In this document: piece after piece, positions 1 through 64,000 of the stretch
Layout of the letters: every line of letters starts with the position of its first letter
Numbering within the stretch: position 1 is the first letter of the stretch
Assembly: GCA_024742665.1 (NCBI GenBank)
Contig: JANSYA010000001.1
Coordinates: 1,006,425-1,070,424, forward strand
Origin: a bacterium
Lineage (GTDB): Bacteria; Spirochaetota; Leptospiria; Leptospirales; Leptonemataceae
Direction: 5' to 3'
DNA: 64,000 bases
Notes under the pieces: generated by a model
Told to the model about the DNA's origin: nothing
Database searches by the model: none
What the model saw: the letters and a program-made list of their open reading frames with translations, nothing else
Position numbers and translations under genes: made by a program

Positions 1-611
1 CGGCTCGCTGCTATGGGTCATTCGCCCTGACGCGGACTCTGCACTCGGCTGTCGGTTCGATCGAAAACCGCTGGCTGCGTTCGATTGTCTTTTTTCTGAT
101 CGCGTGTTGGCCTCTGCCGATCGTATACGGCGTCGCGATTCTGGCCGATGCGATCATCCTCAATACGGTGGAGTTCTGGTCGGGCGCAAATCCCATGGCC
201 CACCGCTACGACGCCCGCGGCGAATTCCGCTTGAGCGTGCGCGAAAAGGACGCCCGGGTCGATTTCATCTATCGCGGCTACGGAGAAAGTCTGGAGATTC
301 GCCTGGTGGGCGGCGCGGGCGCGGCCTCGCTTCCGGCGGGGGAAGATTCGGCGCTGGCCGCCCGGACCGGAGAATCCCGGGAGCATTCGATGATTCTACT
401 GCGAGACATGCCCGGTATTGTTTATATTCGCAAAGCGGGTCGATTGGTTCCGGTCGAAGTGCAGAGCCTGGACGCAGGCGAAGTCACCGCCCTCCAGGCC
501 ATGCAGGCCGGGCAGCCGGTCACGACGCGGCTGGTGCCGTCCGAGGATCTGGAAGAGCGGCGCGCGCGGGCGATGCAGGTGCTCGCACAGAGCGCTGCGT
601 TAGCGCCCTGA
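1..611 (+). CDS. DUF3332 family protein, 5' end cut by the window
   Basis: The open frame runs in from the window edge in frame 3, so the true start lies outside. The visible N-terminus reads CYGSFALTRTLH followed by a hydrophobic stretch (about residues 28-50) and the run DAIILNTVEFWSGANPM. This Cys-Tyr-Gly-Ser-Phe-Ala-Leu-Thr pattern, usually just after a lipobox, and the NT(I/V)EFW(S/T)GxNP pattern are typical of DUF3332 proteins, small membrane-associated proteins of unknown function. The remaining C-terminal part is a polar domain ending near residue 202 with a charged helix. The Cys at the third visible codon could be the lipidated residue, but the signal peptide is off the window. No function can be assigned. 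Confidence 0.75.
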   Translation, partial: ARCYGSFALTRTLHSAVGSIENRWLRSIVFFLIACWPLPIVYGVAILADAIILNTVEFWSGANPMAHRYDARGEFRLSVREKDARVDFIYRGYGESLEIRLVGGAGAASLPAGEDSALAARTGESREHSMILLRDMPGIVYIRKAGRLVPVEVQSLDAGEVTALQAMQAGQPVTTRLVPSEDLEERRARAMQVLAQSAALAP

Positions 612-708
612 GTCCGCCGGAATCTTCGGCAATCAGCCGAAACGTTGTGGATCTACTGCCGTACGGGAAAAAGTCGAAGCGTCGACGAAACGAAAAAACC
701 GGGCCGCC

Positions 709-733
709 GATTCGTCTGCGGAGCAGACGAATC
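709..733. repeat. Perfect 11-bp inverted repeat (hairpin) after DUF3332
   Basis: GATTCGTCTGC (709-719) pairs perfectly with GCAGACGAATC (723-733) around a three-base loop. On the plus strand no T-run follows. On the minus strand a run of six T lies about 12 bases downstream of the stem, so it could act as an atypical terminator for the lipase gene. It may instead be a dispersed palindrome. Otherwise the 225-bp gap 612-836 holds nothing recognisable. Confidence 0.5.
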
Positions 734-836
734 GACCGTCCCGGGGAGTGAGTTTCTGTTTGCGAAATAGAAATTCGAAGGCGCGTCCCGGCGATTCCTG
801 CGAACCGCCGGGCGTGCCTGAGCCCGCGCGAGGCTA

Positions 837-1856
837 TTAAAGCGCGCTGTTCTTCGCGTTTTCCGCGAGTTTGTTGTAGAAGCCTTTCACGTCGAACCAC
901 AGCTGGCCGGAGTAGAACGCGTTGGTGATCTGCAGGTGATCGACGCCGGTCGAATAGAACTTCTCTTTCGGCCCGCTGATCCATTTGCCCCAGCGCATAG
1001 AACGGTAAGGGATGGCTCCGTCGTTTTCTTTGCCGATCTCGCCGATTTGCGGAGAGGACAGACGCGTGCCGCCGTGCAGGTTCGCCAGATAGAGCGGCAG
1101 CAGCAGCGGGTTGTGTTCGAAAATATTCCAGGCGCGAATCTTACTGCCGGTCGAAAAGTATTTCACGGAAGCGGCGTCATGGAAATTCGCGTTGAAGATA
1201 TCCATTTCGCCGACCGCCATAAAGGTCGCGGCCAGCAGGTCCTGATTCGGATTATTGATGATCAGCTCGCCGTTATAAATCAAACCCGCGATCGTATTCA
1301 CCAGGCCCGCCAGCAGATTCTGAATGCCGGAGCCGGGAATCAGGCCGAGCAGGACGTCCGCGAAAGATGTGCCGTAGTGCGGCGAAGAAATGGTCGTAAC
1401 CGATGCGATGCGATTGCCGTGGGCGTTGCTCAGGCCGGCGAGTCCACCGGGAGAAGCCAGAATGCGCGAGTCCATGCCGCCCTGGGAGTGAGAAAGAATG
1501 TGGATCTTTTTGTTGTCCGCCGATTCAGACGCGAGCCAGAGGTTGATCTGGTAGCGCATCTGCTCCGCGCGATCGTAAGAATGGGCCAGGGCGGATTTGC
1601 CGTCGGTCATAACGCGGGCGCCGCGGCCGCGCAGGTGTTCGTCCATGCCGCCCCAGTAGGGCAGGCCGTATTTGTTGAAGACTGTTCCGTCGCGCGTATC
1701 GTCGTCCCAGCCCAGAATGCCGTGGGCGAGCACAATGTAAGTACCATCCAGATCGCTTTTGTTAGAAGAAGATCCTCCGCCGCCGGCCAGGACCGCGCTC
1801 AGCGGCAGAGTCAGCAGCAAGACGCTGAATGTGAAGAAGCGTGTGAGCTTTTGCAT
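837..1856 (-). CDS. Secreted triacylglycerol lipase, family I type
   Basis: A 339-residue alpha/beta hydrolase. I chose the ATG at 1856 because it gives a clean signal peptide (hydrophobic residues 6-24, AVLA end) and has a TGAGG ribosome site just upstream; the open frame extends 38 codons further. The oxyanion-strand motif is HGILGWD (45-51), the nucleophile Ser124 lies in HSQGG, and a C-terminal His307 sits in VDHLQITN. YWGGMDEHLRGRGA and the NDGAIPYRS segment match the layout of Pseudomonas/Burkholderia lipases. Those enzymes usually need a Lif foldase, and no foldase gene is adjacent, so folding may be chaperone-independent. It should hydrolyse acylglycerols outside the cell or in the periplasm. 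Confidence 0.85.
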   Translation of the reverse strand: MQKLTRFFTFSVLLLTLPLSAVLAGGGGSSSNKSDLDGTYIVLAHGILGWDDDTRDGTVFNKYGLPYWGGMDEHLRGRGARVMTDGKSALAHSYDRAEQMRYQINLWLASESADNKKIHILSHSQGGMDSRILASPGGLAGLSNAHGNRIASVTTISSPHYGTSFADVLLGLIPGSGIQNLLAGLVNTIAGLIYNGELIINNPNQDLLAATFMAVGEMDIFNANFHDAASVKYFSTGSKIRAWNIFEHNPLLLPLYLANLHGGTRLSSPQIGEIGKENDGAIPYRSMRWGKWISGPKEKFYSTGVDHLQITNAFYSGQLWFDVKGFYNKLAENAKNSAL

Positions 1857-2090
1857 ATTGTTGAACCTCAGTAATTTTCTGTGTGTCTGTATATGCGGTG
1901 GTTTTGCAAAGGCCGTGCCCGACCTTCGCTCCAACGAAAGATGTGCCGTGATTTTTCTCCACTCTCGCACGAATCTTCAGCGAATGGCCGCCACGCGCTG
2001 ATTCTTCGCGAATTTTTTTTGCAGATCCCCCGACAACAATGTATGCCGCCGCTGGATTATGTCTTATTGAGGCGCTCAAAAAAAGCAAAG

Positions 2091-2137
2091 ATCCAGGAAC
2101 CTGGAATCCAAAAACCTGGACTGTACAAAATCCTGGA
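2091..2137. repeat. CCTGGA repeat cluster upstream of the sigma54 activator gene
   Basis: The 350-bp divergent gap 1857-2206 contains a perfect palindrome TCCAGG-AA-CCTGGA (2092-2105) followed by two further direct copies of CCTGGA at 2115-2120 and 2132-2137. Copies are spaced about 15-17 bp, which would suit a regulator binding on one face of the helix. No clear sigma70 promoter was seen in the gap. It could be an operator for either divergent gene or a chance low-complexity stretch. Confidence 0.35.
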
Positions 2138-2206
2138 CGAAAAATCGCTCGCGATACTCCTCCGAAGATGCCAGTCTGTTCCGTGAAACCCTTGAATCGT
2201 ACACCG

Positions 2207-5200
2207 ATGTCTAAAATCAGTGGCGTTTCCAGTCGAGAATCGCGTGCCCGACGCGCTGTTCGACCCGCCTGGTTCTTGCAGGTCATTTTTGCTACTGTAG
2301 GAACTCTTACGCTGACGGCCTGCGGTCCCGCTGATACGATTGTGACGGGGGCGGCGGGCCCGATTGATCTGAGCGGTCGAGATCTGCCCGGCCGAATGCT
2401 CGTGCATCCCGAATTTTTTGTGGAGCGGGGCGAGCAGATCGCCAGCGCTCTGACGATTCGCGACGTGGCGCGCCCCGACTTCGATGGCTTCGGTCCCGCG
2501 CCGACTCCACGCCTGAACTTCGGCTTCATTCAGGATCCAATCTGGGTGCGCTTTCAAATTCGCGGAGGAGCGAGCGCTGAGCGTCTGCTCGAAATCGGCT
2601 TCGCGTTGATCGATCGGATTGATCTATATCTGGTCGCGCCGAACGGGCGCACTGTCAGTCGGGACCGGGCCGGAGTTAGTTCGGCCTTCGCGCTGCGGGA
2701 TCGCCCGTATCGCTATTATATTTTCGAGCTGCGGCCGCCGGACAACCGCACGCACACGGTCTATCTTCGGCTGGAAACCCGCAACGCCCTGGTGGTGCCG
2801 CTCGCCCTCTGGAGCGAGGCGGCCTTCCAGCAGATCGATCACCGGCTGCAGTTCGCGCTGGGCCTGTACTACGGCGTCATCGCCGTGATGATCCTGTACA
2901 ATTTGTTTTTATTTTTTACGATCCGCGATCGCAGCTATATCTATTACGTTGGGACTTTGATCGCGGTCCACGGTATGTTTCAGCTTTGCATCGACGGGCT
3001 GGTGCCGGAACTCTTGCCGTACGAATTCCTGCGTTCCGGTCGTGCGATCGCGCAGCTCACCGCCGGCTCGGTCAGCATCGGTCTGGTCTTCGCCCTGCTG
3101 TTCTGTCGGTCCTTTCTCGATACGCCGCGCAACGCGGCCCGCCTGGATCCCGTACTGCGAGTGCTGGCGGTCGTGCATCTGTTCGCCGTGCCGCTGATGT
3201 TTCTTCTGGATTCCTACGTCGTGTTTCAGTGGATCGTTTTTCTGGGCATGGTCGCGGTGTGCTGGTTTTTGATCGCCGGTTTCGCCGCTTTGCGCGCTGG
3301 TTATCGTCCGGCGCGCTTCTATTTACTGGCGTGGCTTTTGCTGTCGGTTGGCGGATTTTTGTACGGTTTGAAATCGATGGGCTGGATTCCGAGCACTGAA
3401 GTTTCCGAATACGCCCTGCAGGTCGGTCTGGCGATCGAAGCCTGGCTCTTGTCTCTGGCCTTAGGTGACCGCTTTCAAACATTAAAGCAGGGCGTGATCG
3501 AAGCCCAGGACGAAGCGCTGGCGCTGGAATACCAGGCCCGGGAAACCGAGAAACTGAAAGATGAAATCTTCGCTCTGGAGTCGATGGAGCCGTCGGAAGG
3601 GGAACGGGCGGGCCGGGACGCGGAAGAAGCGCCTGTCAATGACGGCAGCCTGGGAGTACTGCTCGAAAAGATTCTGGCGTCCCTGCACCGATTGCTGCGC
3701 TTCGAACGGGGCTTTATCGTCGTTTCCGATCGCGAAGACCGCCTCCACTGGCGCAGCGTCGGCGCCATGCCGGCCGGCCTGAATACGATTCTCAGCGGCG
3801 AGGAATTTATTCAGAAGTTCCTCAAGATGCCGGCGGACTTTTTCGCGTATTTGAACTCGGTCTTTTTCCTGGAGCGCGGCCCCCGGGCGAGCGAATCGGA
3901 GACGGCGTCGCGCGTGGCACAGGAACACGCCGAGACCCTGGCGACGATGTCGCGGATCGTCGAAGCGCTTGAGCGCGAAAAATTCCATCTCGCGATTCCG
4001 CTTTCGTTTCGTCGCCAGACTTTCGGCTATGTGATCTTAAGCAAAAAGACCAGCGGCGCATCCTACGATTCCGGGGAAATTACGATTCTGGAAAGCTTTC
4101 GCCTGTCCCTGGCGCTCGCCGTGCGCAATGCGATTTTATACGAACAGATCAAACGTCTGCGGGGCCGCGCCGAGGAAAAAGCGCGCCGCCTTTCCGATTA
4201 TTTCAGCGATATGCGCGAAGTCGTCAAATATCGCATGAGCGAAAAGACCCTGGTATTTGCGAGTCAGCGGATGGCGTATTTACTGGAGCTGGCGCAAAAG
4301 TACGCGAAACAAACTCGCCAGCCGATTTTGATTACCGGGCCGACGGGAACCGGTAAAGAATTGATCGCCCAGGCGATTCATGAAGACGGGAGCGGGGCGC
4401 AGTCGCCTTTCGTGGCCTTGAACTGCGCCGCCGTACCTGCCGGGCTATGGGAAACGGAAGTCTTCGGTTTTGAAAAAGGGGCGTTCACCGACGCGCGATC
4501 CGCCCATGCCGGTCGCGTGGAGCAGGCGGCGGGCGGCACGCTCTTCTTTGACGAAATCGGCGAGTTGCCCCTGGCGATGCAGGCGAAGATGCTGCGCCTT
4601 TTGCAAGAACGGGAATTTCAGCGAGTGGGCGGCAAAAAGAATATCCGCGCCGACTGTCGCTTCGTCTTCGCCACCCATCGCGACTTGAAAGAGCTGGTGG
4701 ACGCGGGCAGCTTTCGCGAAGATCTGTACTATCGCATTCACGTGCTGGAAATTCAGGTGCCGCCCCTCGCGGATCGTCCCGACGACATTCCGATTTTGCT
4801 GAACTATTTTTTGCAAAAGTACGCGCGCGAACTGGAGGCCCGGGTGACCGCCATCGAACCCGCCGCGATGGAGACGCTGTTGCGTTACGCCTGGCCTGGA
4901 AATATTCGCGAACTGGAAAACGCGTTGATCTATGCGCTGCTGCACGCGGCCTCGGACACGATTAGCCTGAACGATTTGCCGCCCGCGATTTCCGCGGGTT
5001 CGGTAGCAGGCCCGCTCGATCAGGATTCCGGGTCGGCGTCCTCGGATTTGTTTTATTCGGGGACTTATGACGAGATGGTGCGCGGCTTTTCGCGCAACTT
5101 GATTTTGGACGCGATCGAAAGCGCCGGCGGCGATAAACTCCAGGCGGCCCGGCGACTGGGAATCAAACGCGCGACTTTTTATTATCGATTGAAAGAACTG

Positions 5201-5212
5201 GGCATTTCATGA
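2207..5212 (+). CDS. Membrane-bound sigma54-dependent activator: 7TM-DISM, GAF, AAA+, Fis HTH
   Basis: The chosen ATG at 2207 gives 1001 residues starting with a basic segment, a hydrophobic stretch and an LTAC lipobox; an ATG at 2168 and one at 2039 are also in frame without good ribosome sites. An extracytoplasmic 7TMR-DISMED2-like sensor (about 50-195) is followed by seven membrane helices (about 213-424), a short coiled coil, a GAF-like domain (about 480-645) and a sigma54 AAA+ domain. The Walker A motif GPTGTGKE is at 711-718 and the Walker B motif is FFDEIGELP. A C-terminal Fis-type helix-turn-helix (about 962-1001) completes the chain. The sigma54-contact loop reads GAFTDA (758-763 region) instead of GAFTGA. 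It should couple an external ligand directly to sigma54 transcription at the membrane. It converges on the TIR-helicase gene with a 6-bp overlap at the stop codons. Confidence 0.85.
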   Translation: MSKISGVSSRESRARRAVRPAWFLQVIFATVGTLTLTACGPADTIVTGAAGPIDLSGRDLPGRMLVHPEFFVERGEQIASALTIRDVARPDFDGFGPAPTPRLNFGFIQDPIWVRFQIRGGASAERLLEIGFALIDRIDLYLVAPNGRTVSRDRAGVSSAFALRDRPYRYYIFELRPPDNRTHTVYLRLETRNALVVPLALWSEAAFQQIDHRLQFALGLYYGVIAVMILYNLFLFFTIRDRSYIYYVGTLIAVHGMFQLCIDGLVPELLPYEFLRSGRAIAQLTAGSVSIGLVFALLFCRSFLDTPRNAARLDPVLRVLAVVHLFAVPLMFLLDSYVVFQWIVFLGMVAVCWFLIAGFAALRAGYRPARFYLLAWLLLSVGGFLYGLKSMGWIPSTEVSEYALQVGLAIEAWLLSLALGDRFQTLKQGVIEAQDEALALEYQARETEKLKDEIFALESMEPSEGERAGRDAEEAPVNDGSLGVLLEKILASLHRLLRFERGFIVVSDREDRLHWRSVGAMPAGLNTILSGEEFIQKFLKMPADFFAYLNSVFFLERGPRASESETASRVAQEHAETLATMSRIVEALEREKFHLAIPLSFRRQTFGYVILSKKTSGASYDSGEITILESFRLSLALAVRNAILYEQIKRLRGRAEEKARRLSDYFSDMREVVKYRMSEKTLVFASQRMAYLLELAQKYAKQTRQPILITGPTGTGKELIAQAIHEDGSGAQSPFVALNCAAVPAGLWETEVFGFEKGAFTDARSAHAGRVEQAAGGTLFFDEIGELPLAMQAKMLRLLQEREFQRVGGKKNIRADCRFVFATHRDLKELVDAGSFREDLYYRIHVLEIQVPPLADRPDDIPILLNYFLQKYARELEARVTAIEPAAMETLLRYAWPGNIRELENALIYALLHAASDTISLNDLPPAISAGSVAGPLDQDSGSASSDLFYSGTYDEMVRGFSRNLILDAIESAGGDKLQAARRLGIKRATFYYRLKELGIS

Positions 5213-8200
5213 TTTGTCGTTTCGAGCCGCGCTGATGTCGAAGAGCCGGTCCTCATCTAATATTTCCGCGCCGGGGAGAATTTCCGCCAGATCGTATTCC
5301 TGATCGTAGATCAAGAACGCTTTTTCGCGAAAGCGCGTAAGGGCTACATAAAATTCGTTTAGATCGCGCAGGGAGTGATCGATATCCGTGTGAATCATGC
5401 GCGCCCGGCGAAAACGAGTATGTCGCTTGATCTTTTCGTTGTTCGCTTCGAGGGACTGCTGCAGGCGTTCGAACATAATGGCGTCCAGCTGGTAGCGTCG
5501 ATCGCCGGGCACGTCGTACTTTAGAATCAAAGACTTGAAGTCGTGAGAAAGAAAGCGATTGTACATATCGTGTAGCTGACCGAGCAGTGCTCCCGTGATT
5601 TCCTTTTCCTGCAGCGCGTCGACGATGAAACGAATGCCGGGATCTTCCGATCGAACGCTCGCATTCGGGCGGCTGTTCAGGAAGTACACTAAATCATCGA
5701 GAGGGCCGGTGTCGCTTTGGAAGCGCAGGTAGCTGATGCCCGCGAGATATTTCGCATAGTATTCGATCATTACGTCGCAAAATTCGTCCAGGCGTTTCAG
5801 GGTTACGCCGTCGCGCAGGTACATATAATACTTCATGAAGCAATACTGGGGAAATAGAACGACGCCTGCGCGAAACTCAAGCCCTTTGATCGCGAATGGA
5901 TTGTAGATGTCGACCAGCAGATCTTTTTTGAGTTTGTCGTACCAGCCCGGCGTCAGGCGGCCGGTGTGCCGGCGGCCGTAGTTCTGAGGATCGAAGAAGA
6001 TGATCACGACTTCGTCGTACGCGTAGACTTTGCGCAGCTCGGTGACGATTTTCTTCGCGACGCTGATCTGTCGAATACCGACCGAAGGCACCAGGTGCAC
6101 CGTCCCGCCCCCGAAGGCGTAGTTCGGCGTGCGCTGCACTTGATAGGTCATGGCCTTGCCGGTACTCATGCGAATCATATCTTCGGCGTGTTCGAGCATG
6201 ATACGCCGGTGGTCGTACGCGATTTCGGAAATTTCGCGCGCCATTCGATAGCAATAGCTCAGCTTCTGGTGCTTGATTTCGAGCAATTGATCCCAGAAAG
6301 CGAGATCGGTTTCGGTATGATAGATGCTCTGGTGCTCGTCATAGGTACAGGTCAGCGTCGCGCCGCTGGCCTGTACGGCGCGAATGATTTTGATAATATA
6401 ATTGTCTTCGTCGCGAGTGGGGAAGTCCTGGAACTCGTCGAAGAATACGTCCGTTACGCGAAATTTTTCCTGGCGACCCCGGAAGAGCTCCCAGTAAATT
6501 AACTTGCGATCTTCGTACTTTAGACCGAGTTCGCCGCGGGTTTTGCGCGCGAAGAAATCCCGCACGTCTTCGATTAATATGCGCCCGGGGTCCACGTTGA
6601 GTTTTTCCAGCATATCGCGCATATTCGCGGCGACGCTTTTCGTGAAGGCCAGAAATACGACTTTGAAATTGCGATCGCTCTGTTCGCGCTTTTGAATCGC
6701 GTGGGCGATGCGATGAGCCAGCACGACGGTTTTGCCGGTGCCGGGACCGCCCTGGATAAACATGATCTGGGCGGGGTGGGCCGTTACCTTGCTCTGCAGG
6801 GGATGTAGAAATAAGCGCCAGGTGTCCATGGGATAGCTGAGGGCCTGGAAGAGATCGTGATCGTCGTTTAAGAGCGCAATGTTGCTTTGAATGAATCCGG
6901 TCGACGCGCGGCTCGTCGCTTTGTATTCGGCGTAGGTTTCGGAATCGATGTCGTTGAAGGCCGCTTCTTTGATTTCAGGAGCGAGCTGACTCATATCCGT
7001 GGCCTTGCCTGGAGTCGGCGGATTGGATCTGGCTTCGTCGTTTTCAGGGCCGGCCGCCAGGGCCAGGTCGGGAGCCCGGCTGACCAGATGTACCAGACGC
7101 CGATCTTTTTTTGTTTCGGATACGGGCGTTTCGAAAACTTCGATGAAGTCTTCCAGATTCGTAGAGATCTGATGTCGGCGGCACCAGTCGTTCACGGAAA
7201 CAGGCGGACCGATATAGAGAATGACGTACGTCGATTTTAAGCGCGCGATAATGCTCGTTACGCTCTGGCAAACCGTGACGAAGCTGAGCTCGATTTCTTC
7301 CGAGTGCTTGTGGATTTCGACGTAGGGGATTTCGAGTTCGGTTCGCAGCTGGAAGCACGCCAGATTCGCCAGGAATTTCTGCCAGGATTCCAGCTTGCGC
7401 GAATATTTCAGCGCGGCCTGGTGCAGGGCGATGCGCGGAATCTCCTGGGACGTGTCGCCGCTCGCATCCGCTTCGTCTGGATCGGCCTCTGGTTGACTTC
7501 TGTTTTCGTTTGCGTCGGTGGGCGCGACCAGGCTTTCGCTTTCTTCTGAATAAATAAAACGTTCTTTGGTCAGCTTGAGCGAATCGCCGCCGGGATTTGC
7601 GCGCGTCGTCAGAGCTTCTCGGATCAGCAGCATCTCCGGCTGCCGCTGATCTAAAACATTTTTCTGAAACCAGAACCACACCGCAATAAATTCGATCAAC
7701 AGGTTGCCCGAGCGTTTGCGGCTGATCGCTTCGTCCAGATCGTGACTGACCAGATGGCACTGCTGTATTATTTTCCGGAGAGCTTTTAAGATACGAAGAT
7801 CCCGCGTCGTCGCGCGCAGGTGGCGGATGAGCTGTTTCACAGGCGCGCTACGAGCCTCTGCTTCGCCGTGGCTCTTGCGATAGACCAGTCGCAGCAAAAG
7901 GATCGTGCACTGCTGGAGGTACGCCGAGGTCTGGCGCGGCCGACCGTTTTCCAGGCCGTCGTGTGCGCCGGCAAGGAGCTTATAAAAACGGAAATCGAAT
8001 CCAGGTGCATTCGCGACTTGCGCCTGGTCCGGTCCCGACGCTTTGCTTTCCAGTTGAATGGTCGGGGCGCCGCCGCCAGGTGCATCATTGTCGCTGTCCG
8101 CGTGCTCTCGCATTCGACGGTGCAGTCCGGCGTTTAAGGCGCGGATCAGATTGTCAAAGCCGCCTTCGCGATACAAACGCACCGGTTGAAATTCTTTCAG

Positions 8201-8557
8201 GCGTTCGGGCAGCGCGCAGGCTTCGAGTAAAACCGGAATCAAATAGATATCGTCTTCGAGTAGATTTTGCAGAACGTCCAGCGCGTCGCGAATTTCTTTT
8301 TGCACGCGACCGCGCCTTCGCGCGACGTTATCGCTGACGCAGGCCAGAAAAAAATCGGAGTCGGCGATCGCATCTTCGATCGCCTGTTTACGTTTTTCCC
8401 CCGGCAGGATGTCGCGTTCATCGAGCCAGGGACGCCAGCCCGCCGCCTGCATTTGATCGTAGAGCTTTTCGACCTGCTCGAAATCTTCTTCCGAATAACA
8501 CAAAAAGACGCGCGGCTGCGGAGGCGATGCGCTGCTATTGGGCTGATTGGTACTCAT
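5207..8557 (-). CDS. TIR domain fused to UvrD-like superfamily 1 helicase
   Basis: A protein of 1116 residues. Residues 16-150 are a TIR fold (RVFLCYSEED at strand A, WLDERDILPGE, then QKEIRDAL with Glu88 at the position of the usual NADase glutamate). Residues about 190-560 are a helical region I do not recognise. Residues about 590-1116 are an SF1 helicase: Walker A GGPGTGKT (603-610), Walker B DEFQD (707-711), a motif-V-like stretch IKGLEFRAGVV and motif VI VALTR (1071-1075). It is the second gene of an operon, 12 bp after the small TIR gene. TIR domains in bacterial immunity commonly cleave or cyclise NAD after an infection trigger, and UvrD-like helicases occur as sensors or effectors in systems such as Gabija. 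By inference this is a defence protein in which the helicase senses nucleic acid and TIR acts on NAD. Confidence 0.85.
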   Translation of the reverse strand: MSTNQPNSSASPPQPRVFLCYSEEDFEQVEKLYDQMQAAGWRPWLDERDILPGEKRKQAIEDAIADSDFFLACVSDNVARRRGRVQKEIRDALDVLQNLLEDDIYLIPVLLEACALPERLKEFQPVRLYREGGFDNLIRALNAGLHRRMREHADSDNDAPGGGAPTIQLESKASGPDQAQVANAPGFDFRFYKLLAGAHDGLENGRPRQTSAYLQQCTILLLRLVYRKSHGEAEARSAPVKQLIRHLRATTRDLRILKALRKIIQQCHLVSHDLDEAISRKRSGNLLIEFIAVWFWFQKNVLDQRQPEMLLIREALTTRANPGGDSLKLTKERFIYSEESESLVAPTDANENRSQPEADPDEADASGDTSQEIPRIALHQAALKYSRKLESWQKFLANLACFQLRTELEIPYVEIHKHSEEIELSFVTVCQSVTSIIARLKSTYVILYIGPPVSVNDWCRRHQISTNLEDFIEVFETPVSETKKDRRLVHLVSRAPDLALAAGPENDEARSNPPTPGKATDMSQLAPEIKEAAFNDIDSETYAEYKATSRASTGFIQSNIALLNDDHDLFQALSYPMDTWRLFLHPLQSKVTAHPAQIMFIQGGPGTGKTVVLAHRIAHAIQKREQSDRNFKVVFLAFTKSVAANMRDMLEKLNVDPGRILIEDVRDFFARKTRGELGLKYEDRKLIYWELFRGRQEKFRVTDVFFDEFQDFPTRDEDNYIIKIIRAVQASGATLTCTYDEHQSIYHTETDLAFWDQLLEIKHQKLSYCYRMAREISEIAYDHRRIMLEHAEDMIRMSTGKAMTYQVQRTPNYAFGGGTVHLVPSVGIRQISVAKKIVTELRKVYAYDEVVIIFFDPQNYGRRHTGRLTPGWYDKLKKDLLVDIYNPFAIKGLEFRAGVVLFPQYCFMKYYMYLRDGVTLKRLDEFCDVMIEYYAKYLAGISYLRFQSDTGPLDDLVYFLNSRPNASVRSEDPGIRFIVDALQEKEITGALLGQLHDMYNRFLSHDFKSLILKYDVPGDRRYQLDAIMFERLQQSLEANNEKIKRHTRFRRARMIHTDIDHSLRDLNEFYVALTRFREKAFLIYDQEYDLAEILPGAEILDEDRLFDISAARNDKS

Positions 8558-8569
8558 ACGACCCGAAAA

Positions 8570-8989
8570 TCAGGCGCGGCGTTCGAAGCCGGCCCGGATC
8601 GCTCCCGCGAGCTTAGACGCCCAGTCTTTGCGGCGACAGTCGACGTACTGAAAATCGCGCAGAGCCCGTGGAATCGGGCAGTCTTCGAGAAGCGCTGGAA
8701 TTAAATATACGTCGGACTCCAGATAGTTGTCCCGGTGTTCCAGAGCCGTGCGAATTTCTTTTTGTAAGAAGCCGCGTTTGTCTACGGATCGCGGCGAGAG
8801 GCATATGACGACGAAGGCGGCGTCTTCCAGCGCGTTGTGAATGGCGACGGCCCACTGTTCGCCGGCAATCAAATCGTGCACGTCCATCCAGGGGCGAAAG
8901 CCGGTCAGGCGTAGAAAGGCGTAGATGCGTTCCGCGAACTCCTGATCTTCGCGAGCGTAGCTGATGAAAATTCTGTTCCCGGATTGCAC
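8570..8989 (-). CDS. Stand-alone TIR domain protein
   Basis: A 139-residue protein that is almost entirely a TIR domain: RIFISYARED (strand A), RPWMDVHDLIAGE (BB-loop region), VVICLSP, and FLQKEIRTAL with Glu78 aligned to the catalytic glutamate of NAD-cleaving TIRs. The start is a GTG at 8989; no in-frame ATG lies upstream and the fold begins at residue 6, so a longer N-terminus is unlikely. No strong ribosome site is visible. It is clearly related to the TIR domain of the next gene (shared WxD...GE and QKEIR patterns), suggesting duplication or a TIR-TIR partnership. A strong inverted repeat lies 20-51 bp upstream. Confidence 0.85.
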   Translation of the reverse strand: MQSGNRIFISYAREDQEFAERIYAFLRLTGFRPWMDVHDLIAGEQWAVAIHNALEDAAFVVICLSPRSVDKRGFLQKEIRTALEHRDNYLESDVYLIPALLEDCPIPRALRDFQYVDCRRKDWASKLAGAIRAGFERRA

Positions 8990-9008
8990 AGTGTGAATCG
9001 TATGTTTT

Positions 9009-9040
9009 GTTTATTTTCGAGGCGCGCTTCGAAAACAAAC
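9009..9040 (-). promoter_or_regulatory. Inverted repeat overlapping the putative TIR-operon promoter
   Basis: Arms GTTTATTTTCGA (9009-9020) and TCGAAAACAAAC (9029-9040) are complementary at 11 of 12 positions with an 8-base spacer. Read on the minus strand, a -35-like TTGTTT (9038-9033) and a -10-like AATAAA (9015-9010) are separated by 17 bp and lie inside the repeat. A repressor bound here would block the operon. Both elements are weak matches, so the promoter call is tentative. The rest of the 275-bp gap to the SGNH gene shows nothing clear. Confidence 0.45.
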
Positions 9041-9264
9041 TTTCGTGCCTCGCGCAGCGAGCCCGGTCAAGATGAAAGGCGCTGTTTTCGGCGCGCGCGA
9101 AGCGCAACCTGCACAATGTTACGGGAAACGATGCGTTTCCGGGGAATCGTTGAATGGGCTGCAAAGCCACTGCGCGCGATGAGTCTCATGGGCAAGAAGT
9201 GCTGGACAGACCGCGGCAAACATGGGACAAGTCCTGAAAATATTTCCCGCATTTCGGAACGTTC

Positions 9265-10581
9265 ATGAAGAATAGTCACAACGAAACACAAACTGAATCG
9301 CCAGCGCAGTCGGGCCTTGGGCGAAAAGCAGGGGCGCTGCTCAAACCGGTCGTATTTTTATCGCTGCCGCTCGTTATTTTTCTGGCGCTGTTGCACTTCG
9401 GCTTCATGGCTCTGGTCGCAATCGAAGACGTGCCCGAGTTCAACTTTCAGTTCGCTTTAACCGGCTTTGGTCAGATGGGCGCTGACTTAGAAGACAGCGA
9501 CGAAATTGTAGTGCTGCCGCCGAATTCTTATTTCCGTAAATCCATGCCGCACGGCCTGAGTCTCAGCGACAATCAGGGCAACTCGATCACGCACTATCAC
9601 GGCGTGCGTCGCAACCAGCCGTTCGAAAAAGAGAAGGGGCCCGGTATAAAACGCGTCCTGACCATCGGCGATAGCTTCACCTGGGGCGCCGGCCTTTCGG
9701 ACGAGCAGACTTTTCCGGCGATGTTAGAGGAGCGACTGAACGCTTCGCTTCCGGCGGGCGCGCGGAAAGTCGAAGTGTTGAACGCGGGGATCGTTTCCTC
9801 GACGATTACGAATTCCTATGAGAGCCTTATCAATCACGACCTGGCCTTCAAGCCCGACGTTGTCGTCCTGACCTTTTGCGATAACGATATTTCCGATCTG
9901 GCTTCCGACACCAGCATATCCCCGGGGCTGTACGAATTTCTACGCAAGGGCGTATGGTTCGGACCGATTCGATATTTTTTCGGGAAGAGCATTCAGCAAA
10001 GACGCCGTTCTATCGTCGAGAGCGTGCATACAAACGAAGGCATGGATCTGACCGGCGGCCGCTTCGGCGTAAAGGCGAAGGCGACGCATATCAATTGGCC
10101 TGAAGACGTGCCGGCTTTTATGAAGAGCGCCGGCGAGATTTCGACGAACGATATCGATAAACTCTTAACCCTGTATTATTATTCAACGACCGCCTGGATC
10201 ATGCCCTTTACGGGCCCCGATCAAAAAGACACCTGGGCGCTCTGGAAGCAGTGGGAAGATGAGCTCTTGAAAATCAAAGCGCTCGGCCAGGAACACAACT
10301 TTGAAGTCGTGGTGCATGTGTATCCGATTTTCGCGCGGATTTACGAAGCGCAGTTCGATGATCAAAAGACACCGGAAAAAATTATTCGCGAAATCGCCGA
10401 ACGCAACGACATCCGCGTCGTCGATCCCTTAAAGGAGTTTCGTCGGCAGGAGGCTGCCAGTCGGGCCGCGGGACAGCCCCTGTATTTTTATCCGGAAGAT
10501 TCGCATCCGACCGCGGCCGGTTCGCGCATCGTCGCAGCAGAGCTTGAGCCGGTGCTGCGCGAAATGCTCGCTTCTGAGTGA
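9265..10581 (+). CDS. Membrane-anchored SGNH/GDSL-type hydrolase
   Basis: A 438-residue protein with an N-terminal membrane segment (about residues 29-55) and an exported SGNH-fold domain. Block I appears as TIGDSFTWGAG (the nucleophile Ser), block III as TFCDNDISD, and the catalytic Asp/His pair as DSHPTAAG near the C-terminus. Such proteins are esterases or O-acetyl transfer/removal enzymes acting on lipids or surface polysaccharides; the natural substrate cannot be read from sequence. It is a monocistronic plus-strand gene between the TIR operon and groEL. Confidence 0.75.
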   Translation: MKNSHNETQTESPAQSGLGRKAGALLKPVVFLSLPLVIFLALLHFGFMALVAIEDVPEFNFQFALTGFGQMGADLEDSDEIVVLPPNSYFRKSMPHGLSLSDNQGNSITHYHGVRRNQPFEKEKGPGIKRVLTIGDSFTWGAGLSDEQTFPAMLEERLNASLPAGARKVEVLNAGIVSSTITNSYESLINHDLAFKPDVVVLTFCDNDISDLASDTSISPGLYEFLRKGVWFGPIRYFFGKSIQQRRRSIVESVHTNEGMDLTGGRFGVKAKATHINWPEDVPAFMKSAGEISTNDIDKLLTLYYYSTTAWIMPFTGPDQKDTWALWKQWEDELLKIKALGQEHNFEVVVHVYPIFARIYEAQFDDQKTPEKIIREIAERNDIRVVDPLKEFRRQEAASRAAGQPLYFYPEDSHPTAAGSRIVAAELEPVLREMLASE

Positions 10582-10643
10582 AGGTCCTCCGCCGATTCAT
10601 CGTTTCCGTTTTTTGCCCCGCCAGTCTGAGCGCGTACGCACAT

Positions 10644-10681
10644 AAAAAAAGCGCGGCCCCTCGACTGAGAGACCGCGCTTT
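10644..10681 (-). terminator. Rho-independent terminator of groESL
   Basis: On the minus strand the stem AAAGCGCGG/CCGCGCTTT (10681-10673 with 10656-10648) is followed directly by a run of T residues (10650-10644). It lies about 95 bp beyond the groEL stop. The stem could also slow plus-strand transcription from the SGNH gene. Confidence 0.8.
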
Positions 10682-10776
10682 CTGAATCAACGGTGAGTGT
10701 TCGGCCACACGGAAGCGAATTTGTTCGTTTCCGCGAAGCCTGGAACGCACAGGCGCTAATATAAGATCAAAGGATC

Positions 10777-12488
<1,712 letters not shown>

Positions 12489-12493
12489 TTCAG

Positions 12494-12583
12494 CCTATCG
12501 GCTTTCAGCCTGCCGGCTGCTAGCCTATCGGTTATTAACCTGCCGGCTGCCAGCCTCTCGGCTTTCAGCCTGTCGGTTATTAA
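12494..12583. repeat. Six-unit 15-bp tandem repeat between groES and groEL
   Basis: Six units of 15 bp start at 12494, 12509, 12524, 12539, 12554 and 12569. They follow the pattern CCTrYCGG then CTTTCAG, CTGCYAG or TTATTAA. The last unit contains the groES stop codon, so the array begins exactly where coding ends. Because each unit carries an inverted CCGGC/GCCGG-like core, the transcript can fold into several small hairpins. Such an element may set the groES:groEL ratio. Confidence 0.7.
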
Positions 12584-12864
12584 CCTACGATCGCGAGAAT
12601 ATCGCTTTCGCGTACGATCAGCATTTCCTGACCGTCATGCTTGACTTCGGTGCCGGAGTACTTACCGTACAGAACACGGTCGCCGACTTTGACTTCGAGC
12701 GGAATCGTCTTGCCGTCTTCGGTCCGACCGGGACCAACAGCTTCGACTTTTCCTTCCTGCGGTTTTTCTTTCGCGCTATCCGGAATGAACAGCGAACCGA
12801 CTTTTTCTTCAGCAGCATCCAGCTGTTTGATCAACACGCGATCTGCCAGAGGTTTAATTGCCAT
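12580..12864 (-). CDS. groES: Co-chaperonin GroES (Hsp10)
   Basis: A 94-residue GroES of normal length: it begins [20 protein letters not shown], carries the mobile-loop region around [16 protein letters not shown] and ends with the [13 protein letters not shown] segment. It caps the GroEL ring. The start at 12864 has a good ribosome site (plus-strand cctcc at 12873-12877, 8-bp gap). A perfect TATAAT -10 box on the minus strand (12893-12888) lies about 24 bp upstream of the start. Regulation by HrcA is indicated by two CIRCE-like repeats further upstream. Confidence 0.97.
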
Positions 12865-12887
12865 GGTTCATGCCTCCAATGACTTGC

Positions 12888-12893
12888 ATTATA
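12888..12893 (-). promoter_or_regulatory. Candidate groES -10 box
   Basis: TATAAT reads perfectly on the minus strand, 24 bp before the groES start and correctly placed before the ribosome site. No good -35 hexamer is found 16-18 bp upstream, so an activator, an extended promoter or a different start further upstream is possible. Confidence 0.4.
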
Positions 12894-12937
12894 TAGAAGA
12901 TTTTGAGTTTTCCCCCGCGATAGACGGAAGCCATCGG

Positions 12938-12982
12938 GGGCTAATATTAGCAGTCCTTCTTGTCGACTGCTAATATTAGCCC
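12938..12982. promoter_or_regulatory. Extended CIRCE-like operator, groES-proximal
   Basis: A perfect 18-bp inverted repeat (12938-12955 and 12965-12982) has a 9-bp spacer. Its inner nine positions read TTAGCAGTC-N9-GACTGCTAA. The CIRCE consensus for HrcA is TTAGCACTC-N9-GAGTGCTAA, so this site differs by one compensated base pair per arm and keeps the spacing. The arms extend outward symmetrically (GGGCTAATA...), making it unusually long. Confidence 0.7.
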
Positions 12983-13027
12983 AATTAAACGCGATTGGGC
13001 CCATAGTCCACCTATTTTTGCAAAAAA

Positions 13028-13054
13028 TTAGCACTCGATCGCATTGGCTGCTAA
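13028..13054. promoter_or_regulatory. CIRCE operator for HrcA, distal copy
   Basis: TTAGCACTC (13028-13036), nine-base spacer, then GGCTGCTAA (13046-13054). The left arm is an exact CIRCE arm; the right arm differs from GAGTGCTAA at two positions. It lies 164-190 bp upstream of groES and just before the moaA open frame, so it might affect both directions. Confidence 0.75.
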
Positions 13055-13074
13055 TTTCGGCTCGCGGCCTGTAA

Positions 13075-14319
13075 ATGCCGGATTTAGAGCGATTAGAGCG
13101 CGCGTCGGCCGCCCTCCCGGGCCGGATTGCGAGAACGTCCCCGCGCTCTGGAGGCCCATTAAGAAGCTCATTGACATCCGGCCCGGGAGCCGAAGGGTCG
13201 AAGCGAGTGGCGTCCCGTATCTCATCCAACACCCCGGCGAATTCGGCTCCGGCCCGGGCGCCAGCGGCAAGCGTCGGGGATCAGGCGATCCGCGACCGGC
13301 TCGGGCGGCCCATGCTGGATCTGCGGATTTCCGTGATCGATGCCTGCAACTATCGCTGCGGCTACTGCATGCCCGCCGATCAGGAGTATCGTTTTTTTCG
13401 ACCGGACGAAAGGCTGAGTTTTGACGAGCTCGTGCGGCTGGCCCGGATTTTCGGCGAAGCGGGGACTCTGGCGATTCGCATCACCGGCGGCGAACCTCTG
13501 CTGCGCAAAGATCTACCGCAGTTGCTGGAGCGTCTGGCGGCTCTGCCTGGACTGCGCGATCTGGCCTTAACAACGAACGGCGAGCTGCTGGCGGAGCACG
13601 CGTCCGAACTCAAGGCGGCCGGTTTGCAACGGGTGACGGTCAGCCTGGATTCCATGGACCCCGCGCGCTTTCGCGAGCTGAGCGGCGGGCGCGGAGATTT
13701 GCGGCGAGTGCTGGCCGGCATCGACGCGGCGCTTGCCGCCGGACTGCGGCCGTTGAAAATCAATACCGTCATTCAGAAAGGCCGCAACGATCGCGACTGG
13801 CCGGCGCTACTCGACTTCGCCCGGGAGCGCGACATCGCCGTACGTTTTATTGAATATATGGACGCCGGCAATCGCAACGGCTGGCGTCCGGAGCAGGTCG
13901 TGACTTCGGCGCACCTGTTGGAAGAAATGCTTCAACGCCAGCGCGCAGGCGAAGGACCGGAGCTGGTCGCGGAACCGCACGCGCAGTTCGGCGAAACCGC
14001 GCGGCGCTACCGTTTCGCCGACGGGCGCGGCGGGGTTGGTTTTATATCTTCGGTCAGCAGTCCATTTTGCGGGGGCTGCACGCGAGCGCGTCTGTCCGCC
14101 GACGGCCGTCTGTATACCTGTCTGTTTTCGGGCGATGGTCTTGATCTACGCGCGGCCCTGCGGAGCGGCGCGGCCGATGCGCATTTGTCGGCGCTGATCG
14201 CGCAGGTCTGGGCGCGTCGTTCGGATCGCTACTCGGAAGAACGCTTTCTATCGCGCAACGCGGCGACGGCGTCTCAGGGCGCGAAAGAAAAAGTGGAGAT
14301 GTTTCGCATCGGCGGTTGA
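13075..14319 (+). CDS. moaA: GTP 3',8-cyclase MoaA (radical SAM)
   Basis: This enzyme makes the first molybdenum cofactor intermediate from GTP. The radical-SAM motif CNYRCGYC (Cys91, Cys95, Cys98 counted from the ATG at 13075) binds the first 4Fe-4S cluster. TGGEPLLR is the SAM motif. FCGGCTRARLSADGRLYTC holds the second cluster cysteines, and the chain ends in the Gly-Gly tail. The conserved domain begins near residue 72, so the first 70 low-complexity residues are unusual. A GTG at 13207 or a TTG at 13171 may be the true start, and the family normally starts about 10 residues before the GRPMLDLRIS segment. A DUF7009 gene and mobA follow. Confidence 0.93.
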   Translation: MPDLERLERASAALPGRIARTSPRSGGPLRSSLTSGPGAEGSKRVASRISSNTPANSAPARAPAASVGDQAIRDRLGRPMLDLRISVIDACNYRCGYCMPADQEYRFFRPDERLSFDELVRLARIFGEAGTLAIRITGGEPLLRKDLPQLLERLAALPGLRDLALTTNGELLAEHASELKAAGLQRVTVSLDSMDPARFRELSGGRGDLRRVLAGIDAALAAGLRPLKINTVIQKGRNDRDWPALLDFARERDIAVRFIEYMDAGNRNGWRPEQVVTSAHLLEEMLQRQRAGEGPELVAEPHAQFGETARRYRFADGRGGVGFISSVSSPFCGGCTRARLSADGRLYTCLFSGDGLDLRAALRSGAADAHLSALIAQVWARRSDRYSEERFLSRNAATASQGAKEKVEMFRIGG

Positions 14320-14408
14320 GGCGGCCGATGGGAATCGTGTACAAATTTGTCGGCTGAAGAAAGCCAGGAAGCGGCAAAGTCCCGCAGACACATATCAGGA
14401 GCGATATC

Positions 14409-14870
14409 ATGAAGTTGAGAATCAAAGGAAACTCGATTCGCCTGCGTCTGACGCAGTCCGAAGTCGAAATTTTCGGTCGCGAAGGGCGTGTCGCGGATTG
14501 CGTGCAGTTCGGACCGATTCGATCCTTAACTTATGTTCTGCTGCGCGACGCCCAGGCGCGTACCCCCGTCGCCGAATACACGGGCGACGAAGTGCGAGTG
14601 CTTGTCCCGGAAGAAACGGCGACGCAGTGGGTCGATTCCGAACAGGTCGGCTTTCGCGGCGAAATGCAGCTGGCGGCTTTGCCCACGGACGCGGGTGCCG
14701 GTCCAGGAGATCGGATCCTGCGCATTCTGGTCGAGAAAGACTTTCAGTGTCTGGTGTCGCGGCCCCACGAAGACGAATCGGATCACTACGTCAATCCTCT
14801 GGCTTCCGGAGGTGCGGGTGACGGCGCAAGAGCAGGCGAAGCGGAAACTTCGCAAGCCGCCGGGGACTGA
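14409..14870 (+). CDS. DUF7009-like small protein in the molybdenum cofactor cluster
   Basis: A 153-residue protein starting MKLRIKGNSIRLRLTQSEV, a conserved opening I associate with the DUF7009 family. The fold looks all-beta up to about residue 125, followed by a Gly/Ala-rich tail. A good ribosome site (AGGAG) precedes the ATG. It sits between moaA and mobA with only 6 bp to mobA, so a role linked to molybdenum cofactor or a molybdoenzyme is likely by context, but no activity is known to me. Confidence 0.6.
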   Translation: MKLRIKGNSIRLRLTQSEVEIFGREGRVADCVQFGPIRSLTYVLLRDAQARTPVAEYTGDEVRVLVPEETATQWVDSEQVGFRGEMQLAALPTDAGAGPGDRILRILVEKDFQCLVSRPHEDESDHYVNPLASGGAGDGARAGEAETSQAAGD

Positions 14871-14876
14871 ATCCGA

Positions 14877-15626
14877 ATGGAAGACGCCGTTGCCAGCAGA
14901 GGGGCGGGCGCAGGCGACCCGCGAAAGATGCGCGCCGCAGTTGGCGGAGTCGTTTTATGCGGCGGCGAAAGTCGTCGGATGGGCGCGGACAAAGCCGCCC
15001 TGCGATTTGCGCCGGGCGCGCCAGACGCCCCGGCAGGCAGCGACAGGACGCAGGACACATCGACCGGCTCCGCCGAAACCGCGCCGACCTGGGGCGAGCG
15101 CGCCTGCAGGCTGCTAGAAGGCTGCGGGCTGCCGGTAGTGCTGTCGATTCGCGCCGATCGCCATGCAGAATATGCGCAAAGATTTCCCGAGCGCACATTA
15201 GTAGTCGATGACGATCCGAATGTGCCCGGGCCGCTCGGTGCGCTTTTGAGCGTCTATCGCGCGACGCGCCGATCGCTGTTCGTGCTGGCGGTGGATATGC
15301 CGTTTATGCACGCGGATACGGTGCGTCTGCTGCTGGACCGCTTCGTGCAAAACCAACAGGCCTTCCCGGATGGTGCGGGAGAAAGGTATGGCGGCGTATG
15401 CTTCGGCGACGGCCAGCGCATCGATCCTCTTTGCGCGGTATACGCGGCTGAAGCCCTCGCGGTTCTGGAAGCGCGGGCGGCGGGTCTCAAGCGATATGAT
15501 CTGCAGCAGCTGCGCACGCTCTTGAATCTGGAGGTGCTGACTCCTGCGGAGACCGAGCGCGCCCGATTGCGTAATCTAAACTCACCGGAAGATTTGCGGG
15601 CTGCGGGCGGCGCGGGCATCGTTTGA
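14877..15626 (+). CDS. mobA: Molybdenum cofactor guanylyltransferase MobA
   Basis: The nucleotide-binding signature VVLCGGESRRMGADKA and the downstream VVDDDPNVPGPLGALLS and LAVDMPFMHADTV segments define a MobA-type NTP transferase that attaches GMP to molybdopterin. The Asp in LAVDMPF would bind Mg-GTP. The ATG at 14877 is used here; an ATG at 14928 would start immediately before the conserved strand and is equally plausible. A Pro/Ala/Thr-rich insert occurs after residue 45, longer than in Escherichia coli MobA. It completes the moaA-DUF7009-mobA set; other cofactor genes must be elsewhere. Confidence 0.85.
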   Translation: MEDAVASRGAGAGDPRKMRAAVGGVVLCGGESRRMGADKAALRFAPGAPDAPAGSDRTQDTSTGSAETAPTWGERACRLLEGCGLPVVLSIRADRHAEYAQRFPERTLVVDDDPNVPGPLGALLSVYRATRRSLFVLAVDMPFMHADTVRLLLDRFVQNQQAFPDGAGERYGGVCFGDGQRIDPLCAVYAAEALAVLEARAAGLKRYDLQQLRTLLNLEVLTPAETERARLRNLNSPEDLRAAGGAGIV

Positions 15627-15673
15627 GGCATCGCCGGCGGCTATCGCGTTTTGCGTGCGAACCTGATTCTCGC

Positions 15674-15702
15674 TTGCCGTTGTCGTTTTATGAAGGTATT
15701 TT
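15674..15702 (+). promoter_or_regulatory. Candidate sigma70 promoter for the CheX-like gene
   Basis: TTGCCG (15674-15679), 17-bp spacer, TATTTT (15697-15702), about 60 bp before the start codon at 15763. Four of six bases match each consensus hexamer. Confidence 0.4.
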
Positions 15703-15762
15703 ATATGCCACGGGTCTGGCGACTGCGCGAGTGCTTCCCGGGCAGAGGAGAGGCGGGCAGAA

Positions 15763-16209
15763 ATGAAAACAGAAGAAGTTCAAATTTTCGTAAATCTTGT
15801 CGTGCAGTACTTTGAAGGCCTGTCCGGCGAAGCCTGCAAAACCGGGATCCCGCGTCTGGCGGGCGCCGACGACTATCATGCAAAGCCGATGACCGGACTG
15901 ATCGGCATCTCCGGTCAGTACAAAGGTTGCATTTGTTTTTCAACCGGGCCGGAAATGCTGCGCGACGCGGTGCGCGCGACTCTGGGAGACGGAGGCGATT
16001 TCCCGAACGCCGAGGCTGATATGATCGGCGAAATCGCCAATACAATCGCCGGGAACGCCATGCAGGCATTCAACGATAGCTTTTCGATATCCGTTCCGAT
16101 GGTGTGCGAAGACGCTTCGAAAGTAAGCCTCCCTCAGGGCGTTCCGGTTTATATTATCCCGATCAGCTGGCAGGGACACGCCGGCGATCTGGTCATTGGC
16201 ATGACTTGA
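15763..16209 (+). CDS. CheX-like chemotaxis phosphatase domain protein
   Basis: A 148-residue single-domain protein. The helix segment ADMIGEIANTIAGNAMQAF contains the ExxN pair (Glu-Ile-Ala-Asn) used by CheX/CheC phosphatases to dephosphorylate CheY-P, and the beta strands around LIGISGQYKGCICFS fit the CheX fold. A Shine-Dalgarno-like GAGGCGGG precedes the ATG. No chemotaxis genes are adjacent, so it may act on other receiver proteins, for example the receiver proteins encoded at 25.8 and 39.8 kb. That pairing is speculation. Confidence 0.75.
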   Translation: MKTEEVQIFVNLVVQYFEGLSGEACKTGIPRLAGADDYHAKPMTGLIGISGQYKGCICFSTGPEMLRDAVRATLGDGGDFPNAEADMIGEIANTIAGNAMQAFNDSFSISVPMVCEDASKVSLPQGVPVYIIPISWQGHAGDLVIGMT

Positions 16210-16274
16210 GGCTGAGGTGGAGCGCCGGCTCCAGCGATTGTTTGGCGCGTGCCGCGTGCCGGGAGTTTTAATAT

Positions 16275-16874
16275 ATGGAAGTACTGCAGGCGATTCTATT
16301 TCCGGAAGTGGGCACGGCCTGGCCCTGGTACATCGGCGGCCCGCTGATCGGTCTGGTCGTGCCGGCGCTGCTGTACTTCGGCAACAAACACTTCGGAGTA
16401 TCCAGCTCGCTGCGCCATTTGTGCCGCGCGGTCCTGCCGGAGAAAATGCGAGCGGGCGTACCGTACTTTCAGTATTCGCTAAGTGAAAACAGCTGGAACT
16501 TAGTCTTCGTTTTCGGCATGCTCGCCGGCGGGTGGCTGGGTGCGAATCTACTCGGCACGCCGGAGACTCTCACGATTACTCAAGGTACCTCGCAAGCCCT
16601 CGCGGCTTACGGCATCAGCGGGGCGGGCGGTCTGGCTCCGATTGAAATCTTTAGCGTGGACGGTCTGTTTACTCTGCCGGGATTTATCCTGATTGTCGTC
16701 GGCGGGTTTCTGGTGGGTTTCGGCACGCGTTACGCGAACGGCTGCACTTCCGGCCACGCGATCATGGGGCTTTCGCTCCTGAGTCCAACTTCTTTGATCG
16801 CCACGGCGTCTTTTTTCATCGGCGGGATTCTGATGACCTACTTCGGATTCCCGCTGATCTTCGGCTCGCAATAA
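16275..16874 (+). CDS. YeeE/YedE family transport protein, first of a pair
   Basis: A 199-residue membrane protein with about four or five helices. The signature FGTRYANGCTSGHAIMGLS contains the conserved Cys of YeeE/YedE (TsuA-like) half-transporters that move sulfur compounds such as thiosulfate. A GGGAG ribosome site precedes the ATG. The next gene, 39 bp downstream, encodes the other half, as in the PmpA/PmpB pairs of other bacteria. Substrate is inferred from the family only. Confidence 0.85.
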   Translation: MEVLQAILFPEVGTAWPWYIGGPLIGLVVPALLYFGNKHFGVSSSLRHLCRAVLPEKMRAGVPYFQYSLSENSWNLVFVFGMLAGGWLGANLLGTPETLTITQGTSQALAAYGISGAGGLAPIEIFSVDGLFTLPGFILIVVGGFLVGFGTRYANGCTSGHAIMGLSLLSPTSLIATASFFIGGILMTYFGFPLIFGSQ

Positions 16875-16913
16875 TTTCGAACGGGCGACCTCAAGCAATC
16901 CTTCTATAAACTT

Positions 16914-17336
16914 ATGCGCAATCTACTCAAACACTTATTCTATCTGGTCGCCGGAATCTATTTGGGCGTCGTCTTTATCAAAACGGAAGTGATCTCCTGG
17001 TTTCGCATTCAGGAAATGTTTCGCTTCGAATCGTTTCATATGTACGGCGTGATTCTTTCGGCCGTGATCGTTGGAGCGATTTCCGTTCAGCTGATCCGCC
17101 GCTTCGCTCTGAGTGATCGCACCGGCGCCCCCATCGATCTCACAGGCAAAACGCTGAGCAAAGGAACGGTGATCGGATCGCTGTGCTTCGGTTTCGGCTG
17201 GGCCCTGACCGGCGCCTGCCCCGGGCCGCTGTATACTTTAATCGGCGGCGGCGTGCCGATTATGGCCGTGGCTTTTTTGAGCGCCATGCTCGGTGCATAT
17301 ATTTACGGGCTCTTGCAGTCGCGCCTGCCGCACTGA
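16914..17336 (+). CDS. YeeE/YedE (DUF6691) transport protein, second of a pair
   Basis: A 140-residue membrane protein with about four helices. FGFGWALTGACPGPLYTLIGGG carries the conserved Cys in the CPGP motif of the second half of YeeE/YedE transporter pairs. It probably forms a complex with the preceding product to move a sulfur compound across the inner membrane. A TetR gene lies tail-to-tail downstream. Confidence 0.85.
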   Translation: MRNLLKHLFYLVAGIYLGVVFIKTEVISWFRIQEMFRFESFHMYGVILSAVIVGAISVQLIRRFALSDRTGAPIDLTGKTLSKGTVIGSLCFGFGWALTGACPGPLYTLIGGGVPIMAVAFLSAMLGAYIYGLLQSRLPH

Positions 17337-17408
17337 AGTGTTGCGCTTCGCGGCGAAAGGGATCGCACGGGATGCCGCGAGTTTCGCCCTGAAGCTTCGG
17401 CGCCGGCT

Positions 17409-17990
17409 TTATTTCAGGCAGGCGAGCATCGAATCTTCCGCGAGTTCGATGTACTTCATGTCGCGCGTTGCCTTCCACATCAGCATGCTGCCGTGATAGA
17501 TCGCCAGCATGCGGGCCGCGGCGGCGCGAGTTTCAATCGTGGCCGCCAGAGCTGACTGGCGCTGCATCTCTCCGAGAAAATCGGCCAGGCGATCTTCCCA
17601 TTCGGTGACGAGTTCGCCGAGAGTCGGCGCGAAGGCGTCGTCGCGAACGTCGACCTGGCTGATAAAATTTCCGATCGGGCATCCGTTGAATCGCGCTTCG
17701 TGCAGACTGATGTCTTTTTTCACGAGCCGGATCCATTTGTGCACGAACTCCCCGGGTGTGTCGGAGTGTTTCATCATGCGCACCAGGCGCGTCAGCAGGT
17801 AGGCGCTGTATTCGGTCAGGTACTCCTGGCCGAGCTGTTCTTTGCTTTTGTAGTTATAATAGAAGGTCGCTTTGTTGGTGCCGGCCGCGTCGATGATCTG
17901 ACTGATCCCCGTGCTGGGATAACCCTGCATATAAAACAGCTTGCGAGCCTGCTTTTTCAGCTCCGTTCGAACGCGTGGTTTCTTGGCCAT
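17409..17990 (-). CDS. TetR family transcriptional regulator
   Basis: A 193-residue regulator. The N-terminal helix-turn-helix (residues about 8-55) shows the TetR pattern ...ARKLFYMQGYPSTGISQII then NKATFYYNYKSKEQL. The C-terminal ligand-binding region is all-helical and resembles the YezE/AcuR type that includes a conserved Cys (NGCPIGN). It converges on the YeeE/YedE pair and diverges from lhr. The palindrome CTTACCGGTAAG about 78 bp upstream is a possible operator. Confidence 0.85.
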   Translation of the reverse strand: MAKKPRVRTELKKQARKLFYMQGYPSTGISQIIDAAGTNKATFYYNYKSKEQLGQEYLTEYSAYLLTRLVRMMKHSDTPGEFVHKWIRLVKKDISLHEARFNGCPIGNFISQVDVRDDAFAPTLGELVTEWEDRLADFLGEMQRQSALAATIETRAAAARMLAIYHGSMLMWKATRDMKYIELAEDSMLACLK

Positions 17991-18003
17991 GGGACTGTTT
18001 TCA

Positions 18004-18043
18004 GATATTCCAGGATATTCGGGGATACACTGGAGGATTTCGG
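18004..18043. repeat. 10-bp periodic repeat upstream of the TetR gene
   Basis: GATATTCCAGGATATTC (18004-18020) continues with two weaker 10-11 bp units (GGGATACAC and GGAGGATTTC). On the minus strand it reads GAATATCCTGGAATATC. A related tandem array based on GAATATCCTT occurs at 26990-27026 after the RsbU gene. Confidence 0.4.
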
Positions 18044-18067
18044 GGGTGCCAGCAGCGGCAGCTCTGA

Positions 18068-18079
18068 CTTACCGGTAAG
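18068..18079. promoter_or_regulatory. Perfect palindrome CTTACCGGTAAG, possible TetR operator
   Basis: A 12-bp perfect palindrome lies between the divergent TetR gene (start 17990) and lhr (start 18147). TetR family regulators often bind such palindromes next to their own gene. No experiment or second copy supports it here. Confidence 0.4.
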
Positions 18080-18120
18080 AATATCGGAGGTGTGAGCTGC
18101 GGGCAAGTCAAAAACCGATT

Positions 18121-18135
18121 TGTAGGAACTCCTAC
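18121..18135. repeat. TGTAGGAACTCCTAC palindromic repeat, one of three copies
   Basis: GTAGGA-AC-TCCTAC is a perfect inverted repeat. Near-identical copies occur at 18233-18247 (TGTAGGAACTCCGAC, within the lhr coding region) and 2296-2310 (TGTAGGAACTCTTAC, within the signal-peptide region of the sigma54 activator gene). Three copies of an 11-bp core TGTAGGAACTC in 64 kb is more than chance. Confidence 0.55.
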
Positions 18136-18146
18136 GGGCCGCCTGA

Positions 18147-21100
18147 GTGGCCTCCATGATGGGCGATTCCCCCGACTACAGTCCCGTTCTGGACCGCTTC
18201 CATCCCCTGATTCGCGAATGGTTTTTGCGGAATGTAGGAACTCCGACAGATATCCAGGAGCAGGCCTGGCCGGCCATCGCCGGCGGGGAGCACGTTCTGG
18301 TGAGCGCGCCGACCGGCAGCGGAAAGACCCTCACAGCCTTTCTGTGGGCCGTGAACCAGATGGTGTCCGGAGAGTGGGAGGTCGGTCGCGGGATTCGGGC
18401 GCTGTACATTTCGCCGCTCAAAGCGCTGAACAACGACATCAACCGAAATCTTTCCGGCCCGCTACTGCAACTGCGCCAGACCTTCGAGGCGGCCGGCGAG
18501 CCATTCCCGAATATTCGCGTCATGACCCGCAGCGGCGATACTCCCGCAGGCGAACGCAGCCGTATGCTCCGGCGTCCGCCGGATATTTTAATTACCACGC
18601 CCGAAAGTCTGAACATATTGCTGACCTCGCGCCGCGGTCGCACGATCTTCGCGCCCGAAAATTCGCTGGAGCTCTCGTCGGATTTGGCAACTGGCGGCGC
18701 TGACGATCCATTGGCGCCGCGCATCGGTTCCGTGCGCACTGTGATTCTCGATGAGATCCACGCCGTCGCCGGCAGCCGGCGGGGCACGCACTTGATTACG
18801 GCGATCGAACGGCTGACGGAATTGACCGGCGAGTTTCAACGCATCGCGCTATCGGCGACAGTGCGCCCGCTCGAAGCCGTCGCGCAGTTTGTCGGCGGCT
18901 ATGAACTACACTCTGAGTTAGACTCTGGACTACACTCTGAGCTAGACTCTGAATTACAGGGGGAAGGCGATCATCTCACAGCAGCTGGATCCGGCGCTGA
19001 CTTCGACTTTCGCGCGCGTCCCGTGCGCATCCTGGAAACCCGCGTGCCCAAACGAATCGAGATTGAAGTCCGATCGCCGGAGGCGAGCGCTCCCGCTTTT
19101 GTAAACCGCGGCGATTCGGAGCACGCTCCACCCGGCTCATCTTCGCGCGAAGAATTACGCGAAGATGCGTTGGAAGACGTGCCCGAAGAAGATGCGATCT
19201 GGATCGCGCTGGCGCGGGAGTTCACGCAGATCATCGCCCGCAACCGTTCGACGCTCTTTTTTACGAACAGCCGCCGCCTGGCCGAGAAGATGACGCGCTT
19301 AATCAATCAGGAAAGCGGCGAAGCTCTGGCTCTCTGCCATCACGGATCGCTTTCGCGGGAGATTCGCCTGCTCGTCGAAGAGCGGCTGAAGTCCGGCGCA
19401 CTGCGCGCCATCGTCGCGACGGGCAGTCTGGAACTCGGCATCGACATCGGCAGCGTCGACGAAGTGGTAATGATCCAAACGCCGCGTTCGGTCGCGCAAA
19501 CGCTCCAGCGCATCGGCCGGGCCGGCCACGGCGTGGGGCAGACCAGTCGCGGCGCGATCTATCCCGCGCACAATCGCGACGTGCTCGACGCCGCATTGAT
19601 GGCGCGGGCCGTTCTGGAGCGCGCCATTGAACCGGTGCGACCGCCGCGCGCGCCGCTTGACGTGATCGCCCAGGTGATCGTTTCGATGGTCGCCAATCAG
19701 GAGCGCGACATCGAAGAGGTATATGCGCGGATTCGCTGCGCTCACTCGTGTCACGGCTTAGAACGCCGGGCCTTCGATCTGGTGCTGGAAATGCTCGCCG
19801 GTCGCTACGCCGATTCGCGCATTCGCGAGCTGCGCCCGCGCATTTCAATCGATCGCGTACGCGGGCGCATTCGCGGACGCGAAAACGTGGAGCGTGTGCT
19901 GTACATGTCCGGCGGAACCATTCCCGACCGCGGTTATTTCGATCTGCGCGTAAGCGAAAGCAATGCGAAGATCGGACAGCTCGACGAAGAGTTCGTCTGG
20001 GAGCGGGCGGTCGGCGAAGTGTTCAGTCTCGGCAACCATCACTGGAAGATCGTCGACATCACTCACAACGACGTGCTGGTGACCGCCGGGGATCCCGGAC
20101 AGGACATCGCGATCGTGCCTTTCTGGCGTGCGGATCAAGAGGACCGGGGCGGCCACTTCTGCGATCGGCTGCGGGATTTTCTGGAATACGCAGAGCAGCG
20201 TTTGCAGGAAGCCGGCGAAACGGCAAACGGGGACGCTGCGACAGACGCCCCCGGGGAAACGCCGCCTGGTATAGCTCATGCGACCGGGGTTTTTTCTGTA
20301 TCTGGCGCGGAAATTCACGCGGGGCTCTTCGCCGAACTACAGCAGAACTATCGGCTCCAGGCCGAGCCGGCCGCGCGCCTGTTGCAGTGGCTGGCGCGAC
20401 AACGGGAGGCGACCGGCGTTGCATTGCCAGGCCGGCGCAATCTTGTCGTGGAATACTTTCGCGATCCGGCCGGCGGCGGCGAACGCCTCCAGGTGATCCT
20501 GCATACTTTTTGGGGCGGACGCTGCAATCGGCCGCTGGCCCTGGCATTCCAGGCGGCCTGGCTCGAAATTCACGGCGAAAGTATTCAGGCGATTCACAAC
20601 GACGACGCGGTGATGTTGATTTTGCCAGGCGAAGTGCCGGCCGTGCGTCTTTTCGGAATGCTGCGATCGGATCGCTTAGAAGAATATCTGCGCGTTACAC
20701 TCGAACCGGGCGGATTCTTCGGGGCGCGCTTTCGCGAAAACGCCGGTCGTGCGCTACTGTTGCCGCCCTCGGGTTTCGGGCAGCGCCTGCCGCTCTGGCT
20801 CAATCGCCTGCGATCGAAAAAGCTGCTGGCGGCCATTCGGCGCTATCGCGATTTCCCGATCCTGCTGGAAACCTGGCGATCCTGCTTTCAGGAATCCTTC
20901 GAAATCGATCGCTTGCGGGGCCTGCTCGAAGACGTGCAGTCCGGCGCAATCGAGCTGAGCGAATCCCGGACGCGGGCGGCTTCGCCCTTCGCCGCCGATC
21001 TCGTCTGGCGCGATACGAATGTCTATATGTACGCCGACGACGCGGCCCGTTCGAATGCCGGCGCGGGGGAAAATCGAACGACCCTCGACGAACAGCTGCT

Positions 21101-23339
21101 GCAAGAAGTTGTATTCTCGGGCGAACGCCGGCCGCGCATCGCCGAAGATCTGCGACGCGAATTTCAGGCGAAACTGCAGCGCACCGCCCCGGGATACGCG
21201 CCGCGCGCTCCGGTGGAGATTCTGGAGTGGGTCAAAGATCGGGTGCTCATTCCGGTCCCGGAGTGGCAGGCCCTATTAGAATCAATTGCGCGAGACTTAA
21301 GCGAAGAGGGCGGAGCGCCCGATTCGAGCAGTGATGCAAAAGAGACGAACAAATCCGGAGGAGACAGCTCAGGACAGGAACACCCGCGCAATATTGAGGC
21401 CCTGCTTAAAATTGTGCGGGAAGATTTAATCGTCGCGGTGCTTCCCGGCGGCGGCATTCCCGTGGTGCTCGCCGCCGAAACCCTCGGTCGCATTGCGGAT
21501 GATCTCGCCGCCGGCGCCGAAGATTCGGAGTCCGGGCAGGGCTCCCGCGGCCTGATCGCGCAATTTCTGCGGTACTACGGTCCGGTGGACCCGACGATCC
21601 TCTCGTTATGCTTTGGATTTTCGCTAACACAGCGCGAAAGTATATTAAAGGATCTCGCCGACTCTCGCGCCATTGTGTGCGCTCCGCTGCGAAAAGAAAA
21701 CGACGAGCTTTGCATTTGCGACGCCGAAAATCTGGAAAGTCTGCTGCGCATGACCCGGCGTCGAGCGCGTCCGCAAATCCCGGCGCTGCCGGCCCGTCAT
21801 CTACCGGCTTTCCTGGCCGAGATTCAAAAGGTATCGCCCCTGGGCGTCGTCAGGGACTTGCCGGCGGCCGGCGCCGTCGCTTCGCAAGCGGCCGTTATCG
21901 CTATCGAAAAAGAAAATGAAAATGAAAATGAAAATGAAGCCAGCTCCAGCGGCGGCCGTCCGGCTCTGGAAACTCTACAGGCGGTGCTCGAACAGCTGAT
22001 GGGCTATCCGGCCGAGCCGGGAGCGTGGGAGCGCGAGATTCTACCGGCCCGCGTGAGTCCGTATTATACTTCGTTTCTGGATACTCTGTTTCAAGAGCAC
22101 GACCTGGTCTGGTTCGGTTGCCATCACTCGCGATCCATTAGCTCAAACAAAAAAAAAGACGTCGCAGGCAAAGCGGACATCGCCTTCGCTTTCGCGGAGG
22201 ATTTGGAGCTGTACGGGCTGAGCGGTGCGATGTCGTCCGCGGGCGGGCAGGTCGCCGAGCTCAAACTGTCTCGCGACGAAGAGCGTTTATTCTCCGCGCT
22301 GAGCGGCGGCCCGCGTTCGGTGTCCGAGCTGTATTCGCGCAGCGGCCTGGAGCCTGAAACCCTATCGCGATTGCTGTGGAGCCTGGCCTGGCGCGGGCTG
22401 ATCAGCAGCGATCACTTCGGCGTTGTGCGCCGGGGCGTGCTGGGCCGTTTTCAAAGCGAAGGCGGCGTGGCCGGCGCAGGCCGGCGTCGCTTCGGCGGTG
22501 CGGGGCGTTCCCGCGGCTGGTCCCGGGGGGCGACCCGGGGCAGCGTGCGATCGGGTGGCAACTGGTTCGCACTGCATGAATTGGCCGGGCCCGCCGAAAC
22601 CGAGCGCGATCTATATTATGACGCAGGGGATGGGTCAGGCGAAACTGAAATTGAAACTGAAGCCGCTGGCGATGGCGCAGCCTTTTCGCCGGAGCCGGAC
22701 TTGCTCGATCGAGAAGAACTCATTCGCGAGCGAGTGCGAATCCTGTTTGCGCGATACGGCGTGCTTTTTCGCGAACTGCTGGCCAACGAAGCGCCGCTGC
22801 TCCGCTGGTCGGAAGTCTTTCGCCAGCTGCGTTTGATGGAACTCTCGGGCGAAATTCTGGGCGGTTATTTTTTCGAAGGCGTGCCCGGGCTGCAGTTTAT
22901 CAGTCCCGCGGCCAATCGCCTGCTGGGCCGCGGCGTGGATCGCTCGGCCGTCTACGGTTTGTCGGCGAAGGACCCGGCGTCTCTGGCCGGCATCAAGTCG
23001 CGCAATTCTAATTTTCGCGACCTGAATTTTCCCGAACGCAAGAGCGGCGTGCACTTTGTCTTTCGCGGCGACGGCGGGGCCGTGCTGATCGTGCGGCGCA
23101 AACTGAGCGCGCTCGAAATCCTGTGTGCGCCGGAGGATCCGGTCCTGCCGATCGCGCTGCGATATTTCGCGCGATTGATGAGCCGCGACTTCCAGGCCCA
23201 GGGGCCGGTACAGGTCGAAACGATCAATGAGCGGCCGGCCTTAAAGAGCGAATATCGAGACGCTCTGGTCGCCTTTGGTTTCGAAAGCGATTTTAAGTAT
23301 CTGACCCTGCGTCGTCCGCCGGGCCTGGGCGGCCTATGA
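18147..23339 (+). CDS. lhr: Large helicase-related protein Lhr
   Basis: A 1730-residue superfamily 2 helicase. The Lhr opening IREWFLRNVGTPTDIQEQAW is followed by Walker A APTGSGKT (54-61) and DEIH (202-205). A C-terminal helicase half ends with an arginine-finger region around TLQRIGRAGHGVGQ, then winged-helix and Lhr-core domains and a long C-terminal extension. Lhr proteins are ATP-dependent 3'-5' helicases linked to DNA repair; long forms are about 1500 residues. The extra length here comes from charged insertions: ELHSELDSGLHSELDSEL near 254-270, a Glu-Asn repeat near 1254-1263 and a Gly/Arg-rich segment near 1436-1473. These are in-frame low-complexity expansions. It is transcribed alone, divergent from the TetR gene. 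Confidence 0.93.
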   Translation: MASMMGDSPDYSPVLDRFHPLIREWFLRNVGTPTDIQEQAWPAIAGGEHVLVSAPTGSGKTLTAFLWAVNQMVSGEWEVGRGIRALYISPLKALNNDINRNLSGPLLQLRQTFEAAGEPFPNIRVMTRSGDTPAGERSRMLRRPPDILITTPESLNILLTSRRGRTIFAPENSLELSSDLATGGADDPLAPRIGSVRTVILDEIHAVAGSRRGTHLITAIERLTELTGEFQRIALSATVRPLEAVAQFVGGYELHSELDSGLHSELDSELQGEGDHLTAAGSGADFDFRARPVRILETRVPKRIEIEVRSPEASAPAFVNRGDSEHAPPGSSSREELREDALEDVPEEDAIWIALAREFTQIIARNRSTLFFTNSRRLAEKMTRLINQESGEALALCHHGSLSREIRLLVEERLKSGALRAIVATGSLELGIDIGSVDEVVMIQTPRSVAQTLQRIGRAGHGVGQTSRGAIYPAHNRDVLDAALMARAVLERAIEPVRPPRAPLDVIAQVIVSMVANQERDIEEVYARIRCAHSCHGLERRAFDLVLEMLAGRYADSRIRELRPRISIDRVRGRIRGRENVERVLYMSGGTIPDRGYFDLRVSESNAKIGQLDEEFVWERAVGEVFSLGNHHWKIVDITHNDVLVTAGDPGQDIAIVPFWRADQEDRGGHFCDRLRDFLEYAEQRLQEAGETANGDAATDAPGETPPGIAHATGVFSVSGAEIHAGLFAELQQNYRLQAEPAARLLQWLARQREATGVALPGRRNLVVEYFRDPAGGGERLQVILHTFWGGRCNRPLALAFQAAWLEIHGESIQAIHNDDAVMLILPGEVPAVRLFGMLRSDRLEEYLRVTLEPGGFFGARFRENAGRALLLPPSGFGQRLPLWLNRLRSKKLLAAIRRYRDFPILLETWRSCFQESFEIDRLRGLLEDVQSGAIELSESRTRAASPFAADLVWRDTNVYMYADDAARSNAGAGENRTTLDEQLLQEVVFSGERRPRIAEDLRREFQAKLQRTAPGYAPRAPVEILEWVKDRVLIPVPEWQALLESIARDLSEEGGAPDSSSDAKETNKSGGDSSGQEHPRNIEALLKIVREDLIVAVLPGGGIPVVLAAETLGRIADDLAAGAEDSESGQGSRGLIAQFLRYYGPVDPTILSLCFGFSLTQRESILKDLADSRAIVCAPLRKENDELCICDAENLESLLRMTRRRARPQIPALPARHLPAFLAEIQKVSPLGVVRDLPAAGAVASQAAVIAIEKENENENENEASSSGGRPALETLQAVLEQLMGYPAEPGAWEREILPARVSPYYTSFLDTLFQEHDLVWFGCHHSRSISSNKKKDVAGKADIAFAFAEDLELYGLSGAMSSAGGQVAELKLSRDEERLFSALSGGPRSVSELYSRSGLEPETLSRLLWSLAWRGLISSDHFGVVRRGVLGRFQSEGGVAGAGRRRFGGAGRSRGWSRGATRGSVRSGGNWFALHELAGPAETERDLYYDAGDGSGETEIETEAAGDGAAFSPEPDLLDREELIRERVRILFARYGVLFRELLANEAPLLRWSEVFRQLRLMELSGEILGGYFFEGVPGLQFISPAANRLLGRGVDRSAVYGLSAKDPASLAGIKSRNSNFRDLNFPERKSGVHFVFRGDGGAVLIVRRKLSALEILCAPEDPVLPIALRYFARLMSRDFQAQGPVQVETINERPALKSEYRDALVAFGFESDFKYLTLRRPPGLGGL
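18905..18952 (+). repeat. Two tandem 24-bp repeats inside lhr
   Basis: Units 18905-18928 and 18929-18952 differ at two positions, and each is itself two related 12-bp halves. They encode an acidic Glu-Leu-Asp-Ser/His-Ser-Glu repeat between the two helicase halves. Copy number changes would stay in frame. Confidence 0.7.
21912..21938 (+). repeat. GAAAAT hexanucleotide repeat inside lhr
   Basis: Four consecutive GAAAAT hexamers encode alternating Glu-Asn in the C-terminal half of Lhr. The unit is six bases, so slippage would add or remove Glu-Asn pairs without a frameshift. Confidence 0.75.
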
Positions 23340-23388
23340 AATCCATGCGTGGGCTTGCGAAGCGCTGCTGCGACTTCGGCTTCGGCCG

Positions 23389-24252
23389 CTATGTTTCAGA
23401 ACTCGCGCTGGAGTCCAGCGCCGCCGCGCAGTGTTTGCAATAGACCGCATCGGGATCGTGGCCTTCGCCGCCGCAGCTCGTGCAGCTGCGCGTAAAATTT
23501 TCGATCGTATTCGGATGCGCGCGCATCGCCTGGGCCAGTTCGGCCGAGACGATGCCCGTCGGCACGGCGATGATGCCGTAGCCGGTAATCATAACGAGAG
23601 CCGAAAGAAACTGACCGAAGGCCGTTTGCGGAGTGATGTCGCCGTAGCCGACGGTTGTCAGCGTAACGATCGCCCAGTAGATACTCTTGGGAATGCTGGT
23701 GAAGCCGTGCTCTTCGCCTTCGATGATATACATCAGCGAACCGATGACGACGACCATCGTCAGGACCGTGCCCAGAAACACCGTGATCTTCGGCCGGCTG
23801 GCGCGCAGGGCCGTTAATAAGATCTGCGCTTCGCTCGTATAGCGCACCAATTTGAAGACGCGAAAGACGCGTAACAATCGTAAGATGCGAATGACCAGAA
23901 AGTAGTGCGAACCCGCGAGGGCCAGGCTGAGATACGTCGGAATAATCGCGAGTAGATCGACCAGGCCGTAAAAGCTCACGGCGTAGCGCCAGGCGACGCG
24001 CACGGTCAGGAGGCGCAGCAGATATTCAAGCGTGAATAGAACCGTAAAGACCCACTCAACGATTCGCAGGATGCGCTGATAAGGCTGACCGATCGTCGGC
24101 ACGCTCTCCAGCATAACCGCCAGGACCGAAAGCAGGATCGCCCAGAGCAGGATAATATCGAAGGCTTTCCCGACCGGGGTGTCGGCTTCGAAGATGATTT
24201 CGTGTAATCGTCTGCGCCAGCCTGTGCCGGCGCTTTCCTCAGCTCGACTCAT
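23389..24252 (-). CDS. Voltage-gated-type potassium channel with C-terminal zinc ribbon
   Basis: A 287-residue six-helix ion channel. The S4-like helix has regularly spaced arginines (RILRLLRVFRVFKLVRY), and the pore loop TLTTVGYGDITP carries the potassium filter GYGD (202-205). Instead of a long cytoplasmic ligand domain, the protein ends in a four-cysteine ribbon: Cys257, Cys260, Cys272, Cys275 (CTSCGG...CKHC). It should conduct potassium across the inner membrane in response to voltage; the zinc ribbon may serve assembly or redox/metal sensing, which is inference. Confidence 0.9.
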   Translation of the reverse strand: MSRAEESAGTGWRRRLHEIIFEADTPVGKAFDIILLWAILLSVLAVMLESVPTIGQPYQRILRIVEWVFTVLFTLEYLLRLLTVRVAWRYAVSFYGLVDLLAIIPTYLSLALAGSHYFLVIRILRLLRVFRVFKLVRYTSEAQILLTALRASRPKITVFLGTVLTMVVVIGSLMYIIEGEEHGFTSIPKSIYWAIVTLTTVGYGDITPQTAFGQFLSALVMITGYGIIAVPTGIVSAELAQAMRAHPNTIENFTRSCTSCGGEGHDPDAVYCKHCAAALDSSASSET

Positions 24253-24299
24253 GATTAATCTATTGACATAGGCTGTTGATGCGCGTCCATCTTAATTCT

Positions 24300-24866
24300 A
24301 TGAAGGCCTTTCGAATCTCTCGCCGTGTTCACAGGCCGACGGGCCTGGCGTGTTTGCTTGCTCTATCGTTTCTGATCGCCTGCGGCCAGTCCTACGGTCG
24401 CCCGCCCGTGCACGCTCCGGTGATCGAAGACGTCGGTTCGCACGAAGCTCTGGTCCGGGCTCGCAGCGATGCGTCGGGGAATATGTACGTGGAGCTGACG
24501 CGCGTCCTTGAAGCGGAAGATGGGGCGTCGGACGCGGCCTGGTCTGAGACGCGCCGGGTGCGGGTTACGGCGGCGAAAGACTATACGGGGGAGCTCCTCT
24601 TTGTGGATCTGGAACCCGCGACCGAGTACCGCTATAGAGTCTGGTTTGAACCGCGGCCTTTTTATGCGGCCTGGTTTTTCGGCGAGTCTTCGCAGTTCGG
24701 CTCTTCCGAGAACGCTCCGGCTGACGCGGCCGCTGGCAGCTTTCGCACGGCGCAGGGAACGGACGCGCCTCAGGCGGCGCGCTTCATCTTCGGCGGCGAT
24801 ATCGCGGGGCGATTACCGGGGCAGCGAATCGCTTCCCGGTACGCGATTGAATTTACTGAGCGCTGA
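24300..24866 (+). pseudogene. Truncated PhoD-like phosphatase lipoprotein (N-terminal domain only)
   Basis: The ATG at 24300 gives a lipoprotein signal with lipobox FLIAC; an ATG at 24276 is also in frame. The next 130 residues form the fibronectin-like N-terminal domain of PhoD-type alkaline phosphatases (ATEYRYRVWFE). The sequence then enters the catalytic domain at ARFIFGGDIAGR, where the first metal-binding Asp would lie, but stops 21 residues later. A complete family member would continue for about 300 more residues. The 3' end overlaps the convergent FKBP gene by 14 bp, so the catalytic part was probably removed by a deletion joining the two loci. It might still be made as a binding lipoprotein. 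Confidence 0.55.
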
Positions 24867-25671
24867 CGAGTTCGACGTCGAAGATCAGCGTCGCGCCCGG
24901 AGGGATTACGCCGCCCGCGCCCGCGTTGCCGTACGCCAGAGGCGACGGAATGATCAGCTTGTACTTCGCGCCGGGGCTCATCAGCGCGATGCCTTCGTCC
25001 CAGCCTTTGATCACCTGGCCTGAGCCCAGCTCGAACTGAATCGGTTCGCCGCGGGTCCGGGAACTGTCGAAAATGCGTCCGTCTTCCAGATAGCCCGTAT
25101 AGTGTACGGACACCATCTGGCCTTTTTTCGCGGCGTCGCCTTCGCCCTTCGAATAAACGATGTACTGCAAACCGCTGCCGGTTTTTTGAATCTCCTGGTC
25201 GTCATTGGTGGGCCAGGGACGTACGATGCTCAGCAGTTCTACGTCGAAACGCAGCGTCGCGTTCGGCGGAATCGCGCCGCCGGCTCCGCGTTCGCCGTAG
25301 CCCAGATCCGGGGGGATGACCAGAATGCGTCGTCCGCCGACTTTCATATCCATCACGCCGATGTCCCAGCCCTGGATCACCTGGCCGCGGCCGATCGTAA
25401 AAGAGAAGGGCTGCCCGCGATCGCGCGAGCTGTCGAATTTGCTTCCGTCTGCCGCGAGAGTGCCGGTGTAGTGAACGACAACCGTATCGCCCGGTTCGGG
25501 AGAATCGCCGGTGCCGACTTTTTCGTCCCGGAATTCGAGTCCTGATTCGTGTTTGGAAAGTTCTTCGCCGCAGCCTGTCATAAGAACCGAGACTGCGACG
25601 AGCAGCGCCCCTGTAAACCACAGCGGGAATGCGGAGCGTGAATTTTTGCGGAGAAGGGCGATGCGATTCAT
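24853..25671 (-). CDS. Lipoprotein with two FKBP-type peptidyl-prolyl isomerase domains
   Basis: A 272-residue lipoprotein from the ATG at 25671; the upstream open frame is long but lacks a signal, whereas this start gives a basic/hydrophobic leader ending in the lipobox LMTGC (Cys34). Two complete FKBP domains follow, about residues 43-145 and 155-272. Each has the VVVHYTG or VSVHYTG strand, FDSSR, GQVI(Q/K)GWD and the Ala-Gly-Gly-x-IPPxATL(R/I)FDVEL end. It should catalyse proline isomerisation on exported proteins at the outer face of a membrane. Tandem FKBP domains on one lipoprotein suggest a folding chaperone. Confidence 0.9.
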
Positions 25672-25810
25672 GAAACAACAGACGACGGTTTCCCGCCTGG
25701 CTGTCCAGCGATTCCAGTGCAGGGCTACAGAAAAATCGGCGGCGGGGAACGGCTTTTTCGTTGCCATCCGTCCGGCAGAGGCTTTCATCCGTCCGTTCTG
25801 AGTGTCCGGC

Positions 25811-27001
25811 ATGAGTGAATCAAAACGTGTCACAGCGGGGAGTGCGTCGACCGGGGCCGAAGCCAGGGCGCGCATTCTGGCTGTCGACGATACGATTCCC
25901 AATCTTGAATTTCTCCAGAGCCTGTTCGAAATGGAGCGGCTGCCGTACGAGCTGCGGGTGGCCGGTTCCGGGGCGCTTGCTCTGGAATATCTTGAAGACT
26001 ATACGCCGGATTTGATTCTACTGGATGTGGCCATGCCGGTTCTGGACGGATTCGCGGTGTGCGAAAAGATCAAGGCGCGCAAAGCCACGCGCCACACGCC
26101 GGTGATCTTTCTCAGCGGCCGCCGCGATACGAACGATATTGTGCGGGGCTTCGCGGTCGGAGCCGCCGACTATGTGACCAAACCCTTTCAGTCCGCCGAG
26201 CTGATCGCGCGCATGCGAACGCATATCGAACTCAAGCGATCTCGCGAGCGGCTGGCCGGCGTACTGCGCGCGATCCGCCAGGATTTGTCTGTGGCCCGCG
26301 GAATCCAGGAGACGATCCTGCCCGGCCGGCTCGATTCCATTCGCAGCCTGCGCATCGCCGCGCGCTACGAACCCGTCGCCGATATTGGCGGGGATTTTTA
26401 CGACGCGGCCGAAATTCGCCCGGGAGTCGTGCGTTGTTTTCTGGCGGATGCGACCGGTCACGGCATCCAGGCCGCCCTGATCGCCATGGCGATCAAAAGC
26501 GAATACGAAAGCTTAAAGCTGATGATCGATTCGCCGGCGCAGCTGCTCAGCCTGCTTTTGGATTCCTTCTGCGAAAAATTTCATTCGATTAAGATGTTGT
26601 TCACGTGCTTTATCGTCGACGTGCATGTTCGCGAAGGGCGCGTCGTGTACGGCGGCGCGGGGCATCCGGGCCAGATTTTGATTCGCGGAGGCACCGGCGT
26701 CATCGAAAAACTGGAACGAACCGGCATTATGATCGGCGTGCAGCGCGACGCCGTTTACGAAGAGCATGAATTGCCTTTCGCGAGCGGCGACAGGCTATTT
26801 CTATTTTCCGACGGCGTCTTTGAACAAATGAACGCCGCGGGGCGACTCTATGGTTTGCCGCGTATGATGCAGGTCTTCGAAAGCAGCGTGCGAAGCGCAG
26901 TCGAAAAGGTTCTGGACGCGCAGTTGACCGGTCTGGATCAATATCTGGACGGCGAAACGCGCCAGGACGACGTAACTCTGATCGGCATCGAATGTCCGTG
27001 A
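25811..27001 (+). CDS. Response regulator with PP2C (RsbU/SpoIIE) phosphatase output
   Basis: The start used is ATG 25811; a GTG at 25802 is also in frame. A receiver domain (about 20-140) has the acidic pair in LAVDD, phosphoacceptor Asp72 in LILLDVAMP and the Lys in YVTKPF. A linker helix follows, then a SpoIIE/RsbU-type PP2C phosphatase (about 185-396). Its metal-binding motifs are IGGDFYD, DATGHG, GGAGHPG and FSDGVFE, and it ends with [10 protein letters not shown]. Such proteins dephosphorylate phosphorylated STAS anti-sigma antagonists when the receiver is phosphorylated. Three STAS proteins at 34.4, 49.7 and 52.0 kb are possible substrates. Confidence 0.92.
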
Positions 27002-27026
27002 ATGTCCCTGAATATCCTTGAATGGC
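26990..27026 (+). repeat. 10-bp tandem repeat spanning the RsbU-type gene stop codon
   Basis: Units GAATGTCCGT, GAATGTCCCT, GAATATCCTT and a partial GAATGGC follow one another, with the stop codon inside the first/second unit junction. The GAATATCCT core is shared with the minus-strand reading of the repeat at 18004-18043. Confidence 0.6.
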
Positions 27027-27152
27027 TTTCGCGAAGAGCGACCGTTTTATACAAGCGCAGCCGGGCAAAGACTTATAGTATCATCGACGCGATTGGTCGG
27101 AGTTTTCGATTCCGGCGACGCAGGATCATCCAGGTGACGTCAGGAAAAAAAT

Positions 27153-28190
27153 ATGAAAGCAGCAGTACTGTACAAAGACCGCACGGATCTGAAAATCGAA
27201 GACTGGAAGTCGAAAAGCCCCGGCCCCGGCGAAGTGAAAGTTCGCGTGCACAGCTGCGGCGTATGCGGATCCGACGTGCACATCACCGTGCACAAGATCA
27301 TGTCTTTGAAAGAATATCCGCGGATTCCCGGTCACGAAGCGAGCGGGGTTGTCGCGGAAGTCGGCGAGGGCGTCACGGATTTCGCCGACGGCCAGCGCGT
27401 CGTCATCGCGGCGGGTTTTAGCTGCGGCGATTGCCCCGCCTGCGGTCGACAGCGCGAAAACGCGTGCGAAGGCACCGGCGTCTTCGGTTTCGAGCGCGAC
27501 GGCGCGTACGCCGAAGAAGTGATCGTGCCGGCCCGCTGTCTGGTTTCGCTGCCGGACGAAATTCCTTTCGATCAGGGGGCGATCATGGCCGATGCGGTCT
27601 CCACGCCCTATCACGCTTTGAAATACGCCGGCCGCATGGAAGCGGGCGAAGTCGTGGCGGTGTTCGGCTGCGGCGGCCTGGGCATTCACGCGGTGCTGCT
27701 TGCGAAGGCCCTGGGCGCGGGCAAGGTCGTGGCCATCGACGTGGACGACGGCGCTTTGCAAAACGCGGCGGCCTTCGGCGCCGACGATATCTTAAACGTG
27801 CGCGATATGAAGCACGTCGGCAAGACGCTGAAAGAAAAAACCGGCGGCGTCGACATAGTGCTGGAGTTCTCCGGACACTATGGCAACGTCGAGCAGTCCC
27901 TGCGGGCCATGAACCCGCTCGGCCGCATCGTCATGGTGGGCATCGGTCGCGGTAAGATTACGCTGCAATTGCCTTTGCAAATTACGAGTCGCCAGATTTC
28001 GCTGATTGGATCTTTCGGCTCCGACATGCGCGCGATTCCCGATTTAATGCAGCTCTTTCTCGACAAAAAGCTGGACCTCAGCCGTTCGATCACCTCGCAC
28101 CATCCGCTGGAAGAATTGAACGACTGTCTGGAAAACCTGCACCATCGCAACGGCAATCCGATTCGTTATATCATCGAACCCGGCTCCTGA
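27153..28190 (+). CDS. Zinc-dependent medium-chain alcohol dehydrogenase
   Basis: A 345-residue MDR enzyme. The catalytic zinc site is built from CGSD (Cys near residue 38) and GHEASGVVAEVG. The structural zinc loop is CGDCPACGRQRENAC with four cysteines, and the NAD(P)-binding glycine motif is GCGGLG. The product most resembles sorbitol or alcohol dehydrogenases that oxidise secondary alcohols, but substrate cannot be assigned. A purine-rich ribosome site precedes the ATG. It converges on the efflux fusion gene and overlaps its end by 25 bp. Confidence 0.88.
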   Translation: MKAAVLYKDRTDLKIEDWKSKSPGPGEVKVRVHSCGVCGSDVHITVHKIMSLKEYPRIPGHEASGVVAEVGEGVTDFADGQRVVIAAGFSCGDCPACGRQRENACEGTGVFGFERDGAYAEEVIVPARCLVSLPDEIPFDQGAIMADAVSTPYHALKYAGRMEAGEVVAVFGCGGLGIHAVLLAKALGAGKVVAIDVDDGALQNAAAFGADDILNVRDMKHVGKTLKEKTGGVDIVLEFSGHYGNVEQSLRAMNPLGRIVMVGIGRGKITLQLPLQITSRQISLIGSFGSDMRAIPDLMQLFLDKKLDLSRSITSHHPLEELNDCLENLHHRNGNPIRYIIEPGS

Positions 28191-31100
28191 CCGACGGCGA
28201 GTTCGTAGCGAATCCAGGCCGCGCGAAATTCAATGCGTGCGAGCGCGCGCTTTTCCCGGCGTTCGCGCAAGACGTTTTCGGCGTCGAGCAAATCGTTTAA
28301 CCGCCCCTGGCCGCGCCGGTAGCGCGCCGCTTCCAATCGCACTGTGCGCGCCGCGCGATTGACCGCTCGCTGGCTGCGGGCCAGGTCCGCCCGGGACGTC
28401 GCAATGCCGCCGATCGCCTCGCGAATTTGAACGCCGATTCCCTGGATCGCATCCGTCCGCCTGCTTTCCAGAGCGCTTAGCTCGGCGAGCAGCGCTTCTT
28501 TGCGAACGCTGCGAGTGCCGCCTTCGAAGATCGGTAAGGTCATGCCGAAACTAAACGAAAACCAATCGTCTTCCTGTAAGAGTCCGTTGTCGACGTAGGT
28601 CCACTGGCCTTTGGCGAAGAGTCGCGGCAGAGCTTCGTACGAAAGTCCTTCGATTTCGACTTTCTTCGCGCGCACTAAAATATTCAGCGCCTGTAGATCG
28701 ATGCGCTGCTTCAGGGCGAGGCCGCGCGAATCTTCGTACTCCGGCGCGGGCCCCGTCGGCAAATCCGTGAGGGCTGCCGGGGCGACTGGCTGTGCATAGC
28801 CCATGGCCCGTCCCAGCGCGAGATCCGCGACGGGAATGCCGGCGTTCAACTCCAGGCTACCCTGACGCGCGTCGTCCAGAGCCAGATTGATGTTCAGCAA
28901 ATCGAGTTCGGCGACGCGACCGAATTCGAAGAGACGGCGAACTTCGCGCGAACGCCGGGCGAGAGTGCCCTGAAATTGCTGCAGGGCCTTGAGTCGCACG
29001 CGCAATCGCAGCGCATCGAAATAACGGTTCGCGCCCTCGGCCATCGCAAGCTGTCGGCGTCGCTTTGCGTCCAACTGCGCCGCCTCGGCGCGGTCTTCGG
29101 CGGCCGGAACATAAAACCACATATTCGCCGGATCCAGCAGCGGCTGCACGATTTCAATCGCGCCCTGAGCGAACTGCCGCGGTTCGCCCGGCACGTCGAC
29201 GCCGAGAAGAGCCGGCCCGGGAATCTTGCGATCGCGCCACTCGTAGCTGAGTCCCGCGCCGACTTTCGGAAAGTACGTCGAACGCGAAAGCGCTTCGGCT
29301 CGCGCACCGGCGGCATCGGCTTCGGCGTAGGATCCGCGCACCGGCGGCGCCTGACCGGCTGCGAGCAATACGTCTTCGAGTGCAACGTTCTCAAGCTTCG
29401 GCGGAGTCTCTGCTTGCGATTGCGATTGCGTTTGCGATTGCGTTTGCGATTGCGTTTGCGATTGCGATTGCGATTGCGATTGCGATTGCGATTGCGTTTG
29501 CGCCGCAAGCGATCGCGTCGGTGCAAGCAGCGCGAGCAGTCCCAGGGTCGCCGCCGGCAGCAGCCACCAGACTCCAATCGATCCCGAACGCAGGCTCCGT
29601 AATTCGCGGGCCTTGTTCGCTTCGCCGGACGCTGCGCGCATCAGCCAGAGCCGGTAGAGCGCGGGGATCACCAGGATGGTCAACACCGTCGACAGAGCCA
29701 GGCCGGAGATGATCGCCCAGGCGAAGGGCGGCCACAGACTCGCCGATGTAAAAGCCAGCGGCAGGAGTCCGGTGATCGTCGTCAGAGTCGTCAATAAGAT
29801 CGGTCGCAGGCGCCGGCCGATCGCGTACTGCAGAGCCGCCGTAGAATCTGCGCCGTCCCGACGCTGGCCGTCGATGGCGTCGATTAACAGAATGCCGTTG
29901 TTTGCGACGATACCCGCGAGAGCCAGACTGCCGAGCAGCGAAAGAAATCCGAAGGGTTGTCCGCTCAGCACCAGGCCCGGAGCGACGCCGATAATCGCGA
30001 GAGGAACCGCGACCAAAATGATCGCGACTTTTTTGAACGAACGAAATTCAATCAGCAGCGATACCAATAGCAACGCCAGGCCCGCGGGCAGAGCGCGCGC
30101 GATGGCCTGATTGGCCTGGCCCGATTCGGCTTCTTCGCCGCCGTACTCGATGCGAATCGCCGGGTCGAGGGCCAGTTCCGGCAGGCGCTGTTGAAACTTC
30201 GCGAGCAGCGGGGCGACGCTGGTACCCGGCAGAGTTTCCGCCAGCACGCGCACCATGGTTTGACCGTTGCGATGATTGATCACGGAGGGCTGCCACTCCA
30301 GACCGGGCGCTGCTACGTCGCTTACGTTGATGTCGGCCACCCGGGTGCGACCGACGTAGGCGCCGTACAGCTCCTCGTAGTCCAGCTCTTCGCCTTTGCT
30401 GGATCGCAATAGAATCGGAATCGGATCTTCCCCGGCGCGATACTGGCCGACCTCCAGGCCGCGAGTGCGGCCGAGCAGCACTGAGGTAACCTGACTGCGG
30501 GCGAAACCGAACTGCAGCGAATTCGCATCGCCGACGGTGAACTTTATATTCGGTACGCCCTGACCGAAATCGCTGCGCACGGCGTCGACGCCCGCGATAT
30601 CGCGTAGCAGGGCGACCACGCGATTCGCCGCGTTACCGGCGACGGCATGCTCCGCGTGGATTACGCGAACTTCAATCGGCGCCCTGGTCGGCGGCCCCTG
30701 CTGGAGTTCGCGGACGATCACCGTGCCGTCGAAAATCATTTCGCGGCCGATTTGCTCGATCCGCTGGCGCATAGCCGGCGCGAGTTCAAAAGATTCCAGT
30801 TCGACGATCGCCTGGGCGACGTGCGGGCTACGAGGGCTGCGCACGAGATTATAATAAAACTGCGGCGTGCTGCGGCCGACGAACGTTGAGACCTTCGTAA
30901 CGCCTGGCAGTTCCCCGATCTTTTCGCCGATAGCGAAGGCCCGGTCCCGCGTCGCACGAAAGTGCGTGCCTTCCGGCAGGCGCATGTCCAGCACGACCTG
31001 ATTGCGATCCGCCGCCGGAAAAAACTTAGACTGCACGAAAGCAAAGCTTGCGCCGGCCAGGGCGAGCACTCCCAGGGCGCCGGCCAGTACGCTCAGCGGC

Positions 31101-32701
31101 CGGCGAAAGATTAGCGCGCCGAAGAAATCGCCGAAGGGACGCGTAAAATTCCACTTACGGGCCGCGCCGGGTTTCAGCACGAAGAGCGCCAGAGACGGCG
31201 TCACCAGCACCGAAAATAAATAACTCACGCTCAAAGTCAGCATGGCGATCAGCGGAATGCTCCGCGTGAAATCGGCCGTCGCGCCGCTCGCTCCGAACAT
31301 CGGGAGAAAGGCGGCGATGGTCGTGCCGGTCGCCGTCGCGAGGGGCAAAGCGAAACCGCGCACGGTCGACACCGCGGCCGCCTGGAGCTCTTCGCCCGCG
31401 TCGATCTGTTCCTGCATATTTTCGACGATCACGATGACGTTGTCGATCAGCAGTCCCAGGGACAGCACGAAGGCCGCGATCGAAATTTGTTGCAGCACGC
31501 CGTCACCCGCGGCGTACACTCCGAGCGCGATGACGCTGATGACCGGCACCAGCAGCGCGGTCAAAAGTCCGATGCGAAATCCCATCGCGAAAATTACGAC
31601 GCAGGCGACGATCAAAATCCCGCTGAAGAGCGAGAAGGCGAGTCCCGAGATGCGATCCGAAACATAGTCGGGTTGAAAGTTTACGATTTCGATTTTCAGT
31701 CCGGGTTTCGCGGCCTCGTTTTCGCCGTCGCCTGTTTCGATCTTTTCGATTGCCTGCGCCCCGTCCAGTCGCGCCTGGAATTCGGCGATGGCGCCCCGCA
31801 CGGCGACGCCGAAATCGATTAGATTAATATTCTGGAGCGGAATGACGCCGACTCCGACCGCCGGGCGGCCGTCGACGAACATCGCCTGGGTGCGGGGCAG
31901 GGCGATTGTCCGGCTGACTCGCGCCAGTTCGCCCAGGGCGATGACCTCGCCGGAATCGAGCAGCACCGGGAACTGTTGAATTTCCGCCAGGTCCGCAAAC
32001 GAAGAATTGGTGCGCACGCTGATGGACTGGTCGGCCATGCGGACGGACCCGGCGGGAATGGCGCGGTTGCTTTCGAAGAGCTGTTGCGAAAGCGCGGCGT
32101 AGTTCAGGCCGCGTTCGCGCATCGCGCGGTCGTCGAGTTCGATGCTGATCTCTTCGCCGGGATCGGTTATGATCGTGACGCCGGAAACGTTCTGCAGGCG
32201 CAGGAGCTCCGCTTTCAAATCTTCGGCTGTGTCTCGCAATAGCAGCGCGTCCGTCGAGCCCGTGATCGCCAGCACGATCGCTTCTAAGTCGATGACCTTG
32301 CGATTTAAGTCGTAGGCGGAAACCCCCGGCGGAAAATCCCGGGCCGCCCGGTCGAGGGCGACGCGAATGTCGCGCCACGCTTCGTTGATGTCCGACGCGC
32401 TCGATAGCGAATCTTTTAACTCCAGGCGACCGATCATTACCTGCGGGCGGCTGGTCGTTTCGAATGATTTGATTTCGCCGATTTCCGAGAGGCGGTCTTC
32501 GACCGCTTGCACCACCAGCCGTTCCATTTCGCGCGTATTCGCTCCGGGATAGACGATGGTCAGAATTCCGTTGCGTTCTTTCAGGCGGGGATCTTCTTCG
32601 ATCGGCATGGTCAAATAGGCGAGCACTCCGGAGGCGATCAGCACTCCGGTGAGCGTAAAAAATACAGGCCGCAGCCGAACGATTGCATGGGCAAGATTCA
32701 T
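28166..32701 (-). CDS. RND efflux pump fused in frame to a TolC-type outer-membrane channel
   Basis: A single frame of 1511 codons. Residues 1 to about 1030 form a complete RND (AcrB/HAE) transporter: the N-terminal helix, two periplasmic porter loops, TM4 with LGLLIDNVIVIVEN (proton-relay Asp) and a second membrane bundle ending in LVIPALYRLWLM. A basic segment and a hydrophobic stretch (about 1044-1060) end in a signal-peptidase-like site RSLAA. A Gln-Ser/Gln-Thr repeat linker follows (about 1068-1096), then an outer-membrane efflux (TolC/OEP) domain of about 400 residues with paired coiled-coil halves. These two proteins are normally separate and in different membranes. The linker could allow cleavage into two mature proteins. 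The upstream adaptor gene overlaps by 4 bp. Confidence 0.9.
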   Translation of the reverse strand: MNLAHAIVRLRPVFFTLTGVLIASGVLAYLTMPIEEDPRLKERNGILTIVYPGANTREMERLVVQAVEDRLSEIGEIKSFETTSRPQVMIGRLELKDSLSSASDINEAWRDIRVALDRAARDFPPGVSAYDLNRKVIDLEAIVLAITGSTDALLLRDTAEDLKAELLRLQNVSGVTIITDPGEEISIELDDRAMRERGLNYAALSQQLFESNRAIPAGSVRMADQSISVRTNSSFADLAEIQQFPVLLDSGEVIALGELARVSRTIALPRTQAMFVDGRPAVGVGVIPLQNINLIDFGVAVRGAIAEFQARLDGAQAIEKIETGDGENEAAKPGLKIEIVNFQPDYVSDRISGLAFSLFSGILIVACVVIFAMGFRIGLLTALLVPVISVIALGVYAAGDGVLQQISIAAFVLSLGLLIDNVIVIVENMQEQIDAGEELQAAAVSTVRGFALPLATATGTTIAAFLPMFGASGATADFTRSIPLIAMLTLSVSYLFSVLVTPSLALFVLKPGAARKWNFTRPFGDFFGALIFRRPLSVLAGALGVLALAGASFAFVQSKFFPAADRNQVVLDMRLPEGTHFRATRDRAFAIGEKIGELPGVTKVSTFVGRSTPQFYYNLVRSPRSPHVAQAIVELESFELAPAMRQRIEQIGREMIFDGTVIVRELQQGPPTRAPIEVRVIHAEHAVAGNAANRVVALLRDIAGVDAVRSDFGQGVPNIKFTVGDANSLQFGFARSQVTSVLLGRTRGLEVGQYRAGEDPIPILLRSSKGEELDYEELYGAYVGRTRVADINVSDVAAPGLEWQPSVINHRNGQTMVRVLAETLPGTSVAPLLAKFQQRLPELALDPAIRIEYGGEEAESGQANQAIARALPAGLALLLVSLLIEFRSFKKVAIILVAVPLAIIGVAPGLVLSGQPFGFLSLLGSLALAGIVANNGILLIDAIDGQRRDGADSTAALQYAIGRRLRPILLTTLTTITGLLPLAFTSASLWPPFAWAIISGLALSTVLTILVIPALYRLWLMRAASGEANKARELRSLRSGSIGVWWLLPAATLGLLALLAPTRSLAAQTQSQSQSQSQSQSQTQSQTQSQTQSQSQAETPPKLENVALEDVLLAAGQAPPVRGSYAEADAAGARAEALSRSTYFPKVGAGLSYEWRDRKIPGPALLGVDVPGEPRQFAQGAIEIVQPLLDPANMWFYVPAAEDRAEAAQLDAKRRRQLAMAEGANRYFDALRLRVRLKALQQFQGTLARRSREVRRLFEFGRVAELDLLNINLALDDARQGSLELNAGIPVADLALGRAMGYAQPVAPAALTDLPTGPAPEYEDSRGLALKQRIDLQALNILVRAKKVEIEGLSYEALPRLFAKGQWTYVDNGLLQEDDWFSFSFGMTLPIFEGGTRSVRKEALLAELSALESRRTDAIQGIGVQIREAIGGIATSRADLARSQRAVNRAARTVRLEAARYRRGQGRLNDLLDAENVLRERREKRALARIEFRAAWIRYELAVGQEPGSMI
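29413..29502 (-). repeat. Hexanucleotide microsatellite encoding the Gln-Ser/Thr linker
   Basis: About fifteen copies of the six-base unit CGCAAT (sometimes CGCAAA), read on the minus strand, encode alternating Gln with Ser or Thr between the RND and TolC parts. As the unit is six bases, gain or loss changes linker length but not frame. Confidence 0.85.
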
Positions 32702-33480
32702 AGCATCGCCTCCGCGAGCGGTTCAACGCTTTCACCGTGCAATAGATTCGCATGGCCGCGCACTACGACGCGCTCGTCGTTGGCCAGTTCGCCGATCACT
32801 TCGATGCGCCCGCCGCGGGGGGCGCGATCGATCACGGTAACCGGTACGCGTTCGGCGAGATGGCCCTGTCCTGCGCCGGACGCATCGCCCGGGGGTGACA
32901 CGATGCGCATCAAATACGCCTGGTCGCCGGTCGGATTCAGTATCGCGCTGAGGGGCACGCGGAAGCGCGGCACGGGTCGACCGGGATAGGCCAGGAATTC
33001 CAGCAGCAGGTGATCGATGATGCGGGCTTCATAGCGAAGTCGAACGATGACGCGTTCCCCGCTGACCGCGACGATGGAGCCCGCCAGCCGTCGCTTTGCA
33101 CCCTGAGTAGGCAGCAGCGCCTCGACGCGATCCCCCGGGCGAAAGTATTCAGACAGGCCAGGGGGCAGGCGCAGTTTCGAGCGGTACTCCTGCATGCCGC
33201 CGGAAGCGGCGCCCGCGCTTGCATTCCGGGGACGCAGGAAGCCAGAGCTTCGCAGGCCGGCGGTCCCGGAGCGCGTGACCAGCTCGACGGATTCGACCAT
33301 CACTCGCCGGGCCGGGGCCGGCCGCTCTGCGGAGTCCGCCGTCTCCCCACAAGCTGTGCTCAGTGCCAATCCGGCCAGAATGACGCTACAGATGGCCGGG
33401 AGCCGGCTGGAAACGTTAGATCGCCGGGGCGTGCCGGTTGGCGGCGAATATTGGGTTTGGTATGTGGACAATGACAACAT
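32698..33480 (-). CDS. Small periplasmic adaptor (membrane fusion) lipoprotein of the efflux operon
   Basis: A 260-residue protein from the ATG at 33480, with a hydrophobic leader and an LSTAC lipobox (internal start possible). Its C-terminal half has the beta-barrel and membrane-proximal patterns of HlyD/AcrA adaptors (RVPLSAIL...AYLMRIV...VTVIDRAPRGGRIEVIGELANDERVVVRG). Family members are usually 350-400 residues with a lipoyl domain and a long alpha-helical hairpin; neither is evident here. It is translationally coupled (4-bp overlap) to the RND-TolC fusion. A covalently attached TolC could make the bridging hairpin unnecessary, which is inference. Confidence 0.75.
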   Translation of the reverse strand: MLSLSTYQTQYSPPTGTPRRSNVSSRLPAICSVILAGLALSTACGETADSAERPAPARRVMVESVELVTRSGTAGLRSSGFLRPRNASAGAASGGMQEYRSKLRLPPGLSEYFRPGDRVEALLPTQGAKRRLAGSIVAVSGERVIVRLRYEARIIDHLLLEFLAYPGRPVPRFRVPLSAILNPTGDQAYLMRIVSPPGDASGAGQGHLAERVPVTVIDRAPRGGRIEVIGELANDERVVVRGHANLLHGESVEPLAEAML

Positions 33481-33503
33481 AAGCTCTCCAGAAGGTCCGG
33501 TAT

Positions 33504-33547
33504 TTCAGGAATGCTGAATGATGTCCATAATATAAACGGTGTTCAGC
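33504..33547. promoter_or_regulatory. TTCAG half-site cluster between TetR and adaptor genes
   Basis: The 102-bp gap contains TTCAG-N5-CTGAA (33504-33518) and a further TTCAGC (33542-33547) complementary to GCTGAA (33513-33518). Together these could form a TetR operator controlling the efflux operon. The AT-rich stretch ATAATATAAA lies between them. Arms are short, so chance is possible. Confidence 0.3.
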
Positions 33548-33582
33548 GTTATGGTCAAAAAAAAATGCCGAACGGCCGGGGA

Positions 33583-34206
33583 TCATCGAGGGGGCTGGCG
33601 GGTCACGTTGGCCATCATCTGGCCCATGGCCTGCTCCATTAGCCTGCGATGGCCCGCTTTGTCTGGATACATTGTCATGCGGTTGCGAATCGAAAGGGCG
33701 GTCATACCGTGCATGAAGGACCAGATGTACAGGCTCCCGACTTCCGCGTCGGGCAGGTGAACGAGGCCCGCTTCGATGCATTCGGCCACTGTGTCCTTGA
33801 GATGCTGAAAAGAACGCTTACCGGAGTCCCATCCCTGATCTTCCTCGACCGCGCTTTCCGGCCGGCGCATGATAAACATCAGGTCGTAGTACTCGGGCTG
33901 CTCGCTCGCAAATTCGATATAGAGATGCCCCATTGCTTCGAGGCGTTCGAGCGGATTCGCGATCCGGGCGGATTGGGATAATTTCTGCAGGAACATCGAA
34001 AAGCCCCGCTCATGAATCGCGTGGAGCAGTTCGCCTTTGTCTTTGAAATACAGATAGATCGCGGCGGGGCTGTATTCGATGCGCTTCGCAATCTTACGCA
34101 GGCTTGTATTTTCGAAGCCTTCTTCCAGAAACATTGTGGTGGCTGTTTCCAGAATTCGCAGGCGCATGGCCGCCCGCTCCCGTTCCTTTCGCTCCTGAAT
34201 GCCCAT
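33583..34206 (-). CDS. TetR family regulator of the efflux operon
   Basis: A 207-residue TetR regulator. The helix-turn-helix (about residues 12-58) reads RILETATTMFLEEGFENTSLRKIAKR then SPAAIYLYFKDKGELLHAI. The C-terminal half resembles TetR_C_13/WHG-type ligand domains (FASEQPEYYDLMFIMRRPES). It lies upstream of and in the same direction as the adaptor and pump genes, so it likely represses the operon and itself, with pump substrates as inducers. That role is inferred from position. Confidence 0.88.
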   Translation of the reverse strand: MGIQERKERERAAMRLRILETATTMFLEEGFENTSLRKIAKRIEYSPAAIYLYFKDKGELLHAIHERGFSMFLQKLSQSARIANPLERLEAMGHLYIEFASEQPEYYDLMFIMRRPESAVEEDQGWDSGKRSFQHLKDTVAECIEAGLVHLPDAEVGSLYIWSFMHGMTALSIRNRMTMYPDKAGHRRLMEQAMGQMMANVTRQPPR

Positions 34207-34350
34207 CGTGACCGCTTTTCATTGCGCCCTGCCGGGGGTCCATCGTCCAGTCCCTTTTGCGGCCGGGGCCGGGCGAATTCTCACGTCGTTGCATTCCAGT
34301 GCGCTTCCGGGCTTGACGGGGGCGCGGGGCGTAATTAGCGTCGCTTTGAG

Positions 34351-34698
34351 ATGGCCGCGATGGAAGTTAAGACCAGACAGAAGGGCGAGGTCCTGCTCGT
34401 GGAGATTCGCGGCAGGGTCGGAATTAACGAAACGCCGCTGCTGAAGCAGGAGCTGGAAAAGCTCTTCGAGCAGGAGAAGAGTCTCGTCGTGAATCTGGCC
34501 AGCATTCAGTACATTGACAGCTCGTGCCTGGGAGCTTTGATTACGGTGCGCAAAGAGCTCGAAAAAAAAGGCCTGCATCTGCGTCTGGCCGAGCCCAGCG
34601 ACATCGTGCGCGACGTGTTGAATTTAACCAAACTCGAAAGCTTCTTCGAAGTTTCCGAGACCGAAGAAGAAGCGCTACAGCAGCTCCGACAGCTCTGA
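34351..34698 (+). CDS. STAS-domain anti-sigma factor antagonist
   Basis: A 115-residue SpoIIAA-like protein. The phosphorylation-site loop is YIDSSCLGALI with the conserved Ser after Asp, and the flanking strands LVVNLASIQ and the last helix match anti-anti-sigma factors. Start could be 34351 or ATG 34360. It would bind an anti-sigma kinase when unphosphorylated; RsbU-type phosphatases such as the one at 25.8 kb reactivate these proteins. A weak TTGACG/TAGCGT promoter lies just before the start. A terminator overlaps the stop codon. Confidence 0.9.
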   Translation: MAAMEVKTRQKGEVLLVEIRGRVGINETPLLKQELEKLFEQEKSLVVNLASIQYIDSSCLGALITVRKELEKKGLHLRLAEPSDIVRDVLNLTKLESFFEVSETEEEALQQLRQL

Positions 34699-34725
34699 GT
34701 GCAAGCCGCTGTCGGATCTGTTTTT
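34685..34725 (+). terminator. Rho-independent terminator of the STAS gene
   Basis: TCCGACAG (34685-34692) pairs perfectly with CTGTCGGA (34709-34716), followed by TCTG and five T. The upstream arm lies in the last codons of the STAS gene. Confidence 0.6.
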
Positions 34726-34734
34726 AATGATTCG

Positions 34735-35064
34735 CTAGTCGCCTTCGCCTCGCTCCTTTTCATCGCTTTCGCTCGTCGTCCCCTGGCCGTCGACGATTCC
34801 CGTTTTCCCTGATGCTCTGGAACTATCCGAGGCCTGCGCTTCGCCGGCCGCTTCGAAATATTCTCCGCGTCCCCCGTCCAGTCCGGTCGCGTCGCGTCGG
34901 TCTGATTCCCGGGCGGCCCTGTGGTTTTGCGAAGAGCAGCCCGGGCCCGTCATGATCAGCACGAAGCCGCAGACGAAAGCGATGACCAGGGTCTGCGACA
35001 GCAGTGCGAAACGCGGGCGTCGGGAACGGGACTCGGAACTTCGGAGAGGGCGATTGGAATGCAT
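34735..35064 (-). CDS. Small putative lipoprotein, unknown
   Basis: A 109-residue protein with an arginine-rich start, one hydrophobic segment (about 23-40) and a lipobox-like TGPGC at residues 40-43. The rest is a polar, Ser/Glu/Gly-rich disordered tail. No family recognised. It is read opposite to its neighbours and could be secreted and lipidated; the coding call rests on the signal pattern and on the lack of another frame. Confidence 0.5.
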   Translation of the reverse strand: MHSNRPLRSSESRSRRPRFALLSQTLVIAFVCGFVLIMTGPGCSSQNHRAARESDRRDATGLDGGRGEYFEAAGEAQASDSSRASGKTGIVDGQGTTSESDEKERGEGD

Positions 35065-35161
35065 GGTTCTGTATTAGAAGCGCGGCATAGCCCCCGGGTT
35101 CGTCCGCGAGGCGATTTTTCGACTTGCCTTTGCGTTTTCAGAACCCCATGTTTTCTGCGGA

Positions 35162-36112
35162 ATGTCCGGTGTTGAGCATTACCGCGGTTCGGACGGCGGC
35201 ATCGCCTGGGAGTACTATACCCGCGAAGCCCCCGCTCATTTAGCGCCCTTCGTACGGGAAATGAACGGATACACCGAAGCGACGCCCGGTCTCCTCCAGC
35301 GCCGGGAGTTCGCCGGCGGTCGCGTCGTATTGATATTTGAATTCGGACCGCCCCTGCGAGTCTTCGGCGGCGAGCTCGACGGCGCGCATTCCCACACAGG
35401 CGCCCGGCGTTTCGCGCGGGGATTTGTGGCCGGCATTGACCAGGCCTTTACGCTTACGGAGCACGACGGCTATCAGTGCGGAATGCAGATCAACTTCACG
35501 CCGACCGGAGCGCGTTTGTTTTTCGGCCTGCCCATGTCGGAGCTGAGCGGCCGGGTGATTCCCTTCGAGGATCTGGCCCCCGACCCCGAGCTGAAACATC
35601 TCGCGGAGCGCCTGTACGATCTCGGCGATTGGACCGCGCGCTTTGCGCTACTGCAGCAGGTGCTGAGCCACCGGCTGGTCGGATCGTCGGAATGGAAATC
35701 AGACGCCGGCTTCGCGGCGATCGACTGGGCCTGCGGCGAAATCGAACGGCGGGGAGGGCGCGTTGCGGCGGCGGAGATCGCCGAGGAGCTTGGCTTCAGT
35801 CGCAAGCATCTCGCGCATCTGTTTCGCCGTCATGCGGGCCTTTCGCCGGGCGCTCTCGGTCGTGTCGTTCGTTTTCAGCGCTTGCTCGAATACCTGCGTT
35901 CAGCCGGCGATTCGCGCGAATCAATGCAGGCCGGGACAGGCGCCGCCGATGAAGCGATGCGCGAAAACTGGGCGGACCTGGCCGCGCGTTTTGGTTATTA
36001 CGACCAGTCCCATTTGATTCGCGAAGTAAAATCATTCGCCGGCCGCACGCCCGGCCGTCTGCACGAGGTTCTGAATCCGGTGCACGGCGAAAGCGCGCGC
36101 CAGAGATCGTAG
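35162..36112 (+). CDS. AraC family transcriptional regulator
   Basis: A 316-residue protein. The N-terminal domain (about 10-165) matches the DUF6597 sensor type of AraC regulators (APFVREMNGYTE, GGRVVLIFEFGPP, FFGLPMSEL). The C-terminal part has two helix-turn-helices: RVAAAEIAEELGFSRKHLAHLFRRHAGLSPGALGR, and FGYYDQSHLIREVKSFAGRTPG, the AraC signature. A Ser/Gly-rich insert of about 20 residues separates them (around 255-275). Target genes are unknown. It ends 5 bp from the end of the convergent TMEM143-like gene. Confidence 0.88.
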   Translation: MSGVEHYRGSDGGIAWEYYTREAPAHLAPFVREMNGYTEATPGLLQRREFAGGRVVLIFEFGPPLRVFGGELDGAHSHTGARRFARGFVAGIDQAFTLTEHDGYQCGMQINFTPTGARLFFGLPMSELSGRVIPFEDLAPDPELKHLAERLYDLGDWTARFALLQQVLSHRLVGSSEWKSDAGFAAIDWACGEIERRGGRVAAAEIAEELGFSRKHLAHLFRRHAGLSPGALGRVVRFQRLLEYLRSAGDSRESMQAGTGAADEAMRENWADLAARFGYYDQSHLIREVKSFAGRTPGRLHEVLNPVHGESARQRS

Positions 36113-36117
36113 GCCGG

Positions 36118-37578
36118 CTAAAAGAGCGCGTCCCAGATGGAATCGATTTTTTTCGCGGCGGCCTTCAGCGTCGGTACATTGAGGCGCCCCGCCCGATCGC
36201 TTTGAATTAAAACGGCCGTGCCCCTGAGCTTTGCCGGCCGTCGCGGCGAAGATTGCGATTTCGTCGCTGAATCCGCCAGCTCCGGAATCGCACCGAAGGC
36301 TCCCAGGCGATCGATCGGATCGTGAATGTCGAAGTCCAGGCGTATACCAAAACGCTCGCGCATCCACTCTTCGATGCGCAGGTCCAGCTCCGGCGGCGAA
36401 AGCTTCTGTTTCGAAGTCAGCAGATGATAGTAGACCAGCATAATCTCTTTGGTGATTTCTTCTTCGGCCTGATCGACCAGGGAGTGCAGCACGGCTTCGT
36501 TGGCGGCCAGGTTGCGAAAGAAGAGCGTGTCGGTGATATTTTTTTGAAACTGGATTTGCTTGCGGCGATAGTTGCTGTACTGTCTGAGCGCGAAGCCGCC
36601 GAGAGTCGCGACTACCGTAAATAGCGCGATCAGCACCGGGATGGCGCTCTGGATCTGGTACTCCTCTAAGTCGAGCAGCGCCAGGATCTCAGGGCCCATC
36701 GTAAAAAAGACGATCGCCACGGTGATGATTAAAATTTGCGGCAGGGCTTTGATCAAGAGCCAGACCGCCGCGCCGATCGCCGGAATGATAAAGAGCAGCA
36801 GATCCTTGATGGTCATGCGGGTTTCGAGATTCGGAAACAGCACTTCCAGATCGTGGCGAGGCACGTTCTTATAATAGTACAGATATAGTTTGCCCGGCGT
36901 AAACATGGCGGTCTGCTTTGATTGGCGCCGCCCCGGGCGTTTCGCGGCGAAATATTCGGCGTCTTTGAATTTCAGCATGAGCACCAGGCGTTCATACACG
37001 GCGATGCTGCGCTTGCGCTTCCAGAAAAACAGTTTGCGTACGACGGTTTCTTTGAAGCTGTCGCCGCGAGTATAGCAGAGCATCTGCTCGAAGTCATTGA
37101 AGTCGACCTTCGTTCGCAGCTGAATCAGGGATTCCTCTTCGAAGGCCCGGGCGAGTTCGGCCCGGGACAGGGGCCGGTAGTTCGCCGCCGCCAGCACTCG
37201 TTCGAAAATACGAAAGAGGCGGTTCTGGCCGCCGTCGCTTTGTGAATCATCGCCCCGCCTGGATTTGCCGCGCGTGCCGTTCAGTCCTTCCGGCCGGGGT
37301 AGAGTGTCGGCGTCCGGATTCAGGGAAGCGAAGCAGTCTTTGAGAGTTTCGCGCACCTGCAAATACTGGTAGTGGTAGCTCGCGAAAAGCAGCCGGCAGA
37401 ATTTTCGGAAATGCCCGTGGTCGCGCCGGGGCAGTCGGCCGTCGGCCAGGCACATCTCCAGCAGATCGGCGCGTCGAAATGGAATGAACTTCGCGGCGTC
37501 GGCCTGCCGGGCGGACGCGCCGGACTGGAGACCGGGCGAATTCGATTGCTTCGAGTCGTACGAGGAATCTGCGGGCAT
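36118..37578 (-). CDS. TMEM143/DUF3754-like membrane protein
   Basis: The ATG at 37578 gives 486 residues; an upstream ATG at 37647 is possible. Residues about 35-240 form a conserved soluble part (FIPFRRADLLEMCL). KLYLYYYKNVPRHDLEVLFPN is a typical TMEM143 signature, and it is followed by two membrane helices (about 265-330) and a C-terminal soluble domain (YSNYRRKQIQFQKNITDTLFFRNLA...). The family is also found in mitochondria and cyanobacteria and has no assigned activity. No operon partner is obvious. Confidence 0.78.
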   Translation of the reverse strand: MPADSSYDSKQSNSPGLQSGASARQADAAKFIPFRRADLLEMCLADGRLPRRDHGHFRKFCRLLFASYHYQYLQVRETLKDCFASLNPDADTLPRPEGLNGTRGKSRRGDDSQSDGGQNRLFRIFERVLAAANYRPLSRAELARAFEEESLIQLRTKVDFNDFEQMLCYTRGDSFKETVVRKLFFWKRKRSIAVYERLVLMLKFKDAEYFAAKRPGRRQSKQTAMFTPGKLYLYYYKNVPRHDLEVLFPNLETRMTIKDLLLFIIPAIGAAVWLLIKALPQILIITVAIVFFTMGPEILALLDLEEYQIQSAIPVLIALFTVVATLGGFALRQYSNYRRKQIQFQKNITDTLFFRNLAANEAVLHSLVDQAEEEITKEIMLVYYHLLTSKQKLSPPELDLRIEEWMRERFGIRLDFDIHDPIDRLGAFGAIPELADSATKSQSSPRRPAKLRGTAVLIQSDRAGRLNVPTLKAAAKKIDSIWDALF

Positions 37579-37690
37579 ATTGAAAAGAGCCGGCCTTCGA
37601 CGAGGGGAGTCAATCGAAACACCAGATCGCCACGGACGCAGGCCCATCCGTGGCGATCATGAGCGCAGATGCCGACGCTGTGCAGCGGAT

Positions 37691-39172
37691 TCAGTCGGCG
37701 ACCGGGAGGCCGCTGGGAACGCTGGCGGGGATTTCGCCGCTGAGATCACCGAGAAAGGCCGGGTCGCTCAGGCTGCGCAAAAATGCCGTGAGCTCGGCCC
37801 GCTGGCCGGCGGACAGGCGTCGGGGCCGGGCGACGCGGCGATCCCGGGCGTCGATGCGCGCCTGGATGCGGGTCGCGTTCGTGTCGACCGTCGCGATATA
37901 ATCCGAACGACCGAGCTGAGACCCGTCGTAGTTTTGAATACCCGTCGCCGTATTGGCGTAGTGGGCGACAACCGCTTCGAGGCTCGTATAAGCGCCGGCG
38001 TGAGTATAAGGCGCCGTCAGGGCGACGTTGCGCAACGGCGGCGTGCGAAATTCATAGCGGTCGCCGCCGTTGCCGGAAATCAGCTGTCGCCCCGGGTCGT
38101 CGCCGCCGGAAGCGCCGGGGCCGAGCTGCGGCGCAGCGATGCCGTGAAATTGATTGTCGGTCAACAGCGGTCCGTTGTGACAGCCCGAGCAGCCGCCGGC
38201 GCCGCCGAAGAAGGTCAGAGCGCCGCGCTTTTCGGAATCGGAAAGGGCGAGCAGGTCTCCCGCCAGATAGCGATCGAAGGGGGACCCAACGGATAGAAAG
38301 GCCTGGCGTTCGTAGGCGGCGATGGCGCGGGCGGCGTGGCCGAAGTTCAGATCGTCGTAGTTTGTAAGCGTCGGAAAGGCGGCGCTGAACAACGTGCGAT
38401 AGGCCGCCAGTCCGCCGGAAGATCCGTTGCCCGTGCCGACCAGGCGCGCCATGATCGCCGCCCAGGCCGCCTGATTGTTCGCCGCGTCGCGAATGTCGTT
38501 GCCGGGCTGGCCGCGCATCTCTTCGTTCGAAGTGACCGGAAACATCGCCTGCGCCGCCAGAGCGCTCGTCAGCTGCGCTGTAATATCGGAGCGAGCGGGC
38601 GACGCTCCGTTTAATGTTGATTCAGGAGTAGTTAAGACGCCACTCGCATCGTCGCGGCTCACGCGGCCGTCCCAGAACATTATATTCATTTCGTTTACGC
38701 CCAGATTAAATAGAGGCGGCGCGTTGCGGGCGATCATCTGGCCGCCGCTGACCGCGCGGGCGAAGCCGCTGCCGGAACCGCCGGCGCCGATCGAGGTCGG
38801 TAGCTGATCGCCGGAGCCCAGGGTCGGCAGGTGACAGGTGGAGCAGGCGATGTCCTGATCGCCCGAGAGAATCTTATCGAAGAAAAGCGATTTGCCGAGC
38901 GCGATCATCGCGTCGCTTTCCTGTGTCGGAACGGCGATCGGCGTAACGCCCGCCTGGTTTAAGGCCCCGGCGAGCTGTGTGTCGAGCGGACCGGGCGCTC
39001 CTAATAGAGTCGGCGGAATTACCGGGCCGCCTTCGCTGCCGGCTTCGCATTTCACGGTAGCGAAAGCCATGAAAAGATAGGCGAGGGTTGCCAGCACGGT
39101 GATCGCCTGGGGGGCGTGCAGCTCTAAGAAACGTTTGCAAAAGCTTTTCGACTGAGTGGTTCGATTCATCAT
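37691..39172 (-). CDS. Di-haem cytochrome c peroxidase (CcpA/MauG family)
   Basis: The start at ATG 39172 has GGAG just upstream and yields 493 residues with an N-terminal hydrophobic export segment (about 18-40). Two covalent haem motifs are present: CSTCH (Cys110-His114) and CSGCH (Cys328-His332), as required for the CcpA/MauG family. The spacing of 218 residues is larger than the roughly 145 of classical CcpA, because of an insertion between the haem domains. It probably reduces hydrogen peroxide in the periplasm using small cytochromes, or carries out another MauG-like oxidation. Confidence 0.88.
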   Translation of the reverse strand: MMNRTTQSKSFCKRFLELHAPQAITVLATLAYLFMAFATVKCEAGSEGGPVIPPTLLGAPGPLDTQLAGALNQAGVTPIAVPTQESDAMIALGKSLFFDKILSGDQDIACSTCHLPTLGSGDQLPTSIGAGGSGSGFARAVSGGQMIARNAPPLFNLGVNEMNIMFWDGRVSRDDASGVLTTPESTLNGASPARSDITAQLTSALAAQAMFPVTSNEEMRGQPGNDIRDAANNQAAWAAIMARLVGTGNGSSGGLAAYRTLFSAAFPTLTNYDDLNFGHAARAIAAYERQAFLSVGSPFDRYLAGDLLALSDSEKRGALTFFGGAGGCSGCHNGPLLTDNQFHGIAAPQLGPGASGGDDPGRQLISGNGGDRYEFRTPPLRNVALTAPYTHAGAYTSLEAVVAHYANTATGIQNYDGSQLGRSDYIATVDTNATRIQARIDARDRRVARPRRLSAGQRAELTAFLRSLSDPAFLGDLSGEIPASVPSGLPVAD

Positions 39173-39381
39173 CAAGCTCCGATCGGTATCAGTGGATACC
39201 TCGAAGACAACAGGCCCCGGTTTTTCTTTTGCGGCCTTTTCATGCGGCGTGCGGCAACGGCGCAAAAAACGTGGGAGCTGCGTTTGCTGAAATTTTCTTC
39301 GATCCGAGTTTATTTCGGAGAGAATTTGAAAATTTTTCGTCGCTGAATCTTTATCGCTCGGTCGATTCGCGTTCGCATGGC

Positions 39382-39410
39382 TTGACGAAGCCGATCCCGC
39401 CTGGCATACT
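39382..39410 (+). promoter_or_regulatory. Sigma70-type promoter of nqrM (nearly leaderless)
   Basis: TTGACG (39382-39387), 17-bp spacer and CATACT (39405-39410). The start codon at 39417 is only six bases beyond the -10 box, at the expected transcription start, so the mRNA would be leaderless. No ribosome site is present upstream, which agrees. Confidence 0.55.
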
Positions 39411-39416
39411 GGACCT

Positions 39417-39662
39417 ATGGAAACCACGACTCTGTTGCTCAGCTTTGGCGTTCTGGGAATCGGCTTTCTCGGAATCGCGATCGGCGTGTTTTTCGGCAAA
39501 GACACGGTCCGGGGATCGTGCGGCGGTCTGGCCACGCCCAACGCGGACGGATCGTGCAGCGTGTGCGGCGGAGATCCCCAGCGCTGCGACGGCGACGGTC
39601 CCCAGGAAAAAGAGCACTACAGCCGCCTGCAGCAGGCCCTCCAGAAGAACCGCAATATCTGA
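39417..39662 (+). CDS. nqrM: Nqr maturation protein NqrM
   Basis: An 81-residue protein with one N-terminal membrane helix (5-26) and the NqrM signature RGSCGGL followed by a cysteine cluster (Cys35, Cys47, Cys50, Cys57). NqrM (DUF539) is needed for insertion of the iron centre in the NqrD/NqrE membrane core. Here it is about 20 residues longer than the Vibrio form at the C-terminus. Normally it is next to nqrF. In this genome it sits 1.2 kb beyond the end of the nqr operon on the opposite strand with its own promoter and terminator. Confidence 0.88.
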   Translation: METTTLLLSFGVLGIGFLGIAIGVFFGKDTVRGSCGGLATPNADGSCSVCGGDPQRCDGDGPQEKEHYSRLQQALQKNRNI

Positions 39663-39702
39663 ATCCTGAGACCTGAAGAGTCTGTTTTTCAGAAGGCTCT
39701 GA

Positions 39703-39731
39703 GCCGCCCGGCACCGGCGGCAGCGTTTTTT
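39703..39731 (+). terminator. Terminator after nqrM
   Basis: GCCGCC (39703-39708) pairs with GGCGGC (39716-39721), extendable with one bulge, and a run of six T follows at 39726-39731. Confidence 0.55.
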
Positions 39732-39837
39732 GCAGACATGTAACAGTTCTACCAGTTTGCGGGGAATTTGCGTTCCGTATGGTGCTCTGCAAAATATTTG
39801 CATTGCGTTAGTGATTGTCTACCGAAACTATGGACAC

Positions 39838-40260
39838 ATGGTTTCGCGCATCGCCACCAACATCCACAGCCCCTATCGCGTGCTGATCGCCGACGGCGAT
39901 CGTGTGGTCCGGGAATATCTGGAGCTGGTGCTCCGGCAGGGCGGTTATACCGTCGAGAGTTCGGCTCTGGCGGCCCGGGCGCTGCGCAGCATCGAAGACT
40001 TTCGCCCGGATTTGATTCTGGTCGATACGGGCTTCTCCGAGAGCGGCGGCTTTTCCGTCGTGCGTCGAATGCGGGATCTGGCCTTTCGTCTGAAGTACGA
40101 GCCGCGCATTGTCATGACGACGTCAGAAGACCGGAAATTCGAACGAGAGCAGGCCGCGGCCGCCGGCGCCGTCGACTATATCATCAAGCCGATCCAGCCG
40201 ACTCCGCTGCTGCGACAGCTTTCCGATTTGATGGCTCTCGAATCCGCCCCTGTAGCCTGA
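39838..40260 (+). CDS. Single-domain response regulator receiver protein
   Basis: The ATG at 39838 starts just before the receiver fold, although the frame is open further upstream. In 140 residues the acidic site LIADGD, the phosphoacceptor Asp in LILVDTGFS, the Thr-Ser in IVMTTSEDR and the Lys in YIIKPIQP are all in place. There is no output domain. Such CheY-like proteins act by partner binding; no kinase is adjacent. Confidence 0.85.
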   Translation: MVSRIATNIHSPYRVLIADGDRVVREYLELVLRQGGYTVESSALAARALRSIEDFRPDLILVDTGFSESGGFSVVRRMRDLAFRLKYEPRIVMTTSEDRKFEREQAAAAGAVDYIIKPIQPTPLLRQLSDLMALESAPVA

Positions 40261-40265
40261 CGCGT

Positions 40266-40682
40266 CTATTCCGATGCGCCGGCCGCGTCCGGTAATAAAG
40301 AGGGGCCCGGCGCCGTAAAAACCACGCACTGCCAGTAGGTATAAGCCCGGCTTTCTGCTGCCAGATGACCGGCGGCCGGATACAGATGCGCGTTGGTGCT
40401 TCCGCCGCGATACTCCTGGGAGCACTCCATTTCGCGGGTCTGGTGAAATTCGGCGAAGAGTTCCTGCGCACGCTCCATCGCCGCGAACTCGGCTTCAATG
40501 CGCGAGTCGCCTTCGCCGGCGATGATCGCGGAGTCCGGCGTCTGGCGGATGATGCGCGAATTCTGGGCGCAGGATACGCAGACCAGCGTGGTGATGAGAA
40601 TCGTCACGCCCGCGATAAGCGCGTGGGTGAGCGGGCGTCGCCGCGGGCTCACGGAGTGTCTGTCGACCGACTGTTGCTTCAT
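40266..40682 (-). CDS. Putative lipoprotein, unknown
   Basis: From ATG 40682 the product is 138 residues: a basic start, a hydrophobic leader and an SC lipobox (TLVCVSC) near residue 38. The mature part has a helical region (IEAEFAAMERAQELFAEFHQ) and a Cys-containing segment around EYRGGSTNAHLYPAAGH. No family recognised. It converges on the receiver gene with a 5-bp gap. Confidence 0.55.
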   Translation of the reverse strand: MKQQSVDRHSVSPRRRPLTHALIAGVTILITTLVCVSCAQNSRIIRQTPDSAIIAGEGDSRIEAEFAAMERAQELFAEFHQTREMECSQEYRGGSTNAHLYPAAGHLAAESRAYTYWQCVVFTAPGPSLLPDAAGASE

Positions 40683-40891
40683 GACTCTAATTTCAGCATA
40701 GCCACGGATTTCGCGGATGGCACGGATTCTTTTTGAGAAGCGCACAGGAATATTTCCTGCCCTTCAAGCGATTAAAGCAGACGAAATATGGAACGGGACG
40801 AAGACGAAAATCCTACGGCCGCCTGCACGGCCGCTCTTCCAATCCGTGGCGAAAGCCGCATCATCCGCGTCATCCGGGCGACCCCTGAGGA

Positions 40892-42124
40892 TTAGCTGCC
40901 GAAGTCGTCGAAGTCGATCATGTCGCGTTCGACGCCCAGATCGTAGAGCATATTCTGAACGGCGGTGAGCATCATCGGCGGTCCGCAGAGATAGTACTCG
41001 ATCTCGGTCGGGTCGGGATGGTTCTTCAGATAGTTTTCGAGCACCACCTGGTGGATGAATCCGACGGGGCCTTCCCAGTTTTCTTCCGGAAGAGGTTCCG
41101 ACATGGCGATGTGGAATTTGAAATTGTCGAAATCCTTTTCGATGGCGCGAAAGTCTTCTTCGTAGAACATTTCCCGCGAAGAGCGCGCGCCGTACCAATA
41201 AGAGACTTTGCGATTCGTTTTCTTTGTATGAAAGAGGTCGAAGATGTGGCTGCGTAGCGGAGCCATGCCCGCGCCGCCGCCGATGTACAGCATTTCGCGT
41301 TCGGTTTCTTTGGCGAAGAATTCGCCGTAGGGTCCGCTGATCGTAACTTTGTCGCCGGGTTTGAGATCGAAGACGTACGACGAACAGACCCCGGGCGGCA
41401 CGTCCATGCCCCGGGGCGGAGTGGCGATGCGAATGTTCAGCATGACCATATTGCCTTCGGCGGGATGGTTGGCCATCGAGTAGGCGCGAAAGATTTCTTC
41501 GTCGTTTTTGGCGTTGTAGCGCCACATGTCGAATTTGTCCCAGTCGCCGCGATATTCTTCCTGCACTTCGAAGGTCTTGAAGTTGATATCGTACGGAGGA
41601 ACGTAGATCTGAATATAACCGCCGGCTTCGAAGGGCAGCTCCAGTCCGTCGTCAATGTCGAGGACCAGTTCTTTGATAAAAGTCGCGACGTTGTCGTTCG
41701 AACGCACAGTGCAGGTGAATTTTTGAATCGAAAGAATTTCTTCAGGAACGGCGATGTCCATGTCGGCTTTGACTTTGACCTGACACGATAGTCGCCAGTT
41801 TTCTTTGACTTCTTTGCGGGTGAAGTGGCCGGCTTCCGTCGGCAGAATGTCGCCGGCGCCGTCGAAGATCTGGCATTTGCACATCGCGCAGGTGCCGCCG
41901 CCGCCGCAGGCCGAAGGCAGATACAAACCCTGGTTACTCAGAGCCGTCAGCAGCGTGCCGCCGGCCGGCACCGACAGGGCTTTGTCTTTGTCGTCGTTAA
42001 TGTTGATGGTCACTTCGCCCTGGGGCACGAGGCGTTTTTCCGCCGTGGTGATGATCAACACCAGAAACATGATGATGCCCGAAAATACGGCGATGCTCAG
42101 TCCAATGATTAGCAGGTTTTCCAT
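40892..42124 (-). CDS. nqrF: Na+-translocating NADH:quinone reductase subunit F
   Basis: A 410-residue NADH-oxidising subunit. One N-terminal membrane helix (4-27) is followed by a 2Fe-2S ferredoxin domain with Cys73, Cys79, Cys82 and Cys114. The FAD domain has RAYSMANHP, and the NADH domain has [12 protein letters not shown] and ends [10 protein letters not shown]...[13 protein letters not shown] electrons enter Nqr here and pass from FAD through the iron-sulfur cluster. It is the last gene of the operon, 95 bp after nqrE. Confidence 0.98.
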
Positions 42125-42219
42125 AATCGACTCTGATCTATCTCTTGCTTTCTTCTATATAAAGTAGCGTCTAATAACGTCGCGTTCTCGCGCGCTGCGT
42201 TTGGCGAAGTTTATCTTTT

Positions 42220-42828
42220 TTAGAGTTTAATGCCGACGAAGCACATGAAGCCGATCGCCATCAATCCCGTAATAATGAAGGCCATGCCCAACCCGCGCAG
42301 TCCCGGCGGAATATCTGAGTAACGTATTTTCGTACGAATCGCGGCCAGAGCGACAATCGCCAGCATCCAGCCGACTCCCGAGGAAAGGCCGAAGACCGTG
42401 CTCTGGACCAGGTCGTAGCCTTTGGTATCCATGAAGAGCGAGGTTCCAAGAATCGCGCAGTTCACCGCAATCAGCGGCAAAAAGATCCCCAGCGAAGCGT
42501 ACAGGGTCGGCGAAAATTTATCGATGATCATCTCCACGAGCTGCACCATCGCCGCGATCACCGCGATATAGGTAATGAAACGCAGGAAGCTCAGATCAAT
42601 GGTCGGCATGCCGAGCCAGGCCAGGGCGCCGTCGGTCAGCAGGTAGTGATTGATCAACCAGTTGGCGGGGGCGGTGATTCCGTTGACGAAGATCACGGCG
42701 AAGCCGAGGCCGATGGCCGTATCGATTTTTTTCGAAACCGCCAGGAACGAACACATCCCGAGAAAGTACGCCAGCAGGATGTTTTCGACGAAGACGGATG
42801 TGATTGCGATATTAATAAGATCGGACAT
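42220..42828 (-). CDS. nqrE: Na+-translocating NADH:quinone reductase subunit E
   Basis: A 202-residue polytopic subunit with six membrane helices. The first helix contains [21 protein letters not shown] with the conserved Cys, and a matching segment [12 protein letters not shown] with a second Cys lies on the opposite-facing helix. The NqrD/NqrE cysteines hold the intramembrane iron centre. It is 39 bp downstream of nqrD. Confidence 0.97.
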
Positions 42829-42867
42829 GATAGAATACCTGGATTATAGAAAAGCTCTAGGGATGGT

Positions 42868-43536
42868 TCAGTGCGTTTCGTACTGCTTGGAAATCGAACG
42901 CTGCGCCCAGATCAAAAGTCCCAGAATTAAAAACGCGCCCGGCGGCAGAATCATCAGGCCCACGTTCTGATAGCCCATTTCGTAGAACGACGCCGGAATT
43001 ACGGTCATGCCGAACCAGGTGCCGCTGCCGAAAATCTCGCGCGCCGTCGCCACGATCAGCAGGATCAGGCTGTAGCCGAGAGCGTTGCCCAGACCGTCCA
43101 GAAACGAAGGCCAGGGTTTATTCGCCATGGCGAAACCTTCGGCGCGTCCCAGAATAATACAGTTCGTAATGATCAGGCCGACGAATACTGAGAGCTGCTT
43201 GCTCATTTCGAAGAGATAGGCTTTCAGGACCTGGTCCACTAAGATAACAAGCGAAGCCACGACCGCGAGCATTACGATGATGCGAATCTTGCCGGGTATC
43301 ATATTGCGCAGGGACGAAACGACCACGTTGGAAAGCGAAAGCACCACGACTACCGCGCAGCACATGACGAAAGTCGTGCTCATCTGAGTCGTTACGGCCA
43401 GGGCCGAACAAATCCCCAGAACCTGGAGCGTGATCGGATTATTATCCCAGAGCGGATCGCGGACGATCGCGCGTTCTTTTTTGCCGAAGAGCGGCTGCTG
43501 CGGTTTTGTTTCCGGTGTCGCTGTTGCTGTGCTCAT
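42868..43536 (-). CDS. nqrD: Na+-translocating NADH:quinone reductase subunit D
   Basis: A 222-residue polytopic subunit, paralogous to NqrE with inverted topology. LGICSALAVT and NCIILGRAEGFAM carry the conserved cysteines for the iron centre shared with NqrE. It overlaps nqrC by 4 bp, indicating translational coupling. Confidence 0.97.
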   Translation of the reverse strand: MSTATATPETKPQQPLFGKKERAIVRDPLWDNNPITLQVLGICSALAVTTQMSTTFVMCCAVVVVLSLSNVVVSSLRNMIPGKIRIIVMLAVVASLVILVDQVLKAYLFEMSKQLSVFVGLIITNCIILGRAEGFAMANKPWPSFLDGLGNALGYSLILLIVATAREIFGSGTWFGMTVIPASFYEMGYQNVGLMILPPGAFLILGLLIWAQRSISKQYETH

Positions 43537-44438
43537 AGTTCGCCTCGCGCGCTCAGGAGTTCTGGCGCTTGATTGTCGCTTTTCGCGCTAACATCGCCGG
43601 TGTTTTCCCGGATCGTTTGAAAATATACGTTGTATCGCTTCAGATCTTCGTAGAGAAAGTCGGTTACGCCCCGGCCGGTAATGGTGCCGCCGCTGATGCC
43701 GTCCACGTAGTGTTCGGGCTGGTCGGGGTGCACGTCGGAGACTTTGCCTTTGACCACGCCGATCGAGGTGTAGGTTCCGTCCTCTGCGAGAATCTTTTTT
43801 CCCGGAAACTGGTCGGTGAAGACGGGCGTTGAGATTTCGCCGCCGAGACCGGGAGTCTCCTGGTGTTTATAAAAACGAATGTCTTTTACGGTGATGAGAT
43901 CCGGCTGCAGTGCGATATAGCCGTAGATCATATCCCAGAGGCCGAAACCTTCGACCGGAACGATATAAGCCGCGATCTCTGCCTGGCCGCCGGGCTGGTG
44001 CAAAAACAGCAGGCTATAGCCGGGATCGTACTCGTCCTTTTTTACGCCGGCCTTCGCCGCGAGCAGGCCGATCTTCGCGCTGAAGATTTCGACGATTTCG
44101 AAAGCCTGCTTCTGATCGAGCTCCTCGGGTTTGTAGCCGAGTTTTTGCAGCTCGGTTTTGATCGCGTCGATCGAAACTTCCTGATTGTTTTTGTCGACCA
44201 CGCGCGCGTTAAAATCTTTTTCGAAAAGATCGATCACCGCTTTGGGATCCGTCGCCGCCGTCTGATTGGTCTCGGCGTCGTCGTAGCCGGCGACCGAAAG
44301 AATATTTTTTATCACGTCCAGGCGCGCGCTGATCTGCTGGGCCGGCTTGAGATTGGTGGCCGCCAGAGCCAGACCGACGCTACAGAAGAGCGTGACCGCG
44401 AAGGCGAATCCGAATGTATACAGGTTACTGCGTTGCAC
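43533..44438 (-). CDS. nqrC: Na+-translocating NADH:quinone reductase subunit C
   Basis: A 301-residue subunit with one N-terminal membrane helix (about 8-28) and a periplasmic FMN domain. The covalent flavin attachment motif is SGGTITGRGVTDF, with FMN bound through phosphoester to the second Thr. An ApbE-type flavin transferase is required and is not in the window. A segment with about 30 extra residues (QTAATDPKAVIDLFEKDF) precedes the flavin domain. It overlaps nqrB by 14 bp. Confidence 0.96.
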   Translation of the reverse strand: MQRSNLYTFGFAFAVTLFCSVGLALAATNLKPAQQISARLDVIKNILSVAGYDDAETNQTAATDPKAVIDLFEKDFNARVVDKNNQEVSIDAIKTELQKLGYKPEELDQKQAFEIVEIFSAKIGLLAAKAGVKKDEYDPGYSLLFLHQPGGQAEIAAYIVPVEGFGLWDMIYGYIALQPDLITVKDIRFYKHQETPGLGGEISTPVFTDQFPGKKILAEDGTYTSIGVVKGKVSDVHPDQPEHYVDGISGGTITGRGVTDFLYEDLKRYNVYFQTIRENTGDVSAKSDNQAPELLSARGEL

Positions 44439-45672
44439 GTTTCAGTCTCCGGTTGATGTTTCGCTGCATGACGAAGTGATCGATCAGGGGCGCGAAGATG
44501 TTCATGAATAAGATGGCGAGCATCATGCCTTCAGGATAGGCCGGGTTCCACACGCGAATTAAAATACATAGCACGCCGACCAGGAAGCCGTAGATCCACT
44601 TGCCTCCGGTCGTACCCGCGGCGCTGACCGGGTCGGTGGCCATATAAACCGCGCCGAACATGAAGCCGCCCATCACGAGATGATACAGCGGCGGCAGCGC
44701 GAGAAAGCCGGGCAATTCGGGGCCGGCGACTAAATTCAAAAAGAAAGCCATGCCGAAGCCGCCGGCGATCGTGCTGACGATAATCTGCCAGCTGCCGACG
44801 CCGGTCGCAATCAGAATCGCCGCGCCGATCAAACACGCGAGCGCTGAGGTCTCGCCCATACTGCCGGGCACCAGCCCGATAAATAAATCCAGGAACTCAA
44901 AATTCGCGAATCCCCCGTTGCTTAAGGCGGCGATGGGATTCCCTCCTTTGCCGACGTCGGCCACCGTTAAGAGCGCGGTCGCGCCGGTATAGCCGTCGAC
45001 CAGGGCCCGCGAAGCGTCGTGGAACATGAAGCCGTCGAGATAAGGAAAACGTTCGGGGTGAAATTCGCGAATCCAGACTTTCGCGCCGGAGATGTCGGCG
45101 GGAAACGAGAAAAACAAAAAGACGCGGCCGGTCAGCGCCGGGTTCATGATGTTCATGCCCGTGCCGCCGAAGATTTCTTTGCCGATCACGACGCCGAAGC
45201 TCACGCCCACCGCGACCTGCCAGAGGGGAATCGTGACGGGCAGCGTTAAGGGAAACAAAAGTCCGGTTACGAGAAATCCTTCGCTGATCTTATGCCGGCG
45301 AATGACGGCGAAGAGGCCTTCCCATAGACCGCCCGTCGCGTAGCTGACCAGAATGATCGGCAGGTTGGCGATGGCGCCGTTCGCGAACATCTGCCAGAAG
45401 CTCAGGACTTCGTGTTCGCCGTAGGCGACGGCCATTTGATATCCGGTGTTATAAAACGAAAACAGCGTCGGCGGGATCAGGGCCATAACGACCGTAATCA
45501 TCAATCGTTTGAGATCGATGGAGTCCCGGACGTGAGGGCCCTTTTCGGTCACTTCGTCGGGAGTAAACAGAAAGGTGCTCTGGGCGTCCCATAGGGGGAA
45601 CAGCTTTTCGAGCTTGCCGCCTTTGTGAAAAAGGGGATCCTGTTTTTCCAGCAGTTTGAGTAAGAACTTCAT
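44425..45672 (-). CDS. nqrB: Na+-translocating NADH:quinone reductase subunit B
   Basis: A 415-residue subunit with about ten membrane helices. The covalent FMN site is DGYTGATAL (attachment Thr), and the quinone/Na+ channel region follows, with segments such as GGTGMNIMNPALTGRVFLFFSFP. NqrB carries the sodium pathway. It is 61 bp downstream of nqrA. Confidence 0.97.
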   Translation of the reverse strand: MKFLLKLLEKQDPLFHKGGKLEKLFPLWDAQSTFLFTPDEVTEKGPHVRDSIDLKRLMITVVMALIPPTLFSFYNTGYQMAVAYGEHEVLSFWQMFANGAIANLPIILVSYATGGLWEGLFAVIRRHKISEGFLVTGLLFPLTLPVTIPLWQVAVGVSFGVVIGKEIFGGTGMNIMNPALTGRVFLFFSFPADISGAKVWIREFHPERFPYLDGFMFHDASRALVDGYTGATALLTVADVGKGGNPIAALSNGGFANFEFLDLFIGLVPGSMGETSALACLIGAAILIATGVGSWQIIVSTIAGGFGMAFFLNLVAGPELPGFLALPPLYHLVMGGFMFGAVYMATDPVSAAGTTGGKWIYGFLVGVLCILIRVWNPAYPEGMMLAILFMNIFAPLIDHFVMQRNINRRLKRATQ

Positions 45673-45733
45673 ATCTTTCCTGTAAGTTCGTTGTGCGAGT
45701 CGATCCAGATCATCCAGATTATAATCGGCGCGA

Positions 45734-47110
45734 TCAGGCGAGTTCCGCCTGCATTAGATCGAGGCCCTGCTTGATAATCTCGGTGAACTCGACCTTGGAG
45801 GGGCAGATATAACTGCAGAGGGCGAAGTCCTCCGGCGAGCATTCCATAATGCCGAGTTGTTCCATCAGCTCGATGTCTTCCGAAAGGATCGCTTTGCACA
45901 GATAGTCCGGCAGCACGTCCAGCGATATGACCTTGCTGTAGTCGCCGGTTTTCACGAAGGCGCGCTTTTCGCCGTTTTTATTCGTGTGCATGGCGTACTT
46001 TTTCCCCGGCATGATCGCCGAGACGAAGGCCCGGGAGTAGGTCCAGCGCGCAAGGCCTGGCAGCATCCAGCCGATAAAATGACGTTCGCGTCCTTCCGGA
46101 AGCACGGTCAGCGTGCCGTCGTAGAATCCCAGGGCGTTGCCGCTTTGAATTTTTGCGCCGGTTAACAGATTGCCCGAAACGATGCGCTGTTCGCCTTCGG
46201 CCAGATTCTTGCCGATGATGCTCTCCGCGCTCTGGCCGACGCGCGCGCGGTAATACGCGCGCTTGTTCACCCCGTTGCCGACGACCGCGACTACTTTCTC
46301 CGTGGGATACTGGCCCACTAACAGAAAGCTGCCGAGCATTACGACGTCGCGGGCGTTCAGATACCAGATGACTTTGCCGTGCCCGCCGACCAGGGGATCA
46401 ATGCGTGAGATATGCGTGCCGACCAGGCCCGCGGGGTGTTTGCCGGTGAAGGTGTGCTGCTCGACGTTTGCGCCCTTCGCGCGCGCGAAGACCGAGTCTT
46501 TTGCGCGGCCGTTGGTCACAATGTGCACTGTGTTGTTCGCGGCCAGGACCTGCAGGGCTTCAATGCCCGCTTCGAATTCGGCGAATTTATCTTTGAGCGC
46601 GAATTCCGGATCGGCCGCCAGGGGCGCGGTGTCCATGCAGTTTACGAAAATCGACGCAGGCGTCGCGCCGGGGCTCGCGATGATGTCGAAGGGACGCTGG
46701 CGAATGTACGGCCAGACGCCGCCGGAAAGCAGATGTTCGATCAGACGTTCGCGGGCCAGGTTCTTAATTTCACCCTGGCGGAAGTTTTCGAACTGCTCGG
46801 CGTCGTCTCCGGACGACTGGATCGTAATGCTTTCGATCACGCGGCGCGGTCCGTACTGGATGTCGGAGACTTTGCCCGCGGCGGGCGATGCGAAGACGAC
46901 TTCGGGCTGCGCCTTGTCCACGAACAGCGGACTGCCGATCTTGACGGAGTCTCCGGTTTCGACTTGCAGGCGGGGTTTCAGGCCGTCGCCGAAGTCGAGG
47001 GGATGGACGGTGTAGTGGCCGGGTCGCGGAGCCTCCAGCAGGCCGCCGGATACATCGGCCTCGCCTTTAACTGGAATATTATAACCGCGCTTGATGTGAA
47101 ATGTGCTCAT
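45734..47110 (-). CDS. nqrA: Na+-translocating NADH:quinone reductase subunit A
   Basis: A 458-residue peripheral subunit with the N-terminal RnfC-like barrel (IKRGYNIPVKGEAD) and a C-terminal region ending in PSKVEFTEIIKQGLDLMQAE. It is the first gene of nqrABCDEF. The start at 47110 has no ribosome site; a promoter TTGACA-N18-TCTTAT ends 13 bases upstream, so the transcript leader is at most a few bases long. Confidence 0.97.
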   Translation of the reverse strand: MSTFHIKRGYNIPVKGEADVSGGLLEAPRPGHYTVHPLDFGDGLKPRLQVETGDSVKIGSPLFVDKAQPEVVFASPAAGKVSDIQYGPRRVIESITIQSSGDDAEQFENFRQGEIKNLARERLIEHLLSGGVWPYIRQRPFDIIASPGATPASIFVNCMDTAPLAADPEFALKDKFAEFEAGIEALQVLAANNTVHIVTNGRAKDSVFARAKGANVEQHTFTGKHPAGLVGTHISRIDPLVGGHGKVIWYLNARDVVMLGSFLLVGQYPTEKVVAVVGNGVNKRAYYRARVGQSAESIIGKNLAEGEQRIVSGNLLTGAKIQSGNALGFYDGTLTVLPEGRERHFIGWMLPGLARWTYSRAFVSAIMPGKKYAMHTNKNGEKRAFVKTGDYSKVISLDVLPDYLCKAILSEDIELMEQLGIMECSPEDFALCSYICPSKVEFTEIIKQGLDLMQAELA

Positions 47111-47123
47111 ATACGATCGTGGG

Positions 47124-47153
47124 ATAAGATTCGATTTCGGGAATAGCTGTCAA
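47124..47153 (-). promoter_or_regulatory. Sigma70-type promoter of the nqr operon (short leader)
   Basis: On the minus strand TTGACA (47153-47148), an 18-bp spacer and TCTTAT (47129-47124). The predicted transcription start falls about 7 bases before the nqrA ATG. Together with the nqrM promoter this suggests leaderless or nearly leaderless mRNAs for both nqr units. Confidence 0.5.
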
Positions 47154-47383
47154 GATAACGCGACGGCGGCGACAGACATTGCTGGATTTTTTTGCGTTTC
47201 GCCGCTTGCATCCGGCTTCGCGCAGTGCACAATGTCTGAAAGCTTCGCGCGCAACTCCGAGAATGGCAGTCCGTCTTTCGCATGTCAATTGATTCACTAT
47301 TGTCGGTAAGAATTCGTCGCCGACTGATCAAACTTTGTATGTGCGGTGCTCGCACGATTGCGCGGCGCACCACGAGGAATTGC

Positions 47384-47413
47384 TTGCATAAAGATTCGTT
47401 TTCTCCATATATA
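47384..47413 (+). promoter_or_regulatory. Candidate promoter of the first CBS-pair gene
   Basis: TTGCAT (47384-47389), an 18-bp spacer and TATATA (47408-47413). It lies 37 bp before the start codon, leaving room for the GGGAGG ribosome site. Confidence 0.4.
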
Positions 47414-47449
47414 AGCATCTGCTGAAACATTTCGCAGAGGGAGGCAGGT

Positions 47450-47893
47450 ATGAACTACACCGCAGATCTGGCAGCGCCCGCCGCCAGTCCCGCCGCTCTG
47501 GCCCGCGATTTCATGGTCGTCAAGCATCCGACTCTCAAACCGGATATGCCGATCTTAAAAGCCGTGGACCTCTTTCTGAAAACCGGCGTTACCGGCGCGC
47601 CCGTTGTCGATCAGTACGATCGATTGTTGGGCATTCTCACCGAGAAGGATTGCATCAAATTGCTCGCGAAGCGATCCTATTATCACGAAGAGCCGGAGCG
47701 CACCGTCGCCGACGACATGGCGACGGGCATCAAGACCGTCGACGCCCAGACGGATCTCCAGAAGATCGTCGATATCTTTCTGGGGAGTCCCTTCCGACAG
47801 CTGCCCGTCGTCGACGCGGACAACCGGCTGGTCGGAATGATTTCGCGACGCGACGTCGTGCAGGTCATTCAGAAGATGAACAAGCGCCGCTGA
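47450..47893 (+). CDS. CBS domain pair protein
   Basis: A 147-residue protein that is essentially two tandem CBS motifs (about 17-75 and 85-145), with GAPVVDQYDRLLGILTEKDCIKL and RQLPVVDADNRLVGMISRRDVVQVI as the two hallmark segments. CBS pairs bind adenine nucleotides and report energy state. A strong GGGAGG ribosome site precedes the ATG. The next gene is another CBS pair, 146 bp downstream. Confidence 0.88.
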   Translation: MNYTADLAAPAASPAALARDFMVVKHPTLKPDMPILKAVDLFLKTGVTGAPVVDQYDRLLGILTEKDCIKLLAKRSYYHEEPERTVADDMATGIKTVDAQTDLQKIVDIFLGSPFRQLPVVDADNRLVGMISRRDVVQVIQKMNKRR

Positions 47894-48038
47894 GGATCCG
47901 GATTCAGCGGCGGTGAGTACGTTCCGCCCTCCGTCAATTTTTCTTGACCCCCCGGAGACAGGGGGCGGAACTACTGCCCACGGCTCTCATCCGGATTGCC
48001 GCGAAAGGCGCGTTCGCGCACGAAGGAGATCAGGAATC

Positions 48039-48488
48039 TTGCAGTACTCATCGACGATCAAAGACATCCTCGGCGAAAAGGGTTATCATATCCTTTCCAT
48101 TGGATCCAACGGAACCGTATACGAAGCACTGGAGCTGATGGCGGCTAAAGGCGTGGGCGCTCTAATGGTGATCGACAGCGGCGAACTCAAGGGAATCTTC
48201 TCGGAGCGCGACTATGCGCGGAAGGTGATTCTACAGGGCAAGTCTTCGCGCGATACGCCGATCCACGAAATCATGTCGACCACTCTGACCACGGTCACTC
48301 TCGAAGCGGACGTTTCTCAGTGTCTGGCGACCATGACCATGCAGCGCATTCGCCACCTGCCGGTCATGGACGGCAAACGCGTCATCGGCATTGTGTCGAT
48401 CGGCGACCTGGTCAAGCAGGAGCTGACCGATCAGAAGAAGCTGATCGAGCTGCTGCAAAACTATATCTACTCGGGCGGCTACGCCTGA
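48039..48488 (+). CDS. CBS domain pair protein with TTG start
   Basis: Start assigned to the TTG at 48039 because AAGGAG lies 10 bases upstream and the conserved region starts at QYSSTIKDIL. The longer frame from 47913 has a non-coding-like N-terminus. The 149-residue product has two CBS motifs (GVGALMVIDSGELKGIFSERDYA and RIRHLPVMDGKRVIGIVSIGDLV). Close relatives act as adenine-nucleotide sensors and are often called YbaK/IMPDH-like CBS proteins. Confidence 0.82.
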   Translation: MQYSSTIKDILGEKGYHILSIGSNGTVYEALELMAAKGVGALMVIDSGELKGIFSERDYARKVILQGKSSRDTPIHEIMSTTLTTVTLEADVSQCLATMTMQRIRHLPVMDGKRVIGIVSIGDLVKQELTDQKKLIELLQNYIYSGGYA

Positions 48489-48592
48489 TTTTACTGCGAT
48501 AGTGGCGTTGTTCTCGCGTCTGAAACTGGCCGCGACCGTTCGGCGCGTCTGAAAGCGATCGCGCTCGAAGATTCACGCCGGAACCCTCCATC

Positions 48593-49540
48593 ATGCCCGA
48601 ACTGCCCGACCTTGAATATATTCAGGCCGGGCTGGCCGCGGCGCTTGCGGGTCGTAGCATCACCGCCGTAAGCGTTAAGCAGCCCATTGTTTTACGCAAT
48701 CTGCTGAACCAGCCCTCGCCCGACGGCGCAGCCCCGACCCCGCGCTCCATTGACGGTGCGCTGCTCGGTCTCGCTTTCGAATCCGTGCATCGCCACGGTC
48801 CTTTCTTGCGCTTTCATTTCACGGGAAGCACTTCGGCCGCCGCCGTCGATTTGATCGTGCATCCGATGCTGGCCGGACGTTTTCATTTAAGCGAGGCGAG
48901 CGCTGAATCCTCCGCGGCGAAAACGATGAAGTCGACGGGCAAACGAGCCGCGAAGTCGAAAGGCCCGGGTGCGGGACTGTGTTTGCAGCTGGAATTCGAC
49001 GACTGCGTGCTTTCGTATCTCGATACGAAAAAGATGGGTAAGATCTATGCGACGCGCCCTGGCGAGACCGGCGGGATCCCGCGCTATGACGATCAGGGAT
49101 TATCCGTGCTCGGCTCCGGGTTTACCCGCGATGCGTTTTTTCAATTATTAGAAAAGCGCAAGCGGCAGCAGGTGCGCGTATTCCTGATGGATCAAACGAA
49201 TCTCAGCGCCATCGGCAACGCCTACGCCGACGAGATTCTATTCGCCGCCGGCATTCATCCGAAAACCACCGGCGCGCAGCTCGACTCCGAAGAAATAACA
49301 TGTTTATTCGGTGCGATCCGCGACGTGTTGCAGGCGGGGATCGCGGCCGTGCGAGCGGCGCAGCAGTCGATCGATATAAAAGTCCGCGATCATATGCGCG
49401 TGCGCAATCGCCGCGACGAAGAGTGCTTTGTATGCGGCAGTGTCATACGTCGCGTCGCGGTTCTCGGGCATGACGCGTTTTTTTGTCCAACCTGTCAGCC
49501 CGCGAAACGCGATCTTTTCATCGACTGGCGTAAATCCTGA
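48593..49540 (+). CDS. Fpg/Nei family DNA glycosylase, catalytic site altered
   Basis: A 315-residue protein beginning MPELPDLEY with Pro2 as catalytic nucleophile and Glu3. It contains the helix-two-turn-helix (LMDQTNLSAIGNAYADEILFAAGIHP) and a four-cysteine zinc finger (CFVCG...FFCPTCQ). In Escherichia coli Fpg the lesion-binding Lys57 lies in a KYLL strand; here the aligned stretch is GPFLRF with Pro70 in that place. The DNA-binding Arg of the zinc finger (RATFYC) is also missing (HDAFFC). A lysine-rich insert occurs near residues 104-122. It may excise different lesions or only bind DNA. Confidence 0.8.
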   Translation: MPELPDLEYIQAGLAAALAGRSITAVSVKQPIVLRNLLNQPSPDGAAPTPRSIDGALLGLAFESVHRHGPFLRFHFTGSTSAAAVDLIVHPMLAGRFHLSEASAESSAAKTMKSTGKRAAKSKGPGAGLCLQLEFDDCVLSYLDTKKMGKIYATRPGETGGIPRYDDQGLSVLGSGFTRDAFFQLLEKRKRQQVRVFLMDQTNLSAIGNAYADEILFAAGIHPKTTGAQLDSEEITCLFGAIRDVLQAGIAAVRAAQQSIDIKVRDHMRVRNRRDEECFVCGSVIRRVAVLGHDAFFCPTCQPAKRDLFIDWRKS

Positions 49541-49582
49541 GAGCTCTGCCTTATTTTTGACCCGGCTTGTACCGCCTGAGTT

Positions 49583-49616
49583 TTGACACGTCGGATTATA
49601 TATTAAATTTTATAAA
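49583..49616 (+). promoter_or_regulatory. Possible AT-rich promoter region of the second STAS gene
   Basis: A perfect TTGACA (49583-49588) is followed by a strongly AT-rich stretch with TATAAA at 49611-49616, but the 22-bp spacing is too long, and no good -10 box falls at 16-18 bp. The AT richness contrasts with the GC-rich neighbours. Confidence 0.3.
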
Positions 49617-49680
49617 ATATCCTTGATGATTGTTCAGTGGTTCGGAATACTCGTTCCCGTAGTTTCTTCGGGCATGCGGT

Positions 49681-50049
49681 ATGGTGAACGGCTTGGTAGT
49701 TAAAAAAAAGAAGAACGGCGATTATCTGCTGCTGGCCTTCGAAGCGGCGCGCCTCGATCCCGCAAACTGCGCGGTGCTTCAAGCGGAACTAAAATCGGAA
49801 CTGGACGGCGCCCCGACTGATATTATCATCGATATGCGTGGAATCGCGTACGCGGTTTCGCCGGCAGTCAACGTAATTCTCGACGCGCATGAACGCTGCC
49901 GCGCTGTTGGGCGCTCCGTGGTTCTGGTCGGATTGCAGCCGGCCGTGCGGCGAATCCTCTCGCTGTCGGGACTCAGCTCGCTCCTCATCGTTCGCGATGA
50001 TTTGAAAGCGGCCGAAGAATTTCTGGCCCGTGAAAATCATTCGAACTAG
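49681..50049 (+). CDS. STAS domain protein
   Basis: A 122-residue protein with the STAS fold: IIIDMRGIAYAVSPAVNVILDAHERC carries the loop where the phosphorylatable Ser sits, and SVVLVGLQPAVRRILSLSGLSS is the usual C-terminal pattern. It is a probable anti-sigma antagonist in a partner-switch pathway. It is the second of three STAS genes in the window. Confidence 0.82.
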   Translation: MVNGLVVKKKKNGDYLLLAFEAARLDPANCAVLQAELKSELDGAPTDIIIDMRGIAYAVSPAVNVILDAHERCRAVGRSVVLVGLQPAVRRILSLSGLSSLLIVRDDLKAAEEFLARENHSN

Positions 50050-50121
50050 CAGCTCGTTGCAAAACACTCCGGCGTACGCCGACTCGCTTCGCGCGATCTA
50101 TAAAAGGCCTGTATAAAATTC

Positions 50122-51504
50122 TCAGGCGTCACGCGCTTCGTCCAGACGGCGCACTACAAAACCCGCGTCGCGAATGCGATCTTCAATTTCACGCATATGC
50201 GCCGCGTCGCGCGTTTCGATGGCGAGGTCCAGGTCGGCCTGACGAACGGAAACGCCTGCGAAGACTCGTTGGTGCGTTACGCTGATGATATTGCCGCCGC
50301 CCGCAGCGACCAGCCCCGATATTTGCGCGAGCATACCCGGCGTGTCGCTGATGACGACGCGCAATCTGGCGATGCGGCCTTCCCGGGCCAGCTCCCGCAA
50401 GAGCACTCCGGCCAGCATCCGCGGATCGATGTTGCCGCCGCAGAGTACGAGCCCGACGCGTCGCCCGCGAAAAAGCTCCGGATTCGCGAGCACCGCGGCG
50501 AGTCCGGCCGCTCCGGCGCCTTCGACGACGGTCTTTTCGATTCCGGCCAGCAGACTGATCGCGGACTCGATTTGACTTTCGCTTACGATTAGAGTCTCGT
50601 TCAGGAATTCGCGTACGATCGCCAGGGGCAGCCGGCCGATGTTTTTCACGGCGATGCCTTCGGCGATCGTCGCTCCGCCGGGGATTGGCTGCAGATCGCC
50701 TGCGCCGGTGGATCCGGTCGCATCGGGGGCAGGCCGCTCATCGTTCTGACCGGCGAGGGTCAGAGTCAAAGATGGATAGAGTTCGCTTTCCACGCCATGA
50801 ATTTTCGCCGGGGACTCCAGGCCGCGGGCGGCTGTGGCGACTCCAGAGATCAATCCGCCGCCGCCCACCGGCAGCACGAGATCGTCGAGCTCCGGACGGG
50901 CCTGCAACATCTCCAGACCGACGGTGCCCTGGCCGGCGATGATGCGCGCGTCGTCGTAGGGATGAATAAAACTCAGCCCGCGCGAGCTCTGCAGACGGCG
51001 CGCGCACTCGAAGGCTTCGTCGACGTTTTCGCCTTCCAGCACGACTTCAGCGCCGAAGTCCCGGGTGTGGCGGACTTTAATAAAGGGCGTGTGCTTCGGC
51101 ATGACAATCGTCGCGGGAATTTTCAAGCGGCGCGCGTGATAGGCGACCCCCTGGGCGTGGTTGCCCGCCGACATGGCGATGACTCCTCGCCGACGTGCGT
51201 CGTCGTCTAAAAGCAGCAGAGTATTCAGGGCGCCTCTTTCTTTAAACGAGGCCGTGTACTGCTGGTTCTCGAATTTCAAAAAGATCTCGGCCTGGCACAG
51301 GCGCGAAAGCGTTCGCGAATGCGTAAAGGGCGTATCGACGACGGCGCCTCGAATGCGTTCGGCGGCGGCCCTGACGTCCGCGAAGGCGACGCTCGCAGAG
51401 TTTGACTCCGGCTCAGCTGGATTCTGTTGCAATGCTTTGACTCGTCCTGAAAAGATTCGCGCGCAAACGCCTGTTTTTATTTCTCGCGACGGGCGAAATC
51501 GCAA
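50122..51504 (-). CDS. ilvA: Threonine ammonia-lyase with ACT domain
   Basis: A PLP enzyme of up to 460 residues. The PLP lysine is in ASFKERGALN, the glycine loop is PVGGGGLISG, and the family also shows SAGNHAQGVAYHA and NIDPRMLAGV. A single ACT domain follows at the C-terminus (VVISDTPGMLAQISGLVAAGGGNIISVTHQR). The type is the short IlvA/TdcB form that deaminates threonine to 2-oxobutanoate for isoleucine synthesis, with feedback control through ACT. An insert rich in Pro/Asp/Thr occurs near residues 255-275. The ATG at 51504 gives about 25 extra N-terminal residues; a TTG start further in is possible. Confidence 0.9.
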   Translation of the reverse strand: MRFRPSREIKTGVCARIFSGRVKALQQNPAEPESNSASVAFADVRAAAERIRGAVVDTPFTHSRTLSRLCQAEIFLKFENQQYTASFKERGALNTLLLLDDDARRRGVIAMSAGNHAQGVAYHARRLKIPATIVMPKHTPFIKVRHTRDFGAEVVLEGENVDEAFECARRLQSSRGLSFIHPYDDARIIAGQGTVGLEMLQARPELDDLVLPVGGGGLISGVATAARGLESPAKIHGVESELYPSLTLTLAGQNDERPAPDATGSTGAGDLQPIPGGATIAEGIAVKNIGRLPLAIVREFLNETLIVSESQIESAISLLAGIEKTVVEGAGAAGLAAVLANPELFRGRRVGLVLCGGNIDPRMLAGVLLRELAREGRIARLRVVISDTPGMLAQISGLVAAGGGNIISVTHQRVFAGVSVRQADLDLAIETRDAAHMREIEDRIRDAGFVVRRLDEARDA

Positions 51505-51618
51505 CCCGATTTCCGGGCCTTCCCAGGCCGCGCTCCGTTTTTTTGTTTGACCCGCTCTGGTTTTCGCGCAGGATCCATGGTCGTCGATCGCATCTCATTC
51601 CGGGTCGGGAGGACATTT

Positions 51619-51825
51619 ATGGAAAGCGTTTACAAAGTCATTGAATTGGTCGGGTCGAGTCCTGAGTCCTGGGAGGACGCGGCGCGCAAGGCCGTCGAAA
51701 CGGCGGCGCGCTCGGTGAAAAATATGCGCGTGGCTGAAGTCAAAGATCTGGATATGAAAATCGAAGACGGCAAAGTCGTCGCCTATCGGGCGAAGGTCGC
51801 CGTATCGTTTAAGTACGAGGTTTGA
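51619..51825 (+). CDS. Dodecin flavin-storage protein
   Basis: A 68-residue protein starting MESVYKVIELVGSS, with WEDAARKAVETAARSVKNMR and ending YRAKVAVSFKYEV. This is the compact beta-alpha-beta-beta dodecin fold; twelve copies form a hollow sphere that stores FMN or riboflavin, with Trp in SPESWEDA stacking on flavin. A GGGAGG ribosome site (51608-51613) precedes the ATG at 51619; the frame upstream is not coding. Flavin storage fits with the flavin-rich Nqr complex. Confidence 0.92.
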   Translation: MESVYKVIELVGSSPESWEDAARKAVETAARSVKNMRVAEVKDLDMKIEDGKVVAYRAKVAVSFKYEV

Positions 51826-51917
51826 TCCATTCTTCGATCGGGCCGGTAATACTACGGACGCGAATATATTAAGATTCTGCAAGATTCCACCCGGGCGGTG
51901 CGCGTTATATCAGAGAA

Positions 51918-51945
51918 TTGTTAAAAGTGTTAAATTGATTATATT
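51918..51945 (+). promoter_or_regulatory. Candidate promoter of the third STAS gene
   Basis: TTGTTA (51918-51923), 16-bp spacer and TATATT (51940-51945), in an AT-rich gap. Transcription would start about 37 bp before the ATG at 51989. Confidence 0.5.
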
Positions 51946-51988
51946 TTCCGTTGCCTTTTCTGCCGTAGATCGATCTAAGAGAGATAGG

Positions 51989-52333
51989 ATGCAGTACATC
52001 GCCGAAAGAGAGGACGGGATTTTAATCATCCAGCTCCAGGAGTCCGTGCTCAACCAGCAGATGACCGACGACCTGCGCAAGGTCCTCTTCGGAGGATTGC
52101 GCGATAATCATCGGGCGACGATTCTGGACTTCGGCGACGTTACCTACGCCGCCTCTTTACCGCTCAGCATTCTTTTCGCGATCGGCGAACAGCTGCGGGA
52201 CTACGGTCGCAGACTGCTCTTAGTCGGCGTTCCGGAAATCGTGCGCCAGGCGCTGCAATTTCAATACAGCACTCAGCCCTTCGAATATTGCTCCGATCGC
52301 CTGGAAGCCCTGCAGGCGCTGCAAACCGTCTAG
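51989..52333 (+). CDS. STAS domain protein
   Basis: From the ATG at 51989 (purine-rich AGAGAGATAGG just before it) the product has 114 residues. The STAS fold shows ATILDFGDVTYAASLPLSILFAIGEQL, with Ser in the phospho-loop position, and RRLLLVGVPEIVRQALQF. It is a probable anti-sigma antagonist and the third STAS gene, similar in size and pattern to the one at 49681. It is tail-to-tail with ligA. Confidence 0.8.
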   Translation: MQYIAEREDGILIIQLQESVLNQQMTDDLRKVLFGGLRDNHRATILDFGDVTYAASLPLSILFAIGEQLRDYGRRLLLVGVPEIVRQALQFQYSTQPFEYCSDRLEALQALQTV

Positions 52334-52363
52334 CCGCTGGCTCGATGCACTCGGCGCTGCGTT

Positions 52364-54634
52364 CTACGCGAGCAGCTCCAGGAACTCCGTTTCGCTGACT
52401 ACGGTCACGCCGAGCTTCTCGGCCTTCGCAAGCTTGCTGCCCGCTCCGTCTCCCGCCAGAAGGTGCGTGGTCTTAGAGCTCACGCCGGTTACGATTCGCC
52501 CGCCTCGCAGGCGGACGGCTTCCATCGCCAGATCCCGCGGTCGAAATTCGGCGAAGCTGCCGGTGACGCACCAGCTTTGCCCGGCGAAAATTTGCGGGAA
52601 GCCCGGGCCCTCCGCGCGTTCCGGCACGGCCATTTGCAAACCGGCGGCTTTCAGTTCGTCGATCAGGCCGAGAATTTCGGGATCCTGAAACTGTTCTAGA
52701 ATCGCTTCGGCGGTGCGGGGACCGACGCCGTCCATTTCGGCCAGAATTTCTTCGGCGTTCTCGGCCGTCGCCAGCTCGATAATACGATCGATGGAGTCGT
52801 AACCTTCTGTAATTAGAATACCCGTGACGTGCGTCGCGACTTCGCGCAGTCCCAGCGCCGGCAGCACGTAGCGAAATTCGCGCTGCTTCGACGCTTCGAT
52901 GCCGTCGAGTAAAATGCGCACGGACTTTTCGCCGAAGCCTTCGATCGTCTCCAGCTTCGCGCGATGTTCGTGTAGACCGTAGATATCCGGAACGCGTTTG
53001 ACGTAGCCCTGTTCGAAGAGGATCTCCATGACGCGCTCGCCCAGGCCGGCGATATCCATTTGTTTGCGGCCGGCGAAGAAAACCAGGCGGTTCAGCTGCT
53101 TTTCAGGACACTCCGGATTCGGACACATCCAGTCGACGGCGTCGTCTTCGCGTTGTAAGCCGGTCTTGCATGCGGGGCATTTCTTCGGGAAACGATAGGC
53201 GCGGCCTTTGCCCGGATCGACGACCTCTTCGACGGCGGGGATGATTTCGCCGCGTTTCGAAACCTTTACGAGCGATCCCTTGCGCACGCCCAGCTTCTTA
53301 ATATAGTCGGCGTTGTGTAAGGTCGCATAAGTCACCGTCGTTCCGGCCAGCTGGACCGGCGCGAGACGCGCTCTCGGAGTCACTCGACCGGTACGGCCGA
53401 CCTGCAGTTCGATGTCTTCGACGGTCGTTTGCCCCAGCTCCGGTTCGAATTTCAGCGAAGTCGCCCAGCGGGGATTGTTCGCGGTGAAACCCAGGCGTTC
53501 GCGCAGTTCCAGATCTTCGACTTTCAACACCAGGCCGTCCACCGGCATGGGCACGCTTTCTTTCGCGGCGGTGAATGTCTCGATTTCGTCGGGGAGCTTT
53601 TCAACTTTTACGAAGCGATTGTCGGGGGAAACCGGCAGGCCGAGTTTCTTGAGCTTTCGCAGTACGGCTTCGTCGCTCTTGATTTTATTCGCACGCAGAT
53701 AGTCGCGATCGAAGTGGCCTTCGAAAGCGACCCAGCGCAGCGGGCGTTTGGCGACTTCGGCCGGCTTCTTGTGTTTGAGCGTGCCCGCCGCGAGATTGCG
53801 CGGATTCGCGTAGACCCAGCCGATGCTTTCGTTATACTCCGCGAAGTCGGCGAAGGTCATATAGACTTCGCCGCGGGCGGCCAGAGTGACTTTTTCTTTC
53901 AGGGTGCGCGGCACGTCTTTGATTGTCAGCGCGTTCGCCGTGACTTCGTCGCCGACCTGTCCCGTGCCGCGGGTGACCGCCCGGACCAAACGCCCGGCCT
54001 CGTAGTACAAAACGAGTGTCGCGCCGTCCACTTTCCACTGCACGCCGACTTTTGTATCGTGGGGCGCGGCGTGTTTTTCGGACCACTCCAGGGCTTCTTC
54101 CGGCGAATAAGTATTGCCCAGAGAAAGGACGGGGATCGTGTGCTGAAATTTCGGGAATTCGTTTTCAAGATCCGAGCCGACGACCTGCGTTGGAGAATCC
54201 GGACGGGCGTCGTCAGGATATTTCTTTTCGAGCTTTTGTAATTCGGCGAAGAGCCGGTCGAAGTCGCGGTCGGAAATCTCCGGCTGATTCTTTTGATAGT
54301 AAAGCTGCTGGTGGTGGCGGATCTCTTTTTCCAGAGTTCGCATGCGTTCGGCCGCGGGGCCGGGCGCCGCGGTCTGTGTAGTGGGAGCGGCGGTCGCTTT
54401 TGACTTCGCTTTGCCTGCGGTCTTCGTGGTCGCTTTTTTCGCGGCGCTCTTTTTTTTGCCGGCCGCCGGTTTCGCTTTTTTCGCGGCCTTCTTTTTCGCG
54501 GCGTTTTTTGCGGACCTGGCCGCCGGCTTCGAAAACTTTTTGGCGCTTTTCTTTTTTTGGGTGGCTTTTTTGCCGGCTTTTTTTGAGATCTTTTTGGCGG
54601 CCTTCTTTTTGCCGCCGGCGACAGTTCGAGTCAT
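52364..54634 (-). CDS. ligA: NAD-dependent DNA ligase with histone-H1-like N-terminal tail
   Basis: A 756-residue ligase. The adenylated lysine is Lys201 in WKVDG (the KxDG motif). An OB fold with the RVTPRARLAPVQLAGTTV stretch, a zinc finger of four Cys (CPACKTG...CPNPECP), a helix-hairpin-helix region and a C-terminal BRCT domain (WCVTGSFAEF...) follow in the normal order. The first 95 residues are an extra Lys/Ala-rich tail with repeated KKAAKK patterns, like histone H1 or spirochaetal Lys-rich tails. The enzyme seals nicks during replication; the tail probably binds DNA. Confidence 0.95.
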   Translation of the reverse strand: MTRTVAGGKKKAAKKISKKAGKKATQKKKSAKKFSKPAARSAKNAAKKKAAKKAKPAAGKKKSAAKKATTKTAGKAKSKATAAPTTQTAAPGPAAERMRTLEKEIRHHQQLYYQKNQPEISDRDFDRLFAELQKLEKKYPDDARPDSPTQVVGSDLENEFPKFQHTIPVLSLGNTYSPEEALEWSEKHAAPHDTKVGVQWKVDGATLVLYYEAGRLVRAVTRGTGQVGDEVTANALTIKDVPRTLKEKVTLAARGEVYMTFADFAEYNESIGWVYANPRNLAAGTLKHKKPAEVAKRPLRWVAFEGHFDRDYLRANKIKSDEAVLRKLKKLGLPVSPDNRFVKVEKLPDEIETFTAAKESVPMPVDGLVLKVEDLELRERLGFTANNPRWATSLKFEPELGQTTVEDIELQVGRTGRVTPRARLAPVQLAGTTVTYATLHNADYIKKLGVRKGSLVKVSKRGEIIPAVEEVVDPGKGRAYRFPKKCPACKTGLQREDDAVDWMCPNPECPEKQLNRLVFFAGRKQMDIAGLGERVMEILFEQGYVKRVPDIYGLHEHRAKLETIEGFGEKSVRILLDGIEASKQREFRYVLPALGLREVATHVTGILITEGYDSIDRIIELATAENAEEILAEMDGVGPRTAEAILEQFQDPEILGLIDELKAAGLQMAVPERAEGPGFPQIFAGQSWCVTGSFAEFRPRDLAMEAVRLRGGRIVTGVSSKTTHLLAGDGAGSKLAKAEKLGVTVVSETEFLELLA

Positions 54635-54798
54635 GATGTTCTGCTTTCGTGTGCGATGATGGACGTGCGGTGATGAGTTTCAACAGAGCGCGGACCGGGT
54701 GTCCTGCTCGCGGTATATCCGGTCTGGCGCCTGAAATTTTACCAGCCAAAAACGGACGAAAGGCCGGCAAAAAAAGAAATTCGGAATTGGAACGATTG

Positions 54799-55371
54799 AT
54801 GTTTGCGGATTTTATTCAGAAAATCAAACGGCTTGCGGGACGCGACGCCGGCGATCCGAACGATATCGACGCTTTGATCGAACGAATCGGAACGAAGCAT
54901 ACCGCCGAGGATCGGCGGCGGGCTTATGCACTGTTCTTAACGAATTCGCTGTACGCGCCGGTCGTCTCGTTTAAGGACGACGCGTCGGAGGGCGCCGGGA
55001 AAAAGAAGGCCGCGAAAAAAAAGAAAACGAAAAAGAAGACCAAAGAGAAAGCTGGCAAAAAAAAATCCGCGAAGCAGGGCCGCCGGGGATCGCCGGACGA
55101 GCAAGCCATGAACCTGGCCATGGCCGGGGTGAACGGCTTTCAGATGTTTTTGATGTATACGAGCGGCGAAGACGAGCGGATCGCCGAACAGGCGCAGCAC
55201 CAGCTCCAGCTGCCGGGCCGCCGGGCCTTCGAGATGACTCTGCAAACCCAGGGCGTCGACGGTCTGCTGATTCACAACAGACGCAATGCCTGGATGGCCC
55301 TGCCCAATGAACTGGTCCAGGAAATTCTCGAAGTCTTTCCGGAAGACAACGAAGCCGATCACGCTCAATAA
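54799..55371 (+). CDS. Unknown protein with lysine-rich internal insert
   Basis: A 190-residue protein from the ATG at 54799; the frame is open back to 54649 but the upstream stretch is not protein-like. An N-terminal helical part (MFADFIQKIKRLAGRDAGDP...) is followed by a lysine-rich insert (about residues 68-98) resembling the tail of the divergent ligase. A conserved-looking C-terminal domain (AMAGVNGFQMFLMYTSGEDER...FEMTLQTQGVDGLLIHNRRNAW) completes it. I do not recognise the family. Sharing of the lysine-rich composition with ligA suggests both act at DNA or in one complex. Confidence 0.6.
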   Translation: MFADFIQKIKRLAGRDAGDPNDIDALIERIGTKHTAEDRRRAYALFLTNSLYAPVVSFKDDASEGAGKKKAAKKKKTKKKTKEKAGKKKSAKQGRRGSPDEQAMNLAMAGVNGFQMFLMYTSGEDERIAEQAQHQLQLPGRRAFEMTLQTQGVDGLLIHNRRNAWMALPNELVQEILEVFPEDNEADHAQ

Positions 55372-55456
55372 CGGCGGCGATTGCGAAGCGGCCGGCGTAC
55401 CAAAATCGGATCGATCGCATCGCGACCGCCGGCCGCCTGTTCGGTTTCAGGAATTT

Positions 55457-57217
55457 TCAGGAGCCGGTCTTCTTCGTCGAAGCGCCGGCCTTCGCCTGCG
55501 TCGTTTTCCCTTCGGCGGCCATCTTTTCAGCGAGCGACTTCACGCCTTTCAGATTGCGTTTGCCGGTTCCCAGAACAGGCAGTTCGTCTACTTGATACGA
55601 GTCTCTCGGGCGCGGTCGAAAGAGCGCCGGATACTCGGCCAGGGCCTGTTCCAGTAGATCGCCGACGGGACAGGGCAGCGCCGTATACAATAAAACCAGG
55701 CGTTCGCCTTTTGCGGGATCCGGAACGGCGGCGACGGCCACTTCGTAATCGCTTTCGTCGTCGGCCGCGCCGGAATCGCCGGAATCATGCGGGAAGTTTT
55801 TGCGAATATACGAATCCAGCGCCTCTTCGACCGAATCGAGCGGCACCATTTCGCCGCCCAGTTTCGCGAAGCGCGCGAGTCTGCCGGTAATAAACAAAAA
55901 GCCGTCTTCGTCCAGTCGCCCCATATCCCCCGTGCGATAGCCGTCGAGCACGAAGGCCGCGTCGGTCAAATCGTCGCGCTTTAAATATCCCAGCATGCGC
56001 GCCGGGCTGCGAACGATAATCAGCCCTTCGCTTCCGCGGGGCAATTCCTCTAAGGTTTCAGGATCGACGATTAAGATTTCAATGCCCGGCAGCGGGCGTC
56101 CGACGGAACCGTCGCGAGCCGGCGGTCCGGCATAGATTTCGCCTTCGGCCCCGCCGCGAGCGATGGATGCATTCTTCGCAGAATAATCGGGAGGCTCGGC
56201 CTGGGCCGAGTCCATCAAATTCGCCGAGACGATCGGAGCGAGTTCGGTGCAGCCGTAGCCTTCGAGCAGCGTCGCCTTGAAGCGATCCTCGAAGGCGACG
56301 CGCAGTTCCGGCGGACACTTTTCCGCGCCTACAATCGCGAACTGCATCGTCGCGAATTGGTGCGGCTGGACTTTTTTCAGGTACTGGCGGCAAAAGGTCG
56401 GCGTGCTGATCATGCAGGTCGCGGAAGTTTTTTCCGCGTGGCGACCGAAGGCGGCCGGATCCCGGGGATTCGGAAAAGCTGAAATCGTCACGCCGTTCGT
56501 CAGGCCCAGCCAGAAACCGGGGACCAGGCCGAAGCTGTGAAAGAGCGGCAGCGCCGTTAAGAGGACGTGCGCCTGGTGCAGATTCAATCCCGTGCGCGCC
56601 GATTCAATATTCGCCAGGATTTGCGCGTGCGTCAGCTGGATGCCTTTGGGATCGCCGGTCGTGCCCGAAGAAAATACAATCGTCGCCACGTCCTGACTGC
56701 GTCCGCGATCGAGCTTGCGCAGGCCGCCGTGCGAAAGCAGCGGCAGTCTCGCCATATTCGCCAGGGTCTTCGCTTTCGAAACCCGCGGCAGTAAATCCAG
56801 GTCGGCCAAAAGCACGCGGCCAGGGAGCGCCGGCGGATCGGTCAGGCGATCGAGATATTTTTGCGCCGTTATGATCGTCGTGATTTCGGCGATTTCGCAC
56901 ATGCGTTTCAGCTGCGCTTCTCCCGCGGTATGATTGAGATTCACAGCGGTTCGCCCGGCCAGCGCCAGGGCCAGATTCACGACCGTGCCGCCTTTGCCCG
57001 GCGGCAGGAGCACGCCGACGCGCGCGGCGCTGACTTCGGCGTCGAGCAGGTCCCGCAGACTGAGGGCCGCCGCGGCCAGACGGACCCGACTCATAGAGCC
57101 GGTCGGATCGACGATGGCTGTGTGGCGCGGGCCCGATTGCACCGTATGTAAAAAGGCCAGCCCCAGACTGCGATCGTCTGCTTCGCGGCGGGCCACCGCT
57201 TCCTGGTAGGTCATCAC
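55457..57217 (-). CDS. Aas-like acyl-ACP synthetase (AMP-forming)
   Basis: A 586-residue adenylate-forming enzyme. The ATP loop is IVFSSGTTGDPKG, a second core motif is GYGCTE and the flexible hinge is YRTGDMGRLDEDGFLFITGR. It continues LARFAKLGGEMVP, characteristic of the synthetase half of Aas, and ends with the catalytic Lys in GTGKRNLKG. It should activate fatty acids for lipid remodelling. The acyltransferase half found in Escherichia coli Aas is absent. A short Ala/Lys-rich tail closes the protein. Confidence 0.85.
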   Translation of the reverse strand: MMTYQEAVARREADDRSLGLAFLHTVQSGPRHTAIVDPTGSMSRVRLAAAALSLRDLLDAEVSAARVGVLLPPGKGGTVVNLALALAGRTAVNLNHTAGEAQLKRMCEIAEITTIITAQKYLDRLTDPPALPGRVLLADLDLLPRVSKAKTLANMARLPLLSHGGLRKLDRGRSQDVATIVFSSGTTGDPKGIQLTHAQILANIESARTGLNLHQAHVLLTALPLFHSFGLVPGFWLGLTNGVTISAFPNPRDPAAFGRHAEKTSATCMISTPTFCRQYLKKVQPHQFATMQFAIVGAEKCPPELRVAFEDRFKATLLEGYGCTELAPIVSANLMDSAQAEPPDYSAKNASIARGGAEGEIYAGPPARDGSVGRPLPGIEILIVDPETLEELPRGSEGLIIVRSPARMLGYLKRDDLTDAAFVLDGYRTGDMGRLDEDGFLFITGRLARFAKLGGEMVPLDSVEEALDSYIRKNFPHDSGDSGAADDESDYEVAVAAVPDPAKGERLVLLYTALPCPVGDLLEQALAEYPALFRPRPRDSYQVDELPVLGTGKRNLKGVKSLAEKMAAEGKTTQAKAGASTKKTGS

Positions 57218-57390
57218 TCGATACAGGATTCAGCCAGAGCAAATTCGCGAAAGCGATTTTCTCCCGATCTTCGCAACGATTTCAGGCCGGACGCGAAGGG
57301 CGCGTGCGTCCATGGCAATAGATTGAGGTAGATTTGAAATAGATTGAAATGCAGCGGAGAGCTGGAGAGCGCGAGCGAATGCCGCGTGAA

Positions 57391-57900
57391 TCAGTTGCTG
57401 GCGGACTCGCCGGAGTCGTCGGGATTGCCGCGGGCGCAGCTGCCGGTCGTGCGAAGTTCGACGCACTTGCCGTACAGATTCAAAGAGTGGTCGGCCAGAT
57501 CATAGCCGTGTTCGCCGGCGATCTTGAGCTGCATCTCTTCGATGGCGTCGTTGACGAATTCGTCGATACGGCCGCAGTCCAGGCAGAGAATGTGATCGTG
57601 GTGATCCTGGCCGGGAATGTGTTCGTAGTACTTGGCGTTTTGGCCGAAATTGTGTTCGGTCAGCTGACCCGCTTCCACCATCACGGAAACGATGCGGTAG
57701 ATGGTCGCGCGCGAAATCTCGCCGCGCCGGTCTTTCAAAGCTTCCGCCAGAGCGTCCACGGTGAAGTGGGACTCCATGCTAAAAACTTTCTCGGCGACCA
57801 GCAAACGCTGGCTGGTGATCTTCAACCCCTTCTTCTTGAGGTAATTGGAAAAATTGGCCAGCTGTTTGTGAATATCGACCTGTGGTTGCGGAGTCGTCAC
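57391..57900 (-). CDS. Fur family transcriptional regulator
   Basis: A 169-residue metal-dependent repressor. The N-terminal winged helix includes LKITSQRLLVAEKVFSM and EISRATIYRIVSVMVEAGQL. The metal-binding region HIPGQDHHDHILCLDCGRIDEF carries His residues and the first Cys pair. The usual second CxxC is replaced by CVELRTTGSC, so the structural zinc site is non-standard. Which metal or peroxide it senses (Fur, PerR or Zur type) cannot be decided. It is divergent from the PAS-GGDEF gene with a 75-bp gap that contains two TGAAAAT direct repeats. Confidence 0.88.
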   Translation of the reverse strand: MTTPQPQVDIHKQLANFSNYLKKKGLKITSQRLLVAEKVFSMESHFTVDALAEALKDRRGEISRATIYRIVSVMVEAGQLTEHNFGQNAKYYEHIPGQDHHDHILCLDCGRIDEFVNDAIEEMQLKIAGEHGYDLADHSLNLYGKCVELRTTGSCARGNPDDSGESASN

Positions 57901-57975
57901 GTGGTGCTAAATTATGAAAATTCCCTGAAAATGCAATGAAATTCCGGGGGAGAGATTCCAGACCTGTAAAAAAAT

Positions 57976-59448
57976 ATGATTCTTTTGATTACCGATCGTC
58001 CTGAACGCTTCTCCGGCCTGAGTTCCGCGATCACGCTCAAATCGCTGCGCCTGGTCCGTCCGGAGGCGGCGCTGATTCGTCAGATTCTGGAGCGCCGGGA
58101 AGAAGAACCCGAGGCGGTGCTGTGCGATCTGGGCGCGGCCGGCGCGAAGCAGAGCGGCGCCGCCTCGGACGTCCAGGCTCTCCGGCGATGTTTCGGCGAT
58201 TTGGTGCCCTTCGTGCTGGTATATGAAAGCGGCGATTCCGTCGCGGCTGCGGAGTCGCCGGGCGTCGCCAGGGCTGAATCCACGAACTTCGGCGTCGCGG
58301 AAATTGTCGCCCTGGCCGACCAGGGTTTCGCGCACTTCCGGTCGATCGACGATCTCTTTGGAGCGGGGGTCGACTCCTATCTCTATAGTTTGATTCAGCA
58401 GTACGAAAGCCGTCAGATAATCCAGGGCGTTCGTTCGTTTTTTATCGATCAGGTCGTGCGCGACGAGTTGATTCGCACGCATGGTTTGCTCGATGCGCTT
58501 GAATCCGGCGTGATGCTTGTAACGCCCGCTTTCAAAAATCAGGACTTCTTGATTCACAATGTCAACGATATGCTGGAGATTCTATTTGAAACCGACCTGC
58601 GTTCGTTTGAAAATCGAACTCTGAGCGAACTATTGCGCAGCCCTGAGGTTCGAGAAGAAGTGCGCGAGGCCTTTCGCGTGGACTTAAATTCCGTCTTCGG
58701 CGGCAAAGGTCCCGCCAGCAGTTTCGAAAATCAGGCGCGGCGTTCGATGCTGCTTTCGCTCGGTCCGGAGGCGTACGTCGAACGCGTGATTTCGCCGTTC
58801 TATCAGCCGGACGGCGCGCTCGCCGGCTACGTGTTATTATTCCAGGACATGACTTTTGAAGTCGAGCGCGGTTTAATCGATCGCGTGACCGGCCTGGTCG
58901 GTCGCGATCAATTAGAGCGAGCGCTCGCCCGACGCATTCGGCGGATGGAACGTTTCGCCAAAACTCGCTGCGGCGAGCTGGGCGCGATTCTCGTTAAGAT
59001 CCGCGGTCTGGATTCCGGCGACGGCTTCGGAGACCGCGCGGGCAGCGAAGCCTTAGAGTACGTTCTGCGCAAAGCGGGGCAGGGACTGAAATATTCCGTA
59101 CGCAACGCGGGAGTCGTCAGTCGCGTCGGCCGCTCTGAATTTTTAGTCGCGGTGCCGGGCCTGCCATTGGAACGAGTGTGCGAAGCGAGTCGGACGATTC
59201 TGGCGCGCATGCGCGAAATACATATTCAGGCCTTCGGACCGCTGGAAGTGAACGCGGGCGTCGTGCACCAGGCGCTGCCGTCGGAATTTTCGGCGGAATC
59301 CGGCGCAGGCGAAAGCGAGCTGCGAACGATCCAACACGAGCTTGCGGCGCGTCTGGACGAAGCGCGACGGGCCCTGCATCGCGCGGCGGACTCCGGACCG
59401 AATCGCGCGATCCTGTACACGCGCTCCGGCGGCTATACCGAAGTCTGA
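57976..59448 (+). CDS. Signalling protein: N-terminal receiver-like, PAS-like and degenerate GGDEF domains
   Basis: A 490-residue protein. Residues 1 to about 120 look like a decayed receiver domain (MILLITDRPE...VLCDLGAAG). The middle (about 160-295) is PAS-like (SGVMLVTPAF...ISPFYQPDGALAGYVLLFQDMT). Residues about 300-480 match the GGDEF fold: DRVTGLVGRDQLERAL corresponds to the D-LTGL-NR start. The signature GGDEF reads VGRSEF, so the catalytic Gly-Gly-Asp-Glu is lost and c-di-GMP synthesis is unlikely. It may act as a c-di-GMP or GTP binder. Confidence 0.7.
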   Translation: MILLITDRPERFSGLSSAITLKSLRLVRPEAALIRQILERREEEPEAVLCDLGAAGAKQSGAASDVQALRRCFGDLVPFVLVYESGDSVAAAESPGVARAESTNFGVAEIVALADQGFAHFRSIDDLFGAGVDSYLYSLIQQYESRQIIQGVRSFFIDQVVRDELIRTHGLLDALESGVMLVTPAFKNQDFLIHNVNDMLEILFETDLRSFENRTLSELLRSPEVREEVREAFRVDLNSVFGGKGPASSFENQARRSMLLSLGPEAYVERVISPFYQPDGALAGYVLLFQDMTFEVERGLIDRVTGLVGRDQLERALARRIRRMERFAKTRCGELGAILVKIRGLDSGDGFGDRAGSEALEYVLRKAGQGLKYSVRNAGVVSRVGRSEFLVAVPGLPLERVCEASRTILARMREIHIQAFGPLEVNAGVVHQALPSEFSAESGAGESELRTIQHELAARLDEARRALHRAADSGPNRAILYTRSGGYTEV

Positions 59449-59485
59449 ATTGGAGCGAGCGATCGCATCGCTCAGGTGACGTCCG

Positions 59486-60205
59486 CTACTGCTGGCGAAC
59501 GGCGCGTTCCATTTCGATGGCCATCAGATCATAGCCGTTTTGCGTCGGGTGCAGCGGATCGCCCGCGTCGTAGAGCGCGGGCACCGGGCTCGCGTTTTGA
59601 AATACAGTTTCCAGATCGACCAGCACGCTGTTGTCGCCTGCATAGCGCGCGACGTGCTCCGGTCGCAGGGCGGCGTTGTTCGCGGCGATGGCCGGCGCGA
59701 GAGTTCCGATTAAAGTCCCCGGCATCGTAAAATAATAGACGCGGGCGAAACTGCGCTTGCGGAGCTCGGCGTGAAATGTCGCCACCCGTTCCAGAAACTG
59801 CGGGGGAGCGAGCGTGAAGCCGTCGTTCGTGCCGAGCGGAACGAGAATATAGGCCGGCGGCCCCGTCGTCGCCTGGGCGAAGGCTTCGTCCAATCGGCCG
59901 ATCCAGAAATTAAAGTCGGTGTTGATGATGCCGCGAAAGGCGACGGTGTAGCCGGGCCCCAGGCGCGACTGTAAACCGAATCCCGAAGAAAAATCGGTCA
60001 GAGAATCGCCGATGATCAGCACGCTCTGATTCGTTGTAAGCGTTAAGGCCGGCAGCAGTTCCGAAACGACGTCAGTATTGGACGAACGATTCACGCAGGC
60101 CAGGGTGGCGCTCAGGCAAAGGCCGCCCATAACGATCGCATGCAGAATCGCGCGCAAGATACCGCGCTGCGTTCCGCACGAGACGGCGTGCGCGAACTGA
60201 GTCAT
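59486..60205 (-). CDS. SGNH-family hydrolase lipoprotein
   Basis: From ATG 60205 the 239-residue product has a hydrophobic leader and lipobox SATLAC. The SGNH motifs are clear: IIGDSLTD (nucleophile Ser), Gly and Asn in LGTND, and the catalytic Asp/His in DPLHPTQNG. It would be a secreted esterase or lipase-like enzyme, the second SGNH protein in the window. The open frame upstream to 60286 is probably not coding. Confidence 0.82.
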   Translation of the reverse strand: MTQFAHAVSCGTQRGILRAILHAIVMGGLCLSATLACVNRSSNTDVVSELLPALTLTTNQSVLIIGDSLTDFSSGFGLQSRLGPGYTVAFRGIINTDFNFWIGRLDEAFAQATTGPPAYILVPLGTNDGFTLAPPQFLERVATFHAELRKRSFARVYYFTMPGTLIGTLAPAIAANNAALRPEHVARYAGDNSVLVDLETVFQNASPVPALYDAGDPLHPTQNGYDLMAIEMERAVRQQ

Positions 60206-60351
60206 GGCTGCGGCCGGATGCACATCGGCCCCGGCTCTGCCTGTCGTAGTCGTCGACTGCGGTCCTGTACTTGAGATGAACGCCATGCGAATGCTGCCCG
60301 CGATCGATTCTGCTGGTCTCCTTGCCGGTGTCGACCGAAATCCCCGGCGGA

Positions 60352-60936
60352 TCAGGAGCGCCGCGCGCGATACAGCACGTGCGATCGCAGGGGATGTCCG
60401 GGCGCCAGGGCCGGGTGCTCGAAGTCTTCCGCGGCCGAGCGCGTCATGCCGATCTTTTCCATGACCCGGCGCGAGGCAGTATTTTCGACGGCTGTGAAGC
60501 TGACGATTTCGGGCAGCTCCAGCTTCTCGAAGGCGAAGCTCAGCACGGCCCGGGCGGCTTCCGTCGCGTAGCCGCGTCCCTGGAACTCCCGGGCCAGTCG
60601 CCAGCCGATTTCCATCGCGGGTGTAAACTTCGCTTCGAAGTCCGCCAGATTCAGTCCGGTAAAGCCGATGACCGCGCCCGGGGAATGCGCGCTTTCATCG
60701 TCCGTGTCGGTCGCCGAAGACTGCGAGCGCAGAGCGACGGCCCACATTCCAAAGCCGTGGCGCGCGAAGTGCGCAACCGCGCGATCGAAGAGCGCGTCGC
60801 TCTGTTCGCGATTCAGCGGTGCCGGAAAATAGCGCATCACCTCCGGGTCGGCGTTCATGCGCGCGAAGCCGTCGCGATCCGTGTCGCGCCATTCGCGTAA
60901 GAGGAGTCGGTCCGTTTCGATCGTTGGATGATTCAT
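60352..60936 (-). CDS. GNAT family N-acetyltransferase (RimJ/RimL-like)
   Basis: A 194-residue acetyltransferase starting at ATG 60936 (the family opens with ETDRLLLREW). The acetyl-CoA loop is REFQGRGYATEAARAVL, following the pattern Q/RxxGxG/A, and the C-terminal VENTASRRVMEKIGMTRS is typical of the RimJ/RimL/L7L12-acetylating subgroup. The exact substrate (ribosomal protein or small molecule) is unknown. The gene is divergent from a DUF218 gene only 30 bp away. Confidence 0.88.
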   Translation of the reverse strand: MNHPTIETDRLLLREWRDTDRDGFARMNADPEVMRYFPAPLNREQSDALFDRAVAHFARHGFGMWAVALRSQSSATDTDDESAHSPGAVIGFTGLNLADFEAKFTPAMEIGWRLAREFQGRGYATEAARAVLSFAFEKLELPEIVSFTAVENTASRRVMEKIGMTRSAAEDFEHPALAPGHPLRSHVLYRARRS

Positions 60937-60965
60937 GCCGATGCGATGAAAACAATCGACTTTCG

Positions 60966-61703
60966 ATGACGTCAATTCAGATTGTGCCCATGCTGCGTCG
61001 GCTTATCGTTTGTTGCGCTCTGCTGCTAGCCTGTGATCTGATCGCGGCCGCGGCCTTCAACGCCATGGCCGAAAATTTTCCGCCGCGTGCGACGGCCGCT
61101 CCGGCGGACGGGCAGGTCAAGCGTCCGGTCGCGGAGTTCGATGCGGTCGTCGTTTTTTGCGCGGGTATCGGTCCGCATTCGGGACTGGATGCGACGACCG
61201 TCGAACGCCTGCATTTCGCGGCGGAGCTTTATCGCCGGGGAGCCGCGCCGGTCGTTGTGGGGATCGGCGGGCACTGGCGCGAGAACCGCCTGGCGAAACG
61301 GCGCGACGGCATGACGCGGATCTCAGGCGCGGCCGGTCTGCCAGGCGGTGCGATCGTTCAGGATCGGGAATCCTATGATACGGTCACGAACATCGATGAG
61401 TTCTTTCGACTCGCCGATGCGTACGGGTGGCGTCGCGTCGCTTTCGTGACTTCGCCCCTGCACATGCTGCGGGTGCGCTATGAAAGCGCGTCTCGATCGA
61501 TCAATGCATCGCAGCCTGATAGTATATCCAGTGTTCCCGTCGCAGAATCGCTGGAGATCGTTTCGCTGCCGTTTACGGCCAGCGGACAGGCGAGTCTTTT
61601 CGCGGCGTGGCGCGAAGCGCATCACGAGTGGATCGCCTGGAGCATGACGCTCGTCTTGCCCGAAACGGTCTTTCGCAAGATCATGCGCTGGCGTCGGCTC
61701 TGA
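60966..61703 (+). CDS. DUF218 (ElyC/SanA/YdcF-like) membrane protein
   Basis: From ATG 60966 (60990 also possible) the 245-residue product has an N-terminal membrane segment (about 9-28) and a DUF218 domain: FDAVVVFCAGIG, a central VVVGIGG, ESYDTVTNIDEFFRLADAYGWRRVAFVTSPLHMLR. Relatives (YdcF, SanA, ElyC) act in envelope or vancomycin-sensitivity traits; the enzyme activity is unsettled. It is tail-to-tail with the next gene. Confidence 0.85.
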   Translation: MTSIQIVPMLRRLIVCCALLLACDLIAAAAFNAMAENFPPRATAAPADGQVKRPVAEFDAVVVFCAGIGPHSGLDATTVERLHFAAELYRRGAAPVVVGIGGHWRENRLAKRRDGMTRISGAAGLPGGAIVQDRESYDTVTNIDEFFRLADAYGWRRVAFVTSPLHMLRVRYESASRSINASQPDSISSVPVAESLEIVSLPFTASGQASLFAAWREAHHEWIAWSMTLVLPETVFRKIMRWRRL

Positions 61704-61710
61704 ACGAAGA

Positions 61711-63759
61711 TCAGGCGATGAAATTCCAGTAGTACAGAAACCAGAAGAAGGCGAAGAGACCGATCACGAGCGCGGTATAGAAAACGCGGCCGGCTTTGCT
61801 CCAGTAGCGTCGGGACCAGGCCGGCAACACGTACGTCAGAGCGAGCAGCTGCAATAGAAAGGCGGCGAAAGGAATATAAAACGGCCAGCGCGGCGGAATC
61901 GAAAATACGAATTCAATGCCGCTCATCAAAAAGGCCAGCACGCCGAAAAATACGAGGTACGTGCTCACAATGCCGAAGCCCACCCAGCCGGCCCGGCGCG
62001 CGTCGGCGTCCAGCCCCGCGCGATAGCCCCGCGAAAGCGCCATCATCAGTCCGGTCGGTCGAAAGACGAAACCGCCGATGATTAAGATCGCGCCGATCGC
62101 AATGATTGCGAAGTGCAGGGGCGGCCATTCGTACCAGGCGACGCGGTGAAAGGTCATGATCGCAATATCGTTAACGAGGAGTGAAGCGACTTCGCCGGAT
62201 GCATTGCGCAAAAATACGAAGCGCTTGTGGCCCTCGCGTTCCTGAAATACGTCGGGCGCGATCGCAACGAAGTCCAGCAATTCGCCCGAGAAAAAATCGC
62301 GAATCAGCAGACCGTCGCCGGTCTCATTCAGCTTTACGTTGATGCTCATAAAAAGCGCGATGACTTTCGTGAAATCCGTTTCGGAGCGGCGATTGGTCGT
62401 ATAAAATCCGGGGTAGGCGTCCAGGTCGATCGGCGCGACTGTCTGGAATTCTTGCGCGAGGACCTGCCCTGTCGGCGCCGGAAAGAAGGTGTCCAGAAAT
62501 TCCGCTCGGAGCTCCCAGACGGGGAGCGTGCCCGTGGCGGAATTCGTGGAGATAAAAAAGCCGAGATCCTGTTCCGGCATTATTCCCGCCAGGCTGTGAA
62601 AGAAAATCGTATCGCCGCTGTGGCCGATGATCCGTTGCCCGTGGCTGTCCAGTTCCATAAAGCCGTGCGCGAAACCGTTGCCCAGGGCGTGGGGGCGAAA
62701 GAGCGTCGAGTGCATTTGCCGGGCTGTCGCCGGCGATAGCAGTGCTCCGGAGCGACCGCCCTGATGGTGGGCGAGGTGCGTCGCGAGAAAGCGGCCTAAA
62801 TCATCGGCGGTCGTACTCAGGCCGCCGGCCGATGTGCCCTGGATGATTTCGAAAACCTGAGCTTCGAATTTCGCCGGATCGATCGCGATCGTCTCCGGCT
62901 CTGCATCGGCCTCTGGCATTTCACCGGTATACAGGAAACCGTCCGAGAGCTTTGCTGCGAGCGCCGCGGGCAGGGGCTGGCGAAAACTGGAGCTCCGCAT
63001 ATTCAGCGGCGCGAAAATATTTTTTTCAACATAGTCTTCGAAGCTTTCGCCGCTCACCTGCTCGACGATGTACCCGGCCAGGATGGCTCCGTAATTCGAG
63101 TAAGCGATTTCCTGGCCGGCCGGCAGGACTCGCTGCGGCGGCAATACTTCGACGGCTTCGCGCAGGTTCTGGGCCCGGGCGGGATCATCCGCGAAGAGAT
63201 TGATCGCGCGGTCTTCAAAACCCGTCGTATGGACGAGCAGGTCCCGGACAAGAACGGGACGTTGGTCGGCGAGTTCCGGAATGCGAAACAGAATTTCGCC
63301 GCTGTCGGGGTCGCGACGCTGCACGTATTCGTTTACGTCGGCGTCCAAATCCACGCGCCCTTGCTCAATCAATTGCATCAGGGCGGTGAATGTGAACAGC
63401 TTCGAAATTGAGGCGACGCGAAAGAGGGTTCGCTGCGGATCGACGCTTTCGCAGGCCTGTTCCGGTGTGATGCGGGCGCAGCCGAAACCGCCGCTGTAAA
63501 CGACGCGGCCCTTGTGTACAACGGCGACGACGGCCCCCGCGACGGCGTGTTCGTCCAGCTTCGCGGGAACGCGCTCTTCGAAGAAGCGCGCGAAATTCTG
63601 CGCCGTGCGGGGCGATCCTGTTATCGCGTTCGGATCTGTTTCATCGGCGCTCAGAGTCGCGCCGGTCGAAAGATACAGTGCGAAAACCGCGCAGGCGAAG
63701 AGACGCACTGCGATTTTGAGGAGACGAATCGGGCTTGCTTTCGAAATCCGTAGCTGCAT
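61711..63759 (-). CDS. Beta-lactamase-fold serine hydrolase with C-terminal membrane helices
   Basis: From ATG 63759 the 682-residue product has a signal peptide (about 12-37) and a class-C beta-lactamase domain. The nucleophile motif is ASISK (SxxK), the second is YSN (IAYSNYG) and the third is HSG (IIGHSGDT). The C-terminal 130 residues form about four membrane helices. Such enzymes are D-aminopeptidases, esterases or PBP-like peptidases rather than resistance lactamases. The longer frame up to 63909 is unlikely to be translated. It follows the SDR gene in the same direction but a terminator separates them. Confidence 0.85.
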   Translation of the reverse strand: MQLRISKASPIRLLKIAVRLFACAVFALYLSTGATLSADETDPNAITGSPRTAQNFARFFEERVPAKLDEHAVAGAVVAVVHKGRVVYSGGFGCARITPEQACESVDPQRTLFRVASISKLFTFTALMQLIEQGRVDLDADVNEYVQRRDPDSGEILFRIPELADQRPVLVRDLLVHTTGFEDRAINLFADDPARAQNLREAVEVLPPQRVLPAGQEIAYSNYGAILAGYIVEQVSGESFEDYVEKNIFAPLNMRSSSFRQPLPAALAAKLSDGFLYTGEMPEADAEPETIAIDPAKFEAQVFEIIQGTSAGGLSTTADDLGRFLATHLAHHQGGRSGALLSPATARQMHSTLFRPHALGNGFAHGFMELDSHGQRIIGHSGDTIFFHSLAGIMPEQDLGFFISTNSATGTLPVWELRAEFLDTFFPAPTGQVLAQEFQTVAPIDLDAYPGFYTTNRRSETDFTKVIALFMSINVKLNETGDGLLIRDFFSGELLDFVAIAPDVFQEREGHKRFVFLRNASGEVASLLVNDIAIMTFHRVAWYEWPPLHFAIIAIGAILIIGGFVFRPTGLMMALSRGYRAGLDADARRAGWVGFGIVSTYLVFFGVLAFLMSGIEFVFSIPPRWPFYIPFAAFLLQLLALTYVLPAWSRRYWSKAGRVFYTALVIGLFAFFWFLYYWNFIA

Positions 63760-63830
63760 GCGAACGGTTTCTGAAAGGGGAGCGGTCAGGGCCAGTAAAT
63801 TTCGCGCGGTGCGAAGGGCATCATGCCAAT

Positions 63831-63863
63831 AAAAAAGGCGGCCCTTTTTACAGAACCGCCTTT
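63831..63863 (-). terminator. Rho-independent terminator after the SDR gene
   Basis: On the minus strand AAAGGCGG (63863-63856) pairs with CCGCCTTT (63841-63834) and runs into six T (63836-63831). It lies about 74 bp after the SDR stop and before the serine hydrolase start. Confidence 0.75.
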
Positions 63864-63936
63864 CAAGACGCGCGAAAAATCGTGTAGACGATTGCTTACG
63901 CGAAATCACTCGAACGAGAATTCGTTCTTCAAGTGA

Positions 63937-64000
63937 TCAGTAAACTCCGCCGTTGACGTCGATGATCGCGCCGTTGACGTAGCTGGAGAGCTGTGATGCC
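63937..64000 (-). CDS. C-terminus of a short-chain dehydrogenase/reductase
   Basis: Only the last 21 codons are inside the window. They read ASQLSSYVNGAIIDVNGGVY and stop at 63937-63939. S(G/S)YVxGxxIxVxGG is the standard SDR C-terminal motif, as in FabG (3-oxoacyl-ACP reductase). The rest of the gene lies beyond position 64000. Which SDR it is cannot be decided from this end. Confidence 0.75.
   Translation of the reverse strand, partial: ASQLSSYVNGAIIDVNGGVY

What the first reader, a model, noticed from the sequence alone, without database searches (positions are those of the whole stretch)
5207..8989. Two-gene TIR / TIR-helicase operon: candidate undescribed immune system
A GTG-started 139-residue TIR protein is followed after 12 bp by a 1116-residue protein that joins a TIR domain to a complete SF1 helicase (Walker A 603-610, DEFQD 707-711, VALTR 1071-1075) through about 370 unrecognised residues. 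Both TIRs keep the Glu in QKEIR, where NADase TIRs have their catalytic Glu. I recall TIR in Thoeris, short-Argonaute, CBASS and TIR-NLR systems and UvrD-like helicases in Gabija, but no described system with this gene pair. Inference: the helicase senses foreign DNA or replication intermediates and the TIRs deplete NAD or make a signal.
Basis: partly seen in the sequence, partly recalled or inferred. Interest (0 to 1): 0.88.

Follow-up and report, generated by a model that had tools for sequence, protein, structure and literature searches.

The report
Helicase-armed two-TIR phage defence operon
A bacterial chromosome carries two neighbouring genes, one for a small TIR protein and one that joins a TIR domain to a helicase likely related to the phage-defence protein ArmD; the pair is predicted to sense invading nucleic acid and then likely to stop the infection by destroying the cell's NAD, and the paper searches made here showed no report of such a pair.

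Summary
The gene pair is real: a 139-aa TIR protein, a 12-bp gap, then a 1116-aa protein. The '370 unrecognised residues' hold a helical bundle whose best structural matches are HEPN domains (187-300) and a RelE-type fold (375-476), giving TIR - HEPN-like - RelE-like - SF1 helicase. Of 73 TIR-less helicases reached from a distant family member, 70 carry a RelE-like N-domain. A plasmid relative fits ArmD of the tested anti-phage system ARMADA type II, Walker residues K266 and D454 included. The window family differs: RelE arginines replaced in 9 of 9, about 90 residues missing before motif II, a helical insert between motifs V and VI; no ArmC-like partner was found in its genome. Eight other proteins of this architecture were found, one a fragment. 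A second TIR/large-protein pair shares a contig length. The catalytic-type Glu is kept in 24 of 24 short and 6 of 9 fused TIRs. Best reading: a helicase-triggered, probably NAD-depleting immune operon; new variant of a known kind; function untested; neighbours are not recognisable defence genes.

The parts
8570..8989 (-). Stand-alone TIR protein, 139 aa, GTG start
   Evidence: Pfam TIR_2 7.7e-29; clade of six close TIRs, support 98/100
8756..8758 (-). Glu78, candidate NADase catalytic residue of the short TIR
   Evidence: E in 24 of 24 proteins found with the short TIR; aligned with the Glu of tir-1
5207..8557 (-). TIR - HEPN-like - RelE-like - SF1 helicase protein, 1116 aa
8117..8518 (-). Fused TIR domain (residues 14-147)
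8294..8296 (-). Glu88, candidate catalytic residue of the fused TIR
   Evidence: E in 6 of 9 family members, Q in 3
7658..7999 (-). Helical bundle with HEPN-like fold (residues 187-300)
7130..7435 (-). RelE-type fold, degenerate (residues 375-476)
5249..6880 (-). SF1 (UvrD-like) helicase region (residues 560-1103)
6728..6751 (-). Walker A / motif I GGPGTGKT (603-610)
6425..6439 (-). Motif II DEFQD (707-711)
5348..5845 (-). Helical insert between motifs V and VI (905-1070)
   Evidence: 165-180 residues between the motifs in 8 members against 30-41 in the 12 relatives measured; helices in the model
5333..5347 (-). Motif VI VALTR (1071-1075)

Best explanation
This is a two-gene operon predicted to be an anti-phage immune system, in which a helicase likely related to ArmD would sense invading nucleic acid and switch on TIR domains that likely destroy NAD. 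Shown: the gene pair, intact helicase motor motifs, TIR glutamates in place in both proteins, kinship of the helicase with RelE-UvrD helicases, and loss of the RelE arginines. Predicted from models: the HEPN-like and RelE-like folds. Inferred: the modified SF1 motor binds replication or recombination intermediates and, with ATP, changes shape; the HEPN-like and RelE-like modules, apparently no longer RNases, serve as scaffold or binding surfaces; clustered fused TIRs then recruit the stand-alone TIR into a mixed TIR assembly whose shared active sites consume NAD and abort the infection. The fused TIR would act mainly as nucleator and the separate TIR as effector.
For: Pair likely recurs: adjacent in the own genome, and P0004 and P0016 have the same longest contig length, 690,173 bp. 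Short TIRs P0011-P0016 form one clade (98/100) apart from the fused TIRs, so two TIRs seem to be kept side by side. Glu kept in 24 of 24 proteins found with the short TIR, but Q in 3 of 9 fused ones, which fits a division of labour. Fused TIR model matches SPARTA TIRs first, then Hydra TRR-2 and SARM1; SPARTA and SARM1 hydrolyse NAD (recalled). 70 of 73 TIR-less helicases reached from P0007 have a RelE-like N-domain. Plasmid helicase L066 has K266 and D454 exactly where ArmD does and follows a DruE-like helicase. In ARMADA type II, K266A abolished protection and D454N reduced it. Patchy spread: 1 of 48 class genomes.
Against: No defence island seen: neighbours are a lipase-like protein, a sigma-54 activator, an SGNH hydrolase and (recalled) GroESL. 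No function tested. P0007-P0009 lost the fused Glu, and no short TIR has their contig lengths. HEPN assignment rests on fold alone; helical bundles can reach such Z by chance (note), and a profile comparison with one DUF4145 protein was negative (P 0.88). A RelE profile finds P0001 only weakly (0.0054; best of nine shuffled controls 1.5), P0002-P0006 at 0.22-3.1 and P0007-P0009 not at all; Foldseek gives nothing under E 0.001 for the middle part. Model confidence is low around Glu88.
Confidence: 0.5

Rival explanations
1. Signalling system: the TIRs make a cyclic ADP-ribose-type signal that activates an effector encoded elsewhere, as in Thoeris.
For: Partial matches of the short TIR to Thoeris models (ThcB4 1.6e-9; ThsB 4.1e-5). 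TIRs of this fold can do either (recalled).
Against: No second effector gene in the operon. No STALD match in the genome, but the control was silent, so this is inconclusive.
Confidence: 0.15
2. Toxin-antitoxin-like pair: the large protein is toxic and the short TIR holds it inactive until infection removes it.
For: Small gene first, 12-bp gap, two TIRs that could pair with each other.
Against: The catalytic-type Glu is kept in 6 of 6 TIRs of the close clade and 24 of 24 found in all, unexpected for a pure inhibitor.
Confidence: 0.1
3. DNA repair or stress protein unrelated to phage: an SF1 helicase whose TIR adjusts NAD use after DNA damage.
For: Neighbourhood of ordinary-looking chromosomal genes and ordinary GC3.
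Against: No match in the 47 other class genomes; likely kin ArmD is a defence protein; only eight relatives found among 5.8 billion proteins, with a search of limited sensitivity.
Confidence: 0.14
4. Translation-linked system: the RelE-like and HEPN-like modules still bind ribosome or mRNA, and the helicase acts on RNA, so that stalled or phage-altered translation is the trigger.
For: RelE-type and HEPN-like folds; SLFN-g3 helicase match 6.2e-7, over its cut-off, and SLFN11/14 among structural matches.
Against: RelE arginines replaced in 9 of 9; the core fits DNA helicases of the UvrD/Rep type best.
Confidence: 0.1

Closest known systems
ArmD of ARMADA type II (PMC12458937, passages read)
   Same: RelE-type domain followed by a UvrD/GajB-like helicase with intact Walker A and B; P0001 against the ArmD-like L066 protein 2e-18 over residues 442-653. 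That L066 is ArmD rests on the residue numbers and the gene order.
   Different: ArmD has no TIR and works with ArmA, ArmB and ArmC, each required; here TIR and a HEPN-like bundle are fused on, RelE arginines are lost, about 90 residues before motif II are missing, and no ArmC-like gene was found in the genome
Gabija (GajA-GajB)
   Different: No OLD/TOPRIM nuclease among the flanking proteins checked; the effector domain is TIR and is fused to the helicase
SPARTA (TIR-APAZ + short Argonaute)
   Different: Sensor is an SF1 helicase, not Argonaute; no APAZ or Ago match
Nezha (SIR2 + HerA; PMC11559045, passages read)
   Same: NAD-destroying domain coupled to a helicase-family ATPase in two genes
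   Different: SIR2 instead of TIR, HerA instead of SF1, no fusion, no second NADase gene
DUF4145-RelE-UvrD helicase (P0108, 882 aa; 1 of the 73)
   Same: Same order: DUF4145 (a HEPN family by PMC3710099), RelE-like domain, helicase
   Different: No TIR; 142 residues before motif II where the window family has 54-66; no profile match between the two helical domains

Membership tests
ARMADA type II | RelE-like domain + UvrD-type helicase (ArmD) | tested here: met
   RelE-like domain degenerate
ARMADA type II | YprA/DruE-like helicase ArmC in the cluster | tested here: not met
   1923 residues of the L066 ArmC-like protein as query find only two motif matches, 68 and 78 query residues, best 1.0e-6, in the 93%-complete genome
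ARMADA type II | BrxHII-like ArmA and PglX-like ArmB beside it | tested here: not met
   flanking ORFs 837-1970, 2039-5212, 9265-10581 show other families; rest of genome not searched for these two
Gabija | GajA OLD-type nuclease next to the helicase | tested here: not met
   the three flanking ORFs; genome not searched
Gabija | helicase matches GajB models along its length | tested here: not met
   best GajB hit 1.3e-10, residues 584-662 around Walker A
Thoeris | TIR protein (ThsB) with an effector (e.g. ThsA, STALD domain) | tested here: inconclusive
   no STALD match in the genome, but nothing rang in the 14 control genomes; partial TIR hits only
SPARTA / short Argonaute | TIR-APAZ with a short Argonaute partner | tested here: not met
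   PADLOC Argonaute models match only in their TIR part; no Argonaute match in the three flanking ORFs; genome not searched
TIR NADases | TIR fold | tested here: met
TIR NADases | catalytic-type Glu in place | tested here: met
   short 24 of 24; fused 6 of 9, window included
TIR NADases | NAD cleavage | not testable with these tools
   needs enzyme assay
SF1A UvrD/Rep helicases | motor motifs I-VI | tested here: met
SF1A UvrD/Rep helicases | 1B region before motif II | tested here: not met
   54-66 residues in the 8 family members that reach motif II, 140-171 in 35 relatives
RelE-type RNases | RelE fold | tested here: met
RelE-type RNases | conserved arginines of the domain | tested here: not met
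   positions 428 and 434: Thr in 9 of 9; Arg in 30 and 31 of 35 relatives
HEPN domains | HEPN four-helix fold | tested here: inconclusive
HEPN domains | Rx4-6H motif | tested here: inconclusive
   Rx6H in the same helix in 6 of 9, in two registers; absent there in P0007-P0009

The most novel reading that the evidence does not exclude
A new class of immune receptor in which an ArmD-type SF1 motor, stripped of its 1B region and carrying two retired toxin-fold modules (HEPN-like and RelE-like), seeds a mixed TIR filament: the fused TIR nucleates, a dedicated second TIR polymerises onto it and destroys NAD. It would be a helicase counterpart of TIR-NLR and SPARTA, with helicase translocation as the licence signal.
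Probability: 0.28. Interest if true: 0.82.

Novelty: new variant of a known kind. Interest (0 to 1): 0.62.

Why it matters
It would join two large branches of prokaryotic immunity, TIR NAD-based killing and UvrD/ArmD-type helicase sensing, in one polypeptide. The RelE-type domain of ArmD is called a predicted RNase in the passages read, with no test of it there; here the domain persists with its arginines gone while Trp458 stays in 9 of 9, which suggests a structural job and makes that question testable. The fused Glu-to-Gln change in one clade offers a natural test of whether fused TIRs act as nucleators and separate TIRs as enzymes.

Tried and rejected
Gabija, SPARTA, Thoeris and ARMADA membership: see Membership tests. 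In the VIA listing of the whole model the middle part was barely tested (note), so it was folded alone. Promoter-like and terminator-like sites: 4 against a shuffled mean of 2.2 (sd 1.6) and 7 against 6.6. Repeats: short and imperfect only. SGNH neighbour as a synteny anchor: found in 2 of 30 order genomes, the own one included, so of no use. HEPN by sequence: P 0.88 against one DUF4145 protein. PA1372 (PMC4410645, passages), a helicase in conflict with a plasmid, was considered as kin but its sequence was not compared. Dropped rows: 35 of the 73 helicase relatives went into alignment A2; of these P0061, P0104, P0055 and P0108 were left out of the RelE profile; P0006 is truncated and was not counted for motif spacing. 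P0035, a truncated close relative of P0007, was not counted among the 73.

Full report
OBSERVATION. Both ORFs exist as described: a 139-aa GTG-started TIR protein (8570-8989, minus strand) and, 12 bp on, a 1116-aa protein (5207-8557). The large gene ends tail to tail with a sigma-54 activator gene, the two overlapping in the palindrome TCATGA. Pfam finds TIR_2 in both and UvrD-helicase/AAA_19 in the large protein. The stated motif positions are exact. GC3 is ordinary for the window and only short imperfect repeats occur around the operon, so it looks long resident.

WHAT HAS CHANGED. In the RelE-like domain, positions 428 and 434 are Thr in 9 of 9 family members but Arg in 30 and 31 of 35 relatives, while Trp458 stays in 9 of 9 and is Trp in 31 of 35 relatives. 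In the motor, 54-66 residues separate residue 653 from motif II in the eight members that reach it, against 140-171 in 35 relatives: the 1B region (label recalled) is gone. Between motifs V and VI lie 165-180 residues in those eight against 30-41 in the 12 relatives measured. These features are shared by members only about 32% identical, so they mark the family. Motor motifs are intact.

NEAREST KNOWN SYSTEM. Plasmid matches led to an E. coli helicase of 704 aa (L066). Its Walker residues are K266 and D454, the numbers given for ArmD of ARMADA type II in passages of the preprint PMC12458937, and it follows a large helicase that matches DruE models (8.3e-75); in Pseudanabaena a DruE-like helicase likewise precedes a UvrD-type helicase. 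[quoted passage not shown] The window protein matches the L066 protein at 2e-18 over residues 442-653, and that protein as query finds the window gene in its genome at 1.1e-15. The ArmC-like neighbour (1923 residues) finds only two short helicase-motif matches there. So the window operon is not ARMADA, but its motor is of that kind.

DISTRIBUTION. 1 of 48 genomes of its class with P0005 as query; no other full-length match among those listed for 392 phylum genomes; none in phages or viral contigs. One relative's source names a Leptospirales bacterium (P0006); the window genome itself is unnamed. Flanking genes are not recognisable defence genes, which is evidence against a defence-island reading.

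MECHANISM. Likely: nucleic-acid sensing by the motor, then TIR clustering, recruitment of the second TIR, NAD loss and abortive infection. The first step rests on kinship with ArmD and likeness to GajB; the last on the TIR fold and Glu; the middle is inference. Signalling, toxin-antitoxin, repair and translation-linked rivals are listed with tests.

LITERATURE. Ten searches of the held library showed, in listings that were capped, no system with TIR and a UvrD-type helicase in one protein or operon. Only passages were read: PMC12458937, PMC11559045, PMC4410645, PMC3710099, PMC10952713, PMC10853773, PMC9503650, PMC12839542. Against full novelty: a table in PMC3710099 (2013) lists among the fusion partners of DUF4145 'UvrD Helicase (endoV alpha subunit), TIR and ATPase (Thiorhodococcus drewsii AZ1)'; whether any of these share one protein is not clear from the passage. 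The library lacks most subscription papers.

VERDICT. Real, rare, coherent, not seen as a system in what could be searched; parts known, combination new. New variant of a known kind, interest 0.62. After checking, confidence was set to 0.50 (from 0.52) and interest to 0.62 (from 0.63) because of the low model confidence at Glu88 and the 2013 table entry.

Noticed in passing
window 28166-32701 (-): One 1511-aa ORF reads like an RND efflux pump joined through a (Gln-Ser)-rich stretch to a TolC-like outer-membrane factor; such a fusion seems unusual (reading by eye, no family search run).
   Followed up: no
L066 (NZ_CP114794.1 75468-88163) and other plasmids: 15 Escherichia and 2 Klebsiella plasmid records match over the same query range with an 'ATP-dependent helicase'; the one opened (IncY replicon) is ArmD-like, so ARMADA type II may travel on such plasmids.
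   Followed up: partly
P0035 (588 aa, 13,373-bp contig): A close relative of P0007 (88% identity) that starts after the RelE-like domain and lacks TIR and the middle domains; truncated gene or split protein.
   Followed up: no
L079 2314-3927 (G000 contig 18): A third TIR protein of the same genome, 537 aa, with the TIR match near its C-terminus; no helicase gene is evident beside it among ORFs of 180 aa or more.
   Followed up: partly
P0108 residues 1-165: DUF4145-RelE-UvrD helicase whose N-terminus matches PADLOC candidate PDC-M16A (1.1e-10), hinting at a wider HEPN-RelE-helicase defence group.
   Followed up: no
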